A DNA stretch of 64,000 nt from assembly GCF_003590835.1 (NCBI RefSeq), contig NZ_QYUQ01000002.1, positions 1,798,001 through 1,862,000 on the forward strand, read 5' to 3'. The translations under genes were made by a program, and so were the position numbers. Source of the DNA: Noviherbaspirillum sedimenti (lineage in GTDB: Bacteria; Pseudomonadota; Gammaproteobacteria; Burkholderiales; Burkholderiaceae_D). A model generated the notes under the pieces. The model was not told where the DNA came from and did no database searches. It was given only the letters and a program-made list of their open reading frames with translations. Shown here piece by piece: positions 1-64,000 of the stretch (positions within the stretch are counted from its first letter, which is position 1; each line of letters opens with the position of its first letter).

Positions 1-1
1 G

Positions 2-643
2 GCCACGCCTTCGCACCTGATCAACGCGGATGTCTATTCGGAACTGGTGCAGAACGGCTTTCGCCGCAGCGGCATTTTCACCTACCGGCCGCACTGCGAC
101 GGTTGCCAGGCTTGCACGCCGGTGCGCGTCGTGGCAAATGAATTCGCCGCCAGGCGCAGCCAGCAGCGCGCCTGGCAACGCCACGGCAATCTGACTGCCC
201 AGGTCACCAGCCTGACCTACATGCATGACCACTACGAACTGTACCTGCGCTACCAGTCGGTACGCCATGCCGGCGGCGGCATGGACCAGGACAGTCGCGA
301 CCAGTATGCGCAATTCCTGTTGCAGAGCAAGGTCAATACGCGCCTGGTGGAATTCCGCGAGCCGGACGGCACCCTGCGCATGGTCAGCATCATCGACGTG
401 CTCGATGACGGCCTGTCGTCGGTCTATACGTTCTACGATCCGGATGTGCAGGGCGCCAGTTTCGGCACCTACAACATCCTGTGGCAGATCGAACAGACCC
501 GAAAACTCGGCATGCACTACGTCTATCTCGGTTACTGGATCCGCGAAAGCCGGAAAATGGCTTACAAAATGAATTTCCAGCCGCTGCAGGCGCTGCGCCT
601 GGGCCGCTGGGAAGCACTGCAAGACCAGCCGGAACCAGACTAG
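2..643 (+). CDS. bpt: Bpt/Ate-type aminoacyl-tRNA--protein transferase, 5' end outside window
   Basis: This cytoplasmic enzyme transfers leucine (or arginine) from charged tRNA to N-terminal acidic residues of proteins, marking them for ClpSAP degradation in the N-degron pathway. The open frame runs in from the window edge (frame 2), so about 213 residues are present and roughly 30 N-terminal residues are missing compared with the usual 240-250. The cysteine-rich segment [16 protein letters not shown] and the C-terminal stretch [18 protein letters not shown] are typical of the family. The stop codon TAG at 641-643 is made of the TA target dinucleotide plus the first base of the adjacent IS630 element, so the coding sequence ends as it did before insertion. 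In related bacteria bpt is commonly followed directly by pyrD; here the IS separates them. Confidence 0.93.
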
Positions 644-1713
644 TGGACTGTAACAATTGATTCGGGAGTGATTCGCTTGCTTGGATCGAAGTACTTCCAC
701 TTCACTGGCTTTGGCTGGGTGTTGTAGTGACGGATGTAACGCATGAGTTTTCTCTTGAGATCCGTCAGCGATGTGAAAACGCCCCGCGCAATGACGTCGC
801 GTTCGATTTTTGCAAACCACAGTTCGACCTGATTCAGCCAGGATGAATACGTAGGAGTGAAATGCATATGCACCGTGGGATGCGCCTCCAGAAATGCCGC
901 GACGAGCTTGGTTTTGTGCGCGGAGAGATTGTCGGCGATGACGTGGATTTCTTTGCCCTTGGGTTGGTTGGCGACGATGTCTGTGAGGAAGGCCACGAAC
1001 TCAGCCGAGGTGTGCCGCGCAGCGGTCTTGCCCAGCACCTCGCCAGTCCTGGTGTTGAAGGCGGCATACAACGACAGCGTGCCGTGCCGGTAGTATTCGA
1101 ATCCATGGCGTTCGGCGCGTCCGGGCGACAGCGGCAGCACTGGGTCTTTCCGATCCAGCGCCTGGATCGCAGTTTTTTCGTCCACGCAAAACACGGCCGC
1201 GTGCTGGGGCGGATTCATGTAGAGGCCAATCACATCGGCGGCCTTGGTCTCAAAGTCGGGATCGTTGGAGGCGAGATAGCCTTCGAGGCGATGCGGCTTG
1301 ATGCCATGCTTGGCCCAAATGCGCGCGACCGCCATGTGCGAAATCCCCCCGCCCAGTTCGGCAGCCAGCTTGCGTGTCGACCAGTGCGTCGAACCATCGG
1401 CCGGTTTGTGTTTCGTGGTTCGGGCCAGGACGCGTGCCTCGATGCGGTCGGTGACCTTGTAGCGTTCCCGCCCGGCATGGCGCGAAAACAGTCCGGCAAG
1501 CCGGTCTGCGGAAAAACGCTTGCTCCAGAGATCAATGAAGCTGTCGCTGCAATCGAGCTTGGCGCGGATATCGGCCCAGGTATGGCCATCGGCCAGCAGC
1601 AAAATCAGCCGGGCGCGACGTGCAGTATCTGCCCGTCCATTCCTCGCACTGACCTGTTGTTGGAGCTCCATGCGTTCGCTTTTGGTGAGTATCATCATGC
1701 CCTCCATGAGCAT
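640..1713 (-). CDS. IS630-family DDE transposase
   Basis: The product (up to 357 residues) has an N-terminal helix-turn-helix region of the winged/resolvase-like type (about residues 10-130) and a C-terminal DDE integrase-fold domain. The probable catalytic acidic residues lie in [23 protein letters not shown] and [13 protein letters not shown], all in the expected order. The stop codon TAG (640-642 on the complement) uses the target TA plus a host base, so it overlaps the bpt stop in antiparallel. Several in-frame ATGs cluster near the start (1713, 1698, 1695); a GGAGGG lies just before the latter two, so the true start may be up to 6 codons further in. The gene looks intact. Confidence 0.92.
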
Positions 1714-1746
1714 GAGTATACTTCGCTTTTAAATGTTACAGTCCAC
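643..1746 (-). mobile_element. IS630-family insertion sequence, complete, 1,104 bp
   Basis: The ends are perfect 13-bp inverted repeats, GTGGACTGTAACA at 643-655 and its complement at 1734-1746. They are flanked by the dinucleotide TA at 641-642 and 1747-1748, the expected IS630/Tc1-like target duplication. One transposase gene fills the element on the minus strand. Removing the element restores GAC-TAG followed by the spacer to pyrD, so the empty site can be read directly. Intact ends and an open transposase frame suggest a recent insertion. Confidence 0.95.
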
Positions 1747-1841
1747 TAGTTAGTGCCGGCGGCACGGACGGCGCGTTAAAATAGCGGACTTTGCGTTCCG
1801 CCGCCAGGCGACGGGACCCCCACCTTTGCGCTGGATTGCCC

Positions 1842-2888
1842 GTGTCTGAAAAATTCCTGTATTCGCTTGCCCGCCCCTGCCTGTTCTCGCTCGATGCCGA
1901 AGCGGCCCACCACCTGACCCTGTCTTCGCTGAAGAAAGCCGACGCGCTCGGCCTGACCCGGCTGCTGCCACAGCCGCCGCGCGACGAGCGCCAGGTGATG
2001 GGCCTGACATTCGCCAATCCGGTTGGCCTTGCCGCCGGTCTCGACAAGGATGGCGCCTATATCGATGGGCTGGCCGCGCTCGGCTTCGGCTTCATCGAGA
2101 TCGGCACGGTCACGCCGCGCGCGCAACCGGGCAACCCGAAGCCGCGCATGTTCCGCCTGCCGCAGGCGAACGCCATCATCAACCGCATGGGATTCAACAA
2201 TGGCGGCGTCGATGCCTTCGTCGCCAACGTGCATGCCTCGCGCTTCTACCAGAACCGCGCTGGCATCATCGGCCTGAACATCGGCAAAAATGCCGACACG
2301 CCGATCGAACGTGCGGTGGACGACTACCTGCTGTGCCTGGAAAAAGTCTATCCTTACGCCAGCTATGTGACCGTCAACATCTCTTCGCCCAACACCAAGA
2401 ACCTGCGCCAGCTGCAGGGCGCATCGGAGCTGGATGCCCTGCTGTCGCAACTGAAGGCGGCGCAACTGCGCCTGGCCGACCGGCACAAGCGCTATGTGCC
2501 GGTGGCGCTGAAGATCGCCCCGGACATCGATGCCGAACAGGTCAAGGAAATCGCCGCAGCACTCCTGCGCCACAAGATCGACGGGGTGATCGCCACCAAC
2601 ACGACGATTACGCGCGATGCCGTGCAGGGGCTGCCGCACGCGCAGGAAGCCGGCGGCCTGTCGGGCGCGCCGGTATTCGAACTATCCAATGCCGTGATCC
2701 GCGGCCTGAAGGCGGAACTGGGCGAGGCGCTGCCGATCATCGGCGTGGGCGGCATCCTCGATGGCGCCGGGGCGCGCGCCAAGATCGCGGCCGGGGCATC
2801 GCTGGTGCAGCTGTATTCCGGCCTGATTTACCAGGGACCTACGCTGGTGCGGGAATGCGCAGCGGCGCTGCGCCGCGCGGCGCGCTAG
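1842..2888 (+). CDS. pyrD: Dihydroorotate dehydrogenase (quinone), class 2
   Basis: PyrD oxidises dihydroorotate to orotate with FMN and passes electrons to quinone, the fourth step of pyrimidine synthesis, at the inner face of the cytoplasmic membrane. The 348-residue product has the class 2 N-terminal helix, the FMN-binding barrel ([13 protein letters not shown]), the catalytic-serine region ([15 protein letters not shown]) and the [15 protein letters not shown] phosphate-binding region. I chose the GTG at 1842 because the product then begins [18 protein letters not shown], matching the usual family start; an upstream in-frame start at 1791 would add an arginine-rich tail of no known use. 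The IS630 element ends 95 bp upstream and may have altered its promoter supply. Confidence 0.95.
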
Positions 2889-2922
2889 AACAGGAAGCCG
2901 GCGCAGCCAGTACCGGCCACCG

Positions 2923-3852
2923 TTATTCGCCGCCGCCCTGCAGCGCAGTCTTGATTTCTTCGTGCGTCAGTTGCGGCGCGAACTGCTGAATGAAGTCGTA
3001 TGTGTAGGAACGCAGATAAGCGCCACGGCGTACCGCCAGGCGGGTGACGTTGACGGCGAACAGATGGTCGACTCCGATATGGCGTAAGCCGTTATGAAAC
3101 CCCTGTTCGACCGCCATCGATGCGACGATGCCGACGCCGAGGCCGAGCGCAACGTACTGCTGGATCACGTCGGAATCCATCGCGGTCAGCACGATGTCCG
3201 GTGCAATTTCCGCCTGACGAAATGCCTGGTCGATATGGCCGCGGCCGGTGAAGCCGACATCATAGGTGATCAGCGGCCAGGCGGCCAGCGCCTGCAGGGT
3301 AATGCCTGTCTCCGACAAGAGCGGATGCCCCTCCGGCACGACCACCACGTGATTCCAGCGATAGCATGGGAAGGACACCAGCTCCTCGAACTGGCTCAGG
3401 CCCTCGGTGGCGATGCCGACATCCGCCTTGCCCGAAATGACCCACTGCGCGATGTGTTCGGGCGAACTCTGCTGCAGGGCGATGCGCACGTCCGGAAACG
3501 CCGCGCGGAAGGTCTGCACCACCTTTGGCAGTGCATAGCGCGCCTGCGTATGGGTCGCGGCGACGGTCAGCGTACCGCTGGTCTTGCCGGAATATTCCAG
3601 GCCTGCCTGCTGCAGATTTTCCGCTTCCAGCAACAAGCGCTCGATGATGTGCAGGATGCCCTTGCCGGGCTCGGTCAGACCGGTCAGGCGCTTGCCATTG
3701 CGCTCGAAAATGTCAACGCCCAGCTCCTCTTCCAGTTCACGGATCTGGCGGCTGACCCCGGGCTGCGAGGTGAACAGGACATTGGCCACCTCGGTCAGGT
3801 TATAGCCGCGCCGCGCCGCTTCGCGTACTGAACGCAATTGCTGGAAATTCAT
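2923..3852 (-). CDS. cysB: CysB/Cbl-type LysR regulator of sulfur assimilation
   Basis: A LysR-family transcription factor of 309 residues: winged helix-turn-helix at about residues 1-60 ([20 protein letters not shown]) and an inducer-binding domain containing the CysB-type [10 protein letters not shown] segment around residue 100. In CysB proteins this domain senses N-acetylserine/O-acetylserine and sulfate or thiosulfate. The gene is last in the cysT-cysW-cysA-cysB set and its ATG overlaps the cysA stop by 4 bp (ATGA, 3849-3852), implying co-transcription and coupling. It is the obvious candidate to bind the repeated AACGAAT box seen upstream of sulfur genes in this window. Cbl or SsuR, which are paralogues, cannot be excluded by sequence reading alone. 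Confidence 0.9.
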
Positions 3853-4931
3853 GCCTGCCCCTGACTGACCGACTGGTCCACGAAGATCCGCAGGCGCTTC
3901 GGCCGCACCAGCAAGGCATCGCCCTCCTGCAATTGCAAGCGTGCGTAACGGTCGCTGGAAATCACCGCCTCGATCAATTCGCGGTTGTCAGTGCGCTCCA
4001 GTTCCAGCTGCGCCAGCGGCCCGATCGCATGGGCGCGCTTCAAGCGCACCGCGATACCATCGGCGCCATCGGACTGACGTTCGATTTCGAGCTCGTGCGG
4101 GCGCACATAGCCGACGCCCTGGGCATCGCGCACGGCCGTATGGTCGGGCGCATCGAAGACGACCCCGCCGGAGTCCAGCAAGCCTTCATGCAGACGACCC
4201 TGGAACAGGTTGACGTTGCCCAGGAAGCCATAGACGAAAGGTGACGCCGGGTGGTTGTACACTTCGGCGGGCGCGCCGATCTGCTCTACCCTGCCCTTGT
4301 TCATCAACACCACCTGGTCAGCCACTTCCAGCGCCTCTTCCTGGTCATGCGTGACAAAGATGCTGGTGACATGCAATTCGTCATGCAGGCGCCGCAACCA
4401 GCGGCGCAATTCCTTGCGTACCTTGGCGTCCAGTGCACCGAACGGCTCGTCCAGCAGCAGCACGCGCGGCTCGACCGCCAGCGCGCGCGCCAGGGCGATG
4501 CGCTGGCGCTGGCCGCCCGAGAGTTGCGGCGGGTAACGGTCGGCCAGCCAGTCGAGCTGCACCAGGTCCAGCAAGCGATGCACCTTGTCGCGGATTTCGT
4601 TTTCCGACGGGCGCACATTGCGCGGTTTGACGCGCAAGCCAAAGGCGATGTTCTCGAAGACGGTCATGTGCTTGAACAGGGCGTAGTGCTGGAACACGAA
4701 GCCGACCTGGCGTTCGCGCACGTGGCGTGCCGAGGCATCCTCGCCATCCAGGATCACCTGGCCGCCGTCGGGCTGCTCCAGCCCGGCGATGATGCGCAAC
4801 AGCGTGGTCTTGCCGCAGCCGGAAGGTCCCAGCAACGCAGTCAGCTCACCGGTGGGGAAATTCAGCGACACATTGTCGAGCGCGACAAAATTGCCGAAAC
4901 GCTTGTTGATATTTCTGACTTCAATTGCCAT
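3849..4931 (-). CDS. cysA: Sulfate/thiosulfate ABC transporter ATPase
   Basis: The 360-residue ATP-binding subunit powers sulfate/thiosulfate import with CysT and CysW. Visible motifs are Walker [10 protein letters not shown] (about residue 35), the signature [15 protein letters not shown], Walker [13 protein letters not shown] and the switch histidine in [10 protein letters not shown]-terminal TOBE-like extension from about residue 240 ([19 protein letters not shown]) is typical of CysA. The N-terminal [19 protein letters not shown] is family-standard, fixing the start. It lies 77 bp downstream of cysW and overlaps cysB by 4 bp. Confidence 0.96.
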
Positions 4932-5008
4932 GATGTGTACTCACTATGTAAGTTTGCGTGTACTTCGGGCCGCCATGCGCCGCCCGCGCTCAATGTTCTT
5001 AAGGTTCC

Positions 5009-5905
5009 TCAATGTTCCTGTAATGGCCGGCTGGTTTCATCACGCAGCCGCCATTCGATAAAGCTCTTCAGCGCCAGCGTCACCAGGGCCAGGAAGGCCA
5101 GCAACGACGCCACCGCGAATGCCGCCGAGAACGCATATTCGTTGTAGAGGATTTCGACCTGCAGCGGAATGGTGTTGGTCTCGCCGCGGATATGCCCGGA
5201 CACCACTGAAACCGCACCGAATTCGCCCATGGCACGGGCGTTACACAGGATCACGCCATACAGCAAACCCCATTTGATGTTGGGCAGCGTCACATGCCAG
5301 AAAGTCTTCCAGCCGGAAGCGCCCAGTACCAGCGCCGCTTCTTCCTCTTCCGTGCCCTGCGCCTGCATCAATGGAATGAGTTCGCGCGCCACGAACGGAA
5401 AGGTGACGAAAATGGTCGCCAGGATGATGCCGGGCACGGCGAAGATGATCTTGATGTCGTGCTCCATCAACCACGGCCCGAGCCAGCCCTGGGCGCCGAA
5501 CATCAGCACGTAGATCAGGCCGGAAATCACCGGCGACACCGAGAACGGCAAGTCGATCAGGGTCAGCAGGATGTTCTTGCCGCGAAATTCGAACTTGGCG
5601 ATGGTCCAGGCGGCCGCCACGCCGAACACCAGGTTCAGCGGCACGGCGATGGCAGCCGTTATCAGGGTCAGCTTGATCGCCGCCCAGGCATCGGGCTCGG
5701 TGATCGCCGCGACATACGCATCCCAGCCTTTTTTGAAGGCTTCGGCGAAGACGGCCAGCAGCGGCACGAACAGGAATAGCGTGAGAAAGGCCAGCGCGAT
5801 GCCGATCAGCAAGGCGCGCACCCAGAACGATTCCTGCGTCGCTGCCGGCACATAGGCGGCGGCGCGACCCTGGCTGGCGATGGGGAGAGTTGCAGCAGCG
5901 GACAT
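5009..5905 (-). CDS. cysW: Sulfate/thiosulfate ABC transporter permease CysW
   Basis: One of the two inner-membrane permease subunits of the CysTWA importer, 298 residues with about six hydrophobic segments (the first [19 protein letters not shown]). The cytoplasmic EAA loop that contacts CysA is visible as [23 protein letters not shown] with the family's conserved A-G spacing. The hydrophilic N-terminal 30 residues are slightly longer than in E. coli. It follows cysT by 8 bp, so the two permeases are surely co-transcribed. Confidence 0.95.
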
Positions 5906-5913
5906 GGCTATCC

Positions 5914-6774
5914 TTATTCCTTGGTCGACTGGCCGCGCTTGCGGGCCCAGGCTTGCAATAAATTAATCGTCAACAGCAGCGCAAACGACACCAGCAGCAT
6001 CACCACGGCAATGGCGGTAGCGCCGGCATAGTCGTATTGTTCGAGCTTGGTGATGATGAACAGCGGCGTGATTTCCGACACCATCGGCATGTTGCCGGCG
6101 ATGAAAATGACCGAGCCGTATTCACCGGTGGCACGGGCAAACGCCAGCGCAAAACCGGTCAGCAAGGCCGGCATGATGCCGGGGAAAACCACCTTGAGGA
6201 AAGTCTGCCAGCGGCTCGCACCAAGGCTGGCAGCGGCTTCCTCCAGTTCGCGCTCGGCCTCTTCCAGCACCGGTTGCACGGTCCGTACCACGAAGGGCAA
6301 GCCGATGAAGGTCAGCGCGATGTAGACGCCCAGCGGCGTGAAGGCGACCTTGATGCCGAGCGGCTCCAGATATTGTCCGATCCAGCCGTTCGGCGCATAC
6401 AGGGCGGTCAGGGCGATACCGGCGACGGCGGTCGGCAATGCGAATGGCAGGTCCACCAGCGCATCGATGATTTTCTTGCCGGGGAAGCGGTAGCGCACCA
6501 GCACCCAGGCGACGATGCCGCCAAACACCACGTTCAGCGCTGCCGCCAGCAAGGAGCCGCCGAAGGTCAGGCGGTAGGAGGCCATCACGCGCTCGGACGA
6601 CACCGCAGCCCAGAATGCCTCCCAGGTCAGGGTAAAGGTTTTCAGAAAGACGGCGGACAGGGGGACCAGGACGATCAAGCCCAGATAAAACAGCGTGAAG
6701 CCAAGGGCGAGATTAAAACCCGGCATCACCCGTGGAGTGATCCTTGTATTACGAGAAATATTTGCTTCCGGCAT
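5914..6774 (-). CDS. cysT: Sulfate/thiosulfate ABC transporter permease CysT (CysU)
   Basis: First gene of the operon, a 286-residue permease with six predicted membrane segments and the EAA loop [23 protein letters not shown]. It pairs with CysW to form the sulfate channel. The periplasmic sulfate-binding protein is not in this operon; sbp lies at 14239-15246 in the same block. A box shared with other sulfur genes ends about 66 bp upstream of the start codon (6840-6857), consistent with CysB control of the whole cysTWA-cysB unit. Confidence 0.95.
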
Positions 6775-6839
6775 AAACGTCCTCTTATTACATTTACGAC
6801 TAACAGGACGCTATATTTGCATTTGGTCGTTATAAATAG

Positions 6840-6857
6840 AACGAATATTTCCGCATG
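6840..6857 (-). promoter_or_regulatory. Putative CysB-type box upstream of cysT
   Basis: The plus strand reads AACGAATATTTCCGCATG, 66 bp before the cysT start. The same box occurs before sbp, the second ssuA-like gene, the rhodanese gene and the SfnB-like gene. It lies within two TATA(A)-AGAAC-type repeats (about 6830-6870). Binding by CysB is inference. Confidence 0.6.
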
Positions 6858-6907
6858 TTTATAGAACAAAAACGTATATACAAAATTGGAATGGGAAATT
6901 AAAAAGC

Positions 6908-6940
6908 AAAAAAAAAACGGACGCCGAAGCGCCCGTTTTG
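6908..6940 (-). terminator. Rho-independent terminator of the porin gene
   Basis: Read on the minus strand, a 7-bp stem (CGGGCGC/GCGUCCG with one G-U pair) closes a UUCG tetraloop and is followed by a run of more than eight U. It lies 44-76 bp after the porin stop. Confidence 0.9.
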
Positions 6941-6983
6941 TTCTCGCGAGTCTGAAAACAACCGGATAACCGGTCGCGTCGAC

Positions 6984-8132
6984 TTAGAAGGTGTGCTTGA
7001 CTGCCACTGCGAAGATCGAAGCCGATTCGCCGCCCAGCAAGACCGAACCATTGCGCGTATCGCCAGAATCAACCGGCTGGTAGGTAGCATTGGAATCGTT
7101 ATCCAGCTTGCCGTAGAACACGCCTACGTTGGTGCGCTTGGACAGAGCATAGTCGTAGCCGAGGGTCCACATCTTGGCGCCGGAGTTGATTTGACCCTTG
7201 ATGTCGCCTGCCTTGGTGAAGCTAGCCAAAATGGTGTTTGCACCGAACTGGTAGCTGACCGGGATTTGCCAAGCGTTACGCTCGCGGTCTACAGCACCTG
7301 CTTCGATCGTTGCACGATCAAACTGGGCGCCGACCTTGAGGCCGAACGGGAAGGCATACGAACCCGACAGACGAACTTGCTTTTCGTCGCCAACGGCAGG
7401 CTTGCCTTCGAGTTGCTGATCGTAGTAAGCCAGGTTCAGGAAAATCGGGCCATTGCTGTAGTTACCTGCCAGGAAGTACTGCTGGCCTTTGCTATAGTCG
7501 CCGTTATTGAAAGGAGCTGCGCCAGCTTGCGTACCTTCGTTGCCATCCGGATTGGTCGAGAAGCCGACGGTTGCCTTGAAGCCGCTAAAATTCGGCGAGA
7601 CGTACTGGATCGAGTTGTTGACGCGACCGGTGCTCATACCGCTAGCGCGGGCGCCATTAGTCGTATCCACAAAATTCAGGATGTTTTTGCTGCCAAGAAA
7701 GCCCGAGGGAATTGCCTGGCCGCCCTTGATGCCGTATTGCACGGCGTTGCCTTGGTCTTCCATGAAGGTGTGCTTACCAACAGTCACCTGACCAAAGTTG
7801 CCCGACAGGCCGAGGTAAGTATTGCCATTGGCCAGACCGTTGCCGCCGGCGTTTTGGCCGGTGCCAACGTCCGTGTTGAAACGATTTTCGACATAGAACA
7901 GGGCTTTCAGGCCGCCGCCCAGATCTTCGGTGCCGCTCAGCCAGAAACGCGAAGTTTCATCATCATCAACGCGCAGTTCGTTCTTGGCAACACGGCCAGC
8001 AGTGGTTACATCGCCAACTTTGTAGCTCTTGATGTCAGCCTGGACACGGCCGCCGATCTGAACATTGGTTTGCGCTTGTGCGGCAGTTGCGAATGCACCC
8101 AGAACAGCCAGTGCAATGAGGGACTTCTTCAT
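6984..8132 (-). CDS. Outer-membrane porin, Gram-negative (Neisseria/Burkholderia) type
   Basis: A 382-residue general porin that forms a trimeric 16-strand beta-barrel in the outer membrane. The signal peptide MKKSLIALAVLGAFATAAQA is cleaved before QTNVQIGGRV, and the chain ends in phenylalanine (AVKHTF), the BAM recognition signature. Regular alternation of aromatic and polar residues (WTLGYDYALSKRTNVGVFYG) supports the barrel. A GGGAG ribosome site precedes the ATG. It sits between the sulfate operon and the sulfonate cluster; a specific role in sulfate or sulfonate entry is possible but not shown. It carries its own terminator, so it is a separate unit. Confidence 0.93.
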   Translation of the reverse strand: MKKSLIALAVLGAFATAAQAQTNVQIGGRVQADIKSYKVGDVTTAGRVAKNELRVDDDETSRFWLSGTEDLGGGLKALFYVENRFNTDVGTGQNAGGNGLANGNTYLGLSGNFGQVTVGKHTFMEDQGNAVQYGIKGGQAIPSGFLGSKNILNFVDTTNGARASGMSTGRVNNSIQYVSPNFSGFKATVGFSTNPDGNEGTQAGAAPFNNGDYSKGQQYFLAGNYSNGPIFLNLAYYDQQLEGKPAVGDEKQVRLSGSYAFPFGLKVGAQFDRATIEAGAVDRERNAWQIPVSYQFGANTILASFTKAGDIKGQINSGAKMWTLGYDYALSKRTNVGVFYGKLDNDSNATYQPVDSGDTRNGSVLLGGESASIFAVAVKHTF

Positions 8133-8529
8133 TCAATTTCTCCCAGAGTTGTAAAGCAAAATAAACTGTTTTAACAATCTTTCCTTCAATGCATTTGAAC
8201 TCGACAACAGCGATCAAAAGCTATCCGAAGCTGTTGCAACGCTCATATCGTCGCTTCGTTGGAAAAACCGCATTAATTACTCGCTTATTAGCGATGCCAG
8301 AATGGTACGCAAGGTAAATGACAGGATTATTACAAGCAATATTGGTCTGCAGAAATACAACAGTCGGGTCATCTATGCGGGAATTTTCCGCAAGATATGA
8401 ACAAATTGAAATGAGATTCAAAGAAAATCTTGTCAATCCGACTGCTGAAATTATCAAAGATCAAAATTCTTGAAAAATTTGTCTCATTTTTGTCACGCGC
8501 ATTTAACATTGTATCAAATGACATTGCCT
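8133..8529. other. Intergenic region between porin and EAL-like gene
   Basis: About 400 bp of AT-rich sequence. The part next to the porin start carries its ribosome site and presumably its promoter on the minus strand. Short frames here (for example 8221-8457 on the minus strand) lack ribosome sites and recognisable content. I see no RNA gene, repeat or clear terminator. Confidence 0.6.
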
Positions 8530-9345
8530 TTATTTAATGCTGATAGGCAATGCCAAAACAGGCGCAGGCATATCAAGCCCATATCCCTGCACAAAAATCG
8601 CCCGGTCGCTGCCCACCGACAGCTCCTGCAAAACTGCCAGCACCGCAGGGCTTTCCACGCGCTTGAATACGACTTGCATGCCACCTTCATGCGCACTTTC
8701 GAGCAAGCGCCTGACGGTGTTCAGGTTGCCGATCTCGCGTGCATCCACCTTGATCACAGCCGGCCGCACACGTTGCAGCAATTGCAAGGCTTCCGCCGCA
8801 TGGGCAGTATTGATGGCAATACGAAAACCGTTCAGCCGGTAGTTGTCCGCCACATAATTCAACAGCCAGCCCTGGTTCTCTGTAATCGGCGGCAATTGCA
8901 GCACGATATGCTCGGCCGGCAAGCCAAGGCCCGTCAGGATGCGCCGGAACGCCATGCCATGATTGCCGCTGACCGCGGTCAGGAGACGGTCATGCACGCT
9001 CAGGAACAGGTCCCTTCCCTCGGCTGCGGCCTGGCGATAAAAATTGATCGCATGCAGCATGCGGCAGAGCCGGTCCAACTCGACTGACTCGTCATCATTG
9101 GCTGCATGGTCGAGCAACTTCCAGATCGACAGGCCGTCCCCGTGCTCCGAGCAACTGCGGGCGAACGCTTCGAAGCCGCTCACCCGGTCGGCGCCGAGTT
9201 CACGGATCGGCTGGAAGGCGCTGGTCAGGGTACAGTTGAAATAGCGTCCCTGCGCATGCCCATCGGCATCGACCCAGACCCTGGTCGCTGCCCCGGTCGT
9301 ATGGCGCAGGCGGCCCAGGTAGTCTTGCAGTACGGGGAATGACAT
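8530..9345 (-). CDS. Degenerate EAL-domain protein
   Basis: This 271-residue product looks like an EAL (c-di-GMP phosphodiesterase) fold that has lost its catalytic residues. The segment TSAFQPIRELGADRVSGFEAFAR corresponds to the family's FQPI...G.E.L.R region, but the EAL triplet is replaced by EAF. The motifs that hold metal further on are also not recognisable (HDRLLTA in place of a conserved N-x-S region; KVDAREIGN for K-D.F). It probably acts as a binding or protein-interaction module. The ATG at 9345 is preferred over one 4 codons upstream because GGAGGG precedes it by 3-6 bases. It lies 27 bp downstream of the Mop/TOBE gene, so it may be the last gene of the ssu unit. Confidence 0.7.
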   Translation of the reverse strand: MSFPVLQDYLGRLRHTTGAATRVWVDADGHAQGRYFNCTLTSAFQPIRELGADRVSGFEAFARSCSEHGDGLSIWKLLDHAANDDESVELDRLCRMLHAINFYRQAAAEGRDLFLSVHDRLLTAVSGNHGMAFRRILTGLGLPAEHIVLQLPPITENQGWLLNYVADNYRLNGFRIAINTAHAAEALQLLQRVRPAVIKVDAREIGNLNTVRRLLESAHEGGMQVVFKRVESPAVLAVLQELSVGSDRAIFVQGYGLDMPAPVLALPISIK

Positions 9346-9372
9346 GGCGCCCTCCATTGCGGAAACAAACGG

Positions 9373-9588
9373 TCAGAGTTTGGCGATCGACACCTCGGTC
9401 GCCTTGACCAGCGCCACCACTTCGGAACCGACCACCAGGCCCAGGTCCTTGACGGAACGGGTCGTGATGACGGAAGTGACGATACCGGCCGGTGTCTCGA
9501 CATCCACTTCGGACACGACCGGGCCGTCGATGATGGTTTTGACCTTGCCGCGGAACTGGTTGCGGACGTTGATTGCTTGAATGCTCAT
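9373..9588 (-). CDS. Single-domain Mop/TOBE molybdate-binding-type protein
   Basis: A 71-residue protein consisting of one TOBE/Mop domain (NQFRGKVKTIIDGPVVSEVD...VTSVITTRSVKDLGL...VVALVKATEVSIAKL). Molbindins of this size bind oxyanions such as molybdate as hexamers; similar small proteins are often found next to sulfonate transport genes, where a sulfate/oxyanion-sensing or buffering role has been guessed. It lies 58 bp downstream of ssuB with a TCTC-rich spacer that on the coding strand reads CAGGAGAGAACATG, a good ribosome site. Ligand is unknown. Confidence 0.88.
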   Translation of the reverse strand: MSIQAINVRNQFRGKVKTIIDGPVVSEVDVETPAGIVTSVITTRSVKDLGLVVGSEVVALVKATEVSIAKL

Positions 9589-9646
9589 GTTCTCTCCTGA
9601 GAGCGTTGGTTAAAAATTGTGCAACTGAAAATGGTAAGTCGCCGGC

Positions 9647-10495
9647 TTAAATCGCCCAAGCCACCTGGTTGACGGTGCGCTGCAGCGATACGTCGCCCAA
9701 CGCGCCGTCAGGCCGGGATGCGGGATGCTGCAGTAGCCGCGCCAGGATGGTTTCTTCCAGCCGGGCGAACTGCAGATTGCCGCGCGCACGCGGGCGCGCC
9801 AGCGGAATGCGTTCATCCAGCGTGATGCGGCCATCCTCGATGAGCAGCACGCGGTCGGCCAGCGCAATCGCTTCCTGTACATCGTGCGTGACCAGGATGG
9901 CGGTGAAACCACGCTGTTGCCACAGCGTTTCAATCAATTGCTGCATTTCGATGCGCGTCAAGGCATCCAGCGCGCCCAGCGGCTCATCCAGCAGCAGCAA
10001 TTGCGGGTCGTGTACCAGCGCCCGTGCCAGTGCCACGCGCTGGCGCTGGCCGCCGGAAAGCACCGCCGGCCATTCGCCGGCGCGGTCTTCCAGTCCAACC
10101 TGGCCAAGCGCCTGGGCGGCAGCACCGGAATCCTGAGGCAAGCCGAGGGCGACGTTTTTCAGCACCCGCTTCCACGGCAGCAGGCGCGAATCCTGAAACA
10201 TGATGCGGGTTTCCGGCGTTTCGCCGCCCGCGCCGAATCCGATATGGCCGCTATCGACGGCTTCAAGACTGGCCACCAGCCGCAGCAAGGTACTCTTGCC
10301 GCAACCGCTGCGGCCGACGATGGCGACGAACTCGCCCGCGTCGATTTCGAGGTTGACTTCCTGCAGTACCTTGCGCCCGGAAAAAGACTTGGACAAATCC
10401 TGGATGGCGATGCGGATGCCGCGGTGAGACGGCACCTGGTCCTGCGTCGAAGTAACCGTCTTGACCTGCGCCTGTTCGGCTGAATTGCTTTGCAT
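9647..10495 (-). CDS. ssuB: Aliphatic sulfonate ABC transporter ATPase
   Basis: The 282-residue ATPase drives sulfonate import with SsuA and SsuC. Walker [10 protein letters not shown], signature [15 protein letters not shown], Walker [14 protein letters not shown] and VTHDVQEA are all present. I start it at the ATG at 10495, which has AAAGGAG 8 bases upstream and lies 17 bp after ssuC; the frame extends upstream but the extra 50 residues overlap ssuC and look non-coding. The N-terminal 25 residues are a polar extension before the ABC fold. Confidence 0.94.
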
Positions 10496-10511
10496 TGGGA
10501 CTCCTTTCCGA

Positions 10512-11339
10512 TCACTGATAACCCGGATGCCAGCGCAACCAGTAGCGTTCCAGACCGCGCGACAGCGTATCAGCCAGCTTGCCGAGCAAGGCATACAGCA
10601 GAATGCCGACCAGTACCACGTCGGTTTGCAGGAATTCGCGCGCATTCATGGTCATGTAGCCGATTCCCGATACGGCCGAAATGGTCTCGGCGACGATCAG
10701 CAACACCCACACCAGGCCCAGCGAAAAACGCACGCCGACCAGCACCGACGGCAAGGCGCCGGGCAGGATTACATCGCGGTACAAAGGCCAGCCCGACAGG
10801 CCATAGCTCTTGGCCATTTCGATCAGGCCCTTGTCCACCGAGCGGATGCCGTGAAAAGTATTCAGGTACACCGGGAAAAACACGCCGATCGAGACCAGGA
10901 ACAGCTTGGCGGCCTCGTCAATGCCGAACCACAGAATCACCAATGGAATCAGCGCCAATGCCGGAATGTTGCGAATCATTTGCAGGGTCGTGTCGAGCAG
11001 GGTTTCGGCCGTCTTGAAGGTGCCGGTCAACAAGCCGAGCAGCAGCCCAAGACCGCCGCCGATGGCGAAACTGGCGAGCGCGCGCCAAAGGCTGACCTTG
11101 ACATGGGTCCAAAGTTCTCCGGATACCGCCAGCGCCCAAAATGCCTTCAGCACTGCCCACGGTTCCGGCAGGATGCGGCTGGACAGCCAGCCGCTGCGCG
11201 CAGCGATTTGCCATACCAGCACCAGGCCGATCGGCACGGCCCATGGCGCCAGGCGGGCAAACAGGCTTTGCCGCCAGGCGGCCGGGGCTTGTGCCGCCGG
11301 GAGCGGTATCGTGACCGGAATTTCAGCGGTTGCCGTCAT
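10512..11339 (-). CDS. ssuC: Aliphatic sulfonate ABC transporter permease
   Basis: A 275-residue inner-membrane permease with about six hydrophobic segments ([40 protein letters not shown]). The EAA-type loop [20 protein letters not shown] is clear. It lies 10 bp after ssuD and 17 bp before ssuB, in the standard ssuADCB order. Confidence 0.94.
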
Positions 11340-11348
11340 GGAGACTCC

Positions 11349-12503
11349 TTAACTTGCCGACACTTTGGGCAGGATATCGCTGGCCACCATCTCGCCGAAG
11401 GGCCCGGTCAACGGTCCTGAAAACCCGCCAGTCTTGCCCTTGCCCAGCAGCGGGAACACCAGCTCGGCAAAGCGGTAGGATTCCTCCAGGTGCGGATAGC
11501 CCGAGAGGATGAAGGTCTCGATGCCAAGATCGGCGTATTCCCGCATGCGGGCAGCCACCGTTTCCGGATCACCCACCAGCGCGGTGCCGGCGCCGCCGCG
11601 CACCAGGCCAACGCCGGCCCACAGGTTCGGCGAGACTTCCAGCTTGTCGCGGCGGCCGCCGTGCAAGGCAGCCATGCGTCGCTGTCCGACCGAATCCATC
11701 CTGGCGAACGCTGCCTGGGCGCCTGCGATCACGTCATCATCAAGATGACTGATCAATTCATCTGCGGCTTGCCAGGCGGCCTCGCTGGTTTCACGCACAA
11801 TCACGTGCAGGCGGATGCCGAAGCGCACCGTGCGCCCATGTTTGGCGGCACGCGCGCGGATGTCGGCAATTTTTTCCGCAACCGCCGCTGGCGGCTCGCC
11901 CCAGGTCAGGTACACATCGACCTGTTCGGCAGCCAGTTCGTGCGCGGCTTCGGAGGAGCCGCCGAAATACAGCGGCGGATACGGTTTTTGCACCGCCGGG
12001 TACAAGGTTTTTGAACCTTTGACCTGGATATGCTTGCCATCATAGTCAAACCCTTTGCTGCCGCCCTCGCCGGCCAGCGTGGCACGCCAGACGCGCAGGA
12101 ATTCCGCAGTGATTTCATAGCGCTCGGCATGGTCGGCAAACAGGCCATCGGCTTCCAGCTCGCCCTGGTCGCCGCCGGTGACGACATTGACCAGCAGACG
12201 TCCGCCCGACAGGCGATCGAAAGTGGCTGCGGTGCGCACCGCCAGGCCGGGCGTGGAGAGGCCCGGACGAATCGCCACCAGAAATTTCAGGTTTTTGGTG
12301 GCACCAATCAGGCTGGATGCGACAACCCACGGATCTTCGCAGGAGCGTCCGGTGGGGATCAGCACGCCGTCATAGCCCTGCGTGTCGGCGGCAACCGCCA
12401 CCTGGCGCAGATAGTCGTAACTGACTTCGCGTGCGCCCTTGGTGGTGCCGAGATAACGGCTGTCGCCGTGGGTCGGTAAAAACCAGAATATATTCAGACT
12501 CAT
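11349..12503 (-). CDS. ssuD: FMNH2-dependent alkanesulfonate monooxygenase
   Basis: SsuD splits C1 and longer alkanesulfonates into aldehyde plus sulfite using FMNH2 from SsuE and O2. The 384-residue product has the luciferase-like barrel, with family segments [16 protein letters not shown] at the N-terminus, [17 protein letters not shown] and a C-terminal [19 protein letters not shown]. These are almost identical in arrangement to E. coli SsuD. It lies 9 bp after ssuA. Confidence 0.96.
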
Positions 12504-12512
12504 GACAACTCC

Positions 12513-13493
12513 TTACAGCTTGGCCGGCAAGACGGCATCCTTGATGGTGATTTTTTTCGGAATCAGCTTCAGATTCGAAAATACGTCGGCAATCTTTTGC
12601 TGCTCGGCCAGCACCGCTTCGCTGATCGGCTTGATGCCGTAGGTGAAGCGCGATGCAGCCAGTTCGACGACCTCCGGTTCCAGCCCAAGCTGGGGCGCCA
12701 GGATGGCGGTCACGTCCTTGAGATTCTTGCCTGCCCACTCGTCGGTTTTGGCCAGCTCTTCAATAATGATCTTGACGATCGCCGGGTTCTTTTCCGCATA
12801 CGGACGCGCGGCCAGATAAAACTGGTGGTTGCTGACCAGGCCCTTGCCATCAGCCAGCACCCGTGCGCCAATCTGTTTTTCCGCAGCTGCCAGGAACGGA
12901 TCCCAGATTACCCAGGCATCGACGCTGCCGCGCTCGAAAGCGGCGCGCGCATCGGCCGGTGGCAGATAGACGGTCTGAATATCCTGATAGGCGACACCGG
13001 CCTTTTCCAGCGCCTTGACCAGCAGATAATGGACGTTGGAGCCCTTGTTCAGCGCAATCTTTTTGCCCTTCAACTCGGCCACCGACTTGATCGTGGAGTT
13101 TTTCGGCAGGATGATCGCTTCGCCAGTCGGTGCCGGCGGCTCATTGGCGACGTACACCAGGTTGGCGTTGGCGGCCTGGGCGAAAATCGGCGGCGCTTCG
13201 CCAACCGTGCCGAAATCGACGCTGCCGACATTCAATCCTTCCAGCAGCTGTGGTCCGGCGGGGAATTCACGCCATTGCACCTCGATGCCCTGCTCGGCCA
13301 GCCGTTTGTCCAGCGTGCCGCGTGCCTTGAGCAGGGTCAGCGTGCCGTATTTCTGAAAGCCGATGCGCAGCACGCCCTTTTCCTGTGCAGCGGCAGTACT
13401 GGGCAAGGAAAATGCCAATGCGCCCGCGGCGGCGGCAAACATCAGACCCAGGGTGCGGCGTTTGGCGTTGCGGTTACCATGCGAGATAGTCAT
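12513..13493 (-). CDS. ssuA: Aliphatic sulfonate-binding periplasmic protein
   Basis: The 326-residue periplasmic binding protein of the Ssu importer. A signal peptide of about 36 residues includes the hydrophobic run LMFAAAAGALAFSLP and likely ends in AAAQ. The mature part begins KGVLRIGFQKYGTL and contains the family segments LNVGSVDFGTVGEAPPIFAQAA, SVAELKGKKIALNKGSNVH and AAFERGSVDAWVIWDPF. The gene is followed at 9 bp by ssuD. The 122 bp between it and ssuE could hold a promoter; I do not see the AACGAAT box there. Confidence 0.94.
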   Translation of the reverse strand: MTISHGNRNAKRRTLGLMFAAAAGALAFSLPSTAAAQEKGVLRIGFQKYGTLTLLKARGTLDKRLAEQGIEVQWREFPAGPQLLEGLNVGSVDFGTVGEAPPIFAQAANANLVYVANEPPAPTGEAIILPKNSTIKSVAELKGKKIALNKGSNVHYLLVKALEKAGVAYQDIQTVYLPPADARAAFERGSVDAWVIWDPFLAAAEKQIGARVLADGKGLVSNHQFYLAARPYAEKNPAIVKIIIEELAKTDEWAGKNLKDVTAILAPQLGLEPEVVELAASRFTYGIKPISEAVLAEQQKIADVFSNLKLIPKKITIKDAVLPAKL

Positions 13494-13615
13494 GCGGTTT
13501 CCTTTTTTATTTAGTCAAATTTCGGAAAAAAGTCACCCTGCCGCAGCGATCCGCGGCATGGCAATTGTGTTTAATAGACTTGGTTACGACAGGGAAAACG
13601 GGTATGGCAGCAATA

Positions 13616-14206
13616 TCAGACGCTACATCGGACTTGCGAAAAATGGACTGGCGCGAATTCCGTCACGGCGGTTTCTTGCAAAGCCAGCAGGCTTGCCGAG
13701 AGATTGTCGATGCCTGCAGCCAGGCGCTGCACAATCGCAGAATCGATCGTCAGCCCTTGCTCGGCCGACCAGGCGACCTGGGCATCGGTAACGTAAATGC
13801 TCGGCAAGACGTGGCGGGCCGAAAGCGATGTCAGCACCGGACGCAGAGCATAGTCCAGCGCCAGCATGTGCGACTGGCTGCCGCCGGTCGCCAGCGGCAA
13901 GACCAGCTTGCCGGCCAAACCATCTTGCGGCAGCACATCCAGGAAGGCTTTCAGCAAGCCGCTGTAGGCCGCCTTGTACACCGGCGTGGCGATGACCACC
14001 GCGTCTGCAGCGGCTACCAGCGCCTGCGCCGCCTTCAGTTCGGCATTGCCGAACTCCGCATGCAGCAAGGCCTGGGCAGGCAAATCCCGTACCTGCAGCA
14101 AACCGCTGCGGTGGCCGCGCAGTGCCAGTTGTTCACCGGCGTACTGCAGCAACCGGGTGGAACGCGATGGCGCCGACGGGCTACCTGCGATCAAGATGAT
14201 ATTCAT
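13616..14206 (-). CDS. ssuE: NAD(P)H-dependent FMN reductase
   Basis: SsuE supplies reduced FMN to SsuD. The 196-residue flavodoxin-like product starts MNIILIAGSPSAPSRSTRLL, the phosphate-binding loop of the family, and has ATPVYKAAYSGLLKAFLDVLP, a conserved flavin/dimer segment. It begins the ssuEADCB gene order and lies 32 bp after sbp, so it could be read from the sbp promoter, whose upstream region holds the CysB-type box. Confidence 0.93.
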   Translation of the reverse strand: MNIILIAGSPSAPSRSTRLLQYAGEQLALRGHRSGLLQVRDLPAQALLHAEFGNAELKAAQALVAAADAVVIATPVYKAAYSGLLKAFLDVLPQDGLAGKLVLPLATGGSQSHMLALDYALRPVLTSLSARHVLPSIYVTDAQVAWSAEQGLTIDSAIVQRLAAGIDNLSASLLALQETAVTEFAPVHFSQVRCSV

Positions 14207-14238
14207 TTCAATTCCAGATTTCGCATCAGGGCCAGTAA

Positions 14239-15246
14239 TTACTTCTTGCCCGGTTGGTAAATCTGATCGAAGGAACCGCCATCGCCGAAATGGGTGGGTT
14301 GTGCCTTGGCCCAGCCGCCGAACACTTCATCGATGGTGAACAGTTTCACTTTCGGGAATTGCGACGCATACTTTTTCGCAATCTTCTCGGAAATCGGACG
14401 GTAGTAATTCTGCGCGGCGATTTCCTGGCCCTCGTCGGAATACAGATATTGCAGGTAGGCTTCCGCGACCTTGCGGGTGCCGCGCTTGTCGACATTTTTA
14501 TCAACCACGGTGACCGGCGGCTCGGCCAGGATGCTCAAGGGCGGCGCGACGATATCGAACTTGTCCGGGCCGAGTTCCTTGATCGCCAGGATGGCTTCGT
14601 TTTCCCAGGCCAGCAGGACATCGCCGATGCCGCGCTCGACAAAAGTGGTAGTCGACCCACGCGCACCCGAGTCGAGTACCGGCACGTTCCTGAACAACTT
14701 GGCGACGAATTCCTTGGCGCTTGCTTCAGTGCCGCCCGGCTGTTTCAAGGCATACGCCCAGGCTGCCAGGTAATTCCAGCGTGCACCGCCGGAAGTCTTG
14801 GGGTTCGGAGTAATCACGGCCACGCCAAGTTTGACCAGATCGCTCCAGTCCTTGATGCCTTTTGGATTGCCCTTGCGGACCAGGAACACGATGGTCGAGG
14901 TGTAAGGCGAGCTGTTGTGCTGCAGGCGCTTTTGCCAATCCTTGACGATATAGCCTTTTTCGGCGATGGCATCGATATCGTAGGCCAGCGCCAGGGTGAC
15001 GACATCGGCCTCGATGCCGTCAATCACCGAACGCGCCTGCTTGCCGGAGCCGCCGTGCGATTGCTTGATCTTGACGTCATCGCCGGTCTTGGCTTTCCAT
15101 TGCTTGGCAAAAGCGGCATTGAATTCCTGGTACAGCTCGCGCGTCGGGTCGTATGACACGTTCAACAACGATACTTCTGCAGCATGCACAGTCGGCACGG
15201 CGAGCGCAAGAGCAGTTCCAATCTGGAGTAATTTTTTGAGCAGCAT
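14239..15246 (-). CDS. sbp: Periplasmic sulfate-binding protein
   Basis: The 335-residue receptor for the CysTWA importer. The signal peptide [20 protein letters not shown] ends in HA before [18 protein letters not shown], the diagnostic Sbp/CysP start. [20 protein letters not shown] and [15 protein letters not shown] are sulfate-contact regions. I choose the ATG at 15246 because TAAGGA stands 6 bases upstream and the signal peptide begins there; the frame is open for 34 codons more. It lies 8.5 kb from cysT, in the sulfonate block, between the second ssu-like set and ssuE. Confidence 0.94.
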
Positions 15247-15310
15247 TTTTTTCCTTAACAGCATATGGGTTGCGGGAAATTGAAGATTAAACTGATGCCA
15301 ATTCAAAAAG

Positions 15311-15328
15311 AACGAATACTTTCGCGGT
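15311..15328 (-). promoter_or_regulatory. Putative CysB-type box upstream of sbp
   Basis: The plus strand reads AACGAATACTTTCGCGGT, 65 bp upstream of the chosen sbp start, almost the same distance as at cysT. An inverted ATGCG...CGCAT pair follows at 15334-15348. Confidence 0.6.
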
Positions 15329-15360
15329 TTCTTATGCGTTTTGCGCATATAGGAACTTAT

Positions 15361-16182
15361 TTATACGGCGAACTGTAGGTTCTTGAATTCGTGCACCACT
15401 GCCTGACGCAAGACAGGCCCGAATTCCCGTGCATCGGTAGCAAAGTAATCTGGTCGGCCATCGGTCAACAAGGCCAGGGCTTCTCTTTCAAGCAATGCCA
15501 GTTCGGGACTGCGGCGGTCGCGCTGGCGCGGAATATCCACTCTGACTTCACCGCTCAGGCGCCCCGGATGGCTCGTCAACGCAATGACCCGGTCACTCAG
15601 GTAAATTGCTTCCGTAATGTCATGGGTAATCAACAGCAAGGTCGTACCGTGATTGGCCGCTACGCTCAGCAATAAGTCTTGCAGACGCATGCGGGTGAAG
15701 GCATCAACGGCACTGAAGGGTTCATCCAGCAACAGCAAGGCCGGCTGGGTAAACAAGCCGCGGGCAATTGCCACACGCTGCGCCATGCCACCGGACAGTT
15801 GCTTGGGATAGGCATTGGCAAAGTCTGCCAGGCCCACCTCGGACAGCAGTTCCTTCACCTTGGGATGGGCGCCGCCCTTGCGTCCGAGGTCGAAGCCGAC
15901 ATTCTCGGCAACTGTCAGCCAAGGCAACAGGCGCGGCTCCTGAAATACCAGCCCGACGTCGCGCGAATGCAGAACGGGAGCGTGGCCGTTGACAACGACC
16001 TTGCCGCGAAAATCCCTGTCGAGCCCGGAAATAATGCGCAATAAGGTACTTTTCCCGCAGCCGCTCGGACCCACCAGGCTGACGATTTCGCCACGATGAA
16101 CCTGGAAATCGACATCGAGCATCACGGTCTTGGCCGCAAAACTCTTTTCGCGGACGGCGACGTCCACCAACTGCTGAGGCAT
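15361..16182 (-). CDS. SsuB/TauB-like sulfonate ABC transporter ATPase, second set
   Basis: A 273-residue ATPase paralogous to SsuB, with Walker A GPSGCGKST, signature LSGGMAQRVAIARGL and Walker B LLLLDEPFSAVDAFTR. The ATG at 16182 is preferred because GGGAG precedes it by 7 bases; a GTG at 16209 overlaps the permease stop and would add nine residues. It is the last gene of the second transporter set, followed by the sbp promoter region. The substrate is likely a sulfonate or sulfate ester, by context. Confidence 0.88.
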   Translation of the reverse strand: MPQQLVDVAVREKSFAAKTVMLDVDFQVHRGEIVSLVGPSGCGKSTLLRIISGLDRDFRGKVVVNGHAPVLHSRDVGLVFQEPRLLPWLTVAENVGFDLGRKGGAHPKVKELLSEVGLADFANAYPKQLSGGMAQRVAIARGLFTQPALLLLDEPFSAVDAFTRMRLQDLLLSVAANHGTTLLLITHDITEAIYLSDRVIALTSHPGRLSGEVRVDIPRQRDRRSPELALLEREALALLTDGRPDYFATDAREFGPVLRQAVVHEFKNLQFAV

Positions 16183-16205
16183 TTCCGGCTCCCTATTTTT
16201 TAACG

Positions 16206-17048
16206 TCACGCCTGGCGGGTTTCATAGACATCGCGCCAGGCAAGCAGGCGTTCCTCCAGCTTGACCAGGATGCTGTCGCTCACTTTCCCAAGCAAAGCCA
16301 GCACCACGATGGCGACGATCACCAGGTCGGCCCGTCCCAATTCGCGGCCATCCGTCATCAGGTAACCCAGCCCCTTGGTCGCGGCAATCAATTCAGCGGC
16401 CACCAGGAACATCCACGCCAGCGACAGCCCGGTGCGAAAGCCGATGAAAAGATTGGGCAATGCGGCAGGCAGGAATATCCTTGCGATCAGGCGGATGCCG
16501 CTCAGGCCATACACCTCGCCAAACTCGACCAGTTTGCGATCGACATTGCGGATACCGGACACGAGGTTCACGTACACCGGAAAAAAGGCGCCGATGGCGA
16601 TCATGGTGATCTTTGGGGTTTCATCGATACCGAACCACAGCAGCAGCAGGGGTACCCAAGCCAGCGAAGGAATGGCGCGCAACGCCTGGAAACTTGGATC
16701 GATCAGTGCCGCAATGCGCGGCGACAAGCCAACCGCAGCCGCGGCAGGAATCGCCAGCGCGGCACCAATCAGAAACCCGACGAGCACGCGCAGCGAACTG
16801 ACGCCGACATGCTGGAAAATCGCGCCGTTGGCAAGCAGATCCGACAGCGTCGAGGCGAGCTCCGTCGGCGGCGGCAACAGGTTGGCCGCAATTAAGCCAC
16901 CCCTGACCGCTGCTTCCCAGACCAGCAACAGCAGCAGCGGCACCAGCCAGCCCTGGCCATGACGCACCAGCCACGTCCCGAATCCCGTTTCCGAGGGTGG
17001 ATTGCCGACGGCGGCCGCTTCCGTTTTGATCACTGGTACGCTACTCAT
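16206..17048 (-). CDS. SsuC/TauC-like ABC transporter permease, second set
   Basis: A 280-residue inner-membrane permease with a charged N-terminal 35 residues and about six membrane segments (GWLVPLLLLLVWEAAVRGG; IPSLAWVPLLLLWFGID). The EAA-type loop is RKLVEFGEVYGLSGIRLIARIF. The ATG at 17048 lies 13 bp after the upstream binding-protein gene; an earlier in-frame start at 17108 would overlap that gene. It resembles SsuC (10512-11339) throughout, pointing to an old duplication of the transporter. Confidence 0.88.
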   Translation of the reverse strand: MSSVPVIKTEAAAVGNPPSETGFGTWLVRHGQGWLVPLLLLLVWEAAVRGGLIAANLLPPPTELASTLSDLLANGAIFQHVGVSSLRVLVGFLIGAALAIPAAAAVGLSPRIAALIDPSFQALRAIPSLAWVPLLLLWFGIDETPKITMIAIGAFFPVYVNLVSGIRNVDRKLVEFGEVYGLSGIRLIARIFLPAALPNLFIGFRTGLSLAWMFLVAAELIAATKGLGYLMTDGRELGRADLVIVAIVVLALLGKVSDSILVKLEERLLAWRDVYETRQA

Positions 17049-17061
17049 CGCTGCCAACCGA

Positions 17062-18066
17062 TCACTTGATGACTGCTTTGGCAAACGACGGATCGACCAG
17101 ATCGTCAATCACCTTGTTAAGGTCGGTGCCTTTTTTTACCAATTCTTCCTCGAGCAGGATCGACGCGGCATTCTTGAAGGCGGCGATATGCTCAGGACCC
17201 GGCTTCGGGCTATTGAAGTTATTGCGGGTCAGCTGCAGTTTTGCCACAGGCAGCGACAGCTTGGCCTCTTCGGACAAGAGCTTGGCGGCCTCTTCCGGAT
17301 TGGCCAGCACCCACAGACGCGCCTTTTCATAGAGCTTGATCACGCGCTTGACCGTATCCGGATACTGGCGGGCGAAAGTCTCGCTGGTGTTCAGGAAACC
17401 ATAAGTGTTGAAGCCGACATTACGGTACAGCAGACGCGACTCTTTTTCCACTTCGGATGTGGCCATCAGTGGGTCGAGACCAGCCCAGGCATCCACCCTG
17501 CCCTGCTCAAGTGCGGCGCGGCCATCGGCATGCTGCAAGCTGACGTGCTCGATATCGCTTTTCTTCAAGCCGGACTGATGCAGTGTGCGCAACAGGAACA
17601 GGAAAGGATCGGTGCCTTTGGTAGCGGCAACTTTCTTGCCCTGCAAATCCTTGATTGACTTGATCGGGGAATCCTTCGGCACGACCAGCGCAGTCCATTC
17701 CGGCTGCGAATAAACGTAAACACCCTTGATTGCATTGCCGTTGGCCTTGCTGAGAACGGCGGCCAGTCCGGCGGTCGAACCGAAATCGACGCTGCCGCTA
17801 TTCAGGTATTCGAGGGCGCGGTTGCTGCCCGCGCTTAGCACCCACTTGACCGGCACGCCATCCGCCTGGAATTCCTGCTCGGCCCAGCCGAACTTTTTCA
17901 GCACCAGGCTGGTCGGTGAATAATAGGCGTAGTCCAACCGCAGCTCTTTTGGCTGGTCGGCGGCAAGCGCATTTGCCGACAGCGATGCCGCCAGCGCCAC
18001 GCCGGACACACTCGCCAATGCCATGCGCAGGAATCTGGCCAGGAATTTATTGTTTTTCGTCATCAT
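17062..18066 (-). CDS. SsuA-like sulfonate-binding periplasmic protein
   Basis: A 334-residue binding protein with a long signal peptide (FLRMALASVSGVALAASLSA, cleavage near ALA-ADQPKEL). The mature part begins ELRLDYAYYSPTSLVLKKFG and has LNSGSVDFGSTAGLAAVLSKA and ALEQGRVDAWAGLDPLMA, the family's ligand-pocket regions. It is more distant from SsuA (12513-13493) than the neighbouring paralogue at 18256. It directly precedes the permease and ATPase of the second set and so is their likely partner. Confidence 0.87.
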   Translation of the reverse strand: MMTKNNKFLARFLRMALASVSGVALAASLSANALAADQPKELRLDYAYYSPTSLVLKKFGWAEQEFQADGVPVKWVLSAGSNRALEYLNSGSVDFGSTAGLAAVLSKANGNAIKGVYVYSQPEWTALVVPKDSPIKSIKDLQGKKVAATKGTDPFLFLLRTLHQSGLKKSDIEHVSLQHADGRAALEQGRVDAWAGLDPLMATSEVEKESRLLYRNVGFNTYGFLNTSETFARQYPDTVKRVIKLYEKARLWVLANPEEAAKLLSEEAKLSLPVAKLQLTRNNFNSPKPGPEHIAAFKNAASILLEEELVKKGTDLNKVIDDLVDPSFAKAVIK

Positions 18067-18131
18067 GCTCTCTCAAATAAAGTAAACGTCAGGGATTTTT
18101 CCAGGCACTTCTTTACGTTAAAAATAGAAAA

Positions 18132-18227
18132 TCATTCTTCATCGCTTCCCTTATGCAACGGGAACATCAGCGCCGCAAAAACGACCGCGATGGCGCCAAT
18201 GGCAGTAAACAAATCGATCAACTCCAT
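18132..18227 (-). CDS. 31-residue single-span membrane peptide in the second ssu-like set
   Basis: A short frame starts at ATG 18227 behind a near-perfect ribosome site (GGAAGGAGGATGCCAGCC before the ATG). It encodes MELIDLFTAIGAIAVVFAAL then MFPLHKGSDEE: one membrane helix with a short charged C-terminal tail, probably cytoplasmic. It lies 28 bp after the binding-protein gene at 18256 and 65 bp before the next, so it is inside the transcription unit. A longer frame in the same phase overlaps the upstream gene and is not needed. I do not recognise a named family; size and context suggest a small accessory subunit of a membrane transporter. Confidence 0.6.
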   Translation of the reverse strand: MELIDLFTAIGAIAVVFAALMFPLHKGSDEE

Positions 18228-18255
18228 GGCTGGCATCCTCCTTCCAGACGCGTGA

Positions 18256-19230
18256 TTAGCGAGCCGGCCTCCAGATCGGCACATCGGCCGCATTGACCTG
18301 CTTTGGCAGCAAGCCTTCCGCGAAAAAGGCGTTTGCAATGCTTTGCTGCTCGCGCAAGGCGTCGGCGACGACTGACCGGACTTCATAGCTCCTGCGGCCG
18401 TTCGCAGTTTCAATGGTTTGCGCATCCAGCCCCCATACAGGTGCCAGCAAGGCTGCCGCATCCTTGGGGTTTTGTTTCACCCAGCGGCCGGTTTTCTGCA
18501 GTTCATCAAACACGGTCTTGATGATTTCAGGGCGTGCTTCGACAAAAGTTGCCGATGCCAGGTAGTAGCGCTGGTAGTCGGCAACATTCGTGCCATCGGC
18601 CAGGATGCGCACCGGCGACTGGCGCTGGACGCCTGCAAGGAACGGGTCCCAGGCAACCCAGGCATCGACGCTGCCGCGCTCGAATGCGGCACGACCATCA
18701 GCGGGCGACAGGTACGCCGGCTGGATATCCTTGAATTTAAGCCCGGCCTTTTCGAGCAGGGCAATCAAGAGATAATGGCTCCCAGCGGCCTTGGTCACTG
18801 CAATCTTTTTCCCCTTGAGTTCGGCAACCGACTTGATCGGCGAGTCCGCGCGCACCAGGATGGCCTGCGCCGAAGGCGAAGGCGCCTCCTGCGCCACATA
18901 AGCCAGTTTTGCCCCAGCCGCTTGTGCAAACACCGGAACGGTATCGGCGACATCGGCACTCAAATCAACGCCGCCGACATTCAGCGCTTCCAGCAGAGGC
19001 AAGCCGCTGGAAAATTCATGCCAGCTGATTTTCACGCCCTGCGGCGCCAGCAATTGCTCCAGGGTGCCACGCGTCTTTATAATGGTGAGCAAGGTTGAGG
19101 ATTTCTGATAGCCAATACGCACTGTCTCGGAAGTTTTTTGCGCATGGGCCGGCAAGGTGGCGGCCAGAGGTAGTACAGCGGCCAGGAGCAGGAACGCCCG
19201 GCGAACAGGCTTGGTGAGTAAAATAGGCAT
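18256..19230 (-). CDS. SsuA paralogue, sulfonate-binding periplasmic protein
   Basis: A 324-residue SsuA-family protein whose mature part (TVRIGYQKSSTLLTIIKTRG, LNVGGVDLSADVADTVPVFAQAA, AAFERGSVDAWVAWDPFLAG) follows SsuA at 12513-13493 closely. The signal peptide MPILLTKPVRRAFLLLAAVL ends near AHA. The ATG at 19230 gives a canonical signal peptide; a start ten codons upstream would add polar residues. It is first in the second transporter set; the CysB-type box lies 56 bp upstream. Two binding proteins for one permease/ATPase pair suggests a broadened substrate range. Confidence 0.9.
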   Translation of the reverse strand: MPILLTKPVRRAFLLLAAVLPLAATLPAHAQKTSETVRIGYQKSSTLLTIIKTRGTLEQLLAPQGVKISWHEFSSGLPLLEALNVGGVDLSADVADTVPVFAQAAGAKLAYVAQEAPSPSAQAILVRADSPIKSVAELKGKKIAVTKAAGSHYLLIALLEKAGLKFKDIQPAYLSPADGRAAFERGSVDAWVAWDPFLAGVQRQSPVRILADGTNVADYQRYYLASATFVEARPEIIKTVFDELQKTGRWVKQNPKDAAALLAPVWGLDAQTIETANGRRSYEVRSVVADALREQQSIANAFFAEGLLPKQVNAADVPIWRPAR

Positions 19231-19285
19231 GCTTGATCCGCAATCGATTAAAAGCTGCATTGTAGGGAGCGCATTCCATCAATCA

Positions 19286-19303
19286 AACGAATGATTTCGC
19301 AGA
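19286..19303 (-). promoter_or_regulatory. Putative CysB-type box upstream of the second ssuA-like gene
   Basis: The plus strand reads AACGAATGATTTCGCAGA, 56 bp from the start at 19230. It shares the AACGAAT core and the TTTCGC arm with the cysT and sbp boxes. Confidence 0.58.
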
Positions 19304-19345
19304 TCAATATCGGTTTTTTGGACGATGCGCATCCCAACCAAACTT

Positions 19346-19361
19346 CGCATATCGATATGCG
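19346..19361. promoter_or_regulatory. 16-bp perfect palindrome between divergent genes
   Basis: CGCATATCGATATGCG is a perfect dyad in the divergent promoter region of the ssuA-like gene and the aldo/keto reductase gene. CGCAT/ATGCG half-sites also recur at 19325-19332, at sbp (15334-15348) and near the SfnB-like promoter (47840-47860). An operator is inferred; the regulator is unknown. Confidence 0.45.
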
Positions 19362-19457
19362 TTTTACTTCGTTATGCGGGACGCGGACGGAATCTAAAAT
19401 ACATTGCCGCCATCAAGCTTTAACATGGCAGTTTTCTCAATAAAAGGACCCTGATTC

Positions 19458-20513
19458 ATGAGCATGCAATACCGACATCTCGGAAATACCGACATCAAGG
19501 TCAGCAACATCGCACTGGGCACCATGACATGGGGTCAGCAGAATTCAGAGGCCGAAGCGCATGCCCAGCTTGATCACGCTGTCGACTTTGGCGTGAACCT
19601 CATCGATACCGCAGAAATGTATCCGGTGCCGCCGCGACCGGAGACCCAGGGCAGGAGCGAACAATATCTTGGCAGCTGGCTGAAGAAATCCGGCAAGCGC
19701 GACCGGGTGCTGATCGCCACCAAAGCCACAGGCCCGGCACGCATGCCCCACAATCCACGCCACATACGCGGAGGCAACAACCATTTTGATCGCGCAGGCC
19801 TGACAACTGCCTTGAATGAAAGCCTTGCGCGCCTGCAGACCGACTATATCGACCTGTATCAACTGCATTGGCCGGATCGCAGCCTGAATATTTTCGGCAA
19901 GCTGAATTACACGCATACAGCTCAGGAAGAGAGTATTTCGATCGAAGAAACCCTGGACGTCCTTGCCAGCTTCGTCAAATCGGGCAAAGTACGCTACATC
20001 GGCGTATCGAACGAATCGCCTTGGGGAGTAGCACAATTTTTGCGTGCAGCAGAAAAACTGAACTTGCCACGTATCGTGTCAATCCAGAATCCCTACAATC
20101 TGCTTAATCGCACATTTGAAATCGGCCTGGCGGAATTTGCTTTCCGCGAGCAGGTTGGCTTGCTGGCTTATTCACCGCTGGCGTTTGGTGTACTGTCGGG
20201 AAAGTACCTGCACGGCGTACGACCTGAAGGCGCACGCCTGACACTCTTCGAGCGTTTTTCCCGCTATAGCAATGCGCAAGCGCAGCAAGCAGTACAACAG
20301 TATGTCGGATTGGCGCGCCGGCATGGACTTGATCCGACACATATGGCGCTTGCTTACGTCAATTCCCGTCCATTTTTGACCAGCAACATTATTGGCGCGA
20401 CGGACCTTATCCAACTGCAGTCCAATTTGCGCAGCATGCATTTGACACTCAATGCAGGCATCCTCGAAGAGATCGAAGCAATTCATACCCAACATCCCAA
20501 CCCGGCGCCATGA
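19458..20513 (+). CDS. tas: Tas-type NADP(H)-dependent aldo/keto reductase
   Basis: A 351-residue cytoplasmic aldo/keto reductase. The N-terminal half follows E. coli Tas closely: LGTMTWGQQNSEAEAHAQLD, LIDTAEMYPVPPRPETQGRS (catalytic Asp and Tyr), DYIDLYQLHWPDR with the catalytic His, and IQNPYNLLNRTFEIGLAE. The physiological substrate is not established. AAAAGGACC precedes the ATG. It is divergent from the second ssu-like set, sharing about 227 bp of regulatory DNA, which makes a link to sulfur metabolism (reducing an aldehyde released from a sulfonate) conceivable but unproven. Confidence 0.88.
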   Translation: MSMQYRHLGNTDIKVSNIALGTMTWGQQNSEAEAHAQLDHAVDFGVNLIDTAEMYPVPPRPETQGRSEQYLGSWLKKSGKRDRVLIATKATGPARMPHNPRHIRGGNNHFDRAGLTTALNESLARLQTDYIDLYQLHWPDRSLNIFGKLNYTHTAQEESISIEETLDVLASFVKSGKVRYIGVSNESPWGVAQFLRAAEKLNLPRIVSIQNPYNLLNRTFEIGLAEFAFREQVGLLAYSPLAFGVLSGKYLHGVRPEGARLTLFERFSRYSNAQAQQAVQQYVGLARRHGLDPTHMALAYVNSRPFLTSNIIGATDLIQLQSNLRSMHLTLNAGILEEIEAIHTQHPNPAP

Positions 20514-20661
20514 TCAACAAGGCGTCTGCTCGCACTGCGGCTAGCGGCACGATCCGATGCGACAGCGCATATGCTTATGCGATCAAATTCGATTACAGGC
20601 CGCGACTGCCACGCTATAGTGGTTACGTCTCTTCCAAATAACTCCGGTGATTTGGTTTATC

Positions 20662-20688
20662 CGCCGCCAGCAATGGCGGCGTTTTTTT
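20662..20688 (+). terminator. Rho-independent terminator after tas
   Basis: An 8-bp perfect stem (CGCCGCCA/TGGCGGCG) with a GCAA loop is followed by seven T, 149 bp after the reductase stop. Confidence 0.85.
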
Positions 20689-20697
20689 GCCCGAAGC

Positions 20698-20741
20698 ACG
20701 AAAAAAAATGGCGCCGCAGGCATTTAGCCTGCGGCGCCATT
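20698..20741 (-). terminator. Rho-independent terminator after acnB
   Basis: A 15-bp perfect stem (AATGGCGCCGCAGGC and its complement) with a 5-nt loop is followed, on the minus strand, by a run of eight or more T. It ends 47 bp beyond the acnB stop and faces the tas terminator. Confidence 0.92.
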
Positions 20742-20787
20742 ACGTGGCGCTACGACGAAAACAACACGCCGTAGCCCGGCAGCACGC

Positions 20788-23373
20788 TTACATCTTCACG
20801 GTGTCGGCCACTTCCCTGAAATCTTCGATCTGGTCGAAGTTCATGTACTTGTAGATCTTGTCGCCGTCGGCGTTGAGCACGCCCATGTCGGCCATGTACT
20901 CGTCCTTCGTCGGGATCTTGCCCAGGCGCGAGCAGATCGCCGCCAGTTCCGCCGAGCCGAGGTACACGTTCGTGTTCTTGCCCAGGCGGTTCGGGAAGTT
21001 ACGGGTCGAGGTCGACATGACCGTCGCGCCTTCGCGCACCTGTGCCTGGTTGCCCATGCACAGCGAGCAGCCCGGCATTTCGGTACGGGCACCGGCTGTG
21101 CCGAAGACGCCGTAGTGTCCCTCCTCGGTCAGCTGCTTCTGGTCCATCTTGGTCGGCGGGGCCACCCACAGCTTGACCGGGATGTCGCGCTTACCTTCCA
21201 GCAGCTTCGACGCGGCACGGAAGTGACCGATGTTGGTCATGCACGAGCCGATGAACACTTCGTCGATCTTGGCGCCGGCCACGTCAGACAGCGTCTTCAC
21301 ATCGTCCGGATCATTCGGGCAGGCCACGATCGGCTCGTGGATGTCGGCCAGGTCGATCTCGATGACGGCGGCGTACTCGGCGTCGGCATCCGGCGCCAGC
21401 AGTTGCGGGTCTGCCAGCCACTGCTCCATCGCCTTGATGCGGCGCTGCAGGCTGCGCGGGTCCTGGTAGCCCTGGGCGATCATCCATTTCATCAGCGTGA
21501 TGTTGCTGTTGAGGTATTCGATGATCGGTTCCTTGTTCAGGTGGACCGTGCAACCGGCGGCCGAGCGCTCGGCGGACGCATCCGACAATTCGAACGCTTG
21601 CTCGACCTTCAGCTCGGGCAGGCCTTCGATTTCGAGAATACGGCCCGAGAAGATGTTCTTCTTGCCTTGCTTGGCAACCGTCAGCATGCCTTGCTTGATG
21701 GCGTACAGCGGAATCGCGTTGACCAGGTCACGCAGGGTCACGCCCGGCTGCATCTTGCCCTTGAAACGGATCAGCACCGATTCCGGCATGTCCAGCGGCA
21801 TCGTGCCGGTGGCGGCCGCAAAGGCCACCAGGCCCGAACCGGCCGGGAAGCTGATGCCGATCGGGAAGCGGGTGTGCGAGTCGCCGCCGGTGCCCACGGT
21901 GTCGGGCAGCAGCAAGCGGTTCAGCCACGAGTGGATCACGCCGTCGCCCGGGCGCAGCGCGATGCCGCCACGGTTGCTGATGAAGTTCGGCAGGGTCTGG
22001 TGGGTCTTCACGTCCACCGGCTTCGGATAGGCGGCGGTGTGGCAGAACGACTGCATGACGAGGTCGGCCGAGAAACCCAGGCACGCCAGGTCCTTCAGTT
22101 CGTCGCGGGTCATGGGGCCGGTGGTGTCCTGCGAGCCGACCGAAGTCATCTTCGGTTCGCAGTACGTGCCCGGGCGGACGCCCTGGCCTTCCGGCAGGCC
22201 GCAGGCGCGGCCGACCATCTTCTGGGCCAGCGAGAAGCCCTTGCCGCTGTCGGCCGGCTGATGCGGCAGGCGGAACAGGGTCGACGGCGCCAGGCCCAGG
22301 GCTTCACGCGCCTTGGTGGTCAGTCCACGGCCGATGATCAGGGGAATGCGGCCGCCGGCGCGCACTTCATCGAACAGCACGTCGGACTTGACCTGAAACT
22401 CGGCAATCACTTCGCCGTTCTTCAGGGCCTTGCCGTCGTATGGGCGCAGTTCGACCACGTCGCCCATTTCCATCTTCGACACGTCGAGTTCGATCGGCAG
22501 GGCGCCGGCGTCTTCCATCGTGTTGTAGAAAATCGGGGCGATCTTGCTGCCCAGGCACACGCCGCCGAAGCGCTTGTTCGGGACGAAGGGGATGTCTTCA
22601 CCCGTGAACCACAGCACCGAGTTGGTGGCCGACTTGCGCGAGGAGCCGGTGCCGACCACGTCGCCCACGTAAGCGACCAGGTGGCCCTTTTCCTTCAGCG
22701 ATTCGATGAACTTGACCGGGCCACGCTTGCCGTCCTCTTCCGGGGTGATACCGGGACGGGCGTTCTTCAGCATCGCCAGCGCGTGCAGCGGAATGTCCGG
22801 ACGGGTGGTAGCGTCCGGGGCCGGCGACAGGTCGTCGGTGTTGGTTTCGCCGGTCACCTTGAAGACGGTGATGGTCAGGCTTTGCGGCACTTCCGGACGG
22901 CTGGTGAACCATTCGGCGTCGGCCCAGCTTTGCAGCACGGCACGGGCGTTGGCGTTGCCCTTGTCGGCCAGTTCCTTGACGTCGTGGAACTGGTCGAACA
23001 TCAGGAGGGTTTTCTTCAGCGCGTCGGCGGCCACGGCGGCCACTTCGGCATCGGACAACAGCTCGATCAGCGGCTGGATGTTGTAACCGCCCAGCATCGT
23101 GCCGAGCAGTTCGGTGGCGCGGGCGCGCGAGATCAGCGCGCAGGCGGTCTGGCCTTTGGCCACGGCGGCCAGGAAGCCGGCCTTCACGCGGGCGGCTTCG
23201 TCCACGCCGGCGGGCACGCGGTGGGTGATCAGGTCGAGCAGGGTCTGCTCTTCGCCGGCGGGCGGATTCGTCAGCAATTCCACCAGCTCGGCAGTCTGCT
23301 GAGCCGTCAGCGGCAGGGGAGGAATACCGAGCGCGGCGCGTTCGGCCACGTGAGCACGAAAGTTTTCAAGCAT
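20788..23373 (-). CDS. acnB: Aconitate hydratase B
   Basis: AcnB interconverts citrate and isocitrate in the TCA cycle and often also handles 2-methylcitrate steps. The 861-residue product has the B-type arrangement: N-terminal HEAT-like domain (1-160), the swivel domain 4 moved to the N-terminal half ([20 protein letters not shown]), and the Fe-S core. Likely [4Fe-4S] ligands are the cysteine in [14 protein letters not shown] and two in [15 protein letters not shown]-rich site lies before the ATG. Upstream is a palindrome (23493-23504) that could be an operator. It is housekeeping and interrupts the sulfur block. Confidence 0.97.
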
Positions 23374-23707
23374 GGGGGACCTTCTGGTATGGCGTTTCTG
23401 GGAGAGGGCTTTTTGGGCACTCCGGGGCTGTTCCGGGCACTACTTGGGTCGGGATTTTATTCTTAATACCCTGCAACGTCAAATGTCTTATGTCTTATAT
23501 AAGAGTTAAAAAGGAGACATTGGGAATCATGGTTATAAGGGGTGATCGTACTTTTAGTGCGGAATGCGGCGGTTTAACTGGGCGCCTTGTCGCTTTAGTA
23601 CGTACACCTGCGCCTCGTCTCACATGCACTGGACAGGAGCAGTATGCAGCGAAAGGGGACGCCGGCGGTTTGCTGTATCATCCCTTTCCTGAAAACGAAA
23701 GCCGCGC
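23374..23707. other. Divergent regulatory region acnB / rlmI fragment
   Basis: This 334-bp region carries the acnB leader and promoter. Near its middle it has direct TGTCTTA repeats (23484-23497) running into the palindrome TCTTATATAAGA (23493-23504). A plus-strand AAGGAG at about 23511 is not followed by a convincing gene. Confidence 0.55.
23493..23504. promoter_or_regulatory. 12-bp palindrome upstream of acnB
   Basis: TCTTATATAAGA is a perfect dyad, with two TGTCTTA direct repeats overlapping its left arm, 120 bp before the acnB ATG. Such ATAAGA dyads are typical of GntR-type operators; the regulator is not known here. Confidence 0.45.
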
Positions 23708-24343
23708 ATGCTCATCATCACCATTAAACAGGGTAAGGAAAAAGGCCTGCTTTCCGGCGACCCGTGGATTTACGTCTCCGCCATCGAAAAGGTCGACGGC
23801 AAGCCGCAGGAGCGCAACAAACCGGGCGCCACGGCGATCGTGCAGTCGTCGTCTCACCAGTTCCTGGCCCGCGCGGCCTATAACGCCAAATCGCAAATCG
23901 CCGCCCGCGTCTGGACGTTGCGCGAGGACGAGCCGGTTGACCACGCGATGATAAAGCGGCGCGTACAGGCCGGCGTGCTTCTCCGCGCCGATGCGCTGCG
24001 CAGCGCCGATCCGCAGGCGCTGGTCCAGCTGGTCGATGGCGAAAAGGACGGCTTGCCGGGTTTACTGGTGCACAGCTATGGCGGCATCGCAGGCTATCTG
24101 GTTTGCCAGTTCAATGCCGGTGGCGTCGACCTGTGGAAGGTGCCTGTAGTGCAGGCGCTCCTTAATGCCACGGGCTGCCGCAACGTTTACGAACGCTGCG
24201 ATCCACTGTTGCGCAGGGGCGAAGGACTGTCCGTTACGCCGCGCGCGCTGGCAGGCGACGAACCGCCCCAGCGGCTGATGGTGCGCGAGGGCACCCGTCT
24301 GGTACCGATGGATATTCGCACCGGCTTCACCTACCCGCGCTGA
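23708..24343 (+). pseudogene. rlmI: Truncated RlmI-type 23S rRNA cytosine methyltransferase
   Basis: The frame encodes 211 residues that follow the first half of RlmI (m5C1962 methyltransferase of 23S rRNA, usually about 396 residues). It has the N-terminal PUA domain (KQGKEKGLLSGDPWIYVSAI, SQIAARVWTL) and the linker region (VDGEKDGLPGLLV, VYERCDPLLRRGEGL). Homology holds up to the VPMDIRTGF segment, where the family continues with a KTG-type motif and the Rossmann methyltransferase domain; here it runs into TYPR and a stop. The SAM-binding domain is absent and I do not find it elsewhere in the window. The break coincides with the edge of the accessory insert carrying the Avs-like gene, so the insertion or an associated deletion probably destroyed the gene. 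Confidence 0.85.
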
Positions 24344-24684
24344 GAGGCGCGCCGAAAGGAAAATTCCTGGAACAACGCTCCAAGGCATGTCGGATTTGTA
24401 TGCTAAAGATCTACCCAGGACTTGGATGGCTGCTGTTGGCCGAAAGCGGAAATTCAGGTATGTATGTTTTCGGCCACCAGCGGACGTTCGACTGTAGCCA
24501 CTCAACCCTTCCCAGCAAGTTTTTTAAATGAGGCTGAAATGTGGTGTGGCGGGTCGTTCGCGACCTTCGATAGTGCTTCGGCTGCATGTCACGCCCTCAC
24601 CGTGGGAAGCCTATGTTCCTGAACTTCATATCGACCACTGAAGGTCTCGGACTTCCACTAGCAAGGATGACCAACCCGAGTGCT
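24344..24684. other. Left flank of the accessory insert
   Basis: No convincing gene. The stretch has lower GC than its surroundings, and one part (about 24425-24500) with GGCCGAAAGCGGAAATTC and later GGCCACCAGCGGACGTTCG looks like degenerate repeats common in non-coding accessory DNA. I found no clear att repeat or terminator. Confidence 0.5.
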
Positions 24685-27600
24685 TCAATAGTCTTGCTTT
24701 GACGCCTTTTTTGCCTGCCAAAGCCTTGGCGTTCCGTCATCGACTTTTAATCCGACAAGGACGGATTTGACTCCGCTTGAAGGGTCGTAGTCCCGCGACG
24801 ATCGGTACTTCCAAAGCGTTATCTTGAAAACAAGTCGCTTGCTGACGGTGGACAATGTCGCAGCAAGCCAATCGGGCGAAGCCCATAAAATCTCACCATC
24901 CTCATGACGGCGATGCCGCCTGTTATCGGGATCGGGTGTCCAGCTGCCCCAAACCTGGCTTCTCAAAGCGAGACTTCCATCAGCCGTATGCCAATCACCG
25001 CTGTTTGGCTCATTCACCAACTCCAGACTCTTCGTGAGGTCGATTCCAAGACGCGGTCTCCCACCCGGTCCCTCCGCGGCGATTTCGTCGCCCACGTCTA
25101 TACCCAGACTGTGGGTCTCGGGTGCCCACACAAACGGAGCGAAAGGGCTCTTCGGACGGTGGTGGTGGTTGTAATACCCCTCGTCCCAAAACTCCGGCAG
25201 CCAAAGGTCATGGCTGGGTTGCTTGGCGAATGCCATGCACCGACCTATGGCGCCATTTCGCTCCGTCAGCGCCGACGTGATGCTTACTGTCACGCCATCA
25301 GGCGATGACCAGCTTCCATATAGTGGAAACAGCGCATCGGTGGCGGTGTCCACGAAGCCCAATTTCCGCAGCACTGTTTCTTGATCCTGCAGCATTTCCT
25401 GCTGGCCGATCCTTTCACCTAACAGATTTTCTTTCGCCTGCTGAGGAACAGGATCCTTCCGGTCAGACAGCCACGAACCGTCATCGAATGTGACGTCGTA
25501 GCGATCGCGCCACTCCATCCAAGGTGAGCCGCCTCCAGTTTCATAGCTCCGAACGACCACCGGCAGAGCCTTGGAAAGGCTGGTGGTAGCGTTAAGCAAC
25601 GCGTGTCTTTGAATATGCTCCCGGTAGGACTCATATCGATCGCCTCGGTCCCACTGATACCGCTCGCTGCCGGGAAAAAAATCCATCGAGGTGGCCTCCG
25701 GCCATCGGCGCGTAATCTCAGCCGTGATTGCATCTTCGACCGTTGCCTGTTCGACATTAAAGAGCCAAGCGAGGGTGCTGATCTCGTGTTTTGTAAATTC
25801 GTAGTCGAAGCGAAAGCCCGATGTCGATTTCGTGGCACTCGGGTAGACGTCGCTGGTGACAATGCCGCATGGCGGCTGGTCGATCTGATCGAGCAACGCC
25901 TCCAAATCCGCGTCGTGCTCTCCTTCGCTATTGATATGGCTTAGACACCTGGCGATGTGGACTTTGTCTATGACGTGAAGGTCGCTTCGTTGAGCGAGAG
26001 CCAGCAGCTTGGGTTGAAGAGACCTCATTGTTTGTCCGTGGTGCAAAGCGGCCCGCGCCAGACCCATCAGCAACCACTGCTGGGAATTTTGGAACGAAAG
26101 CTTTCGATCCGTCGATGCCAGGGCCGCGACTTCTCTTTGGTCGAAGCGATCAAGTAATAGGTTGAGTTCGTCGTTGAGCCCGAACTCGAAAAGTGTGTTC
26201 AGACCCCTCGCGACCGTCCAGCGGACATAGGCATCATCCTCGCCAAGGAGGTGCCAAACGACGTCGGCGAAGAACTCCAGTTCGCCCCCCCCTATTGCTT
26301 GCTCAGGGCGAAATGGTCCCTCTCCGATCTCGTCGGCGATACGAGATGCCGGCCCGGACAGCAGTAATTCCAGCGCGTCGAGACCGGCTTGGCCCGATGT
26401 TACGTCGCATAGGGCAGTGGCCAACTGCAGCCACTCATCACCGTCGAGCTCGACCTCATCCGCGGCGACCTTGCGGAGGACGAGCTGCAACACATAGCGC
26501 TTGTCATTGCACAAATCCGACAGCTGGCGGATGCCGCGCGCGGTGTTGGAGAACTGACCATCGAATAGCTCGGCACTCTTGCACTCGAACAGTCGTTCAA
26601 CCAGCGTTTTTGCATTGGAAACAAGGTGCGTGGATGAGCCGCTCCAGGCGGCGAAACACTCGGCGAGTATGTCCAGCGACTGAGTAAGATTCAGCTCGAC
26701 CGCGTCGCAGACCGCGAACAATAAGGCCAAACGCTTAGGGTACGGGCACGAGGCACGCAAACCAACGATGAAGCGCTGCCGGGAAGCGTAGTCAAGTTTG
26801 TCGTCCGCCTGGATGTTCTTCAGAGCCTTGTCGATCGAACTTGCAGAGGACGGATCGCAGTCCGAGACCAACGTCGCGATGAGGCTGTCAACCTCCTCCT
26901 TGCTTGGCTTTGGGGTTTGAATGGTCAGGAAATCCGGCGGCGAGTTATTGCGACTATTAAACTCATCCTGCTTGCGCTTCGCCTCTGCCCAGCGCCGTTC
27001 GATCGCCTCTCGCTCTTCGGTGGTGATTGCGTTTGGATACTGATTGCCCGTTTCCAGGAGTCCTTCCCAAAGCGAGGGCCAAGCACCGAACGGGTGCTCA
27101 GCGCGCAGTTTTGCGACGACCGCCAGAAAGATCCGCCTCTGATCCGCCGGCCTGGACAGTTTCAGCAGGTCTGCGACCCCATCTCCGGAACGCCAGTCCC
27201 ACCAGCCGTGATCTTCACAGATCGTAAGGACAAAGGCAGCACGGCGTGGATCGAGATTTCCGTTCTTGGCCAGAAAGCATGCAAGCTGCGGCAATCCGTA
27301 AGACAGGTCCGCCACGTCCTGGTCGTGCCAGCGCACGAGCTTGGCTATCGCCGGGAAACCTATGGACTTGGCTGCGGCACGCCCGAACAACGTCCATCCG
27401 AACTTGCTTGGCTCGTTCCGCACAATGGTCTGGCAAAGGTTCATTAGCCGCTGGGCCAGTTCGGGCTTTAGGAAGCCGCCTTGCTGGACGCTCGCAAAAT
27501 GAAGCAGTGAGTAGATCTGCTCATAGCTCTCTCCGCCCATCTGGTCCAACTGGGCCAGACCTTGTTGGTAGTATTCACGGGCCTCATCGACGCTCATGGG

Positions 27601-30600
27601 CACAAGAGAAGCAGCGAGTTCCGCGTAGGAATCGCCGCGCTGTCCAATGTTGTCATCCTGGCGGATTTGTTCCGTGACGTGCTGCGCGAATTCACCTGCA
27701 AGCTCATGGAGGGCCGACCGTTGAGTAAGCTGACCCAACACGTCGATCTTCTGCTGGACGGAGAACCGTCCGGAGGAAATCAAACTGATCAATGTCTTGG
27801 TTTGGTCGGCCGATATCGTAGGCGCATGGTTCAGCAGGATGCGGACACAGCCGAGCCCAACGGTTCGGACAAGCAAATCAGCTGCGCTTTCAGCCCTCCA
27901 GTGCCCGCCCTCGCGCACTTGCTTGCCCCACCCATCTAGGATGTCGTTGACGCTCGCACTCGTGAGTCCTTTGCCCGAAAGGACGGCGTCCTCGATCGGT
28001 CGCGTCAACACGAGTGCACGCTCAATTCCTTCGCTGATTTCCTCACGTTCCCGGTCGCTAAACCTCGCCCTGACCTGGTTCTTGCCGCCCTTCTTGCTGG
28101 GACCAGCGGGTACAGGTTCGCGCAGCTCCTTCAGAAACGCCACCAGCTCCGTCTTGGTCGAGACAGCTTTTGCCCGTCTGGTAACCTTCAGTTCGTTCGG
28201 AAGCAGGTCACGATAGCTGACGGGCCTTCCAACGGACCAAGCGCGAACACAGGCGCAGAGGATTGGGGACCAAGCTCTCGAGTTACCGTAACGCTCGCCG
28301 TAGTCGTAAGCCGACGGGCGAGTAAGCGGCGCATGGCGGATGATCGCTGCGGTTGCGGCTCGCGAGCTGTAGAAGAGCGATGTCAAAGCTGCCTGCACAA
28401 TGTCGCCGCTGTTCCCTTGCTCGTGTTCAATTGAGAAGCCCTCATCCTCGTCATCGTCGGCGGACGCGGGTGTTCCAATCGCCTTCGCAAGCGCCTTCAC
28501 CTGCTGCCTACTGAGATAGCGGGGGCGCGAGAGTAGCCGCAGTTTGAGCGCCTGCGACGTGCATTGGTCGCTTGCGGCAAACGACACAAAATCCGCGAGT
28601 ACCGTCGTGCCGTTTGCCCGGTCGAACAGCGCTAGCAGCTGCAGGAGTTCGTCGCTCGCGGACAGCGAGAAACGATCATTCCAGCGCGCGAGGTTGCGAT
28701 CGGCAATGCCAAACTCGCCTTCGGCGACATGCTGGAATAGCACCGCTGCGTAGTCCTCGACCCCTGGACCGGCGCGGTCGCGAAGTCTCTCGTCACGCGG
28801 CTGCTCGGTATGCCAGTTAATCCACCGAACTGTGCTCTCGCACTGAATTTGCGCTTCTTCGGTATTATTTGCAAAGCGATGCGCGACCGTCAACCGTGCA
28901 CTTCTGGCACCACGCCATCCCGAGCGATCCGAGAAAAGGCGGCGATAGGAGTCAGCATCACCGAGTACAATCGCGAGAGCAGGCGAGCTGCGAATGAATT
29001 CGTCGCCTCGCATGTTGGCCGTTGCGGCTTGGGCCAGCCGCATGCTGAGGCCAAGCACCCGGTCAAAGTCATCTTCTGCCACCGCCAATCGAAAGGCCGC
29101 ACGAAGGCGTGCGAGCGTTAGCCGACGGCGGCCGAACTCCGACTGCACCGTTGTTGGGAAGCTGGTTGAATCGGCGAGCGCGAATGCTCGGTCACTATCT
29201 TTGATGACAACCAGAAAGTGCGGCAGCGCTTCAGCTGCATATGCCGATGTCGCCTGCGAAGAGATAAGGCGGTCGGCAATAGTTCTTTGAGCCTCCGGCC
29301 GCTCGGAAAATGTCTCCCGAACATATGTTTCCGTAGGTTCGTCTCTGAAAATCGCACCGTGCGAGGTGATCTCGAGCATTGGAGCCAAATCCGATGCGGC
29401 GGTATTCACCTGAGCCGCAGACCACCCAAGTGCGTTTGCAAGTTCCTCGAGCGGAATCGGTGGAGGCAGGAGGGACAGCGCGACAAAGAACTCGGTTACC
29501 TCTGAATCCCGCCATCCTTCAACATGAAGATCCGAGACAATCTTGGTGCAACGTTGGGCGATAATTTCGGGGACAGTGATTGGGGCGGCCGAAGTTTTGC
29601 CGAGGACATTCGTGTCCCAGGTCTGAACAAGGTAGTCGAGGACACGCGCGTTCCGGCCAGAGCGTGCCAAGGCGGTTGCTATCTCCACACCGGAAGCACT
29701 TGGCTTGCGATCTTTCAGAAATTTGCGGGCCTCCGGATCGGTAAATGGTCCTAGCTCGACATCTTTCACTGCGGTGCGGCCAATGACCTTCTTTTTGCGG
29801 TGCGTGCGCGCCGTAAGTAGCAACTTCACTCCGTCGATAGAGTCTTCGTCGATGGTTGAGAGAAGGAGTTTCGGAAATGCTTCTTCGTGGCGGCACTCGG
29901 CTTCGAGCTGGGCGTTATCCGCAGCATCGACGATAATAAGCAAACCGAGCTTTTTCGATTGAGTTCTGATCGCCGTCGCAGCTTGAGCAAGTCGTCTGCG
30001 CGCCGCCTTGATGATTTTGCGACTGTCATCGCCGCCTGGTAGCATCAGATCACATAGTGTCCGTGAGGCTAGTTCATTGACGATCTGCACCAGCCCGATT
30101 CTGGGGAGGTGCCGGGAATGATTGTCTGAGCGGTAGGAACCACCACCAAAGCAGTCAAAAACGACGACTTCAAATTCGTTCGCCATCTTTGAAGCGAGGC
30201 TTTGGACAAACACGGTTTTGCCCACTCCGCCCTCCGCGTGGACGAAGACGGGCAGCTCTGACGCCTTGATTAGATCGCCGACCGTCGAAAGTTCAGCTCG
30301 CTCAACGACGGCACCCACGTCGATGAAGCGGGTGTCGGCCGGAAAAAGGTCCTCTGGCTCGCAATCGAGCGCATCCAAGACATCTTCGCGGCGAATCAGG
30401 TTTTTGCCCTGGCCGCTTGGTCCGGCCTTCTTAAGGACGAGGTCCTGGAGCCCGTGAAGCCGAAGCCTGGCCTCTGAATCGGCGCCGGCCGACCAGTCGG
30501 TGAGTGTTCGCCTGAGCGCGTTGTCTTGACCCGCAAGGCTCTTCTCTCCGGCTCGAAAAACTATTCTCGAGAAGAGACGACTTGCGTCAGATAGACCACG

Positions 30601-31116
30601 CTCGGAGCACCACTTCCTGAGGTTGCGAGCCTGGGTGGCTGCGCCGGGGGCTGAAGGCGACGTTCCCTCGATCAGGGACATTATCGCGTCCCAGAGACTT
30701 TCCGTGAATTCTGAGTTCGTGACGAAGATGAACGATGCCTTTTTGTCGGCGTCGGCTGCCGAAAACTCCTTCTCGTAGCCGAGGATCGTGTCGGAGAACT
30801 TCTCGATCGTCTTTTTCAGATAAGACGCTGTGACAGCCTCTTCGCGAAGCTTGTATTTGAACTGAACGGTCTCGAGCCGCTCGCAAGTCTGAAAATTGTC
30901 TCCGCGGCCATAATAGAGGACAAGGTCAGCTACTTCTTCGGCCCGCGCTCCGGGGCTCGCAGTCTCGGTCGAGGAGATCCCCTCTACGGCGATCGCAAAT
31001 AGATCGTCACTAGGAAAGACCAGTTGCAATGCCCGCCTGGCAGCCCATCTCTCGTGGAAGGTGTGGCCTGCGCGAGATGCGCGGACGGTATCGATGTCTG
31101 TGTCAATATTCAGCAT
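24685..31116 (-). CDS. Giant STAND NTPase with nuclease-like N-terminus, Avs (AVAST)-like antiphage protein
   Basis: The product is about 2,143 residues. At the N-terminus (about 10-200) RAGHTFHERWAARRALQLVF, then an acidic residue in AVEGIS, an aspartate in ADLVLYY and VQFKYK form the E...D...QxK order of PD-(D/E)xK nucleases such as the DUF4297/Cap4 group. At about residues 290-450 a STAND-type ATPase shows Walker A in EGGVGKTVFVQSLA, Walker B in LGLLIIVDAADNAQ and a sensor-like LLLTARTHRKKK. The remaining 1,500 residues are helical, repeat-like and unrecognised, as in the target-sensing C-terminal arms of Avs proteins. Domain order fits Avs3-like DUF4297-STAND proteins; that family link is my inference. 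The ATG at 31116 is likely; a GTG at 31137 would add seven residues. It stands alone in an insert beside the broken rlmI. Confidence 0.75.
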   Translation of the reverse strand: MLNIDTDIDTVRASRAGHTFHERWAARRALQLVFPSDDLFAIAVEGISSTETASPGARAEEVADLVLYYGRGDNFQTCERLETVQFKYKLREEAVTASYLKKTIEKFSDTILGYEKEFSAADADKKASFIFVTNSEFTESLWDAIMSLIEGTSPSAPGAATQARNLRKWCSERGLSDASRLFSRIVFRAGEKSLAGQDNALRRTLTDWSAGADSEARLRLHGLQDLVLKKAGPSGQGKNLIRREDVLDALDCEPEDLFPADTRFIDVGAVVERAELSTVGDLIKASELPVFVHAEGGVGKTVFVQSLASKMANEFEVVVFDCFGGGSYRSDNHSRHLPRIGLVQIVNELASRTLCDLMLPGGDDSRKIIKAARRRLAQAATAIRTQSKKLGLLIIVDAADNAQLEAECRHEEAFPKLLLSTIDEDSIDGVKLLLTARTHRKKKVIGRTAVKDVELGPFTDPEARKFLKDRKPSASGVEIATALARSGRNARVLDYLVQTWDTNVLGKTSAAPITVPEIIAQRCTKIVSDLHVEGWRDSEVTEFFVALSLLPPPIPLEELANALGWSAAQVNTAASDLAPMLEITSHGAIFRDEPTETYVRETFSERPEAQRTIADRLISSQATSAYAAEALPHFLVVIKDSDRAFALADSTSFPTTVQSEFGRRRLTLARLRAAFRLAVAEDDFDRVLGLSMRLAQAATANMRGDEFIRSSPALAIVLGDADSYRRLFSDRSGWRGARSARLTVAHRFANNTEEAQIQCESTVRWINWHTEQPRDERLRDRAGPGVEDYAAVLFQHVAEGEFGIADRNLARWNDRFSLSASDELLQLLALFDRANGTTVLADFVSFAASDQCTSQALKLRLLSRPRYLSRQQVKALAKAIGTPASADDDEDEGFSIEHEQGNSGDIVQAALTSLFYSSRAATAAIIRHAPLTRPSAYDYGERYGNSRAWSPILCACVRAWSVGRPVSYRDLLPNELKVTRRAKAVSTKTELVAFLKELREPVPAGPSKKGGKNQVRARFSDREREEISEGIERALVLTRPIEDAVLSGKGLTSASVNDILDGWGKQVREGGHWRAESAADLLVRTVGLGCVRILLNHAPTISADQTKTLISLISSGRFSVQQKIDVLGQLTQRSALHELAGEFAQHVTEQIRQDDNIGQRGDSYAELAASLVPMSVDEAREYYQQGLAQLDQMGGESYEQIYSLLHFASVQQGGFLKPELAQRLMNLCQTIVRNEPSKFGWTLFGRAAAKSIGFPAIAKLVRWHDQDVADLSYGLPQLACFLAKNGNLDPRRAAFVLTICEDHGWWDWRSGDGVADLLKLSRPADQRRIFLAVVAKLRAEHPFGAWPSLWEGLLETGNQYPNAITTEEREAIERRWAEAKRKQDEFNSRNNSPPDFLTIQTPKPSKEEVDSLIATLVSDCDPSSASSIDKALKNIQADDKLDYASRQRFIVGLRASCPYPKRLALLFAVCDAVELNLTQSLDILAECFAAWSGSSTHLVSNAKTLVERLFECKSAELFDGQFSNTARGIRQLSDLCNDKRYVLQLVLRKVAADEVELDGDEWLQLATALCDVTSGQAGLDALELLLSGPASRIADEIGEGPFRPEQAIGGGELEFFADVVWHLLGEDDAYVRWTVARGLNTLFEFGLNDELNLLLDRFDQREVAALASTDRKLSFQNSQQWLLMGLARAALHHGQTMRSLQPKLLALAQRSDLHVIDKVHIARCLSHINSEGEHDADLEALLDQIDQPPCGIVTSDVYPSATKSTSGFRFDYEFTKHEISTLAWLFNVEQATVEDAITAEITRRWPEATSMDFFPGSERYQWDRGDRYESYREHIQRHALLNATTSLSKALPVVVRSYETGGGSPWMEWRDRYDVTFDDGSWLSDRKDPVPQQAKENLLGERIGQQEMLQDQETVLRKLGFVDTATDALFPLYGSWSSPDGVTVSITSALTERNGAIGRCMAFAKQPSHDLWLPEFWDEGYYNHHHRPKSPFAPFVWAPETHSLGIDVGDEIAAEGPGGRPRLGIDLTKSLELVNEPNSGDWHTADGSLALRSQVWGSWTPDPDNRRHRRHEDGEILWASPDWLAATLSTVSKRLVFKITLWKYRSSRDYDPSSGVKSVLVGLKVDDGTPRLWQAKKASKQDY

Positions 31117-31457
31117 TATTGTTATTGCGCCTTTCACCCCAACAGCGCTCAGTTATTGGATTTCACCATTCTTTTGCCAGTCAAGGGTGACTGTACCACC
31201 AGCGCGCCATTCACCCACAGGCTCCAACGGTGTAACGAGTCTGCGCAAAGAAACTTTCAGTCTGAAGCCGGAAGCGCACCTGCATTCTAGCGGGGTAACA
31301 CGGCCACTTTCCCCGCTGGTCGGGCCTAGTCAGGGGGAGTCCTCTGACACCCAAACCTCTCATTTCGGGTCCGCTTTGAGTCTTGCAGACATTCTAGACA
31401 AACATGATTGGCAACGTACCCATACGTAAAATCCACAAAGGCAAGCCCCTCCAGACT
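31117..31457. other. Right flank of the accessory insert, promoter region of the Avs-like gene
   Basis: About 340 bp between the Avs-like gene and the end of the ABC transporter operon. It should hold the promoter of the large gene. No gene, tRNA or clear direct repeat matching the left flank is visible. Confidence 0.5.
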
Positions 31458-32480
31458 TTATCGTTGAATGCCACCGCCGCCATCATTGAGATGACAAGCC
31501 GCCCAATGTCCCGGCGCCACTTCCCGCAATTCCGGCGCCTCCTGCCGGCAGCGCGGCATTGCATGCGGACAACGCGGATGAAAATGGCAGCCCGAAGGCG
31601 GCCCCAGCGACGACGGCACCTCGCCGGAAATCGGAATATGCCGCTTTGCCGTCACTTCCAGCGTCGGCATCGACGCCAGCAGCGTCACGGTGTAAGGATG
31701 ATTTGCCCGCGCGAACAGTTCTTCCGTCGGTGCGACCTCCACTATCCGCCCCAGATACAAGACCGCGACACGGTCGGCGACATGCCGCACCACGCCGAGG
31801 TCGTGGCTGATGAACAGGTAGCTCAACCCCAGTTCGGCGCGCAGCTGCATGAAAAGATTGAGCACCTGTGCCTGGATCGACACGTCGAGCGCGGCCACCG
31901 CCTCGTCGCACACCAGGAATTGCGGCCGCACCGCCAGCGCGCGGGCAATGCCGATGCGCGCCCGCTGTCCACCGGAAAACTGGTGCGGATAGCGTTGCAG
32001 CATCGCGGCATCCAGCCCCACCCGCTGCAGCATGGCGGCGGCGTACTCGTTCTTTTCCCTTGATGGCACCAGTCCGTGCGCCACCGGCGCCTCGCCGACA
32101 ATGTCGGCAACCCGCATGCGCGGATTGAGCGAAGCATACGGGTCCTGAAAAATCAATTGCGCAGCCAGCTGCTTTGCGCGCCGGGCCTTGCCATCCATCG
32201 CCGCGACATCCTGCCCGCGCCACAGGAGCGCGCCGGAGGTCGGCTTGAGCAATCCCGTGGCAATACGGCCGAGGGTCGATTTGCCGCTGCCGGATTCGCC
32301 GACCAGTCCGACAACTTCACCCTCACCGACCGCCAGGGTGACACGCTCAAGCGCATGCACCACCGGCCGGCTGCCGGCGCCGGAGAACATCCCCGCGATG
32401 CGCGCGGCCGCATCGACCGGCCGGACATAGGCCTTGCTGACGCCATCGAATGCCAAGATCGGCACCTGTTGCCCGTTCAT
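31458..32480 (-). CDS. Dpp/Opp-type peptide ABC transporter ATPase, second subunit
   Basis: A 340-residue DppF/OppF-like ATPase. Walker A GESGSGKST, signature FSGGQRARIGIARALA, Walker B FLVCDEAVAALDVS and the C-terminal cysteine-rich segment (CHFHPRCPHAMPRCRQEAPE), which in relatives binds an Fe-S cluster. The ATG at 32480 overlaps the preceding stop (ATGA). The longer frame upstream overlaps the neighbour and is not used. It is the last gene of the operon and abuts the accessory insert. Confidence 0.92.
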   Translation of the reverse strand: MNGQQVPILAFDGVSKAYVRPVDAAARIAGMFSGAGSRPVVHALERVTLAVGEGEVVGLVGESGSGKSTLGRIATGLLKPTSGALLWRGQDVAAMDGKARRAKQLAAQLIFQDPYASLNPRMRVADIVGEAPVAHGLVPSREKNEYAAAMLQRVGLDAAMLQRYPHQFSGGQRARIGIARALAVRPQFLVCDEAVAALDVSIQAQVLNLFMQLRAELGLSYLFISHDLGVVRHVADRVAVLYLGRIVEVAPTEELFARANHPYTVTLLASMPTLEVTAKRHIPISGEVPSSLGPPSGCHFHPRCPHAMPRCRQEAPELREVAPGHWAACHLNDGGGGIQR

Positions 32481-33463
32481 GCCCCCTCCTCCATCACCGG
32501 GTGAAAGCAGCGCAGCTGCCGGCCATCGAGCATTTCCAGCGGCGGCACCCTGCGGCAAACTTCTGTAGCCCGGGCGCAGCGGTTGCGGAAGGTACAGCCG
32601 TCCGGCAGCGCGGACAGCGCCGGCACCATGCCCGGAATCTGCGGCAGCGGCTGGCCGCGCGGATTGCGCGACGGCGCCGAGGCGATCAGGCCATGCGTAT
32701 AGGGATGGCGCGGATGCCGCAGCACCCGCTCGACCGTGCCGTTCTCGACGATGCGGCCGGCATACATGACCGCGACCGTATCGGCGAATCCGGCAACCAC
32801 CGACAAGTCATGCGTGATCCAGACCAGCGCCGTGCCCGCCTCGCGGCACAGCGCCTGCATCTGGCCGAGGATCTGGCTCTGGATGGTGACGTCGAGTGCG
32901 GTGGTGGGTTCGTCGCAAATGATCAGGTCCGGCCGGTTGAGCATGGCAATGGCAATCGCCACGCGCTGCCGCATGCCGCCGGAAAACTGGTGCGGGTAGG
33001 CCAGCAGGCGCTCTTCGGGCGAAGCGATGCCGACCCGCGCCAGCGCCTCGCGCGCCATTTCCCGCGCGGCGCGCCTGCCGACAGGCCGGTGTGCGGTGAT
33101 GGCTTCGATCATCTGGGTGTCGATGCGCAGCACCGGGTTCAGGCTGGTTGCGGGATCCTGGAAGATCATGGCGATACGGTCGCCACGCAACGCGCGCAGG
33201 GCACGCTCGTCCAGGGTGCGCAAATCGCCCCCCTGGAAAACGATGCTGCCGGCGCTGATGCGGCCCGGCGCATCGACCATGCCCATGATCGACCAGGCGG
33301 TCATCGACTTGCCGGAACCGGACTCGCCGACCAGCCCCATGATCTGGCCGCGCCTGACTTCGAACGAAACGTCATCCACCGGCCTGACGATGCCGCCGGC
33401 GACGGGAAATTCCGTCGTCAGGCCGCTGACGGCAAGTGTCGGTAAATCCGCTTGCGACTTCAT
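32477..33463 (-). CDS. Dpp/Opp-type peptide ABC transporter ATPase, first subunit
   Basis: A 328-residue DppD/OppD-like ATPase with Walker A GESGSGKSM, signature FSGGMRQRVAIAIAML, Walker B LIICDEPTTALDVT and a C-terminal CTFRNRCARATEVCRR motif as in Fe-S-binding DppD/OppD relatives. ATGA overlaps join it to the upstream permease (33460-33463) and the downstream ATPase (32477-32480), showing tight translational coupling. Confidence 0.92.
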   Translation of the reverse strand: MKSQADLPTLAVSGLTTEFPVAGGIVRPVDDVSFEVRRGQIMGLVGESGSGKSMTAWSIMGMVDAPGRISAGSIVFQGGDLRTLDERALRALRGDRIAMIFQDPATSLNPVLRIDTQMIEAITAHRPVGRRAAREMAREALARVGIASPEERLLAYPHQFSGGMRQRVAIAIAMLNRPDLIICDEPTTALDVTIQSQILGQMQALCREAGTALVWITHDLSVVAGFADTVAVMYAGRIVENGTVERVLRHPRHPYTHGLIASAPSRNPRGQPLPQIPGMVPALSALPDGCTFRNRCARATEVCRRVPPLEMLDGRQLRCFHPVMEEGA

Positions 33464-34371
33464 GGCGCCGGCCCCTGCAGGCGGGGATTGAGCACATCGC
33501 GCAGGCGATCTGCGACCAGGGTAATCGATGCCACCAGCAACAGCAGGGCGACACCCGGGAACAGGCTGATCCAGTATTTACCGGACAGCATGTACTCGAA
33601 GCCATTGGCGATCAGCAGCCCCAGCGACGGTTCGGTGACCGGCAAGCCAAGGCCAAGGAAGGACAAGGTCGCCTCCAGCGAAATCGCCGCAGCCACCTGC
33701 AGCGCCGCCACCACCACCAGCGGCGGCAGGCAGTTCGGCAGCAGGTGCCGGAACATGATGCGCGTGCCGGACAAGCCCAGGCAAGTCGCCGCCTCGATGT
33801 ATTCCTTGCGGCGCTCGACCAGCGCGGCGCTGCGCGCGGTGCGGGCGTAATACGCCCATTGCGCTGCTGCCAGCGCGGCGATGATCTTGCCCAGGCCCGG
33901 CCCGCTTAAGGCCAGCAGCACCAGGGCGATCAGGATCGAGGGGAAGGACAGCTGGATATCCACCACGCGCATGAGCACGGCATCGATGCGCCCGCCGCGA
34001 TAGCCAGCCAGCAGCCCCAGCGCCAGGCCGACGGCCAGCGCGATGGCGGTGCTGGCTATCCCCACGATCACGGAGATGCGGATACCGTACAGCATGGCCG
34101 ACAGCATGTCGCGCCCCTGGGCGTCCGAACCGAGCAGAAATACCAGGCTGCCGTCGCCCGACATCGTGCCCGGCGCCAGGCGCGCATCCAGCAAGTCGAG
34201 CCGCGCCAGATCATACGGATCCTGCGGCGACAGCAGCGGCGCAAACAGTGCCGCCAGCAGGATGAGCAGCAACAGCACGAAACTGCCCGTGGCGATGCGC
34301 TTGCTGAAAAACTCCCGAGCAAAGCGGCGCGATGGCGACATGGCAGGCACTTGATGGGTTGCGATGGCCAT
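33460..34371 (-). CDS. Dpp/Opp-type ABC transporter permease, DppC-like
   Basis: A 303-residue permease with the N-terminal cytoplasmic tail and first membrane segment typical of DppC (RIATGSFVLLLLILLAALFA), about six spans, and the EAA-loop EYIEAATCLGLSGTRIMFRH. I start at the ATG at 34371, which has GGAGG 11 bases upstream and lies 2 bp after the DppB-like gene. The frame is open much further upstream but that part overlaps DppB antiphase and is not a gene. Confidence 0.92.
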   Translation of the reverse strand: MAIATHQVPAMSPSRRFAREFFSKRIATGSFVLLLLILLAALFAPLLSPQDPYDLARLDLLDARLAPGTMSGDGSLVFLLGSDAQGRDMLSAMLYGIRISVIVGIASTAIALAVGLALGLLAGYRGGRIDAVLMRVVDIQLSFPSILIALVLLALSGPGLGKIIAALAAAQWAYYARTARSAALVERRKEYIEAATCLGLSGTRIMFRHLLPNCLPPLVVVAALQVAAAISLEATLSFLGLGLPVTEPSLGLLIANGFEYMLSGKYWISLFPGVALLLLVASITLVADRLRDVLNPRLQGPAP

Positions 34372-34373
34372 CG

Positions 34374-35351
34374 CTACGTATCCTCCCCGGTCAACCGCAC
34401 GCGCGGGTCCAGTGCCGAATACACCAGGTCCGCCGCCAGATTGATGGCGACGAACAGCGCCGCCACCAGCATCATGTAGGCAACGATCACCGGCCGGTCC
34501 AGCACCCGGATCGAATCGATGATGAGCTTGCCCATGCCCGGCCAGGCAAACACGGTTTCCGTCACGATCGAAAAAGCGATGACGGCGCCAAACTGCAAGG
34601 CCACCACCGTGACGATCGGCACCAGGATATTCTTGAGCACATGCACGCCGACGATGCGGCCGGCAGACAAGCCCTTGGCGCGCGCGAACTTGACGTAATC
34701 CTGCCGCATCGCATCCAGTGTGCCGGCACGTGCAAGGCGGATCACCAGCGCGACATTCACCAATGCCAGGTTCACTGCCGGCAGCAGCAAGTGGCGCAAG
34801 CCTTCGATGCTCAGGAAGCTGACCGGCACGCCCAGCAGCAGTGTGGTCGGCCCGCGCCCGCCGGCGGGCAGCCAGCCCAGCTGCACGGCAAACAGCATGA
34901 TCAGCATCAGTCCTACCCAGAACGTCGGCAAGGAAACGCCGAGGATGGATGCCGCCATGATGGTGCGGCCGATGACGCCGTCCGGTCGCAGCCCGGCCCA
35001 CAGGCCCAGCGGAATGCCGAACGCGACGGCGATGAAGATCGCCGCCAGCGCCAGTTCCAGCGTCGCCGGCAAGCGTTCGAGGATGAGGCCCAGGGCCGGC
35101 GTCGCATAGATGTAGGAAGTGCCGATGTCGCCCTGCACGGCATTTTTCAGGAACAGCAGGTACTGCCGCCACAGCGGCTGGTCCAGCCCGAAGGAGGCGA
35201 TGACCCGCGCGCGCTCGGCCTGGCTGGCATCCGGGCTGATCAGCACATCGACGGGATTACCGATCGCATGCACGCCGGCGAACACCAGCAGCGACATCGC
35301 CAGCAGGACGACGGCGCTTTGCAGCAGGCGGCGCAACAGGAAGGCAGGCAT
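34374..35351 (-). CDS. Dpp/Opp-type ABC transporter permease, DppB-like
   Basis: A 325-residue permease beginning MPAFLLRRLLQSAVVLLAMS, the usual DppB first membrane helix, followed by a large periplasmic loop (PVDVLISPDASQAERARVIA) and the core spans with the loop DYVKFARAKGLSAGRIVGVH. It pairs with the DppC-like permease in the membrane channel. It follows the binding-protein gene by 61 bp. Confidence 0.92.
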   Translation of the reverse strand: MPAFLLRRLLQSAVVLLAMSLLVFAGVHAIGNPVDVLISPDASQAERARVIASFGLDQPLWRQYLLFLKNAVQGDIGTSYIYATPALGLILERLPATLELALAAIFIAVAFGIPLGLWAGLRPDGVIGRTIMAASILGVSLPTFWVGLMLIMLFAVQLGWLPAGGRGPTTLLLGVPVSFLSIEGLRHLLLPAVNLALVNVALVIRLARAGTLDAMRQDYVKFARAKGLSAGRIVGVHVLKNILVPIVTVVALQFGAVIAFSIVTETVFAWPGMGKLIIDSIRVLDRPVIVAYMMLVAALFVAINLAADLVYSALDPRVRLTGEDT

Positions 35352-35412
35352 GGCTTATCGCTCCGCGCGGCTGCCGCCGGCGCAGGCACATCTGCCGCAC
35401 GATTGCAGCGTC

Positions 35413-36984
35413 CTATTGCGGATGAAAAAGGTGAGCAAAGGTAAATTCATCGGTTCGCGCAGTGTACTGCAAACCCTTGCGCATTGCCCATGTCGCAACC
35501 TGGTGATGCAGCGGCACGATGGCATATTCGCCCAGCGCCAGCGCCGCCGCCTGGCGCGCTGCATTTTCGCGTTCGGCGGGCGCGACCGAAGACAAGGCGC
35601 TTCGCACCAGCGCATCGACCATGCCGTTACTGTACTTCCCCCAGTTCCAGCTGCCCCAGCCGGTCTGCGGATTCGGCGTGCCGACCACCGTGCGCAGGGC
35701 AAAGTCGCCGGCCAGCGAACCCCAGCCGAGCAGCGCCGCGCTGAATTCGCCCTTGCGCGCCCTGCCGAAATAAATCGACAGCGGCATGGTCTGCACCTGC
35801 GCGCGGATGCCGACGCGGTTCAGGTATTGTGCCGTCGTCTGCACCACGGCGGCATCGTTGATGTAGCGGTCGTTGGTGCCGTGCAGAATCAGGGCGAAGC
35901 CATCCGGATAGCCAGCCTCGGCAAGCAGCTTACGGGCGCCGTCAGGGTCGTATTTTTCGACCGGCAGAGCCGGATTGTGGCCGAAGATGCCCGGCGCCAC
36001 CAGGTTCGATGCCGGCACCGCCAGGCCTTCCATGGTGCGGCTGGTCAGCGCTTTGCGGTCGATGGCCATGGAAATCGCCCGCCGCACGCGCATATCGCGC
36101 AGGGGGTTTTCGGGCAGCTGCTTGCCGGCCTTGTCCGTGACAAAGGGCGACGGCCGCGCCGACTGGTCGAGATGCCAGAAAATGGTGCGCCAGGAGACTT
36201 TCTGTTCAAGACGGAACTTCGGGTCTGCCTTGATCCGCTCGATATGCGCCGCTGGCACGCCTTCGATCGCATCGACGTCGCCCGCCAGCAGGGCTGCCAG
36301 GCGCGGCGCATTGCTGGTGAGGATGCGCAAGGACACCTTGTCCCAGGCAGGCTTGTCGCCCCAGTAGTGTTCATTGCGGACCAGTTCGATGCGGTCGCCG
36401 CGCAGGAAGCGCGCGAACCGGTACGGACCGCTGCCGATCGCGACCTTGCCGCTGTTGAAATCGGCGGTGGAAGCGTACTGCGCCGCCCGTTTCGAGACGA
36501 TGAAAATCGAGCTGAGGTCAAGCGGCAGTGGCCCGTAAGCCTTGGCGGTCTTCAGCCGTACCGTATGGCGATCGGGCGCGTCCTTGGCGACAATTTGCCT
36601 GGTGTAACTGGTAAATGGCCCGGGGCTGCCGACCAGCGCTGCCGGGCGATCCAGCGAAAACAGTACATCGTCGGCGGTCAGCTCACTGCCGTCGTGGAAC
36701 TTCACGCCTGGCCGCAGCTTCAACTCCCAGGTGGTCGCATCCACAGCGCGCCATGAAATCGCCAGCCCTGGCACCAGCTGGCCATCCGGACTGACCGCCA
36801 CCAGGGTATCGAACAGATGCGTGGACAATGCGATATTCGGCGCGATATTCAGATAATGCGGGTCGAGCGAGGAAACATCGGCGGCAAGGCCGATGCGCAG
36901 TTCGGCGGCGCGCGCCGGTGCCGCCGCCAGGATTGCCGCCAGCATCAGCAATGCAGCAAGCGCGGTGACTGCCCTTCTTTTCAT
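35413..36984 (-). CDS. Dpp/Opp-type periplasmic solute-binding protein
   Basis: A 523-residue family 5 extracellular solute-binding protein. The signal peptide MKRRAVTALAALLMLAAILA ends near ARA-AELRIG. The core shows VSSLDPHYLNIAPN, TWELKLRPGVKFHDGSELTA and RRAISMAIDRKAL, all standard for the DppA/NikA/OppA group. The ligand cannot be read off; next to sulfur genes, glutathione or sulfur-containing peptides are reasonable guesses only. ATGs at 36984 and 36999 are both possible; neither has a strong ribosome site. A weak ACGAATCAT match to the sulfur box lies about 85 bp upstream. Confidence 0.9.
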   Translation of the reverse strand: MKRRAVTALAALLMLAAILAAAPARAAELRIGLAADVSSLDPHYLNIAPNIALSTHLFDTLVAVSPDGQLVPGLAISWRAVDATTWELKLRPGVKFHDGSELTADDVLFSLDRPAALVGSPGPFTSYTRQIVAKDAPDRHTVRLKTAKAYGPLPLDLSSIFIVSKRAAQYASTADFNSGKVAIGSGPYRFARFLRGDRIELVRNEHYWGDKPAWDKVSLRILTSNAPRLAALLAGDVDAIEGVPAAHIERIKADPKFRLEQKVSWRTIFWHLDQSARPSPFVTDKAGKQLPENPLRDMRVRRAISMAIDRKALTSRTMEGLAVPASNLVAPGIFGHNPALPVEKYDPDGARKLLAEAGYPDGFALILHGTNDRYINDAAVVQTTAQYLNRVGIRAQVQTMPLSIYFGRARKGEFSAALLGWGSLAGDFALRTVVGTPNPQTGWGSWNWGKYSNGMVDALVRSALSSVAPAERENAARQAAALALGEYAIVPLHHQVATWAMRKGLQYTARTDEFTFAHLFHPQ

Positions 36985-37133
36985 CTGCGTGCCAAACATC
37001 AAGTTTGTCGATTCAAAATGGGGAAGTCCGGATTGTAACGCCTGCCTTCAACCGCAATGATTTTTTATACGAATCATCAAGCCATCTGTTTACCTGAAAC
37101 AGGGACAGTCGTACCTCAATTTCAGGATATGAA

Positions 37134-37151
37134 TATTTAAAAATATTCGTT
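37134..37151 (+). promoter_or_regulatory. Partial CysB-type box upstream of the 64-residue ORF
   Basis: The complement reads AACGAATATTTTTAAATA, matching the AACGAATATTT half of the cysT box in the correct orientation for the gene at 37259, 108 bp away. The CCGC arm is missing. Confidence 0.35.
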
Positions 37152-37258
37152 CCCCCTGCCGCTACCAGCATCTAATCTTGTCACACCCAAGGCTTCCATG
37201 GATTTCCATCAAAACGGAATAATCGGAATACGTGGGATTGCTCAATGAAGGAAACGTG

Positions 37259-37453
37259 ATGGCAGTCAGTTTTGAACCCCAATTCCACAAACGCCTCGTG
37301 CGCCATAAAAGCGCACGCATATGGGTTGCATTGCCTCAGCCTAAAACGCTGATGCCGGTGAAATCGGCCTTTTATCAGCAATGGCAAAGAGAAGAACGCC
37401 TGAAATTGCAAGAAGCAGGCGAAACTGTGCTGCAAGAACCCGACGGGCGTTAG
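37259..37453 (+). CDS. Small hypothetical protein, 64 residues
   Basis: The frame starts at ATG 37259 with GAAGGA 7 bases upstream. The product is basic and soluble: MAVSFEPQFHKRLVRHKSAR, then IWVALPQPKTLMPVKSAFYQ and a charged helix QQWQREERLKLQEAGE. No signal peptide or membrane span. I do not recognise a family. It is monocistronic, between the divergent dppA-like gene and the converging TsuA-like gene. A longer reading from 37232 lacks a ribosome site. An opposing frame (37181-37462) is less likely since it has no ribosome site. Confidence 0.55.
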   Translation: MAVSFEPQFHKRLVRHKSARIWVALPQPKTLMPVKSAFYQQWQREERLKLQEAGETVLQEPDGR

Positions 37454-37493
37454 ACAAACCATCGTCCGTCGGCATCAAGTCACGGGCATGCCG

Positions 37494-38663
37494 CTAGCCC
37501 CAGTCCAGTTTCCGGCGCGCCTGCCAGCCAAGCCAGAGTCCACCGAAAAGAAACAAACCGAATACCCAGCCGGAAGCTGCCCCGGCCATGATCCCGGACA
37601 GCATAGTGCCGACGGTGCAGCCCAGCGCCACCATGGCGCCCCACCCCATCAGCACACCACCCGCCAGGGCGCGGCCGATTTCCGGCAGTCGCGGCAGGCG
37701 TGGCTTGAAGTCGCCCGCGAAAACCGCTGCAGCCAGCGATCCCAATACCAGGCTCAGGATGAATACGCCATTGTCTGACCACAGCGTCTGCTTGATCACG
37801 GTTGCACAACCGGAAAAGGTATCCAGTCCTTCCAGCCGGTCGGGCAGCCATCCGGTCGTGCTGGCGGCGGTACGGGCGATACTGCCCAGCTCGGCCGTCA
37901 CGCCCAGGGGCCCGAGTCGAAAATAAGACAGCACGCCGAGGAAACCGACCAGCAAGCCGCCGACATACGCCGGCCAGCGGCGTTCCCATGCACCGCCCTT
38001 TGCCGCCACAGCATCCGGTTGGCGATGCCATCGCCACAAGCCGATCGCAATAATGGCAAGCACCACCAGTTGCAGCGCCACCGAGCCGGCATAGCCGAAG
38101 TGATGCGGCAGCCACACCACTGGGGCCTGCTGGATACCTGAAAGGTACAGATCATTCCAGCTTGCAAAACCAAGTGCAAAGCCGACCAGCGCACCGAGCA
38201 AGGCAAATGGCGAGGCGGTCGATCCCTCACCGAGGCGGTACAGGTGGGCGCTGATGCAGGAGCCGGAAAGCGCCATGCCGATACCGAAGGAAAATGCGCC
38301 GGCCGCCAGCACCCAGCTCAATGGTCCGATGTGCGCCTGCGGCGGCAGGCGACCAGGCGTCGGCACCGGCAGGAAGGCGCCGAATACGAGGTGGTAGCCG
38401 ACGATACCGATCGCCAGCGCGGCGACGATGCCCAGCAAGCCGCGGGCATCGCGTTGCTCGATGAAGTCCCGGCTGACGCAAAAGAAGCAGAAGCGCGAGC
38501 GTTGCAGAAAAATGCCGAACGCCAGGCCAAACAAGGCCGACAGCGCCAGCTCCCGACCACCCTCGGCGATGCCGCCGAGGTGATGAGAGAACAGCACTAC
38601 CGCTGCTACCACAGTTGCGGAAACCGCGAGCCGCCGCGCGGGCGGCACTGCCAGTGCAGCCAA
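37494..38663 (-). CDS. YeeE/YedE (TsuA)-family thiosulfate/sulfur-compound transporter
   Basis: A 389-residue membrane protein with about ten spans. It has the family's inverted-repeat cysteine motifs: SRFCFFCVSRD, ALSGSCISAHLYRLGEG and ALGCTVGTMLSGIMAGAASG. In TsuA, conserved cysteines in such motifs pass thiosulfate through the membrane by transient S-S...H contacts. The start codon directly follows the stop of the rhodanese gene, so the two are co-transcribed; import of thiosulfate or related sulfane sulfur linked to periplasmic rhodanese chemistry is a fair inference. Confidence 0.88.
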   Translation of the reverse strand: MAALAVPPARRLAVSATVVAAVVLFSHHLGGIAEGGRELALSALFGLAFGIFLQRSRFCFFCVSRDFIEQRDARGLLGIVAALAIGIVGYHLVFGAFLPVPTPGRLPPQAHIGPLSWVLAAGAFSFGIGMALSGSCISAHLYRLGEGSTASPFALLGALVGFALGFASWNDLYLSGIQQAPVVWLPHHFGYAGSVALQLVVLAIIAIGLWRWHRQPDAVAAKGGAWERRWPAYVGGLLVGFLGVLSYFRLGPLGVTAELGSIARTAASTTGWLPDRLEGLDTFSGCATVIKQTLWSDNGVFILSLVLGSLAAAVFAGDFKPRLPRLPEIGRALAGGVLMGWGAMVALGCTVGTMLSGIMAGAASGWVFGLFLFGGLWLGWQARRKLDWG

Positions 38664-39578
38664 TTACTTGCCACCCCAGACGGTGCCGGCAGGATTGTTG
38701 ATCGGCACGCCGACCGCATTGCCGTATTCGGTCCAGGATCCGTCATAGTTGCGCACGTCATAGCCCAGCAGCTTTTTCAGTGCGAACCAGGTATGGCTGG
38801 AGCGCTCGCCGATGCGGCAATAGGTAATCACCGGCTTACTGCCGTCGATGCCCACCGCAGCATAGATTTTCTTGAGCTCTTCGACCGGTTTGAAGGTGCC
38901 ATCGGCTGCAACCGCCTGGCCCCAGGGCACATTGACGGCACCCGGCACATGGCCGGCACGGATCGCCAGTTCCTGCACGCCGGCCGGTGCGAACACCTTG
39001 CCGCTGTACTCATCGGCAGAACGGATATCGACCAGTGCGACATTGCTCTTCTTCTCTGCCACGGCAACGACGTCGGCCAGGCGCGCACGCAGGGCCTTGT
39101 TCGCTGGCTGAACCTTGACATTGCCGGCAGCCGGAACCTTGGCGACGGCGACCAGCGGACGGTTTTCCGCTTCCCATTTCTTGCGGCCGCCATCCAGCAG
39201 TTTCACGTTCTTGACGCCGTAGGTATCAAACACCCAGGCGCCCCAGGCGGCAAACCAGTTGTTGGTGTCGCCATACAGGACCACGGTACTGTCATTGCTG
39301 ACACCGGCGTCGCGCAGCAGTTTTTCAAAATTCGGCTGGCTGACGATATCGCGCTTGACTGGATCGACCAGGTCCGTATGCCACGTGAAATTGACCGCCC
39401 CCTGAATGTGACCACGCTCGAACTGACCGGGATTGACGCTCACTTCAATCAGGCGCAGTTTCGGATCGTTGATGTTCTTTTCCAGCCAGTCGGTGCTGAC
39501 CAGGAAGTCGCCAGGCGCCGCATGCGCAGTGCCCAGCAACAAACTGCCGACGAGCAGCAGTGATTTGACCAGTTTCAT
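38664..39578 (-). CDS. Periplasmic thiosulfate sulfurtransferase (tandem rhodanese)
   Basis: A 304-residue protein: signal peptide MKLVKSLLLVGSLLLGTAHA, an inactive N-terminal rhodanese domain (about 25-150, DSTVVLYGDTNNWFAAWG lacking the Cys) and a catalytic C-terminal domain with the loop ITYCRIGERSSHTWF. The CRIGERS loop favours thiosulfate sulfurtransferase over 3-mercaptopyruvate sulfurtransferase. GGGAG precedes the ATG. It forms a two-gene unit with the TsuA-like transporter. A CysB-type box begins 68 bp upstream (39646-39663). Confidence 0.92.
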   Translation of the reverse strand: MKLVKSLLLVGSLLLGTAHAAPGDFLVSTDWLEKNINDPKLRLIEVSVNPGQFERGHIQGAVNFTWHTDLVDPVKRDIVSQPNFEKLLRDAGVSNDSTVVLYGDTNNWFAAWGAWVFDTYGVKNVKLLDGGRKKWEAENRPLVAVAKVPAAGNVKVQPANKALRARLADVVAVAEKKSNVALVDIRSADEYSGKVFAPAGVQELAIRAGHVPGAVNVPWGQAVAADGTFKPVEELKKIYAAVGIDGSKPVITYCRIGERSSHTWFALKKLLGYDVRNYDGSWTEYGNAVGVPINNPAGTVWGGK

Positions 39579-39645
39579 TGTTGTTCTCCCTTGATGAATG
39601 AAATAGAGCCAGCGAACAGATTACAAGAGAAATTTGCCTATCAAC

Positions 39646-39663
39646 AACGAATCAAATCCGCTA
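39646..39663 (-). promoter_or_regulatory. Putative CysB-type box upstream of the rhodanese gene
   Basis: The plus strand reads AACGAATCAAATCCGCTA, 68 bp before the rhodanese start codon, the same spacing as at cysT and sbp. Confidence 0.55.
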
Positions 39664-39735
39664 TTGATACGTAAAAAACAGATATCAGCTTGCCTAAAAT
39701 CCTGTCTTCGCCAACCAACAATTTCCGCATAAGCA

Positions 39736-39753
39736 AGCGTGAATTGATTCGTT
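39736..39753 (+). promoter_or_regulatory. Putative CysB-type box facing the AprA-like operon
   Basis: The complement reads AACGAATCAATTCACGCT, so the box is oriented toward the plus-strand operon. An ATTTCCGCATAA half-site lies just upstream at 39721. It is 291 bp from the AprA-like start, with the GntR remnant between. Confidence 0.5.
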
Positions 39754-39837
39754 CCAAACCGCCCAATCGGTCGCTACGATCTTCGCCATTCATCGTTCAT
39801 AACCTGTCATGACAGGCTCGATAGAAAACTTGCCCCA

Positions 39838-40044
39838 CTGTCCGCCGCCCGTGAAGTAAAGCCGGGAACGGCGCTGCTGCGTATCGAGCGTTTGACATAC
39901 AGCGCCGACGGCAAGCCGCTGGATTTTGAACATTTGTATTTTCGCGGAGATGCATTCCAGTACCGGTTGAAAATCTCGCGGCGACTGGACCATCCGCCCT
40001 CGCATCAATTTCAGGGGAACGCCCCTGATCCAACCAGGAATTAA
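39838..40044 (+). pseudogene. C-terminal remnant of a GntR/HutC-type regulator (UTRA domain)
   Basis: Reading in the frame that contains GCC at 39847 gives AREVKPGTALLRIERLTYSA, DGKPLDFEHLYFRGDAFQYR and about 20 further residues to a TAA at 40042-40044. The G-T-x-L-L-R-I-E-R-L-T-Y pattern followed by D-G-K-P and Y-F-R-G-D is the end of the UTRA ligand-binding domain of HutC-type GntR regulators. The DNA-binding domain and most of the UTRA domain are gone. The stop overlaps the next ATG (TAATG), so the intact regulator was once coupled to the AprA-like gene and probably controlled it. Confidence 0.75.
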
Positions 40045-41798
40045 TGATGGAAACTCATATCCAGACCGTTGACGTGCTCGTGATCGGCGGCGGCACTGCC
40101 GGACCGATGGCGGCAGCCAAGGCCAAGGAAGCCAATCCGCAACTGCGGGTGCTGCTGCTGGAAAAAGCCAACGTCAAGCGCAGCGGCGCCATTTCGATGG
40201 GCATGGATGGCTTGAACAATGCCGTGGTGCCGGGCTTCGCCACACCCGAACAGTATGTCAAGGAAATCACGACCGCCAATGACGGCATCGTCAACCAGAA
40301 AACCCTGATGGCGTATGCGCAGAACAGCTTTCCGATGATCGAGGAACTCGACCGCTGGGGCGTGAAATTCGAAAAGGATGAAACCGGCGACTATGCCATG
40401 CGCAAGGTGCACCACATGGGCACGTACGTCTTGCCAATGCCGGAAGGTCACGACATCAAGAAAGTATTGTATCGGCGCCTCAAGCGCCAGCGCGTGGAAA
40501 TCACCAATCGTCTGGTCGCAACGCGCCTGCTGACGGCTGACGACGGCAGCATCGCTGGCGCCATGGCTTTCGATTGCCGCAGCGGCGATTTTCACGTAAT
40601 CCGCGCCAAGACCGTGGTGCTGTCGACCGGCGCTGCCGGCCGCCTTGGCCTGCCCGCCTCCGGCTACCTGTTCGGCACCTATGAAAACCCGACCAATGCC
40701 GGCGATGGCTACAGCATGGCGTACCACGCCGGCGCAGAACTGTCGGGGCTCGAATGCTTCCAGATCAACCCGCTGATCAAGGATTACAACGGCCCGGCCT
40801 GCGCCTACGTGACTGGCCCGTTTGGCGGCTTCACCACCAACAACAAGGGCGAGCGCTTCATCGAGAGCGATTACTGGAGCGGCCAGATGATGCAAGAGTT
40901 TTACAACGAACTACAAGGCGGCAACGGCCCGGTGTTCCTGAAACTGAACCACCTGGCCGAAGAAACTATCAGCACCATTGAAACCATCCTGCATACCAAT
41001 GAACGCCCCAGCCGCGGCCGCTTCCATGAAGGTCGCGGCACCAATTACCGCGAGCAGATGGTGGAAATGCATATTTCCGAGATCGGCTTCTGCAGCGGCC
41101 ACTCAGCCTCTGGCGTGTGGGTCAACGAGCATGCCGAGACCACGGTGCCAGGGTTGTACTCCGCCGGCGACATGGCATGCGTGCCGCACAACTACATGCT
41201 GGGCGCCTTCGTCTACGGCAAGCTCGCCGGCGAAAGCGCGGCGCGCTATTGCGCCGAAAAGCCGCTGGCCGATATTGACCAGGGCCAGGTCGAGCGGGAG
41301 CGCCAGCGCGTATGGGCGCCGCTGTCGCGCCGGGACGGCTTGCCGCCGAACCAGGTGGAATACAAGCTGCGACGCATGGTCAACGACTACCTGCAGCCGC
41401 CCAAGGTAACCCGCAAGATGGAAATCGGCTTGTCGCGCTTCGAAGCGATCCGCGAAGACCTGGACCGCCTGCAGGCGAACAATCCGCATGAATTGATGCG
41501 CGCACTGGAAGTGCACGCCATCCGCGACTGCGCCGAAATGGCGGCGCGGGCTTCGCTGTATCGCACGGAAAGCCGCTGGGGCCTGTACCACAACCGCGTT
41601 GATTATCCGGAACGCAATGACCGCGACTGGTTCGTTCATGTCCAGCTGAAAAAAGACAACGAGCAGATGACTTGCTTCAAGCGCGCCATCGAACCCTACA
41701 TCGTCGCGCTCGATGAAAATGAAAAAACCGCCTATCAGCGTTTGCGCATCAACAAGGAAGCCGACGCGCAAACCAGCAACCAGGCGCATGCCGCCTGA
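40044..41798 (+). CDS. AprA-like FAD-dependent oxidoreductase
   Basis: A 584-residue flavoprotein of the fumarate reductase/APS reductase alpha family. The FAD-binding GGGTAGPMAAAKAKEAN lies at about residue 15. AprA-like landmarks follow: EKANVKRSGAISMGMDGLNN, the GHSASGVWV segment (matching the G-S-H-S-G region of AprA with its active-site His), the second FAD motif YSAGDMA, and the C-terminal helical part HELMRALEVHAIRDCAEMAA then RWGLYHNRVDYPERNDRDWF. From memory, an AprA arginine near the FAD/AMP site is not conserved in the ECFQINPLIKDYNGP stretch, so it is probably not a true adenylylsulfate reductase. AGGA precedes the ATG. It heads a seven-gene unit with an ABC importer. Confidence 0.85.
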   Translation: MMETHIQTVDVLVIGGGTAGPMAAAKAKEANPQLRVLLLEKANVKRSGAISMGMDGLNNAVVPGFATPEQYVKEITTANDGIVNQKTLMAYAQNSFPMIEELDRWGVKFEKDETGDYAMRKVHHMGTYVLPMPEGHDIKKVLYRRLKRQRVEITNRLVATRLLTADDGSIAGAMAFDCRSGDFHVIRAKTVVLSTGAAGRLGLPASGYLFGTYENPTNAGDGYSMAYHAGAELSGLECFQINPLIKDYNGPACAYVTGPFGGFTTNNKGERFIESDYWSGQMMQEFYNELQGGNGPVFLKLNHLAEETISTIETILHTNERPSRGRFHEGRGTNYREQMVEMHISEIGFCSGHSASGVWVNEHAETTVPGLYSAGDMACVPHNYMLGAFVYGKLAGESAARYCAEKPLADIDQGQVERERQRVWAPLSRRDGLPPNQVEYKLRRMVNDYLQPPKVTRKMEIGLSRFEAIREDLDRLQANNPHELMRALEVHAIRDCAEMAARASLYRTESRWGLYHNRVDYPERNDRDWFVHVQLKKDNEQMTCFKRAIEPYIVALDENEKTAYQRLRINKEADAQTSNQAHAA

Positions 41799-41809
41799 AA
41801 GAGAAGACC

Positions 41810-42043
41810 ATGCCAACCGCCATCAATATCACCAGCGTCCCGGTCAGGGTCGATGAAGAAAAATGCATTGCCGAAAAAGGCTGCACCGTGTGCGTCGATG
41901 TCTGCCCGCTCGACGTGCTGGCGATCGACCTCGTCAAGGGCAAGGCTTACATGAAATTCGATGAATGCTGGTACTGCATGCCATGTGAAAAGGATTGCCC
42001 CACCGGCGCCGTCCACGTCGATATCCCGTATTTGCTGCGTTAA
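41810..42043 (+). CDS. Short AprB-like ferredoxin, two [4Fe-4S] clusters
   Basis: A 77-residue protein with two cluster motifs: CIAEKGCTVCVDVCP and CWYCMPCEKDCP. The linker KGKAYMKFDECWYC and the segment PTGAVHVDIPY match the corresponding part of AprB, the electron-transfer subunit of APS reductase, but the C-terminal tail of AprB (about 70 residues that wrap AprA) is missing. It is 11 bp from the AprA-like gene with AAGAGAAG as ribosome site. It very probably carries electrons to or from that flavoprotein in the cytoplasm. Confidence 0.9.
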   Translation: MPTAINITSVPVRVDEEKCIAEKGCTVCVDVCPLDVLAIDLVKGKAYMKFDECWYCMPCEKDCPTGAVHVDIPYLLR

Positions 42044-42096
42044 TGAAGTGCCTTGAAGTAGAAGTGATCCGAAAATAACCACTCTGGGAGAAGTAA

Positions 42097-43497
42097 ATGC
42101 AACTGCATAAAAAACTGCTGGGCCTGGCCCTGGTACTCGCCTTCGGCAGCGCCAACGCCGAAACCATCCGCATCGCCATCGGCACGCAAGATACCACCAT
42201 CAATTGCGCCACCGGCGGTCTGCTGATCCGCGAACTGAAACTGCTCGAAAAATACCTGCCGCGCGACGGCAAGTACAAGGATGCGCAATATGACATCCAG
42301 TGGAAGAACTTCACCTCGGGTGCGCCGCTGACCAATGAAATGGTCGCCGGCAAGCTCGACTTCGGTTCGATGGCCGACTTCCCCGGCTCCTTCAACGGTG
42401 CAGCGCACCAGAAAGCCGGCAAGCAGAGCATCTTCATCAATGTCCTGTCCGGCAGCACGCTGGGCAGCGGCAACGGCATCGTGGTGCCGAAATCATCGCC
42501 GGTGCAGTCGATCTCGGAATTGAAAGGCAAGACGATTTCCGTGCCGTTCGCATCGACTTCGCATGGCATGCTGCTGCGCGCCATCAAGTCACAGGGCTGG
42601 GACCCGGAAAAAGATGTGACCATCACCACCCAGTCGCCGGAAGTCGCCGGCTCCGCCTTGCAAAGCAACAAGATCGAAGCCCATGCCGACTTCGTGCCGT
42701 TTGCCGAACTGTTTCCGCACCGCGGCTATGCCCGCAAGATCTTCGACGGTTCGCAAGCCAATGCGCCGACCATGCATGGCAGCCTGGTCGATGCCGAATA
42801 CGCCAAGAAATATCCGGAAATCGTGGTCGCCTACCTGCGCGCAGCCATCGAGGCTGACCGCATTATCGCTGCCGAACCGGAAAAGTACAGCGAACTGATC
42901 GCCAAGGTCACCGGCATCGAAGCCGAAGTCAACTACCTGTTCCATGGCCCGCTTGGCTTGCAAACCCGCGATCTGAGCTGGAAACCGGAATACCGCCAGG
43001 CGGTGAAGACGTCGATTGAAACCCTGCGCCTGCTCAAACGCACCGACAGCGATATCGACGTCAATGCCTTCATCAACGATCAGTACCTCCGCACCGCCTT
43101 CAAGCAAGCCAGCCTGAACTATGACGCCCAGTTGAAGAACTACGCCAAGCTGCCGCTGACTGCCAAGGACGCCGTCACCGGCAAACCGATCGCAGATCCG
43201 AAGCGCGTCGCGCAGATATGGGTCGAGGGTGAACCGCTGGTGCGCCATTATGCAACGGCGGAAACCGCCTTTGCCGAAGCCCGCAAACTGGAAAAGGCCG
43301 GCAAGAAGATCCGCACCGTGTATGCGCATGACCGCGAAACCGGCCTGAAGCTGCTGGCCGGCGATGCCTGGTTCGTTGCCCACGGCAAGAATGAAGTCAG
43401 CGCCTTCCTGCTGAAGGCATCCGCCGAGGCATGGGCCCAGAAGAACAAGGGCAAGGTGCTGGATTTCGACACCGCCAAGGCCGGCATTGCCAGCTGA
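42097..43497 (+). CDS. SsuA/TauA-type binding protein fused to a NosL-like domain
   Basis: A 466-residue periplasmic protein. Signal peptide MQLHKKLLGLALVLAFGSAN-A, then a binding domain (about 22-340): IRIAIGTQDTTINCATGGLL, MVAGKLDFGSMADFPGSFNG, SISELKGKTISVPFAST. SsuA proteins end near here; this one has about 120 more residues. The last 70 (KIRTVYAHDRETGLKLLAGD, AWFVAHGK, ASAEAWAQKNKGKVLDFDTA) match the NosL pattern of a V-x-D-x-x-T-G strand, D-A-W-F-V, and A-x-x-x-A-x-x-x-G-G-K-V-L-x-F-D. NosL domains bind copper in nitrous-oxide reductase assembly, but no Cys/Met metal motif is obvious here. GGGAGAAG precedes the ATG. Domain assignment of the C-terminus is inference. Confidence 0.85.
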   Translation: MQLHKKLLGLALVLAFGSANAETIRIAIGTQDTTINCATGGLLIRELKLLEKYLPRDGKYKDAQYDIQWKNFTSGAPLTNEMVAGKLDFGSMADFPGSFNGAAHQKAGKQSIFINVLSGSTLGSGNGIVVPKSSPVQSISELKGKTISVPFASTSHGMLLRAIKSQGWDPEKDVTITTQSPEVAGSALQSNKIEAHADFVPFAELFPHRGYARKIFDGSQANAPTMHGSLVDAEYAKKYPEIVVAYLRAAIEADRIIAAEPEKYSELIAKVTGIEAEVNYLFHGPLGLQTRDLSWKPEYRQAVKTSIETLRLLKRTDSDIDVNAFINDQYLRTAFKQASLNYDAQLKNYAKLPLTAKDAVTGKPIADPKRVAQIWVEGEPLVRHYATAETAFAEARKLEKAGKKIRTVYAHDRETGLKLLAGDAWFVAHGKNEVSAFLLKASAEAWAQKNKGKVLDFDTAKAGIAS

Positions 43498-43525
43498 TCA
43501 ATGAGCAACCAAGCGGAGTCCTGAC

Positions 43526-44347
43526 ATGGCCAGCACGAGCCTCAACCTCCCCGGCGCAGCGAAGCTGCAACTGACCGGCCGCCTGCTGTTGCGGGTAATC
43601 TCCATCGCCGCCTGCGTCCTGGCCTGGCACTGGGCGTCAACGCGGCACATCAACCTGGGCCTGGTGACATTCCAGAATGTTCCCCCGCCCAAGGACGTGC
43701 TGCAGGCGGCGCTCGACCTGATCCAGTCGCCCAGGCTGGCGCAGCATCTGTCGGCCAGCGTGTACCGCGTGTTTGCCGGCTTTGCCGGCGCCGCGGTGGC
43801 AGGCATCCTGCTGGGCCTGGTGATTGGCCGCTCGCGCTGGCTGGAGGATGTGCTGCTGCCGCCGCTGGAAGTGCTGCGGCCGATTCCGGCCGTGGCCTGG
43901 ATTCCGCTTGCCATCCTGATGTTTCCCTCGTCGGAAATGTCGATGATCTATATCACCTTTATCGGCGCGCTGTTTCCGATCCTGCTCAACACCATCCACG
44001 GCGTGGAAGGCGTCGATCCACGCCTGATCGCCTCCGCCCGCAGTCTGGGCGGCAGGCGGCGCGCCATTTTCACCGAAGTGATCCTGCCCGCCGCCGCGCC
44101 CAACATTGTCACCGGTCTGTCAATCGGCATGGGCACCGCCTGGTTCTGCCTGGTGACTGCCGAAATGATTTCCGGCCAGTTCGGCATCGGCTATTACACC
44201 TGGGCTTCGTACACCATCCAGAATTACGCCGAGATCGTGGTGGGCATGCTGTTCATCGGTGTCATCGGCATGGGCAGCAGCGCGCTGGTCAAGAAAATTG
44301 GCAATGCGCTGATGCCCTGGTATCTGCTGCAAAGGAAAAAAACATGA
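43526..44347 (+). CDS. SsuC/TauC-like ABC transporter permease of the AprA-like cluster
   Basis: A 273-residue inner-membrane permease with about six spans (LLLRVISIAACVLAWHWAST; PIPAVAWIPLAILMFPSSEM). The EAA-type loop is PRLIASARSLGGRRRAIFTE. It has GGAG 8 bases before the ATG and overlaps the ATPase start by 4 bp. It forms the channel for the NosL-fused binding protein's ligand. Confidence 0.92.
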   Translation: MASTSLNLPGAAKLQLTGRLLLRVISIAACVLAWHWASTRHINLGLVTFQNVPPPKDVLQAALDLIQSPRLAQHLSASVYRVFAGFAGAAVAGILLGLVIGRSRWLEDVLLPPLEVLRPIPAVAWIPLAILMFPSSEMSMIYITFIGALFPILLNTIHGVEGVDPRLIASARSLGGRRRAIFTEVILPAAAPNIVTGLSIGMGTAWFCLVTAEMISGQFGIGYYTWASYTIQNYAEIVVGMLFIGVIGMGSSALVKKIGNALMPWYLLQRKKT

Positions 44348-45189
44348 GCAACAATGCTAGCCAGGGCAAGATCGAGATCGACCGTGTGCACATCCGGCTG
44401 GGCGCAGGCAAACAGGAATTTGAAGCCCTGCAGGATGTGTCGATTTCGGTTGCACCGGGTGAGTTCGTTTGCATACTCGGGCCTTCCGGCTGCGGCAAGT
44501 CGACGCTGCTCGGCGCGCTTGCCGGCCATCTGGCGCCAAGCCAGGGCAGCGTCCGCGTCGATGGCCTGCCGGTCAGCGGACCGCACCCGGACCGCGGCCT
44601 CGTGTTCCAGCATCACACGCTCTTCCCCTGGAAGAAAGTCGTGGAAAACGTCGCCTTTGGCCTGAAAATGAAAGGCATCCCGCGCCGCCAGCGTCTGCAG
44701 CAGGCGCATGACCTGCTCAAACTGGTGGGACTGGAAGGCTTCGAAAACGTCTATCCCGGACAACTTTCGGGCGGCATGCAACAGCGCGTGGAAATTGCAC
44801 GCGTGCTGATCAACCATCCGCGCGTGATGCTGATGGATGAGCCTTTCGGCGCGCTCGATGCGCAAACCCGCCTCAAGATGCAGGAGCTGTTGCTTGAGGT
44901 CTGGGCGCGCATCCAGACCAGTATCGTCTTCATCACCCACGACATCGACGAGGCGCTGTTCCTGGCGGACCGCATCCTGGTGATGAGCCCGCGTCCCGGG
45001 CGCATTATCGAAGAGATCCCGCTCGAATTCGCCCGTCCGCGCAATGCGGAATTGCTGACTTCCAGCAGGTTCACCCAATTGAAACGGCATTGCATGGCAT
45101 TGCTGCACCCCGGGGCACATGTCGCTCCGCTGGAGCGTCTAAGTCCTCTGGGGGCGGTGCCGGCAAGCCTGCTGCAATTCGCAATTTAA
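44344..45189 (+). CDS. SsuB/TauB-like ABC transporter ATPase of the AprA-like cluster
   Basis: A 281-residue ATPase with Walker A GPSGCGKST, signature LSGGMQQRVEIARVL, Walker [17 protein letters not shown] and ITHDIDEA. It overlaps the permease stop (ATGA). The C-terminal 35 residues are a variable tail (HCMALLHPGAHVAPLERL). With the neighbouring permease and binding protein it makes a complete importer of the nitrate/sulfonate/taurine class. Confidence 0.92.
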   Translation: MSNNASQGKIEIDRVHIRLGAGKQEFEALQDVSISVAPGEFVCILGPSGCGKSTLLGALAGHLAPSQGSVRVDGLPVSGPHPDRGLVFQHHTLFPWKKVVENVAFGLKMKGIPRRQRLQQAHDLLKLVGLEGFENVYPGQLSGGMQQRVEIARVLINHPRVMLMDEPFGALDAQTRLKMQELLLEVWARIQTSIVFITHDIDEALFLADRILVMSPRPGRIIEEIPLEFARPRNAELLTSSRFTQLKRHCMALLHPGAHVAPLERLSPLGAVPASLLQFAI

Positions 45190-45200
45190 GGAACAAAACA

Positions 45201-46178
45201 GTGAGTCTGGTATTCAACGACGATCCTGAAATTCAGGCCATCCATGAAAGACTGCAGTCGCCGGATAATGAAGTGCGGCGGATTGCCATCCTGGATTTGA
45301 CGGACATTGCGGGCGATGAACATGCCGCGCTTTTCATCACTGCCTTGCAGGATGCTTACGCCCGGGTGCGCGCCGAAGCCGCGCGGGCGCTGGAGGCGTT
45401 CGAAAGCGATGCCAGCGTCGCCGGCCTGGTTGTGCTGTTAAGCGATGCCGATGCCGACGTGCGCGAAGCTGCGGCGCACAGCCTCAGCGAATTGAAAAAC
45501 TCCGCATCGGCGGATCTGCTGCTGGCGCATGCCAGCGCCGCCGATTCCTTCGTGCAAGTGGCGATTTTGCGCGCCTTGCGCGAATTGCGCGTGGCGGAAA
45601 GTTTCGAACCCGCGCTTGCCGCTCTGGGCAATGGTGATCCGGCAGTGCGCCGCGAAGCGGTTTCCGTCCTGGGCTATCTGAAGCGGCCAGCGGCACTGGC
45701 GCCCTTGACCGCTATCGCTGCCGGCGACGCCGATCCTGACGTGCGCCGGGCCGCGGTGGGCGCGCTCGGCTTTGCCACCGATGACTCGGTACTGCCGGCG
45801 CTGCTGTCGGCATTGCTGGATCCTGCATGGCAGGTACGCGAGGAAGCGGCGACGACGCTGGGCAAACTGCGTTTCCCCCAAGCTGCGCAAAGCCTGATTG
45901 AGGCGCTGCAAGACAGCTATTGGCAAACGCGCTTGCGCGCGGCGCGCAGCCTTGGCCGCTTGCGCAGCACGGCTGCCGTCCCGGCGCTGATCCTGACGCT
46001 GGCGCATGAAAACAGCAACCTGCGCAAGGAAACGGCGCTGGCGCTGGGCGAGATTGGGGTGGAAACGGCGCTGCCGGCGCTGGAAAGCCTGCAGGCTGAT
46101 CCCGATCCCGAGGTGCGCAAGTCGGTGCGCCTGGCGATCGAACAGATTCGTACAGCGTCCTGGCAGGAAATGCCGTAA
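45201..46178 (+). CDS. HEAT-repeat (PBS lyase-type) protein
   Basis: A 325-residue cytoplasmic protein made of about nine to ten HEAT-like repeats of roughly 31 residues, each with the A-x-x-x-L-G-x-L/D-P-x-V-R pattern (LSDADADVREAAAHSLSELK, NGDPAVRREAVSVLGYLK, AGDADPDVRRAAVGALGF, LDPAWQVREEAATTLGKL). PBS-lyase-type HEAT repeats act as scaffolds or in cofactor/metal-centre assembly. I choose the GTG at 45201, 11 bp after the ATPase stop with TAAGGA upstream; a longer frame overlaps the ATPase. Here it may help assemble or dock the AprBA-like complex; that is inference. Confidence 0.88.
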   Translation: MSLVFNDDPEIQAIHERLQSPDNEVRRIAILDLTDIAGDEHAALFITALQDAYARVRAEAARALEAFESDASVAGLVVLLSDADADVREAAAHSLSELKNSASADLLLAHASAADSFVQVAILRALRELRVAESFEPALAALGNGDPAVRREAVSVLGYLKRPAALAPLTAIAAGDADPDVRRAAVGALGFATDDSVLPALLSALLDPAWQVREEAATTLGKLRFPQAAQSLIEALQDSYWQTRLRAARSLGRLRSTAAVPALILTLAHENSNLRKETALALGEIGVETALPALESLQADPDPEVRKSVRLAIEQIRTASWQEMP

Positions 46179-46469
46179 ATGCCTTATCCGCAAGCACTGC
46201 GCAGCGATGCCCGTACCGCGCTGCTCGAAATTGTCTGGGATGACGGCACAACACAGCAACTGGATGGCGCGCTGCTGCGCCGCCAGTGCCCCTGTGCCGA
46301 CTGCAAAAGCATGCGCCAGCGGAGCAGCGATGCACTTGCGATCCACCCGCCAGCGAGCATCACAGATATCCGTCTGGTGGGCGCCTACGCCGCGCAAATC
46401 ATTTTCAGCGACGGCCACGAACGCGGCATTTTCCCCTGGGTGTACCTGAAGGAGCTGGATCAGGAATAA
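46179..46469 (+). CDS. DUF971-family protein (GBBH-like N-terminal domain)
   Basis: A 96-residue protein of the DUF971 fold (LLEIVWDDGTTQQLDGALLR, RQCPCADC, FSDGHERGIFPWVYLKELD). Domains of this type bind zinc or support Fe-S proteins and are found alone or fused to Mrp/ApbC and to gamma-butyrobetaine hydroxylase. The C-x-C-x-x-C set is a plausible metal site. The ATG follows the HEAT-protein stop directly, so it belongs to the operon. Its end overlaps the 3' end of the opposing SfnB-like gene by 10 bp. Confidence 0.9.
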   Translation: MPYPQALRSDARTALLEIVWDDGTTQQLDGALLRRQCPCADCKSMRQRSSDALAIHPPASITDIRLVGAYAAQIIFSDGHERGIFPWVYLKELDQE

Positions 46470-47719
46470 ATCGACGGTTCCGGCACTTCGCCGGTCAGTA
46501 CCCACTGGCCGACATCTTTCAGCTTGTAGTCGAGCGAATCATGCAGGGTATGCACGCGCACGTTGCGCCAGAAGCGGTCAAAGCCGTATTTCGTCGCCGT
46601 AGCGCGCGCCCCCATCACTTCAAAAATCTTCGAGGTAATCTCCAGCGCGGCGCGGGCGGCGACTATCTTCGCTTCGTAGATCGCCAACGCGGCAGTGCCG
46701 CGCTGCTCTGCAGTCAAGGCATCGCCCAGCTCCCAAGCCTGCTGCAACTGACTGGCGGCCGCTTCGGCCAGGGCAATCGCCCCGCGCAACGCAATCCAGA
46801 GGTCGCCATAATGCTGCTGGGTAAAGGGATCATCGATAGCGCGTTCGACACCGGAAGAAATCCACGGACGGCCCTGCTCGTGCGTGTACTTCCAGGCGTT
46901 GAGCAGCGCGCCCTGCGCATTGCCGATGTAAATTTCAATCAGAATCAGTTGCGAGACCAGCGTGCGCAGCGTGGCCCGCGGCGTGCCGGTGGTGCCTGGC
47001 GGCCCCAGCACTTCGTCGCGCTCGACGCGCACCCGGTCGAATGTCACCGAGCCGCTATCGGTCTGGCGCTGCCCCAGGTTATCCCAGTCGTCGTGGATAT
47101 TGATACCGGCACGATTGGTGGGGATCGAAAAAAATACGCGCTCGGCCGGCTTGTCCGGGTTCGGCGCGGTGACGTTCAGCATGTCCGAACCCGTCGCTCC
47201 CGAGCAGAATGACTTGGTGCCATTTAATTCAAAATAACCGCCATCGTCGTCGCGCCAGATCAGTGAGGCCCGATTATCCAGGCCATTGGTCGCGTTGCCC
47301 CAGAACCAGCCTTCCGTCACGGTCTTGCCCAGGAACTGCTGTTTCTGCTCGGGATTTCCGAACAGGATGATGCTGGCGACTTGCAGATGCTGGAAGCCGA
47401 ACAGATGCGCGAGCGAACTGTCCACTTCGGCGAAGCGCCGGATGATTCTGTAAATGAGCGGCCAAGGCGCTTCCGGGCCGCCGAATGCAGCAGGCACCGC
47501 CAAGGGCAGCAGGCCGCTGTCGCGCAAGGCCTGGCGCTCGGCCCAGGCCGTACCGCCGCGCTGGTCGCGTTCAGGGGCGGTCAGCGCCAGTACAGCCGCA
47601 GTCGACTCCACTGCTTCGGTCAGTGCGCCAAAGTCGCGCCGCACGAGATGCAATGGCTTGCTGCCGGCAGCGGCGCGCGGCAACTGCTGCAGTTCGCTTA
47701 GTTTCGGTATTTTGCCCAT
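46460..47719 (-). CDS. SfnB/DszC-like flavin-dependent monooxygenase (acyl-CoA dehydrogenase fold)
   Basis: A 419-residue protein with the acyl-CoA dehydrogenase fold: N-terminal helices (LRDSGLLPLAVPAAFGGPEA), a middle beta domain (GYFELNGTKSFCSGATGSDM) and the C-terminal helical bundle (EITSKIFEVMGARATATKYG). No catalytic glutamate for CoA dehydrogenation is evident, and the sequence is closer to the SfnB/DszC group of reduced-flavin-dependent enzymes acting on sulfur compounds such as dimethyl sulfone. The ATG at 47719 is usual in size; a GTG at 47773 would add 18 residues and places the CysB-type box at a distance nearer to that of the other genes. Convergent with the AprA-like operon. 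Confidence 0.82.
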   Translation of the reverse strand: MGKIPKLSELQQLPRAAAGSKPLHLVRRDFGALTEAVESTAAVLALTAPERDQRGGTAWAERQALRDSGLLPLAVPAAFGGPEAPWPLIYRIIRRFAEVDSSLAHLFGFQHLQVASIILFGNPEQKQQFLGKTVTEGWFWGNATNGLDNRASLIWRDDDGGYFELNGTKSFCSGATGSDMLNVTAPNPDKPAERVFFSIPTNRAGINIHDDWDNLGQRQTDSGSVTFDRVRVERDEVLGPPGTTGTPRATLRTLVSQLILIEIYIGNAQGALLNAWKYTHEQGRPWISSGVERAIDDPFTQQHYGDLWIALRGAIALAEAAASQLQQAWELGDALTAEQRGTAALAIYEAKIVAARAALEITSKIFEVMGARATATKYGFDRFWRNVRVHTLHDSLDYKLKDVGQWVLTGEVPEPSIYS

Positions 47720-47826
47720 TTTATTGCCAGTCCAGTTCGATTGGAATCCGATTTCCCGGAACGCGTCACGCACGCGCCGGCAAGCTCAGAAATGGGTCGA
47801 TCATAGGCATGAACAAGCACACAGAC

Positions 47827-47844
47827 AACGAAGCATTCCGCATA
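47827..47844 (-). promoter_or_regulatory. Putative CysB-type box upstream of the SfnB-like gene
   Basis: The plus strand reads AACGAAGCATTCCGCATA, oriented as for the other minus-strand sulfur genes, followed by CATATCCATATG. It is 108 bp from the ATG at 47719 or 54 bp from the GTG at 47773. Confidence 0.55.
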
Positions 47845-47928
47845 TCCATATGAGATGCGCAAGCGCTTCAACGGCTTCGTGGCCAGGCGCGAAAACAGTA
47901 TGGCGTAATCGAAGCCCGCGTGAAAAAC

Positions 47929-48330
47929 TCAGTTGCGCCAGAACAGCGGCAACAGGATTACCACCCAGCTGGCAAAGGCCAGCGACATTGCCAGGAACAC
48001 CGCCGCACTACCCAGATCCTTGGCGTTTTTCGACAAGGGATGGCGCTCCAGCGAGACGCGGTCGACGATCGCCTCGATCGAGGAATTCATCAATTCGATG
48101 ATCAAGACCAGCACCAGCACGGCAATCAGCAACAGTTTTTCAATTGCGGAAACCGGCAGCAACAGGGCAATGACGGTGCCGGGAATGGCCAGCATCAACT
48201 CCTGGCGAAAGGCATGCTCATGCTTCCAGGCTGCTTTGAAGCCAGCGATGGAATAGGAGAATGCCGAAAAAATCCGCTTCAGGCCGCTTTTACTCTTGAA
48301 TTCGCTAAACGATGGTTCGTGATCGGACAT
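47929..48330 (-). CDS. dgkA: Diacylglycerol kinase
   Basis: A 133-residue integral membrane kinase that phosphorylates diacylglycerol to phosphatidate, recycling lipid from membrane-derived oligosaccharide synthesis. The three-span layout and the catalytic segment ELMNSSIEAIVDR followed by HPLSKNAKDLGSAAV are diagnostic. The N-terminus (about 15 residues) is a little longer than in E. coli. It lies 209 bp upstream of the SfnB-like gene on the same strand; the intervening CysB-type box suggests separate control. Confidence 0.95.
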   Translation of the reverse strand: MSDHEPSFSEFKSKSGLKRIFSAFSYSIAGFKAAWKHEHAFRQELMLAIPGTVIALLLPVSAIEKLLLIAVLVLVLIIELMNSSIEAIVDRVSLERHPLSKNAKDLGSAAVFLAMSLAFASWVVILLPLFWRN

Positions 48331-48449
48331 GGGGGAGAGTTTTCACAGCCGCAAGGCAAAGTGATGATTTTATCAGGCCGGGGAACAATGCCATTTCCAG
48401 AACGAGCCCTTTTTGATTTTTTCACATTGTGGTATAAAGGTTTATTGCA

Positions 48450-49259
48450 ATGCATTTTCACGTAATGAAAAACGATTCCACGACCGACTTGGAAAAAACC
48501 TCGATCCAGGTGATCGAACGCATGGTGTCGCTGCTTGACGCGCTGGCCGAGCGGCCCGATCCGATCAGCCTGAAAGAACTGGCCGCTGCCACCGGCCTGC
48601 ACCCCTCCACGGCGCACCGCATTCTCAACGACCTGGTCATGAAGCGTTTTGTCGACCGCTCCGAACCCGGCACGTATCGTCTCGGCATGCGTTTGCTGGA
48701 GCTTGGCAATATGGTCAAGAGCCGCATCAACGTGCGTGAAGCGGCGCTCGATTTCATGCGCAGCCTGCATCGCAAGACCAATCAAACCATCAACCTGTCG
48801 GTACGCCAGGGCGATGAAATCGTCTATATCGACCGCTCCTTTTCCGAACGCTCCGGCATGCAAGTGGTGCGCGCCATCGGTGGCCGCGCGCCACTGCACC
48901 TGACATCGACCGGCAAGCTGTTCCTGTCGCTGGACGACTCGAAAGCCGTGCGCGCCTACGCCACCCGCACCGGCCTTGCCGGCCACAACAAGAATTCGAT
49001 TACCGACCTGGCCAAGCTGGAACGCGAATTGAACCAGGTGCGCACGCTCGGCTATGCGCGTGACAATGAAGAACTGGAACTCGGGGTGCGCTGCATGGCA
49101 GCCGGCGTTCGCGACGATTCTGGCCGCCTGATCGCCGGACTGTCGATTTCGGCACCGGCCGACCGCTTGCAGGAAGAGTGGCTCGAAGACCTGATCAGCA
49201 CTGCGACGCAGATTTCGGCGGTGCTGGGCTATGTGCCGCCAGCCGGGATGCCGGCCTAA
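48450..49259 (+). CDS. IclR-family transcriptional regulator
   Basis: A 269-residue regulator: N-terminal winged helix (about 20-85, SLKELAAATGLHPSTAHRIL) and the IclR effector domain (TINLSVRQGDEIVYIDRSFS, APLHLTSTGKLFLS, GVRCMAAGVRDDSGRLIAGL). The start is uncertain between 48450 and 48465. Divergent from dgkA with a TATAAA about 15 bp upstream of the start. Targets are unknown. Confidence 0.9.
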   Translation: MHFHVMKNDSTTDLEKTSIQVIERMVSLLDALAERPDPISLKELAAATGLHPSTAHRILNDLVMKRFVDRSEPGTYRLGMRLLELGNMVKSRINVREAALDFMRSLHRKTNQTINLSVRQGDEIVYIDRSFSERSGMQVVRAIGGRAPLHLTSTGKLFLSLDDSKAVRAYATRTGLAGHNKNSITDLAKLERELNQVRTLGYARDNEELELGVRCMAAGVRDDSGRLIAGLSISAPADRLQEEWLEDLISTATQISAVLGYVPPAGMPA

Positions 49260-49284
49260 AACCGGGGCAATGTCCGCACAGGGT

Positions 49285-50427
49285 TCAGCCCTGGCCGCCG
49301 GCAAGCGCCGTAGTGGAAATGGAATGCGGCTTGATATTCTCGATCCACTTGCGGATCCGGCCGGCATCGGCCAGGCGCGATAGCTTGCCCTTGGAATCGA
49401 GGAACACCATCACGATCGAGCGTCCCTCGATTACCGTCTGCATCACTAGGCAACGGCCTGCTTCCGCGATATACCCTGTCTTTTGCAAGCCGATCTCCCA
49501 AGAGCTGTTACGCACCAGCTGATTGGTATTGCGGTATTGCAGGGCCCTGCCGCCGGCATCCACCACCGATTCAAGCGAGGTCGAGTATTGCCCGAGGATC
49601 GGGAACTTCTGCACCTCCGCCACCAGCTTGACCAGGTCGCGCGCACTGGCGACATTTCGGCTGGACAAGCCACTGGAATCGACATAATGCGTATCGCGCA
49701 TGCCCAGCGCCCGCGCCTTGGCATTCATGGCCGCCACGAATGCTGGCAAGCCGCCTGGATAATTGCGTCCCAGTGCCGATGCCGCGCGGTTTTCCGAGCT
49801 CATCAGCGCCAGGTTCAGCAGACTGGCGCGCGACAGCCGAGTACCGACTGCCAGCCGTGATCCACTGTTTTTCTCGCGGTCGATGTCGTCGGCGGTAATT
49901 TCGAGGATTTCATCCTTGTTTTGCTGCGACTCGACCACGATCAAGCCAGTCATCAGCTTGGTAATGGATGCGATCGGCAGCGAGACATCGGGATTTTTTT
50001 CAAACAGGACTTCGGAACTGGACTGATCCAGCACCAGCGCCACATTCGACGCCAGATCCAGCGGATCGGTCGTCTGGTTCAGGCCGGCCAGGTCGCCAGC
50101 CGTTCGCACTGCCGCCACCGCCGGCATGACAGGGCGGGTCTTGACTTGTTGATATGTCACACTGCGCTTGCCATTCACCACGCTGACGTGCTTGACGATT
50201 TTATCCCCGCCGCTGTGCGCCACGACCGTGGCGCGCTTGCGCGACGTTTTGCCGGGCGCGACCTTGCGCTTGCCGGCGACGGCTTTTGACGCGGCGGATT
50301 TCTTGATCAGGGTCTTTTTGGGCGTCGGCCGGGAGGCGCCAGACGCAGTGTTCTTCGCCCCGGCCTCAGGAAGCGTCGCACAAATGAAGATCAATAAAAA
50401 CAGTATCCCTAGCGCAGGCTTGCCCAT
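49285..50427 (-). CDS. pbpG: PBP7-type D-alanyl-D-alanine endopeptidase
   Basis: A 380-residue S11 serine peptidase acting in the periplasm on peptidoglycan cross-links. A signal peptide (MGKPALGILFLLIFICATLP) precedes a basic linker rich in Lys/Ala (about 25-110). The catalytic motifs are SITK (in PIASITKLMTG), SEN (in MSSENRAAS) and KTG (in LQKTGYIAEAG). The ATG at 50427 has GGAG 9 bases upstream; one at 50451 is less likely. The basic linker is longer than in E. coli PBP7. Confidence 0.92.
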   Translation of the reverse strand: MGKPALGILFLLIFICATLPEAGAKNTASGASRPTPKKTLIKKSAASKAVAGKRKVAPGKTSRKRATVVAHSGGDKIVKHVSVVNGKRSVTYQQVKTRPVMPAVAAVRTAGDLAGLNQTTDPLDLASNVALVLDQSSSEVLFEKNPDVSLPIASITKLMTGLIVVESQQNKDEILEITADDIDREKNSGSRLAVGTRLSRASLLNLALMSSENRAASALGRNYPGGLPAFVAAMNAKARALGMRDTHYVDSSGLSSRNVASARDLVKLVAEVQKFPILGQYSTSLESVVDAGGRALQYRNTNQLVRNSSWEIGLQKTGYIAEAGRCLVMQTVIEGRSIVMVFLDSKGKLSRLADAGRIRKWIENIKPHSISTTALAGGQG

Positions 50428-50833
50428 TGGATGGCTCCGATCCTTACTCATGCGAACGTACGTGAAGATTGCAGTGTAGCAAAATGATAAAAATATGCAA
50501 GAGAATGAAGGATTTAGCGCACTTCATTAAACAATATTCTAATTAGAAATAATTTACATAATAGCATTCACTTAAGTAAGGGCACGCCAGCAAATAGTCG
50601 ATTTGGCAATTTCTTGAGCAGTGCACGGATTTGCATCCCTACGATCCCTTCTTGCCGACGACAAAATACAACATTCACTGCCAACAATAATGCCCCTCTG
50701 CACCTTGCAAATGTCGCGGTTGGCAATGCAGGCCGCACGTCCTAATTGATCTATGTCATGAGATAGCTAATTTCCTCACAACAACTATCCAAAACACAAG
50801 ATCATGATGTTGTGTCTACAAACAACTTTATAG

Positions 50834-50845
50834 TGCACCGCACAA
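50834..50845. promoter_or_regulatory. PhaR-type operator upstream of the phaP -35
   Basis: TGCACCGCACAA lies 7 bp before the -35 hexamer. It matches the TGC-N3-GCA form bound by PhaR/PhbF regulators of polyhydroxybutyrate granule genes; the assignment is by resemblance. Confidence 0.5.
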
Positions 50846-50852
50846 AAAACCC

Positions 50853-50880
50853 TTGACACGATGAAATTAGTATTTAAAAT
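50853..50880 (+). promoter_or_regulatory. Sigma70-type promoter of phaP
   Basis: TTGACA (50853-50858) and TAAAAT (50875-50880) are separated by 16 bp, about 70 bp upstream of the phasin ATG. Confidence 0.75.
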
Positions 50881-50889
50881 AGGGTTTGT

Positions 50890-50901
50890 TGCAGCGCACA
50901 A
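50890..50901. promoter_or_regulatory. PhaR-type operator downstream of the phaP -10
   Basis: TGCAGCGCACAA starts 10 bp after the -10 hexamer, where bound protein would block the transcription start. It differs from the upstream copy (50834-50845) in one base. Confidence 0.55.
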
Positions 50902-50951
50902 TTCGAATTCACCTTCTGTTTCTTATTAATTAACTCACCAAAGGAATTGCC

Positions 50952-51521
50952 ATGTCTAATCTGTTTCCGAATCAAGAAAATTTCGCTGCAGTCACCAAAG
51001 CCAATTTCGAAGCGCAAATCGCCCTGATCACTTCGCTGACCAACAAGGCTTTTGAAAGCGTCGAAAAACTGGTTGACCTGAACCTGACTGCTGTCAAATC
51101 CTCGCTCGAGGATTCGAATTCTGCTGCCAAGCAATTGTTGGCCGCCAAGGATCCGCAAGAACTCTCCACGCTGCTCGCCGCACACGCCCAGCCGAGCGCT
51201 GAAAAAGCCCTGGCTTACGGCCGTCATGTCGCCACCATCGCTTCCAGCGCCCAAGCCGAATTCACCAAGGCTGCTGAAGAGCAAGTTGCCGAAGCCAACC
51301 GTAAAGTCCTGGCACTGATCGAAGAAGCCAGCAAGAATGCGCCGGCCGGTTCGGAAAATGTGATTGCCCTGGTCAAGTCGGCCTTCGGCACTGCCAACGC
51401 CAGCTACGAACAACTGGCCCAGTCGACCAAGCAAGCCGTCGAAGCCCTGGAAACCAATCTGAACACTGCGGTGACCCAGATTTCGCAAGCAGCAAACAAG
51501 ACCGCCAAAGCCAAGAAGTAA
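50952..51521 (+). CDS. phaP: Phasin, polyhydroxyalkanoate granule surface protein
   Basis: A 189-residue helical protein that coats PHB granules. The N-terminal MSNLFPNQENFAAVTKANFE, then EKLVDLNLTAVKSSLEDSNS and an Ala/Lys-rich C-terminus (ANKTAKAKK) are typical of the phasin family. A strong AAAGGAATTGCC site precedes the ATG. It stands alone with its own promoter and terminator; the TGCnnnGCA sites imply repression by a PhaR-like protein until granules form. Confidence 0.94.
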   Translation: MSNLFPNQENFAAVTKANFEAQIALITSLTNKAFESVEKLVDLNLTAVKSSLEDSNSAAKQLLAAKDPQELSTLLAAHAQPSAEKALAYGRHVATIASSAQAEFTKAAEEQVAEANRKVLALIEEASKNAPAGSENVIALVKSAFGTANASYEQLAQSTKQAVEALETNLNTAVTQISQAANKTAKAKK

Positions 51522-51571
51522 TTTGCCTCAGCCGCGCCGATACAAGGTTGCGGCATGCGTTTGAAGGCAAA

Positions 51572-51626
51572 CGGGCCTGCCGGACAATGCAAGCATGATG
51601 CATTGCCCGGCAGGCCCGAATTTTTT
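51572..51626 (+). terminator. Strong terminator after phaP
   Basis: A stem of about 20 bp (CGGGCCTGCCGG... paired with CCGGCAGGCCCG, one A/C mismatch) with a 7-nt loop is followed by six T. It separates phaP from the converging cinA-like gene. Confidence 0.9.
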
Positions 51627-51636
51627 GTCGAGCGCC

Positions 51637-52461
51637 TCAGGTATGGCGGTATTCGCTCCCCAGCCGGTCAAGTTCCGCCTGCAGGCAGGCGAACGCCGCT
51701 GCGGTTTGTGCCGGCTCCCCCTTGACCCCCAGTTCAATAAAGGCGCGGCTTTGAGCGTTGCCCACACTGGGCAGGCTGAACACCTTCACCTGGAGAAATT
51801 GCTTTTCGATCGACTCCATCAGCGGCGTCAGGGTCGACTCCATCGCCCCGAATACCAGCACCGAACGCTCCAGCCGTGGCGACTGGTGAAACAGGGACGA
51901 ATAATGCGTATCCAGAACCCATTCGATCATCGGCCAGGCCATGACTGGAAAGCCGGGCACGAAATGATGTGCGCCGCTTTTTGCTTCAGCCTCAGCCTCC
52001 CCCACCGCCCCTCGCACCGAAAAGCCTGGAATCTTGTTATAGGGATTTGGGATGATTTGCGCACCCACGGGAAACTCCCCCATCTTCAAGCGGTGCAGAT
52101 TGTCCGGCGCCTGCAAATCCGCCGTGATGCCGGCTTCACGCGCCATATCGGTGATGCGTTCCTCGATCCTGTCCCGGGCTTGCGGATGCAATGCCAGCGG
52201 CACGCCCAGTGCCGCCGCCGCACATTGACGGGTGTGATCGTCCGGCGTGGCGCCGATGCCGCCGCAGGAAAACACGACATCGCCACTGGCCAAGGTGCGG
52301 CGCAAGGTGGCGGTGATGCGCGCCGGATCGTCGCCCAGGTATTCCGCCCAGCCAAGCTGCAAGCCGCGCGCTCCCAGCAATTGCACCACCTTGGGAAAAT
52401 GCTGGTCAGCGCGTTTGCCTGACAGGATTTCGTCGCCGATGATGATGAGTCCGAACGCCAT
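51637..52461 (-). CDS. CinA-like/MoaB-domain protein
   Basis: A 274-residue protein with the MoCF (molybdopterin-binding) fold of the CinA N-terminal half: IIIGDEILSGKRADQHFPKV, FSCGGIGATPDDHTRQCAAA and PGFPVMAWPMIEWVL. The C-terminal nicotinamide-nucleotide amidase half of full CinA is absent. In other bacteria the MoCF half acts as ADP-ribose pyrophosphatase; activity here is not predicted. Confidence 0.85.
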   Translation of the reverse strand: MAFGLIIIGDEILSGKRADQHFPKVVQLLGARGLQLGWAEYLGDDPARITATLRRTLASGDVVFSCGGIGATPDDHTRQCAAAALGVPLALHPQARDRIEERITDMAREAGITADLQAPDNLHRLKMGEFPVGAQIIPNPYNKIPGFSVRGAVGEAEAEAKSGAHHFVPGFPVMAWPMIEWVLDTHYSSLFHQSPRLERSVLVFGAMESTLTPLMESIEKQFLQVKVFSLPSVGNAQSRAFIELGVKGEPAQTAAAFACLQAELDRLGSEYRHT

Positions 52462-52481
52462 GGTCTGTATCCGTTTAAAAA

Positions 52482-53324
52482 TTAATTGATGTCCTTGAAT
52501 TGCACCGGCGTCGCATCATCCCTGGCCGTGGCGGCGCGCATCTGGCTCAACGCAGCCAGGCAGTAATGGGCAAACCACAGGCTGGTGAAGACGAACACCA
52601 GCACATACAGCCAGATCGAAATGGCCGCAAACACGGGAAATAAAACCACCGAAAGCGCACCGCCCAGCCACAACAGCATCGGCGCCGCCCCCATGGCGCC
52701 GGTCAGGGTGCCGATCAGCAGCAGCGCGCCGCGGTGCCGCCTTTGCAGTGCGCGAAATTCCTCCCGGCTCGCATGTTCAGCCAGCGCGTCATACGCCAGC
52801 ACCTTGTAGGTCAGCCAGCCCCACAGCAGCGCTTGCACGATCAGCCCCAACGGCGGCAGTGCCACCAGCGGCAGGCTGACGATCCACAGCAATGCGAACA
52901 CGATGAACGAATACAAAGATAGCCACAGACTGCCCCAGACGCTGCCGCCCTGGCGCCGCTCGAGTTGCGGATAATCGCGGCTGGCCACATGGCGAACGAT
53001 TGAAGGCATGGCGAACAGGGCAATGAAAACCAGCGCCGTCAGGATCATCAGCGGCAGCAACAGCCACATGGCCACCAGCGGCACCACCACGTAGCCAGCG
53101 AAACCGGTGCCCATGGCGTCCAGCCAGTCGCCGGCCAGGCCGAACAAGTCATGCCCGGCAAAATACGCATGCACCCAGTCGTACATCGGCTGCAGGCTGA
53201 AATACAGCACGATGCCCCAGATAACGACTGACAACATAAATGGCGCGATCGTCAGCAGCAACATGCGCATGTGCAGCTGTGACAACACGGCCTTGCCGAA
53301 GGCGCCCAACACCGGCCGCATCAT
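52482..53324 (-). CDS. EI24-domain (CysZ-like) membrane protein
   Basis: A 280-residue membrane protein with about six hydrophobic segments (LLLTIAPFMLSVVIWGIVLY; VPLVAMWLLLPLMILTALVF; LWLSLYSFIVFALLWIVSLP). EI24/CysZ family proteins include sulfate channels, but the best-known hallmark residues are not readable here, so a sulfate role is only possible. It is 20 bp upstream of the CinA-like gene and may be co-transcribed. Confidence 0.78.
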   Translation of the reverse strand: MMRPVLGAFGKAVLSQLHMRMLLLTIAPFMLSVVIWGIVLYFSLQPMYDWVHAYFAGHDLFGLAGDWLDAMGTGFAGYVVVPLVAMWLLLPLMILTALVFIALFAMPSIVRHVASRDYPQLERRQGGSVWGSLWLSLYSFIVFALLWIVSLPLVALPPLGLIVQALLWGWLTYKVLAYDALAEHASREEFRALQRRHRGALLLIGTLTGAMGAAPMLLWLGGALSVVLFPVFAAISIWLYVLVFVFTSLWFAHYCLAALSQMRAATARDDATPVQFKDIN

Positions 53325-53421
53325 CGCACCGGCTCCATTTCAATTCCCATCATTCCCGCTTTCTTCGCTACAATCTCGTCAGTCTACCCTGCTTTTTAGA
53401 ACCCAACCCTGAAGGAAAATT

Positions 53422-53778
53422 ATGTCCACCATCACGACCTCCACCGGACTGCAGTATGAAGATATCACCGTCGGCGCTGGCGCCGAAGCGACTGCCGGCG
53501 CGCATGTGAGCGTGCACTACACCGGCTGGCTGCAAAACGCCGACGGCAGCGCCGGCAGCAAGTTCGACTCCAGCAAGGACCGCAACGACCCCTTCGCATT
53601 TCCGCTGGGTGCAGGCCACGTCATCAAGGGCTGGGACCAGGGCGTGCAAGGCATGAAAGTCGGCGGCGTGCGCAAGCTGATCATTCCGGCAGCGCTCGGC
53701 TATGGCGCGCGTGGCGCCGGCGGCGTGATTCCGCCCAACGCGACGCTGATTTTTGAAGTCGAACTGCTGGACGTATAA
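53422..53778 (+). CDS. FKBP-type peptidyl-prolyl isomerase
   Basis: A 118-residue single-domain cytoplasmic [60 protein letters not shown] and [20 protein letters not shown], covering the active-site pocket residues. No signal peptide. AAGGA lies 6 bases before the ATG. The ACBP gene follows 5 bp later. Confidence 0.95.
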
Positions 53779-53783
53779 GTGCC

Positions 53784-54008
53784 ATGAGCCTGCAAGCTCG
53801 TTTTGAACAGGTCGTGGCCGAGTCGAAGAATCTGCCCGAGCGCCCGGACAACCTGACCTTGCTGAAGATGTATGCCCTGTATAAACAGGCCAGCAGCGGC
53901 GGCGCCACCGGCGAACGTCCGGGCATGACCGATTTCGTCGCCCGCGCCAAATGGGATGCCTGGAATGCCCTGAAAGGTACGCAGCCGGAAGCGGCGAAGC
54001 AGCAGTAA
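53784..54008 (+). CDS. Acyl-CoA-binding protein (ACBP)
   Basis: A 74-residue ACBP: KMYALYKQASSG and ERPGMTDFVARAKWDAWNAL carry the CoA/acyl-binding Tyr, Lys and Trp pattern. Such proteins hold long-chain acyl-CoA in the cytoplasm. It forms a two-gene unit with the FKBP gene and ends in a terminator at 54069. Confidence 0.92.
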   Translation: MSLQARFEQVVAESKNLPERPDNLTLLKMYALYKQASSGGATGERPGMTDFVARAKWDAWNALKGTQPEAAKQQ

Positions 54009-54068
54009 GTATATCGACCTGGTGGAATCCCTGAAGGCCTGATCCAGTGCCTGCCGGCGCTTTGGCCA

Positions 54069-54097
54069 AAGCCGCACGAATCCCGTGCGGCTTTTTT
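54069..54097 (+). terminator. Terminator after the ACBP gene
   Basis: A 10-bp perfect stem (AAGCCGCACG/CGTGCGGCTT) with a 5-nt loop ends in six T. Confidence 0.9.
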
Positions 54098-54129
54098 GTT
54101 TTCCGGACTTGCCACAGCAATTACAGCAG

Positions 54130-55113
54130 TTATCCCTGGCGCAAGGCTTGCGGATTCAACAGGTTGGGAGGCGTCTTGCCGCTGAATGCGGCAATCAGGT
54201 TGTCCGCTGCGCACGTTGCCATCGCGCGCCGGGTCGCTCCGGAAGCGCTACCGATATGCGGAGTCAATACGACATTATCCAGTGCCAGGAAATCCGGATG
54301 GAAGGCCGGCTCGTTCTCGAAGACGTCCAGCCCGGCGGCAGCAATCCGGCGCTCGCGCAGCGCCGCGATCAGCGCGGCGTCATCGACGATGCCGCCGCGG
54401 GCGATATTGACCAGGGTGGCCGTCGGCTTCATCAATGCCAGTTCGGCAGCGCCGATGGCATGATGGGTCGCCGCCGAATACGGCAGCACCAGCAGCAGAT
54501 GGTCGGCCCGGCGCAGCAAGTCATCCTTGTCGACAAACTGCGCATGGTTGGCCGCGGCTTCGAGCGTCGCCGGCAGCTGCGTACGATTATGGTAAAGCAC
54601 CTGCATGTCGAAGCCGCGTGAGCGGCGCGCGATCGCCTGGCCGATACGGCCCATGCCGAGGATGCCCAGGGTGGCGCCATGCAGGTCCGCCCCCAGGAAG
54701 GCATCATAACGCCAGCGCTTCCATTGCCCGGCACGCAGCCAGCGTTCCGACGCCCCCACCTGGCGTGCCGCCGCCATCAACAGGGCCCAGGCAAAATCCG
54801 CGGTGGTTTCGTTCAATACGTCTGGCGTATTGCTCACCATGACGCCTGCGCGCGTGGCGGCGTCGAGGTCGATATTGTTGAAGCCAACCGCCATATTGGC
54901 GATCATTTTCAATTGCGGACAAGCCGCGATCAATTCGGCAGTGATGCGTTCGTTCGCACTCGAGAACAAGCCTTGCTTGTCGTGCAAGCGTTGCGCCAGC
55001 TCGGCGCTGGACCAGGGCAGGTCGTCCTGGTTGGTTTCCACTGCGAAATGGCAGGACAGGCGCTCCACCACCTCGGGAAAGATGGCGCGCGCAATCAGGA
55101 TTTTCGGTTTCAT
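54130..55113 (-). CDS. D-2-hydroxyacid dehydrogenase, GhrB-like
   Basis: A 327-residue NAD(P)H-dependent reductase that should act on glyoxylate, hydroxypyruvate or 2-ketogluconate. The Rossmann motif GILGMGRIGQAIARRSRGFD, catalytic arginine in NIARGGIVDD, glutamate in FENEPAF and histidine in PHIGSAS are all present. Substrate specificity within the family cannot be read. Confidence 0.92.
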   Translation of the reverse strand: MKPKILIARAIFPEVVERLSCHFAVETNQDDLPWSSAELAQRLHDKQGLFSSANERITAELIAACPQLKMIANMAVGFNNIDLDAATRAGVMVSNTPDVLNETTADFAWALLMAAARQVGASERWLRAGQWKRWRYDAFLGADLHGATLGILGMGRIGQAIARRSRGFDMQVLYHNRTQLPATLEAAANHAQFVDKDDLLRRADHLLLVLPYSAATHHAIGAAELALMKPTATLVNIARGGIVDDAALIAALRERRIAAAGLDVFENEPAFHPDFLALDNVVLTPHIGSASGATRRAMATCAADNLIAAFSGKTPPNLLNPQALRQG

Positions 55114-55350
55114 GCAGGATTCGAAAGCGTTAAAGTGGATTTTTCCAGTTCTACCGGGAGATGAGCGAAACGCCGCAAGAATGGCTGGCGCATTTGCTTA
55201 TGCGTAATTTGTATAACCGCTGTTTGTGGGAAGATATAAAATGCCTTAAAATACAAGGCTTTGCGAAAGATTGCAGAAATGTGGCTGTTTATCTCTTGAA
55301 CAGCATCTGCATCGCGCCATTTTATCCCCAATTGAGTAGATAGGACTGTT

Positions 55351-55674
55351 ATGACCCACGTTGTGACCGAATCCTGCATCCGTTGTCGCTATACCGACTG
55401 CGTCGATGTATGTCCGGTGGACTGCTTTCGCGCAGGTCCGAATTTTCTGACGATCGACCCCGACGAATGCATCGACTGCGCGGTGTGCGTGGCAGAATGC
55501 CCGGTCAATGCCATTTACGCGGAAGAGGATGTCCCGGCAGACCAGCAGCAATTCATCAAGCTGAATGTCGAGCTGGCGCGCAAGTGGCCGTCCATCACCA
55601 AAACCACGGCGCCCCTGGCGGAAGCCGAGGAATGGAAAGATACGAAAGATAAATTGCAATACCTCCAAAGCTGA
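55351..55674 (+). CDS. fdxA: 7Fe ferredoxin, FdxA type
   Basis: A 107-residue ferredoxin with the [3Fe-4S] motif [18 protein letters not shown] and the [4Fe-4S] motif [19 protein letters not shown], plus the C-terminal extension ([20 protein letters not shown]) typical of this group. It precedes the FNR gene by 59 bp, with a terminator between; the pair probably works together in NADPH-linked electron transfer. Confidence 0.95.
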
Positions 55675-55695
55675 GGCCTTGCCACGAAATACCCG

Positions 55696-55724
55696 AAGCC
55701 GGTGCATGTTTCCCCGGCTTTTTC
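55696..55724 (+). terminator. Terminator between fdxA and FNR genes
   Basis: A 7-bp stem (AAGCCGG/CCGGCTT) with an 11-nt loop is followed by five T. The stem is short, so read-through is likely. Confidence 0.6.
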
Positions 55725-55733
55725 ACTTTTTCA

Positions 55734-56864
55734 ATGAAACAGGAATTTGACAGTCGTATGGAAACCAGCGCCGGCCTCGAAGCCTCGAACCTCGCCCCCA
55801 ACACCACTCCCGATGCGGCCAAGGCGCCGATCGAAGCCGATGCCGTGATCATCGGCGCCGGCCCGGTCGGCCTGTTCCAGGTATTCGAACTCGGCCTGCT
55901 GGAAATCAAGGCACACGTGATCGATTCGCTGCCAGTCGTCGGCGGCCAGTGCGTGGAACTGTATCCGGACAAGCCGATCTATGACATCCCTGCGGTGCCG
56001 GTATGCACCGGCCAGGAATTGACCGACAACCTGCTGAAGCAAATCGAGCCCTTCGAACCGACCTTCCACCTGAACCAGGAAGTCACCGTGGTCGAAAAGC
56101 GCGAGGACGGCCGCTTCAATCTCGAGACGTCGATGGGCACCCGCTTCATCACCAAGACCATTTTCATCGCTGCCGGCGTCGGCTCCTTCCAGCCGCGCAC
56201 CATCAAGGTCGATGGCATCGAACAGTTTGAAGGCGAGCAAGTGTTTTACCGCGTCAAGGACCCGAGCCGTTTCCACGGCAAGAACCTGGTCATTTGCGGC
56301 GGCGGCGACTCCGCCCTGGACTGGGCGCTGAACTTTGTCGGCAAGGCCGAATCGGTCATTCTGCTGCATCGTCGCGAAGATTTCCGCGCCGCGCCGGCTT
56401 CGGTGGCCAAGATGAAGGAATTGTGCGACGAATTTGAAATGCAATTCATCGTCGGCCAGGTCACCGGCTATGAATCCAAAGACGAGCGACTCAGCGAGAT
56501 CAAGGTCACCGGCGCCGATGGCGTGACGCGCCGCCTGCCGCTGGACCACTTGCTGGTGTTCTTCGGCCTGTCGCCCAAGCTCGGCCCGATCGCCGAATGG
56601 GGCCTGGATATCGAGCGCAAGCAGCTGAAAGTCGTCGATACCGAGAAATTCGAAACCAATGTCCCGGGAATTTTCGCGGTAGGCGACATCAATACCTACC
56701 CTGGCAAGAAAAAACTGATTCTCTCCGGTTTCCATGAAGCGGCACTGGCGGCCTTTGGCGCAGCGCCCTACATTTTCCCGGAAAAGAAGATCCACATGCA
56801 ATACACCACCACCTCGCCCAAGCTGCACAAGATCCTGGGTGTCGAGACCCCCGTATTCGATTAA
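55734..56864 (+). CDS. Ferredoxin--NADP+ reductase, thioredoxin-reductase-like type
   Basis: A 376-residue two-dinucleotide-binding flavoprotein: FAD motif [20 protein letters not shown], the NADPH motif [20 protein letters not shown] and the C-terminal [20 protein letters not shown]. The absence of a CxxC redox pair separates it from thioredoxin reductase. The first ATG is 55734, with another at 55758; neither has a good ribosome site. Confidence 0.93.
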
Positions 56865-56889
56865 TCGTTTCACGCGGCAACAACCTGGA

Positions 56890-56926
56890 AACGCCCCTTG
56901 GCTGGACAAGCCAAGGGGCGTTTTTT
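56890..56926 (+). terminator. Terminator after the FNR gene
   Basis: A 14-bp perfect stem (AACGCCCCTTGGCT and complement) with a GGACA loop ends in six T. Confidence 0.93.
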
Positions 56927-57199
56927 CTTGGCAGGCATTATGCGTGTCAGTGACTTGGCACGACTTATGCTGCACTGCTACATGATCAACGGAATGCCAG
57001 CCAAGGCGATTTGGGCACTTCAATAGCCGCGGACGGCAAAAAATGGCATAACGACTTCATGATCGATGGATTACGGTTTCATGACCGCGTCACGGCAAGC
57101 CATGGCCGCCCATCGCATTTCGCCGATTGAAACAAGTTATTGATTTCACATGGAATTATTGTCATTTAGTTGAAACAAAACGACAGTCAGGAGAAGAAA

Positions 57200-57250
57200 A
57201 TGGACTGTAAATGTCTGACCAACGCCAACAATTTATGGTATGTTTCTTAG
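57200..57250 (+). CDS. Possible 16-residue leader peptide
   Basis: ATG at 57200 follows CAGGAGAAGAAA, an excellent ribosome site. The frame encodes MDCKCLTNANNLWYVS and stops at 57250. There is no family for it. It may be a leader ORF, a chance ribosome site, or the start of a lost gene. Confidence 0.25.
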   Translation: MDCKCLTNANNLWYVS

Positions 57251-57323
57251 CGTCAATGCGCGCAAATCGGGCGACTCCAAAGAAATCCCGGTTTTGCAAA
57301 GTGTTCCCTGTCGTTTGTAATTA

Positions 57324-57336
57324 TGTTGTAATGCAA
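57324..57336. promoter_or_regulatory. PhbF/PhaR-type site, upstream copy, phaZ
   Basis: TGTTGTAATGCAA matches TGnTGC-N3-GCAA with one mismatch (TGT for TGC). Confidence 0.4.
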
Positions 57337-57376
57337 TAAGAATTTTCCTACACGTTGAAGTAAAATAAGCTTACTA

Positions 57377-57389
57377 TGATGCATTGCAA
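57377..57389. promoter_or_regulatory. PhbF/PhaR-type site, downstream copy, phaZ
   Basis: TGATGCATTGCAA matches the recalled Herbaspirillum PhbF form TGnTGC-N3-GCAA at every defined position. It lies 49 bp before the chosen phaZ start. Confidence 0.55.
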
Positions 57390-57437
57390 CATTTAAAAAT
57401 AAAAACTGATTGTGCTGCACTATCCGATGAGGCGACC

Positions 57438-58673
57438 ATGCTCTATCAATTTCACGAATTAAACCGCAACTTCATTAACCCATTGATCCAGTGGGCCGAA
57501 GCCTCCGCCAAGCTATTTACCAATCCAGTCTCGCCGCTGGCACACGCGCCATTTGCGCAACGCATTGCAGCGGGCTACGAGTTGATGTATCGCCTTGGCA
57601 AAGCTTACGAAAAGCCGCCCTTCAGCATTGAAAACGTGACAGTTGATGGCAAGGAAGTCCAGATTCTGGAACGCGTTTCCGCGCAAAAGCCTTTCTGCAC
57701 CCTGATCCACTTCAAGAAGGATTTGAGCGATGCGGAAACCGCCAGGCTCAATCATCCCAAGGTCTTGATCGTCGCCCCACTGTCCGGTCACCATGCCACC
57801 CTGTTGCGCGACACCGTGCGCAGCATGCTGGAGAACCATGACGTCTACATCACCGACTGGATCGATGCGCGCATGGTGCCCTACTCGGAAGGCCCCTTCC
57901 ATCTGCACGATTATGTCTACTACGTGCAGGATTTCATCCGCCACCTGGGTCCGGATCTGCATCTGATTGCGGTGTGCCAGCCGACCGTGCCGGTGCTGGC
58001 GGCAGTCGCGCTGATGGCCAGCGACAACGATCCGATGCTGCCCAAGTCCATGACCCTGATGGGCGGCCCGATCGACCCGCGCAAGTCGCCCACCCAGGTC
58101 AACGACCTGGCGACCGACAAGCCTTTTTCCTGGTTTGAAAACACCGTGATTTACGCGGTGCCACCTAATTATCCGGGCCACGGCCGCAAGGTCTACCCAG
58201 GATTCCTTCAGCATGCGGGTTTCGTGGCGATGAACCCGAGCCGTCACGCGCAAAGCCACTGGGATTTTTATCTGCATCTGCGCCAGGGTGACAACGACTC
58301 CGCCGAAAATCACCGCAAGTTCTACGACGAATACAATGCCGTGCTGGACATGCCGGCAGAATATTATCTGGAAACCATCAAGACTGTTTTCCAGGACCAC
58401 TGCCTGCCCAAGGGCACCTGGGAAATCGGCGGCAAGCTGGTGCGACCGCAGGATATCAAGACCGTTGCGCTGTTTACCGTCGAAGGCGAGCTGGACGACA
58501 TTTCCGGCCCTGGCCAGACTCAGGCCGCGCACGAACTGTGCTCCGGCATTCCCAAGGACATGCAGCAGGATTATGTCGCCCCGGGTGCTGGCCACTACGG
58601 CATTTTTTCGGGCCGCCGCTGGCGCGAGACCATTTGCCCGAAAGTCGGCGAATTCATCAAGAAATATTCCTGA
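57438..58673 (+). CDS. phaZ: Intracellular polyhydroxybutyrate depolymerase
   Basis: A 411-residue cytoplasmic depolymerase that degrades native PHB granules. The nucleophile segment LIAVCQPTVPVLAAV has cysteine in place of serine, as in Ralstonia PhaZa1-type enzymes; an aspartate in VEGELDDISGPGQ and the histidine in PGAGHYGIFSG complete a triad. The ATG at 57438 is preferred (GAGG 6 bases upstream; start MLYQFHELNRNFINP is family-typical). The TGCnnnGCA sites upstream link it to phaP control. Confidence 0.94.
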   Translation: MLYQFHELNRNFINPLIQWAEASAKLFTNPVSPLAHAPFAQRIAAGYELMYRLGKAYEKPPFSIENVTVDGKEVQILERVSAQKPFCTLIHFKKDLSDAETARLNHPKVLIVAPLSGHHATLLRDTVRSMLENHDVYITDWIDARMVPYSEGPFHLHDYVYYVQDFIRHLGPDLHLIAVCQPTVPVLAAVALMASDNDPMLPKSMTLMGGPIDPRKSPTQVNDLATDKPFSWFENTVIYAVPPNYPGHGRKVYPGFLQHAGFVAMNPSRHAQSHWDFYLHLRQGDNDSAENHRKFYDEYNAVLDMPAEYYLETIKTVFQDHCLPKGTWEIGGKLVRPQDIKTVALFTVEGELDDISGPGQTQAAHELCSGIPKDMQQDYVAPGAGHYGIFSGRRWRETICPKVGEFIKKYS

Positions 58674-58703
58674 TACATTCCTGATACGTTAAGCCGCCTT
58701 GCG

Positions 58704-58735
58704 AAAAGCCGTCCCCTTCCAGGGACGGCTTTTTT
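58704..58735 (+). terminator. Terminator after phaZ
   Basis: A 12-bp stem (AAAAGCCGTCCC/GGGACGGCTTTT) with a 6-nt loop ends in a T run. Confidence 0.92.
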
Positions 58736-58797
58736 ATTGACAGCATGCCGCCTGATTGTGCCAAACGCGGCGGCATTGGATAATGCTGTTTTTATCG

Positions 58798-59511
58798 ATG
58801 AATAGTCCCGTGTCCGCTCCGCTTGCCGATCGTATCGAAGACCTGCTGCCGCAAACCCAGTGCACCAAATGCGGCTACCCGGCATGCCGCCCCTATGCCG
58901 AGGCGGTCGCCAGCGGCGAGGCTTCCTACAACCAGTGTCCGCCCGGCGGCGCCGAGGGGGTCGCCAGACTGGCAGCCCTGCTCGGCAAGCCGGTCATTCC
59001 GCTGAATCCCGCCAACGGCGCCGAGCGGCCGCGCCCGGTGGCGCTGATCGACGAGACCCTGTGCATTGGCTGTACCCTGTGCATCCAGGCCTGTCCGGTG
59101 GATGCCATCATCGGCGCCGGCAAGCAGATGCATACGGTGGTGCCGGCGCTGTGTACCGGCTGCGACCTGTGCGTCGCCCCCTGCCCGGTGGATTGCATCG
59201 CCATGATCGACGTCACCGCCAGCCTGACCGGCTGGGACGCCTGGTCGCAGCAGCAGGCCGACGACGCGCGCGACCGCCATGACTTTCATGTCATGCGCCT
59301 GCGCCGCGACAAGGAAGAAAACGACGCCAGGCTGGCAGCCAAGGCAAGCGCCAAGCTGCAGGCGCTGGAGGCCGAAGCCGCTGCCAGCCCGGAGCAGCAG
59401 GCCGAACAGGCGCGCAAGAAGGCGATCGTGCAGGCCGCCATCGAACGCGCGCGCCTGAAGAAGGAACAGATGGCGGCAGCCACGGCGACCAGCCCGGAGG
59501 AAAAACCTTGA
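58798..59511 (+). CDS. RnfB-like Fe-S electron-transfer protein
   Basis: A 237-residue protein with the Rnf/Rsx B-type 4Fe-4S domain ([15 protein letters not shown]) and two ferredoxin motifs ([16 protein letters not shown] and [16 protein letters not shown]). It lacks the N-terminal membrane helix of true RnfB, so it is the soluble betaproteobacterial form, usually encoded beside nth as here. The C-terminal 80 residues are Ala/Lys/Glu-rich coiled coil ([20 protein letters not shown]). The start is uncertain because no clear ribosome site exists. Confidence 0.88.
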
Positions 59512-60158
59512 ATTCCCAGAAGCGGCGCCTGATTTTTGAACGCCTGCGCGCGGCAAATCCAAATCCGACCACCGAACTGGCCTATACCACGCCGTTCGAA
59601 TTGCTGATCGCCGTGATCCTGTCGGCGCAGGCCACCGATGTCTCGGTCAACAAGGCCACGCGCGTGCTGTTCCCGCTTGCCAATACGCCGCAGGCGATCT
59701 TTGCCCTGGGCGTCGAAGGACTGACAGAGTACATCCGCACCATCGGCCTGTACCGCACCAAGGCGAAAAACATCATTGAAACCTGCCGCATCCTGCTCGA
59801 ACAGCACGGCGGCCAGGTACCGCGCACGCGGGAAAGCCTGCAAGCCTTGCCGGGCGTGGGCCGCAAGACCGCCAACGTGGTCTTGAACACGGCATTCGGC
59901 GAAGCGGTGATGGCGGTGGATACACATATTTTCCGGGTATCCAACCGCACTGGCCTGGCGCCCGGCAAGAACGTCGATGAAGTCGAGCGGGCCTTGATGA
60001 AAAATGTCCCGCACGAATTCCTTCACGACGCCCACCACTGGCTGATCCTGCACGGGCGTTATACCTGTATCGCCCGCAAGCCGCTGTGCTGGAACTGCGT
60101 CATCGCCGATTTGTGCGAATACCCGGACAAGACGCCGCTGCCGGCCAAAGGAGTCTGA
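59508..60158 (+). CDS. nth: Endonuclease III (DNA glycosylase/AP lyase)
   Basis: A 216-residue base-excision repair enzyme for oxidised pyrimidines. The helix-hairpin-helix [16 protein letters not shown] with catalytic lysine, the aspartate in [12 protein letters not shown] and the [4Fe-4S] loop [17 protein letters not shown] are all present. The start is a TTG at 59508 that overlaps the preceding stop (TTGA), indicating translational coupling. Confidence 0.96.
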
Positions 60159-60160
60159 AC

Positions 60161-60589
60161 ATGTTTAATCCCTCGCAAGACGATGTCCGGCGTTTTTTCT
60201 GCGACGCCTACCGCAAACACCGCAACAATGAAATCCTGACGCCGCTGGAGGCAATTGCGCGCGACTGGATCGCCCAGCACCCGGAATATGCCAGTGAACT
60301 GGAAGAAGTCGAAGCCGCGCTGGCAGCCGACTATTCGGTCGAACGCGGCCAGGCCAATCCTTTCCTGCACCTGTCCATGCACCTGTCGATTGCCGAGCAG
60401 GTGTCGATCGACCAGCCCCCTGGAATCAGGGCGGCTTGCCAGGCGCTTGCGAACAAACTGCAATCCGAGCATGACGCGCATCACCAGATCATGGAATGCC
60501 TGGGCGAGATGATCTGGAATTCACAGCGCAACGGCACGCCGCCCGACGGCGCCGCCTATATCGATTGCGTGCGGCGGCGCTGCCGCTGA
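60161..60589 (+). CDS. DUF1841-family protein
   Basis: A 142-residue cytoplasmic protein (MFNPSQDDVRRFFCDAYRKH; NPFLHLSMHLSIAEQVSIDQ; HDAHHQIMECLGEMIWNSQR) of a family restricted largely to beta- and gammaproteobacteria and without known function. The His-rich helices are suggestive of a metal or helical bundle. AAAGGAG precedes the ATG 8 bases away. It is the last gene of the rnfB-nth unit. Confidence 0.9.
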   Translation: MFNPSQDDVRRFFCDAYRKHRNNEILTPLEAIARDWIAQHPEYASELEEVEAALAADYSVERGQANPFLHLSMHLSIAEQVSIDQPPGIRAACQALANKLQSEHDAHHQIMECLGEMIWNSQRNGTPPDGAAYIDCVRRRCR

Positions 60590-60626
60590 CGGCGCCGGCC
60601 GGAACTCACGCACGCCCTGCAGAATC

Positions 60627-60656
60627 AAAAAAGCCACGGACTCCGTGGCTTTTTTT
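60627..60656. terminator. Bidirectional terminator between DUF1841 and cytochrome c genes
   Basis: A stem of 13 bp (AAAAAAGCCACGG/CCGTGGCTTTTTT) with a 3-nt loop has T runs on both strands, so it can serve both converging units. Confidence 0.9.
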
Positions 60657-60677
60657 AAGGGAAAATCAGCAGCTTAT

Positions 60678-60747
60678 TTGCGTACCATTACTTGCGTACC
60701 ATTACTTGCGTACCATTACTTGCATACCATTACTTGCATACCATTAC
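60678..60747. repeat. Tandem 14-bp repeat, five units, over a stop codon
   Basis: Units start at 60678, 60692, 60706, 60720 and 60734, with the consensus TTGCGTACCATTAC (GCATACC in the last two). A sixth, partial unit begins at 60748. The last full unit carries the stop of the cytochrome gene; the array extends into its 3' untranslated part. Confidence 0.95.
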
Positions 60748-61097
60748 TTGCGCACCACCAGGGTGCCCGGCAGGCTGTGCAGGTACGCCGCGATATTCTG
60801 GATATCCTTCTTGCTCAATTGCTTGGCCTGACCCGCCATGATGGCGTTGCCGCGGCCGCTCAGGCCGCTGGTGCCGCGCTGATAGGCAATCATTGCATTC
60901 TCCAGGTAATCCTTGTGCTGGCCGGCCAGCTTCGGATAGCTGGGATCGATCGGCGTATTGTAATCCTGGCCGTGGCAGGTGAAGCAGTTGGACTTTTGCG
61001 CGGCGACCTTGCCGGCTTCGATATCGCCGGCAGCTTGTGCGCCCTGCGCGATTGCGGAGGCGAGTACCAGGACCGCGATCTTGAACATGTTTTTCAT
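60744..61097 (-). CDS. Class I cytochrome c, c553/c5 type
   Basis: A 117-residue periplasmic cytochrome. The signal peptide MKNMFKIAVLVLASAIAQGA runs to about AQA; CFTCH binds haem; the axial Met lies in NAIMAGQAKQLS. The C-terminal AAYLHSLPGTLVVRK is conserved. The stop falls in the tandem 14-bp repeat. It lies 12 bp after the next cytochrome gene on the same strand. Confidence 0.92.
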   Translation of the reverse strand: MKNMFKIAVLVLASAIAQGAQAAGDIEAGKVAAQKSNCFTCHGQDYNTPIDPSYPKLAGQHKDYLENAMIAYQRGTSGLSGRGNAIMAGQAKQLSKKDIQNIAAYLHSLPGTLVVRK

Positions 61098-61109
61098 CGT
61101 GCGCTCCCC

Positions 61110-61430
61110 TTATTTCTGTTGCGCGTAATACGCCGCAACGTCGGCGATATCCTGCTCCGACAGGCTGGCGGCGATGCCCTGCATGGTCGGATGTTTGCGC
61201 TCGCCTTTTTGATAGGCTTTCAGCGCGCTTTCAATGTATTTCGCCGACTGACCACCCAGCATGGGCACTTGATAGATTTCCGGGAAAGTGGCCTTGTAGC
61301 CCGGGATGCCGTGGCAACCGATACACATCTCAACCTTGGCCCTGGCGGCTTTGGCGTCGCCGACCACATCCGCCGCAGCAGAGAGGTTGGCCACGCCTGC
61401 GAGCGCGAGCAATGCGAATATTTTTTTCAT
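61110..61430 (-). CDS. Class I cytochrome c, second copy
   Basis: A 106-residue periplasmic cytochrome with signal peptide MKKIFALLALAGVANLSAAA, haem motif CIGCH and an axial Met in HPTMQGIAASLSEQ. The arrangement P-x-x-x-G-G-Q-S-A-K-Y is typical of the c553/c4-half family. An in-frame start at 61493 exists, but the signal peptide argues for 61430. With the next gene it makes a two-cytochrome unit that should pass electrons between a quinol-cytochrome c reductase and an oxidase. Confidence 0.9.
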   Translation of the reverse strand: MKKIFALLALAGVANLSAAADVVGDAKAARAKVEMCIGCHGIPGYKATFPEIYQVPMLGGQSAKYIESALKAYQKGERKHPTMQGIAASLSEQDIADVAAYYAQQK

Positions 61431-61566
61431 GGTAGCAGGAGGTAAGTAAAGCGAAACCGGCGGATGTTCAGCGCTCCCTTGCAATGCTGACATCCAAACC
61501 GTTCGATTCTACCTGAACTCCCAACGCCAGTCCATGCTACCAAGACATGACGTTGGTCGTGGCGGC

Positions 61567-63708
61567 TCAGGCGCCGTCGCTTCCCGAACGCTTGCGGCGC
61601 TCGTCCTCGAAAGCCGCAGCAGGCGCGGCCTGCGCCACGCCGCCGGCTTCCTGTTCACGCGGGAACAGGAAGGAACGCGGCGACCGCGCAAAGCGCCGCA
61701 GCACCGAGCTGAATACCAGTCGGCGGATGCGGTCCGGCACTTCGCGCGCGCGCAAGGCCAGCGCCAGCGCGCAGCCGAACGCCACCCCGACATTCAGCAA
61801 GCCGATGGCGGCAATGCCGAGCACGGCCAGCCAGAATTCGGACGACGCCATGCTGGCCCAGCCCAGGCTCGCGGCAGCAGCCACCAGGGTGCCGGTGGAC
61901 AGCGTGACATGCCGCACGTCCAGCCCCAGCCCGAAAAACTGCATGACGACCGGCCCCATGCCCAAGAGGAAGGCGAGCGAGAGGTTGCCGGCCAGACTGG
62001 ACACATGGCGCTCGGCCCAGCGCGCCAGCCGCTCGGCGCGCGCGGCGCCGAGTGCGTGCACCAGGCGCCGGTGATGCGCCAGCGAAGCGCGCAGCTGGCG
62101 CAGGGCAAACCAGTTATCGACAAAGCTGGCAACCAGGCTGGACAGCCACAGCAAACCGCCGGTCAGGGCGGCGTAGAGCGGCGTCATGCCGAACAGCGAC
62201 AGGGACTGCAGGCTGGCCTGGGCCTTGGCCGGGTCCAGCGGCGGCGTGCCGGTGAACAGCAGCACCGCGCCCGCCAGCACGGCCATCACCGGAATTACGG
62301 CAATCAGGTTACCGAACACTGCCGCGGCCTGCGAGCGCAGCAGCCATGCCGTTTCCTGCAGCAAGCCGCGCAAGCCTTCACGGGAATCCAGGTCGCCCAT
62401 GCGCGCGGCCAGCGCCGGTGCGGTTACGGCCGGCTGCCTGGTGGCCAGCACCCCGCCAAGGGCGGTGATCAGGACGAAGCTGGCGGCGTACGTCAGCGAG
62501 GCGGACAAGCCGGCGATGAAACCCGCCTGGCCGGTGCTGGCCATGGCAAGCTTGGCCAGCACGGTAAAAGCGGTGATGATGCCGCCGACATACGCGGCTT
62601 TCAGCATGGCCCGATATTCAATGCGGTTGCGGGCAATGTAATGCTCGCCCTGGCCGGCATTGCGCTCGACCAGCTTGCGCGCCAGTAGCGAAAAGCTGCG
62701 CCGCACCAGCGCCGGCACCGAATCGCGCGCATGCTGCGCGCGGATCAGGTCGGCCAGCAGCGCCTGCACCTGTCCTGCGCCCTGCGGCGTGAGCAAGGTC
62801 GCCGTGCGCAAATCGAGCAGGCGGCCGATGCGCACCAGCTGGGCGCGCATGCGCTCGACGCTGTAGACCAGGCCGACCGAGACGCCATGCTCGTCGAGGT
62901 CGGCATAGATGCGGTCGGTCTGCGCCTGGCACACGGCGACCAGCATCTTCACGCTGCGCAATGCGGCAACGTCATGTTGGCGGCTCAGGCAGAAATTCTC
63001 CAGTTCACGCTTGAGCGCCATGAATGGGGTCGACTGCAACGGCACTTTGGGGTCCAGGCGCTGGCGGAATGCCGGGCTGATGCCGACCGCCACGATCATG
63101 GCGGCCAGGTAGGTCAGCGCCTCATCGATCTGCCGGATATAGGCATGCAGGATACCTTCATCGATGCAAAGCCTGGCCAGGCGCCCCAGGGTGAGATGGT
63201 CCAGCCCCAGCAACCAGTCGGCATCGGCTGGATCGGGGAACATGGCGGCAAACAGGGCCGACAAGTCCTGTTGCGCCGGTGGGCGCGGCAGAATGAACTT
63301 GACGATGCGCTCGCCCAGCTCGCTGAAAAAAGCCGGTTCGCGCGGCAGGCCGGTAGCGCTGAACAGCTCTGGCCCGGCTGCTTCGCGCAGGGTTTTCTGC
63401 AGGGTGGTTTGCACCAGCCGGCGCGCGTCGCGTTGCCCATCGAGCCAGTCAAGCAGGAGCAGCAGGCGCTGCCGACGCAGCTCACCGGCGTCAGCCGGGG
63501 GCAGCATGCCGGACCTGGGCACATGGCGCAGCCAGGCGGCGACATCGATCATCCAGTTGGCGCGCTCGTTCCAGCTGGCGAAGGGATTGGCCTGCCGCAG
63601 CAGGGATTCGGCCTGGCGCTCGTAACGCACATGGCGGTCACGGCGGTGCTGGGTGCCGCCGCAGAGGCGGCGGCACATCACCCATAGACGCAGGAAAATG
63701 ATCTTCAT
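61567..63708 (-). CDS. Gcr/SpecificRecomb-family membrane protein
   Basis: A 713-residue protein of the family annotated as 'site-specific recombinase Gcr'. The N-terminal 350 residues are soluble and helical; the C-terminal half has about eight hydrophobic segments (IITAFTVLAKLAMASTGQAG; FGNLIAVIPVMAVLAGAVLL; LGIAAIGLLNVGVAFGCALA). No catalytic Tyr/Ser recombinase motif is visible, so the family name may mislead; it is more likely a membrane protein. The ATG at 63708 has AAGGGA 10 bases upstream. Confidence 0.78.
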   Translation of the reverse strand: MKIIFLRLWVMCRRLCGGTQHRRDRHVRYERQAESLLRQANPFASWNERANWMIDVAAWLRHVPRSGMLPPADAGELRRQRLLLLLDWLDGQRDARRLVQTTLQKTLREAAGPELFSATGLPREPAFFSELGERIVKFILPRPPAQQDLSALFAAMFPDPADADWLLGLDHLTLGRLARLCIDEGILHAYIRQIDEALTYLAAMIVAVGISPAFRQRLDPKVPLQSTPFMALKRELENFCLSRQHDVAALRSVKMLVAVCQAQTDRIYADLDEHGVSVGLVYSVERMRAQLVRIGRLLDLRTATLLTPQGAGQVQALLADLIRAQHARDSVPALVRRSFSLLARKLVERNAGQGEHYIARNRIEYRAMLKAAYVGGIITAFTVLAKLAMASTGQAGFIAGLSASLTYAASFVLITALGGVLATRQPAVTAPALAARMGDLDSREGLRGLLQETAWLLRSQAAAVFGNLIAVIPVMAVLAGAVLLFTGTPPLDPAKAQASLQSLSLFGMTPLYAALTGGLLWLSSLVASFVDNWFALRQLRASLAHHRRLVHALGAARAERLARWAERHVSSLAGNLSLAFLLGMGPVVMQFFGLGLDVRHVTLSTGTLVAAAASLGWASMASSEFWLAVLGIAAIGLLNVGVAFGCALALALRAREVPDRIRRLVFSSVLRRFARSPRSFLFPREQEAGGVAQAAPAAAFEDERRKRSGSDGA

Positions 63709-63875
63709 GCAGCTTGTCCCTTTCGTTAAATCTGAATGCAATAAGAATGACAGAGGGAAAAGGACGCTCCCCGCCGGCCATCCGCTTCTCGTTTATACTT
63801 GAACATGTCGAGGCGGATTAAACACCCCGTAATTTTCGCCTTGATGACATGTTATTTTCTTGAAGACACTAAGTT

Positions 63876-64000
63876 ATGCGACAGGAAACACGCTTCGAAG
63901 GTTCCCCAACATATGTGGCAACCGAAGATTTAAAGCTGGCGGTGAATGCGGCATTGACGCTGCAGCGTCCGCTGCTGATCAAGGGCGAACCCGGCACCGG
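63876..64000 (+). CDS. MoxR-family AAA+ ATPase, N-terminal part only
   Basis: Forty-one codons start at ATG 63876 and run off the window. The sequence (MRQETRFEGSPTYVATEDLK, LAVNAALTLQRPLLIKGEPG) ends in the beginning of a Walker A loop (GEPGTG). MoxR AAA+ ATPases work as chaperones for metal-cofactor insertion or with VWA-domain partners. Confidence 0.85.
   Translation, partial: MRQETRFEGSPTYVATEDLKLAVNAALTLQRPLLIKGEPGT

Follow-up and report, generated by a model that had tools for sequence, protein, structure and literature searches.

APS reductase (AprAB; models TIGR02061 and TIGR02060) consists of an FAD subunit and a two-cluster ferredoxin. The Arg of the LRNH motif of AprA has a role in the active site, and Asn74 and the active-site His, His398, act there as well. 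In SdhA and FrdA, the HPT motif and a catalytic Arg have catalytic roles. Importers of the SsuA class also transport sulfur-free ligands. The Methanothermococcus PAPS reductase (8a8o) is presented in the available part of PMC10322725 as an assimilatory enzyme that acts on PAPS made inside the cell. AsfAB of Pseudomonas putida S-313 and C. metallidurans CH34 also combines a flavoprotein and a ferredoxin next to ABC importer genes. The excerpted review describes asfRABC as a binding protein, an ABC transporter, a reductase/ferredoxin electron transfer and a LysR regulator (PMC4267179). AsfAB is the nearest published parallel to the locus described here, and in C. metallidurans it appears to be of another flavoprotein family. 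That such a flavoprotein-ferredoxin-importer system, for aromatic sulfonates, is already in print was not anticipated in the earlier note on this DNA.

The window (the whole 64,000-nucleotide stretch that was analysed) contains the row of seven genes claimed in the earlier note. All seven are present at 40044..46469 on the forward strand, co-oriented and densely spaced (0–53 bases or a 4-base overlap). A DszC/SfnB-class acyl-CoA-dehydrogenase-type oxidoreductase on the reverse strand (46460..47773; sub-threshold scores of 371 and 281 bits) probably lies outside the operon.

The first gene (40044..41798, 584 aa) encodes an AprA-like FAD flavoprotein (NF006131/PRK08275). It is a member of NF006131 (1098.5 bits, curated cut-off 587), which NCBI names "fumarate reductase/succinate dehydrogenase". 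The second-best model, PRK13800, is below its cut-off (893.4 of 1196 bits), as is the dissimilatory AprA model TIGR02061 (183.5 of 641.75 bits). The family is large and an NCBI model for it exists already, neither of which had been expected beforehand. No published description of the family was found in the open-licence PMC literature, and the portions available of PMC7661421, PMC8557817 and PMC3506598 contain nothing on it. In the tree, which has a midpoint root and long-branch warnings, the flavoprotein groups with AprA and the methanogen PAPS reductase (itself on a long branch), away from the succinate dehydrogenases (support 97/93). The window-type group itself is weakly united (60/94); its position next to AprA is stronger. 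The best solved relative by sequence is the PAPS reductase alpha subunit (8a8o), which is also the best match in a fold search with the predicted model of a flavoprotein-HEAT fusion.

The active-site alignment comprises 128 rows of relatives of the window protein, five of which are genes reached twice (123 distinct); the window protein itself is left out. The positions of Asn74 and the active-site His of AprA hold N and H in 128/128 rows, as in 12/12 AprA. The Arg265 position, Arg in 12/12 AprA, is Leu in every row (123/123 distinct), which confirms the substrate-site Arg replacement suspected earlier. The LRNH Arg is present in 12/12 AprA and in PAPS reductase and is gapped in 18/18 window-type rows. 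The Methanothermococcus enzyme keeps both Arg, unlike the window family. Additionally, the Trp234 position of AprA is occupied by Tyr, and the loop VHHxGxYVLPMPEG is new relative to AprA. The family reads NPL at the HPT position of SdhA/FrdA and is gapped along the stretch that carries the SDH Arg motif. Judged from its sequence, the flavoprotein is a close yet altered relative of AprA, and because of its tree placement and these active-site changes it is not regarded as a true AprA. Neither placement that the earlier note named as refuting was observed: the protein does not group with true AprA carrying the full set of site residues, and it does not group with ordinary fumarate reductases. 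Tree and active site bear out that part of the earlier interpretation which sees a flavoprotein-ferredoxin pair akin to AprBA, distinct from true AprA and equipped with a dedicated importer.

The adjacent AprB-like two-cluster ferredoxin (41810..42043) matches the AprB model TIGR02060 weakly (39.4 bits, below the cut-off of 135.65). AprB chains are 150 and 166 aa long; the 77 aa of the window ferredoxin confirm the reported absence of the AprB tail. The beta subunit of PAPS reductase is also shortened (104 aa). The sixth gene encodes a HEAT-repeat protein (~45210..46178; the start codon is uncertain and the listed frame opens at 45090), which matches the C-terminal portion of PRK13800, a model of flavoprotein-HEAT fusions. 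In Actinobacteria, HEAT is fused to a like kind of flavoprotein (PRK13800/NF010374 type), whereas it is a separate gene in the window. This fusion was a further feature outside the earlier note. The structure model of the fusion has a mean pLDDT of 75.5 and a pTM of 0.56, and its flavoprotein-HEAT arrangement is untrustworthy. The last gene encodes a DUF971 protein of 96 aa (46179..46469; GBBH-like_N, PF06155, 79.8 bits). In cyanobacterial units, a domain scan finds an Mrp/NBP35 Fe-S carrier in its place.

The third gene (42097..43497) encodes a periplasmic binding protein of the SsuA/TauA class. Its best structure matches are SsuA and TauA. By its profile score the kinship with the SsuA family is clear, with 113.2 bits against TIGR01728, below the membership cut-off of 163.5. 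The extra domain claimed for this protein is real and probably NosL-like (residues ~368–459); SsuABC and TauABC differ from the window system in this addition. PF05573 (NosL) scores 18.8 bits in the window protein, against a gathering score of 24, and is listed in 15/18 binding proteins scanned, the window included, with E-values up to 5 and a best value of 1.3e-6. The fold of the C-terminal domain matches 7og7 (TM 0.60 by target); this is the better-predicted end of an otherwise poor model (mean pLDDT 49.8). Profile matches assign the permease (43526..44347) to the SsuC/TauC/NtrB class and the ATPase (44344..45189) to the TauB class. The scores of the importer against the SsuABC/TauABC models are under the NCBI cut-offs.

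Conserved co-occurrence of the seven genes, proposed earlier as a check, was counted in 73 relatives with sufficient flanking sequence. Ferredoxin and HEAT genes follow the flavoprotein gene in 73/73 loci, the importer is present in 66/73, and 55/73 hold the complete seven in window order. The Acinetobacter unit has the same order, and variant orders are found in alpha-, cyano- and actinobacteria. In Tsukamurella, the fusion adjoins GntR, ferredoxin, binding protein, permease and ATPase genes. The seven-gene unit is widespread and common to many soil bacteria.

A GntR/UTRA regulator is normally located at the head of the operon (GntR match upstream in 70/73 loci; near full length and open in 9/12 loci with the flavoprotein family). 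In the window it is a fragment of the last third (39763..39999, forward strand), found by tblastn with a Cupriavidus GntR (residues 183–253 of 254, 47% identity, E 4e-16), with an open frame of just 98 codons. Neither this regulator nor its truncation was anticipated. In cyanobacteria, a domain scan finds a LysR protein fused to a binding-protein-type domain near the unit.

The sulfur block claimed around the operon is real: CysB family, CysA/W/T and SsuA/C/D exceed their NCBI cut-offs; an SsuB-type ATPase falls short of its own. These sulfate and sulfonate genes and the neighbours of the S. americanum unit (sulfate transporters, sulfonate transporters and TauD) support the assimilatory sulfur setting proposed before. 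A TauE sulfite exporter and a YeiH-type exporter adjoin two cyanobacterial units. Candidates for electron supply also occur as neighbours, namely FdxA and ferredoxin-NADP reductase genes at the Methylobacterium unit and FdxA at the A. caldus unit. Among the recurrent neighbours of Pseudomonas units beyond the operon, clustered by sequence, no sulfur gene was recognised.

The best explanation, to which we give an even chance, is that the operon is an accessory sulfur-scavenging module whose ferredoxin-linked oxidoreductase acts on an imported sulfonate-class compound. We infer both the sulfur-containing substrate and the reaction from gene context. The binding protein and ABC importer would take up a sulfonate-class organosulfur compound. 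Flavoprotein and ferredoxin may form a cytoplasmic AprAB-like unit, which the HEAT protein could hold together in substitution for the missing AprB tail, and the DUF971 protein might assist cluster filling. FAD would receive electrons by way of the ferredoxin clusters, and its N5 would react at the substrate sulfur, by a mechanism resembling that of AprA, to yield sulfite for assimilation. The reductive direction is the least certain step, and the AprA-type attack on sulfur is an analogy only, because the sulfate-holding residues of AprA are changed. GntR in other genomes, or the LysR protein with its binding-protein-type domain in cyanobacteria, may sense the compound. The units found in A. 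caldus, a sulfur autotroph, are harder to reconcile with organosulfur scavenging. The absence of the importer from 7/73 units also counts against this reading, as does the transport of sulfur-free ligands by importers of the SsuA class.

Most likely, the family publicly annotated as 'fumarate reductase' is a sulfur enzyme beside APS reductase. We propose tentatively, as a somewhat unlikely extension, that it forms a novel class of organosulfur reductase, dependent on ferredoxin and derived from the APS-reductase stem. Such an enzyme would release sulfite from a sulfonate-class compound independently of oxygen in aerobic soil bacteria, cyanobacteria and actinomycetes, with flavin N5 acting on a C-, O- or N-bound sulfo group and not on APS. 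If the family is indeed a sulfur enzyme, organic soil sulfur may be accessible by a flavin/iron-sulfur route in addition to the known monooxygenases, and assimilatory enzymes acting on a different substrate would belong to the stem of the AprA tree. Handles on that substrate are offered by the altered pocket, the fused HEAT and the regulator with a binding-protein-type domain.

Alternatively, flavoprotein and ferredoxin could be an AsfAB-like electron-transfer accessory that feeds a separate FMN-dependent or other monooxygenase cutting the C-S bond. Reductase/ferredoxin electron transfer is among the components that the excerpted review lists for asfRABC (PMC4267179). DmoA-class monooxygenase genes are found near the Cupriavidus, S. 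americanum and Ensifer units, and SsuD in the window. Furthermore, a binding protein and a DmoA-like gene follow the CH34-type AsfAB in 4/10 Pseudomonas loci read (L161, L162, L163 and L165; luciferase-like confirmed for the L161 gene only). However, the conserved seven genes include no oxygenase, and the flavoprotein retains a pocket like that of AprA, marked by its own invariant motifs, which suggests a separate substrate for it. We consider the accessory role unlikely, yet a serious alternative.

It is also unlikely that the unit is AsfAB itself, orthologous to AsfA/AsfB of P. putida S-313. The genera reported for asfA in the available parts of PMC9694294 and PMC4267179 overlap those with the NF006131-type flavoprotein, and a Rhodococcus fusion relative carries the name 'Putative reductase (alkanesulfonate metabolism)', which favours the sulfur-scavenging reading as well. 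CH34 is said in the excerpt of PMC2864759 to carry AsfA/AsfB as Rmet_4334/5, but its genome has no NF006131 match (best relative E 1.6e-23). Six TauD genes are listed with their Rmet tags in the same excerpt. Seven TauD places are present in CH34, six of them on one contig with a spacing that fits the six tags, one fit requiring a shifted record origin. Rmet_4334 is located solely by interpolation between these genes, near 923 kb. The flavoprotein-then-ferredoxin pair nearest to this position is at 928–930 kb; its flavoprotein, which the CH34 record NC_007974.2 carries with 100% identity at 928216–929862, scores 56.2 bits against NF006131 (cut-off 587) and belongs to another family. A second flavoprotein, at ~896 kb, belongs to a cluster judged by eye to be SDH-like. 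CH34-type flavoproteins form a separate group in the tree (100/100), with 24–28% identity to the window flavoprotein (BLAST). Unlike the window, the CH34 locus has no HEAT or DUF971 match. AsfR is LysR-type, as against the prevalent GntR match, LysR having been looked at in the fusion only. GntR is no clean separator, because in one of the ten CH34-type Pseudomonas loci (L166) the pair likewise adjoins a GntR match. The comparison with CH34 weakens the assignment of the operon as asfRABC.

An enzyme that dehydrogenates or reduces a carboxylate or another sulfur-free compound would agree with the NCBI name and the fold superfamily, but is improbable in view of NPL in place of HPT, the gap at the SDH Arg stretch, the separation from SDH in the tree, the sulfonate-class importer and the sulfur neighbours. 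A true APS or PAPS reductase serving assimilation is highly improbable even with an assimilatory PAPS reductase as nearest solved relative, given the invariant Leu, the gapped LRNH Arg, the low TIGR02061 score and an importer that is pointless for a nucleotide made in the cell.

The distribution of the CH34-type protein, found in 0/25 genomes of one genus and 12/249 of another, is not decisive. The fusion family includes a cluster named R. opacus; Schmalenberger is said to have described the Rhodococcus opacus type strain in 2009 as lacking asfA. On two rhizobial plasmids, a CH34-type pair and an NF006131-type unit are located side by side.

As the earlier note had proposed, seven genes lie in a row on the plus strand of the window (40044–46469); they are separated by 0–53 bases or overlap by 4 bases. 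In a profile search the flavoprotein (584 aa) reaches 1098.5 bits with NCBIfam NF006131, whose cut-off is 587. A DNA search showed that its gene is present as a single copy in the source genome. Its second-best model is PRK13800 (898 positions), an actinobacterial flavoprotein-HEAT fusion, and the HEAT gene of the operon aligns to positions 656–896 of this same model. The ferredoxin is indeed shortened (77 residues) and matches AprB weakly (39.4 bits). The importer belongs to the SsuABC/TauABC class and the last gene encodes a DUF971 protein (PF06155). Residues 60–285 of the binding protein (42097–43497) match the SsuA and TauA structures. The extra domain noticed earlier is C-terminal (residues 368–459) and resembles NosL with 18.8 bits, which is below the gathering threshold of 24. 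NosL is listed for 15 of the 18 binding proteins scanned (best E 1.3e-6). A structure prediction likewise pairs the end domain with NosL (7og7); the remainder of this model is poor.

The closest solved structure to the flavoprotein is the alpha subunit of the Methanothermococcus PAPS reductase (285 bits, profile), followed by AprA and then SdhA. In a tree of 44 rows, which included 18 proteins like that of the window (window-type), 12 AprA, PAPS reductase, SDH-like proteins and AsfA of the type annotated in C. metallidurans CH34, the window-type proteins group with AprA and PAPS reductase (support 97/93) and apart from the SDH-like proteins and the CH34-type AsfA. The suspected kinship with AprA is thus borne out; the window-type proteins form either a clade of their own (support 60/94) or the stem of AprA.

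Four active-site positions were compared (Asn74, Trp234 and Arg265 in A. fulgidus numbers, counted on the alignment, and the active-site His, which we take to be His398; the roles of these positions in AprA are likewise assumed). These read N, W, R and H in the PAPS reductase and in each of the 12 AprA. In 128/128 window-type relatives (123 distinct) the Asn and His are retained, whereas Trp234 is replaced by Tyr and Arg265 by Leu, in line with the suspected replacement of a substrate-site arginine. The Arg of the LRNH motif, kept in 12/12 AprA and in the Methanothermococcus PAPS reductase, has no counterpart in the 18 window-type rows, all of which are gapped there. An invariant DYWSGQM is located near these positions, and the loop VHHxGxYVLPMPEG stands in place of GRWQIMIHGE of AprA. 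The pocket is thus of the AprA type, with the anion anchors gone and other invariant residues in their place, and the substrate is likely to differ from that of AprA.

Co-occurrence of the genes was inspected in 80 named loci (Burkholderiaceae, Pseudomonas and few others), the top-scoring hits of a Cupriavidus query rather than a wide sample; seven with too short flanks were dropped. Ferredoxin and HEAT genes follow the flavoprotein gene in 73/73 loci, the three importer genes in 66 and DUF971 in 58, and the complete set is present in the gene order of the window in 55. Acinetobacter shows this order as well. The order is DUF971-flavoprotein-ferredoxin-HEAT in Mesorhizobium, Methylobacterium and Sinorhizobium, and GntR-ferredoxin-binding protein-permease-ATPase-(flavoprotein fused to HEAT) in Tsukamurella; in Nostoc other genes separate flavoprotein and ferredoxin. 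The find is a well-conserved family without known function, not a new kind of system. A search of open-licence PMC articles found no published description of the flavoprotein family, and we think that its NCBI family name is wrong. The unit is patchy: it was found in 15/299 genomes of the phylum, in 12/145 of the same family and in three of the six own-genus genomes listed, and NF006131 exceeds the cut-off in 14/60 Cupriavidus genomes. In a plasmid collection a match occurs in 51 records, which include megaplasmids or records of chromosome size. This spread and the plasmid copies suggest transfer between genomes.

A GntR match lies upstream of the flavoprotein gene in 70/73 loci, and in most of the relatives inspected a near full-length GntR gene stands first in the operon. 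The window retains just the final third of such a GntR/UTRA regulator (98-codon frame, 39763–39999). Among 12 loci of the same family, GntR is near full length and open in nine, two give no match within 1.5 kb, and the window itself has the fragment. Expression of the operon in the window may be constitutive or controlled by a different regulator; a gene of the CysB family is located at 2923–3852. In Leptolyngbya, the unit adjoins a gene for a LysR regulator of 678 residues that continues into an NMT1-type binding domain; this domain matches the binding proteins of the units (mostly 31–36% identity). The Pfam-confirmed fusion lies next to the cyanobacterial unit of locus L026 (7382–9415, minus strand), and a LysR regulator of like length, a 47% relative, adjoins that of L025 (7661–9676, minus strand). 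The fusion may act as an intracellular sensor of the imported compound. Three cyanobacteria carry flavoprotein, ferredoxin, HEAT and an Mrp/NBP35 protein (FeS_assembly_P and NUBPL domains). The latter occupies the place of DUF971 elsewhere, suggesting that this position serves cluster delivery.

According to a review, asfRABC comprises a binding protein, an ABC transporter, a reductase/ferredoxin and a regulator of the LysR type, with an asfA mutant losing aromatic but not aliphatic sulfonates (PMC4267179). The genome paper of CH34 assigns AsfA/AsfB to Rmet_4334/5 (PMC2864759). A genome search of CH34 gave no NF006131 match. The pair nearest the interpolated Rmet_4334 position, a 549-residue flavoprotein and a 111-residue ferredoxin, adjoins ABC ATPase and permease genes and a binding-protein-like gene (the last judged by eye); in an Azospirillum relative, genes for an SsuA-family protein, an ATPase and a permease come after such a pair. 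Against NF006131 (cut-off 587 bits) this CH34 flavoprotein reaches 56.2 bits. The layouts of both systems are alike. On plasmids of Sinorhizobium americanum and Ensifer adhaerens, a CH34-type pair adjoins a window-type unit (L141, 6066–15567; L140, 8001–17703; both minus strand). Owing to the like layout and this adjacency, a linked role is likely. In four of the ten Pseudomonas loci read (L161, L162, L163 and L165), genes for a binding protein and a DmoA-like monooxygenase come after CH34-type AsfAB; the monooxygenase of L161 is luciferase-like.

The sulfur setting recognized earlier was recovered: genes for CysB-family, CysA, CysW, CysT, SsuC, SsuD, three SsuA-type proteins and an SsuB-type ATPase are located at 2.9–19.3 kb of the window, those for a rhodanese and a Sulf_transp (TsuA/YedE-type) transporter at 37.5–39.6 kb, and that for a DszC/SfnB-class oxidoreductase at 46.5–47.8 kb. 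Sulfate and sulfonate transporters and TauD adjoin the unit in S. americanum, TauE and YeiH-type exporters two cyanobacterial units, FdxA and ferredoxin-NADP reductase the Methylobacterium unit and FdxA that of A. caldus. No such neighbours were recognized among the unannotated flanking genes of the Pseudomonas units. The favoured reading, held at about even odds, is that the unit is a sulfur-scavenging oxidoreductase. It would import a sulfonate-class compound, pass electrons from the ferredoxin to FAD and release sulfite; PAPS reductase provides the model reaction, in which N5 attacks sulfur and an FAD-sulfite intermediate forms (PMC10322725). That flavoprotein and ferredoxin act as helper to a monooxygenase seems rather unlikely.

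On the A. caldus plasmid pTcM1, a 1153-aa protein with a Pyr_redox_2 stretch (L018, 10574–14035) directly follows flavoprotein, ferredoxin, HEAT and FdxA. Elsewhere in the window, an open frame of 2150 aa (24685–31137, minus strand) contains a NACHT domain and is possibly a stand-alone NACHT NTPase like those of phage defence.
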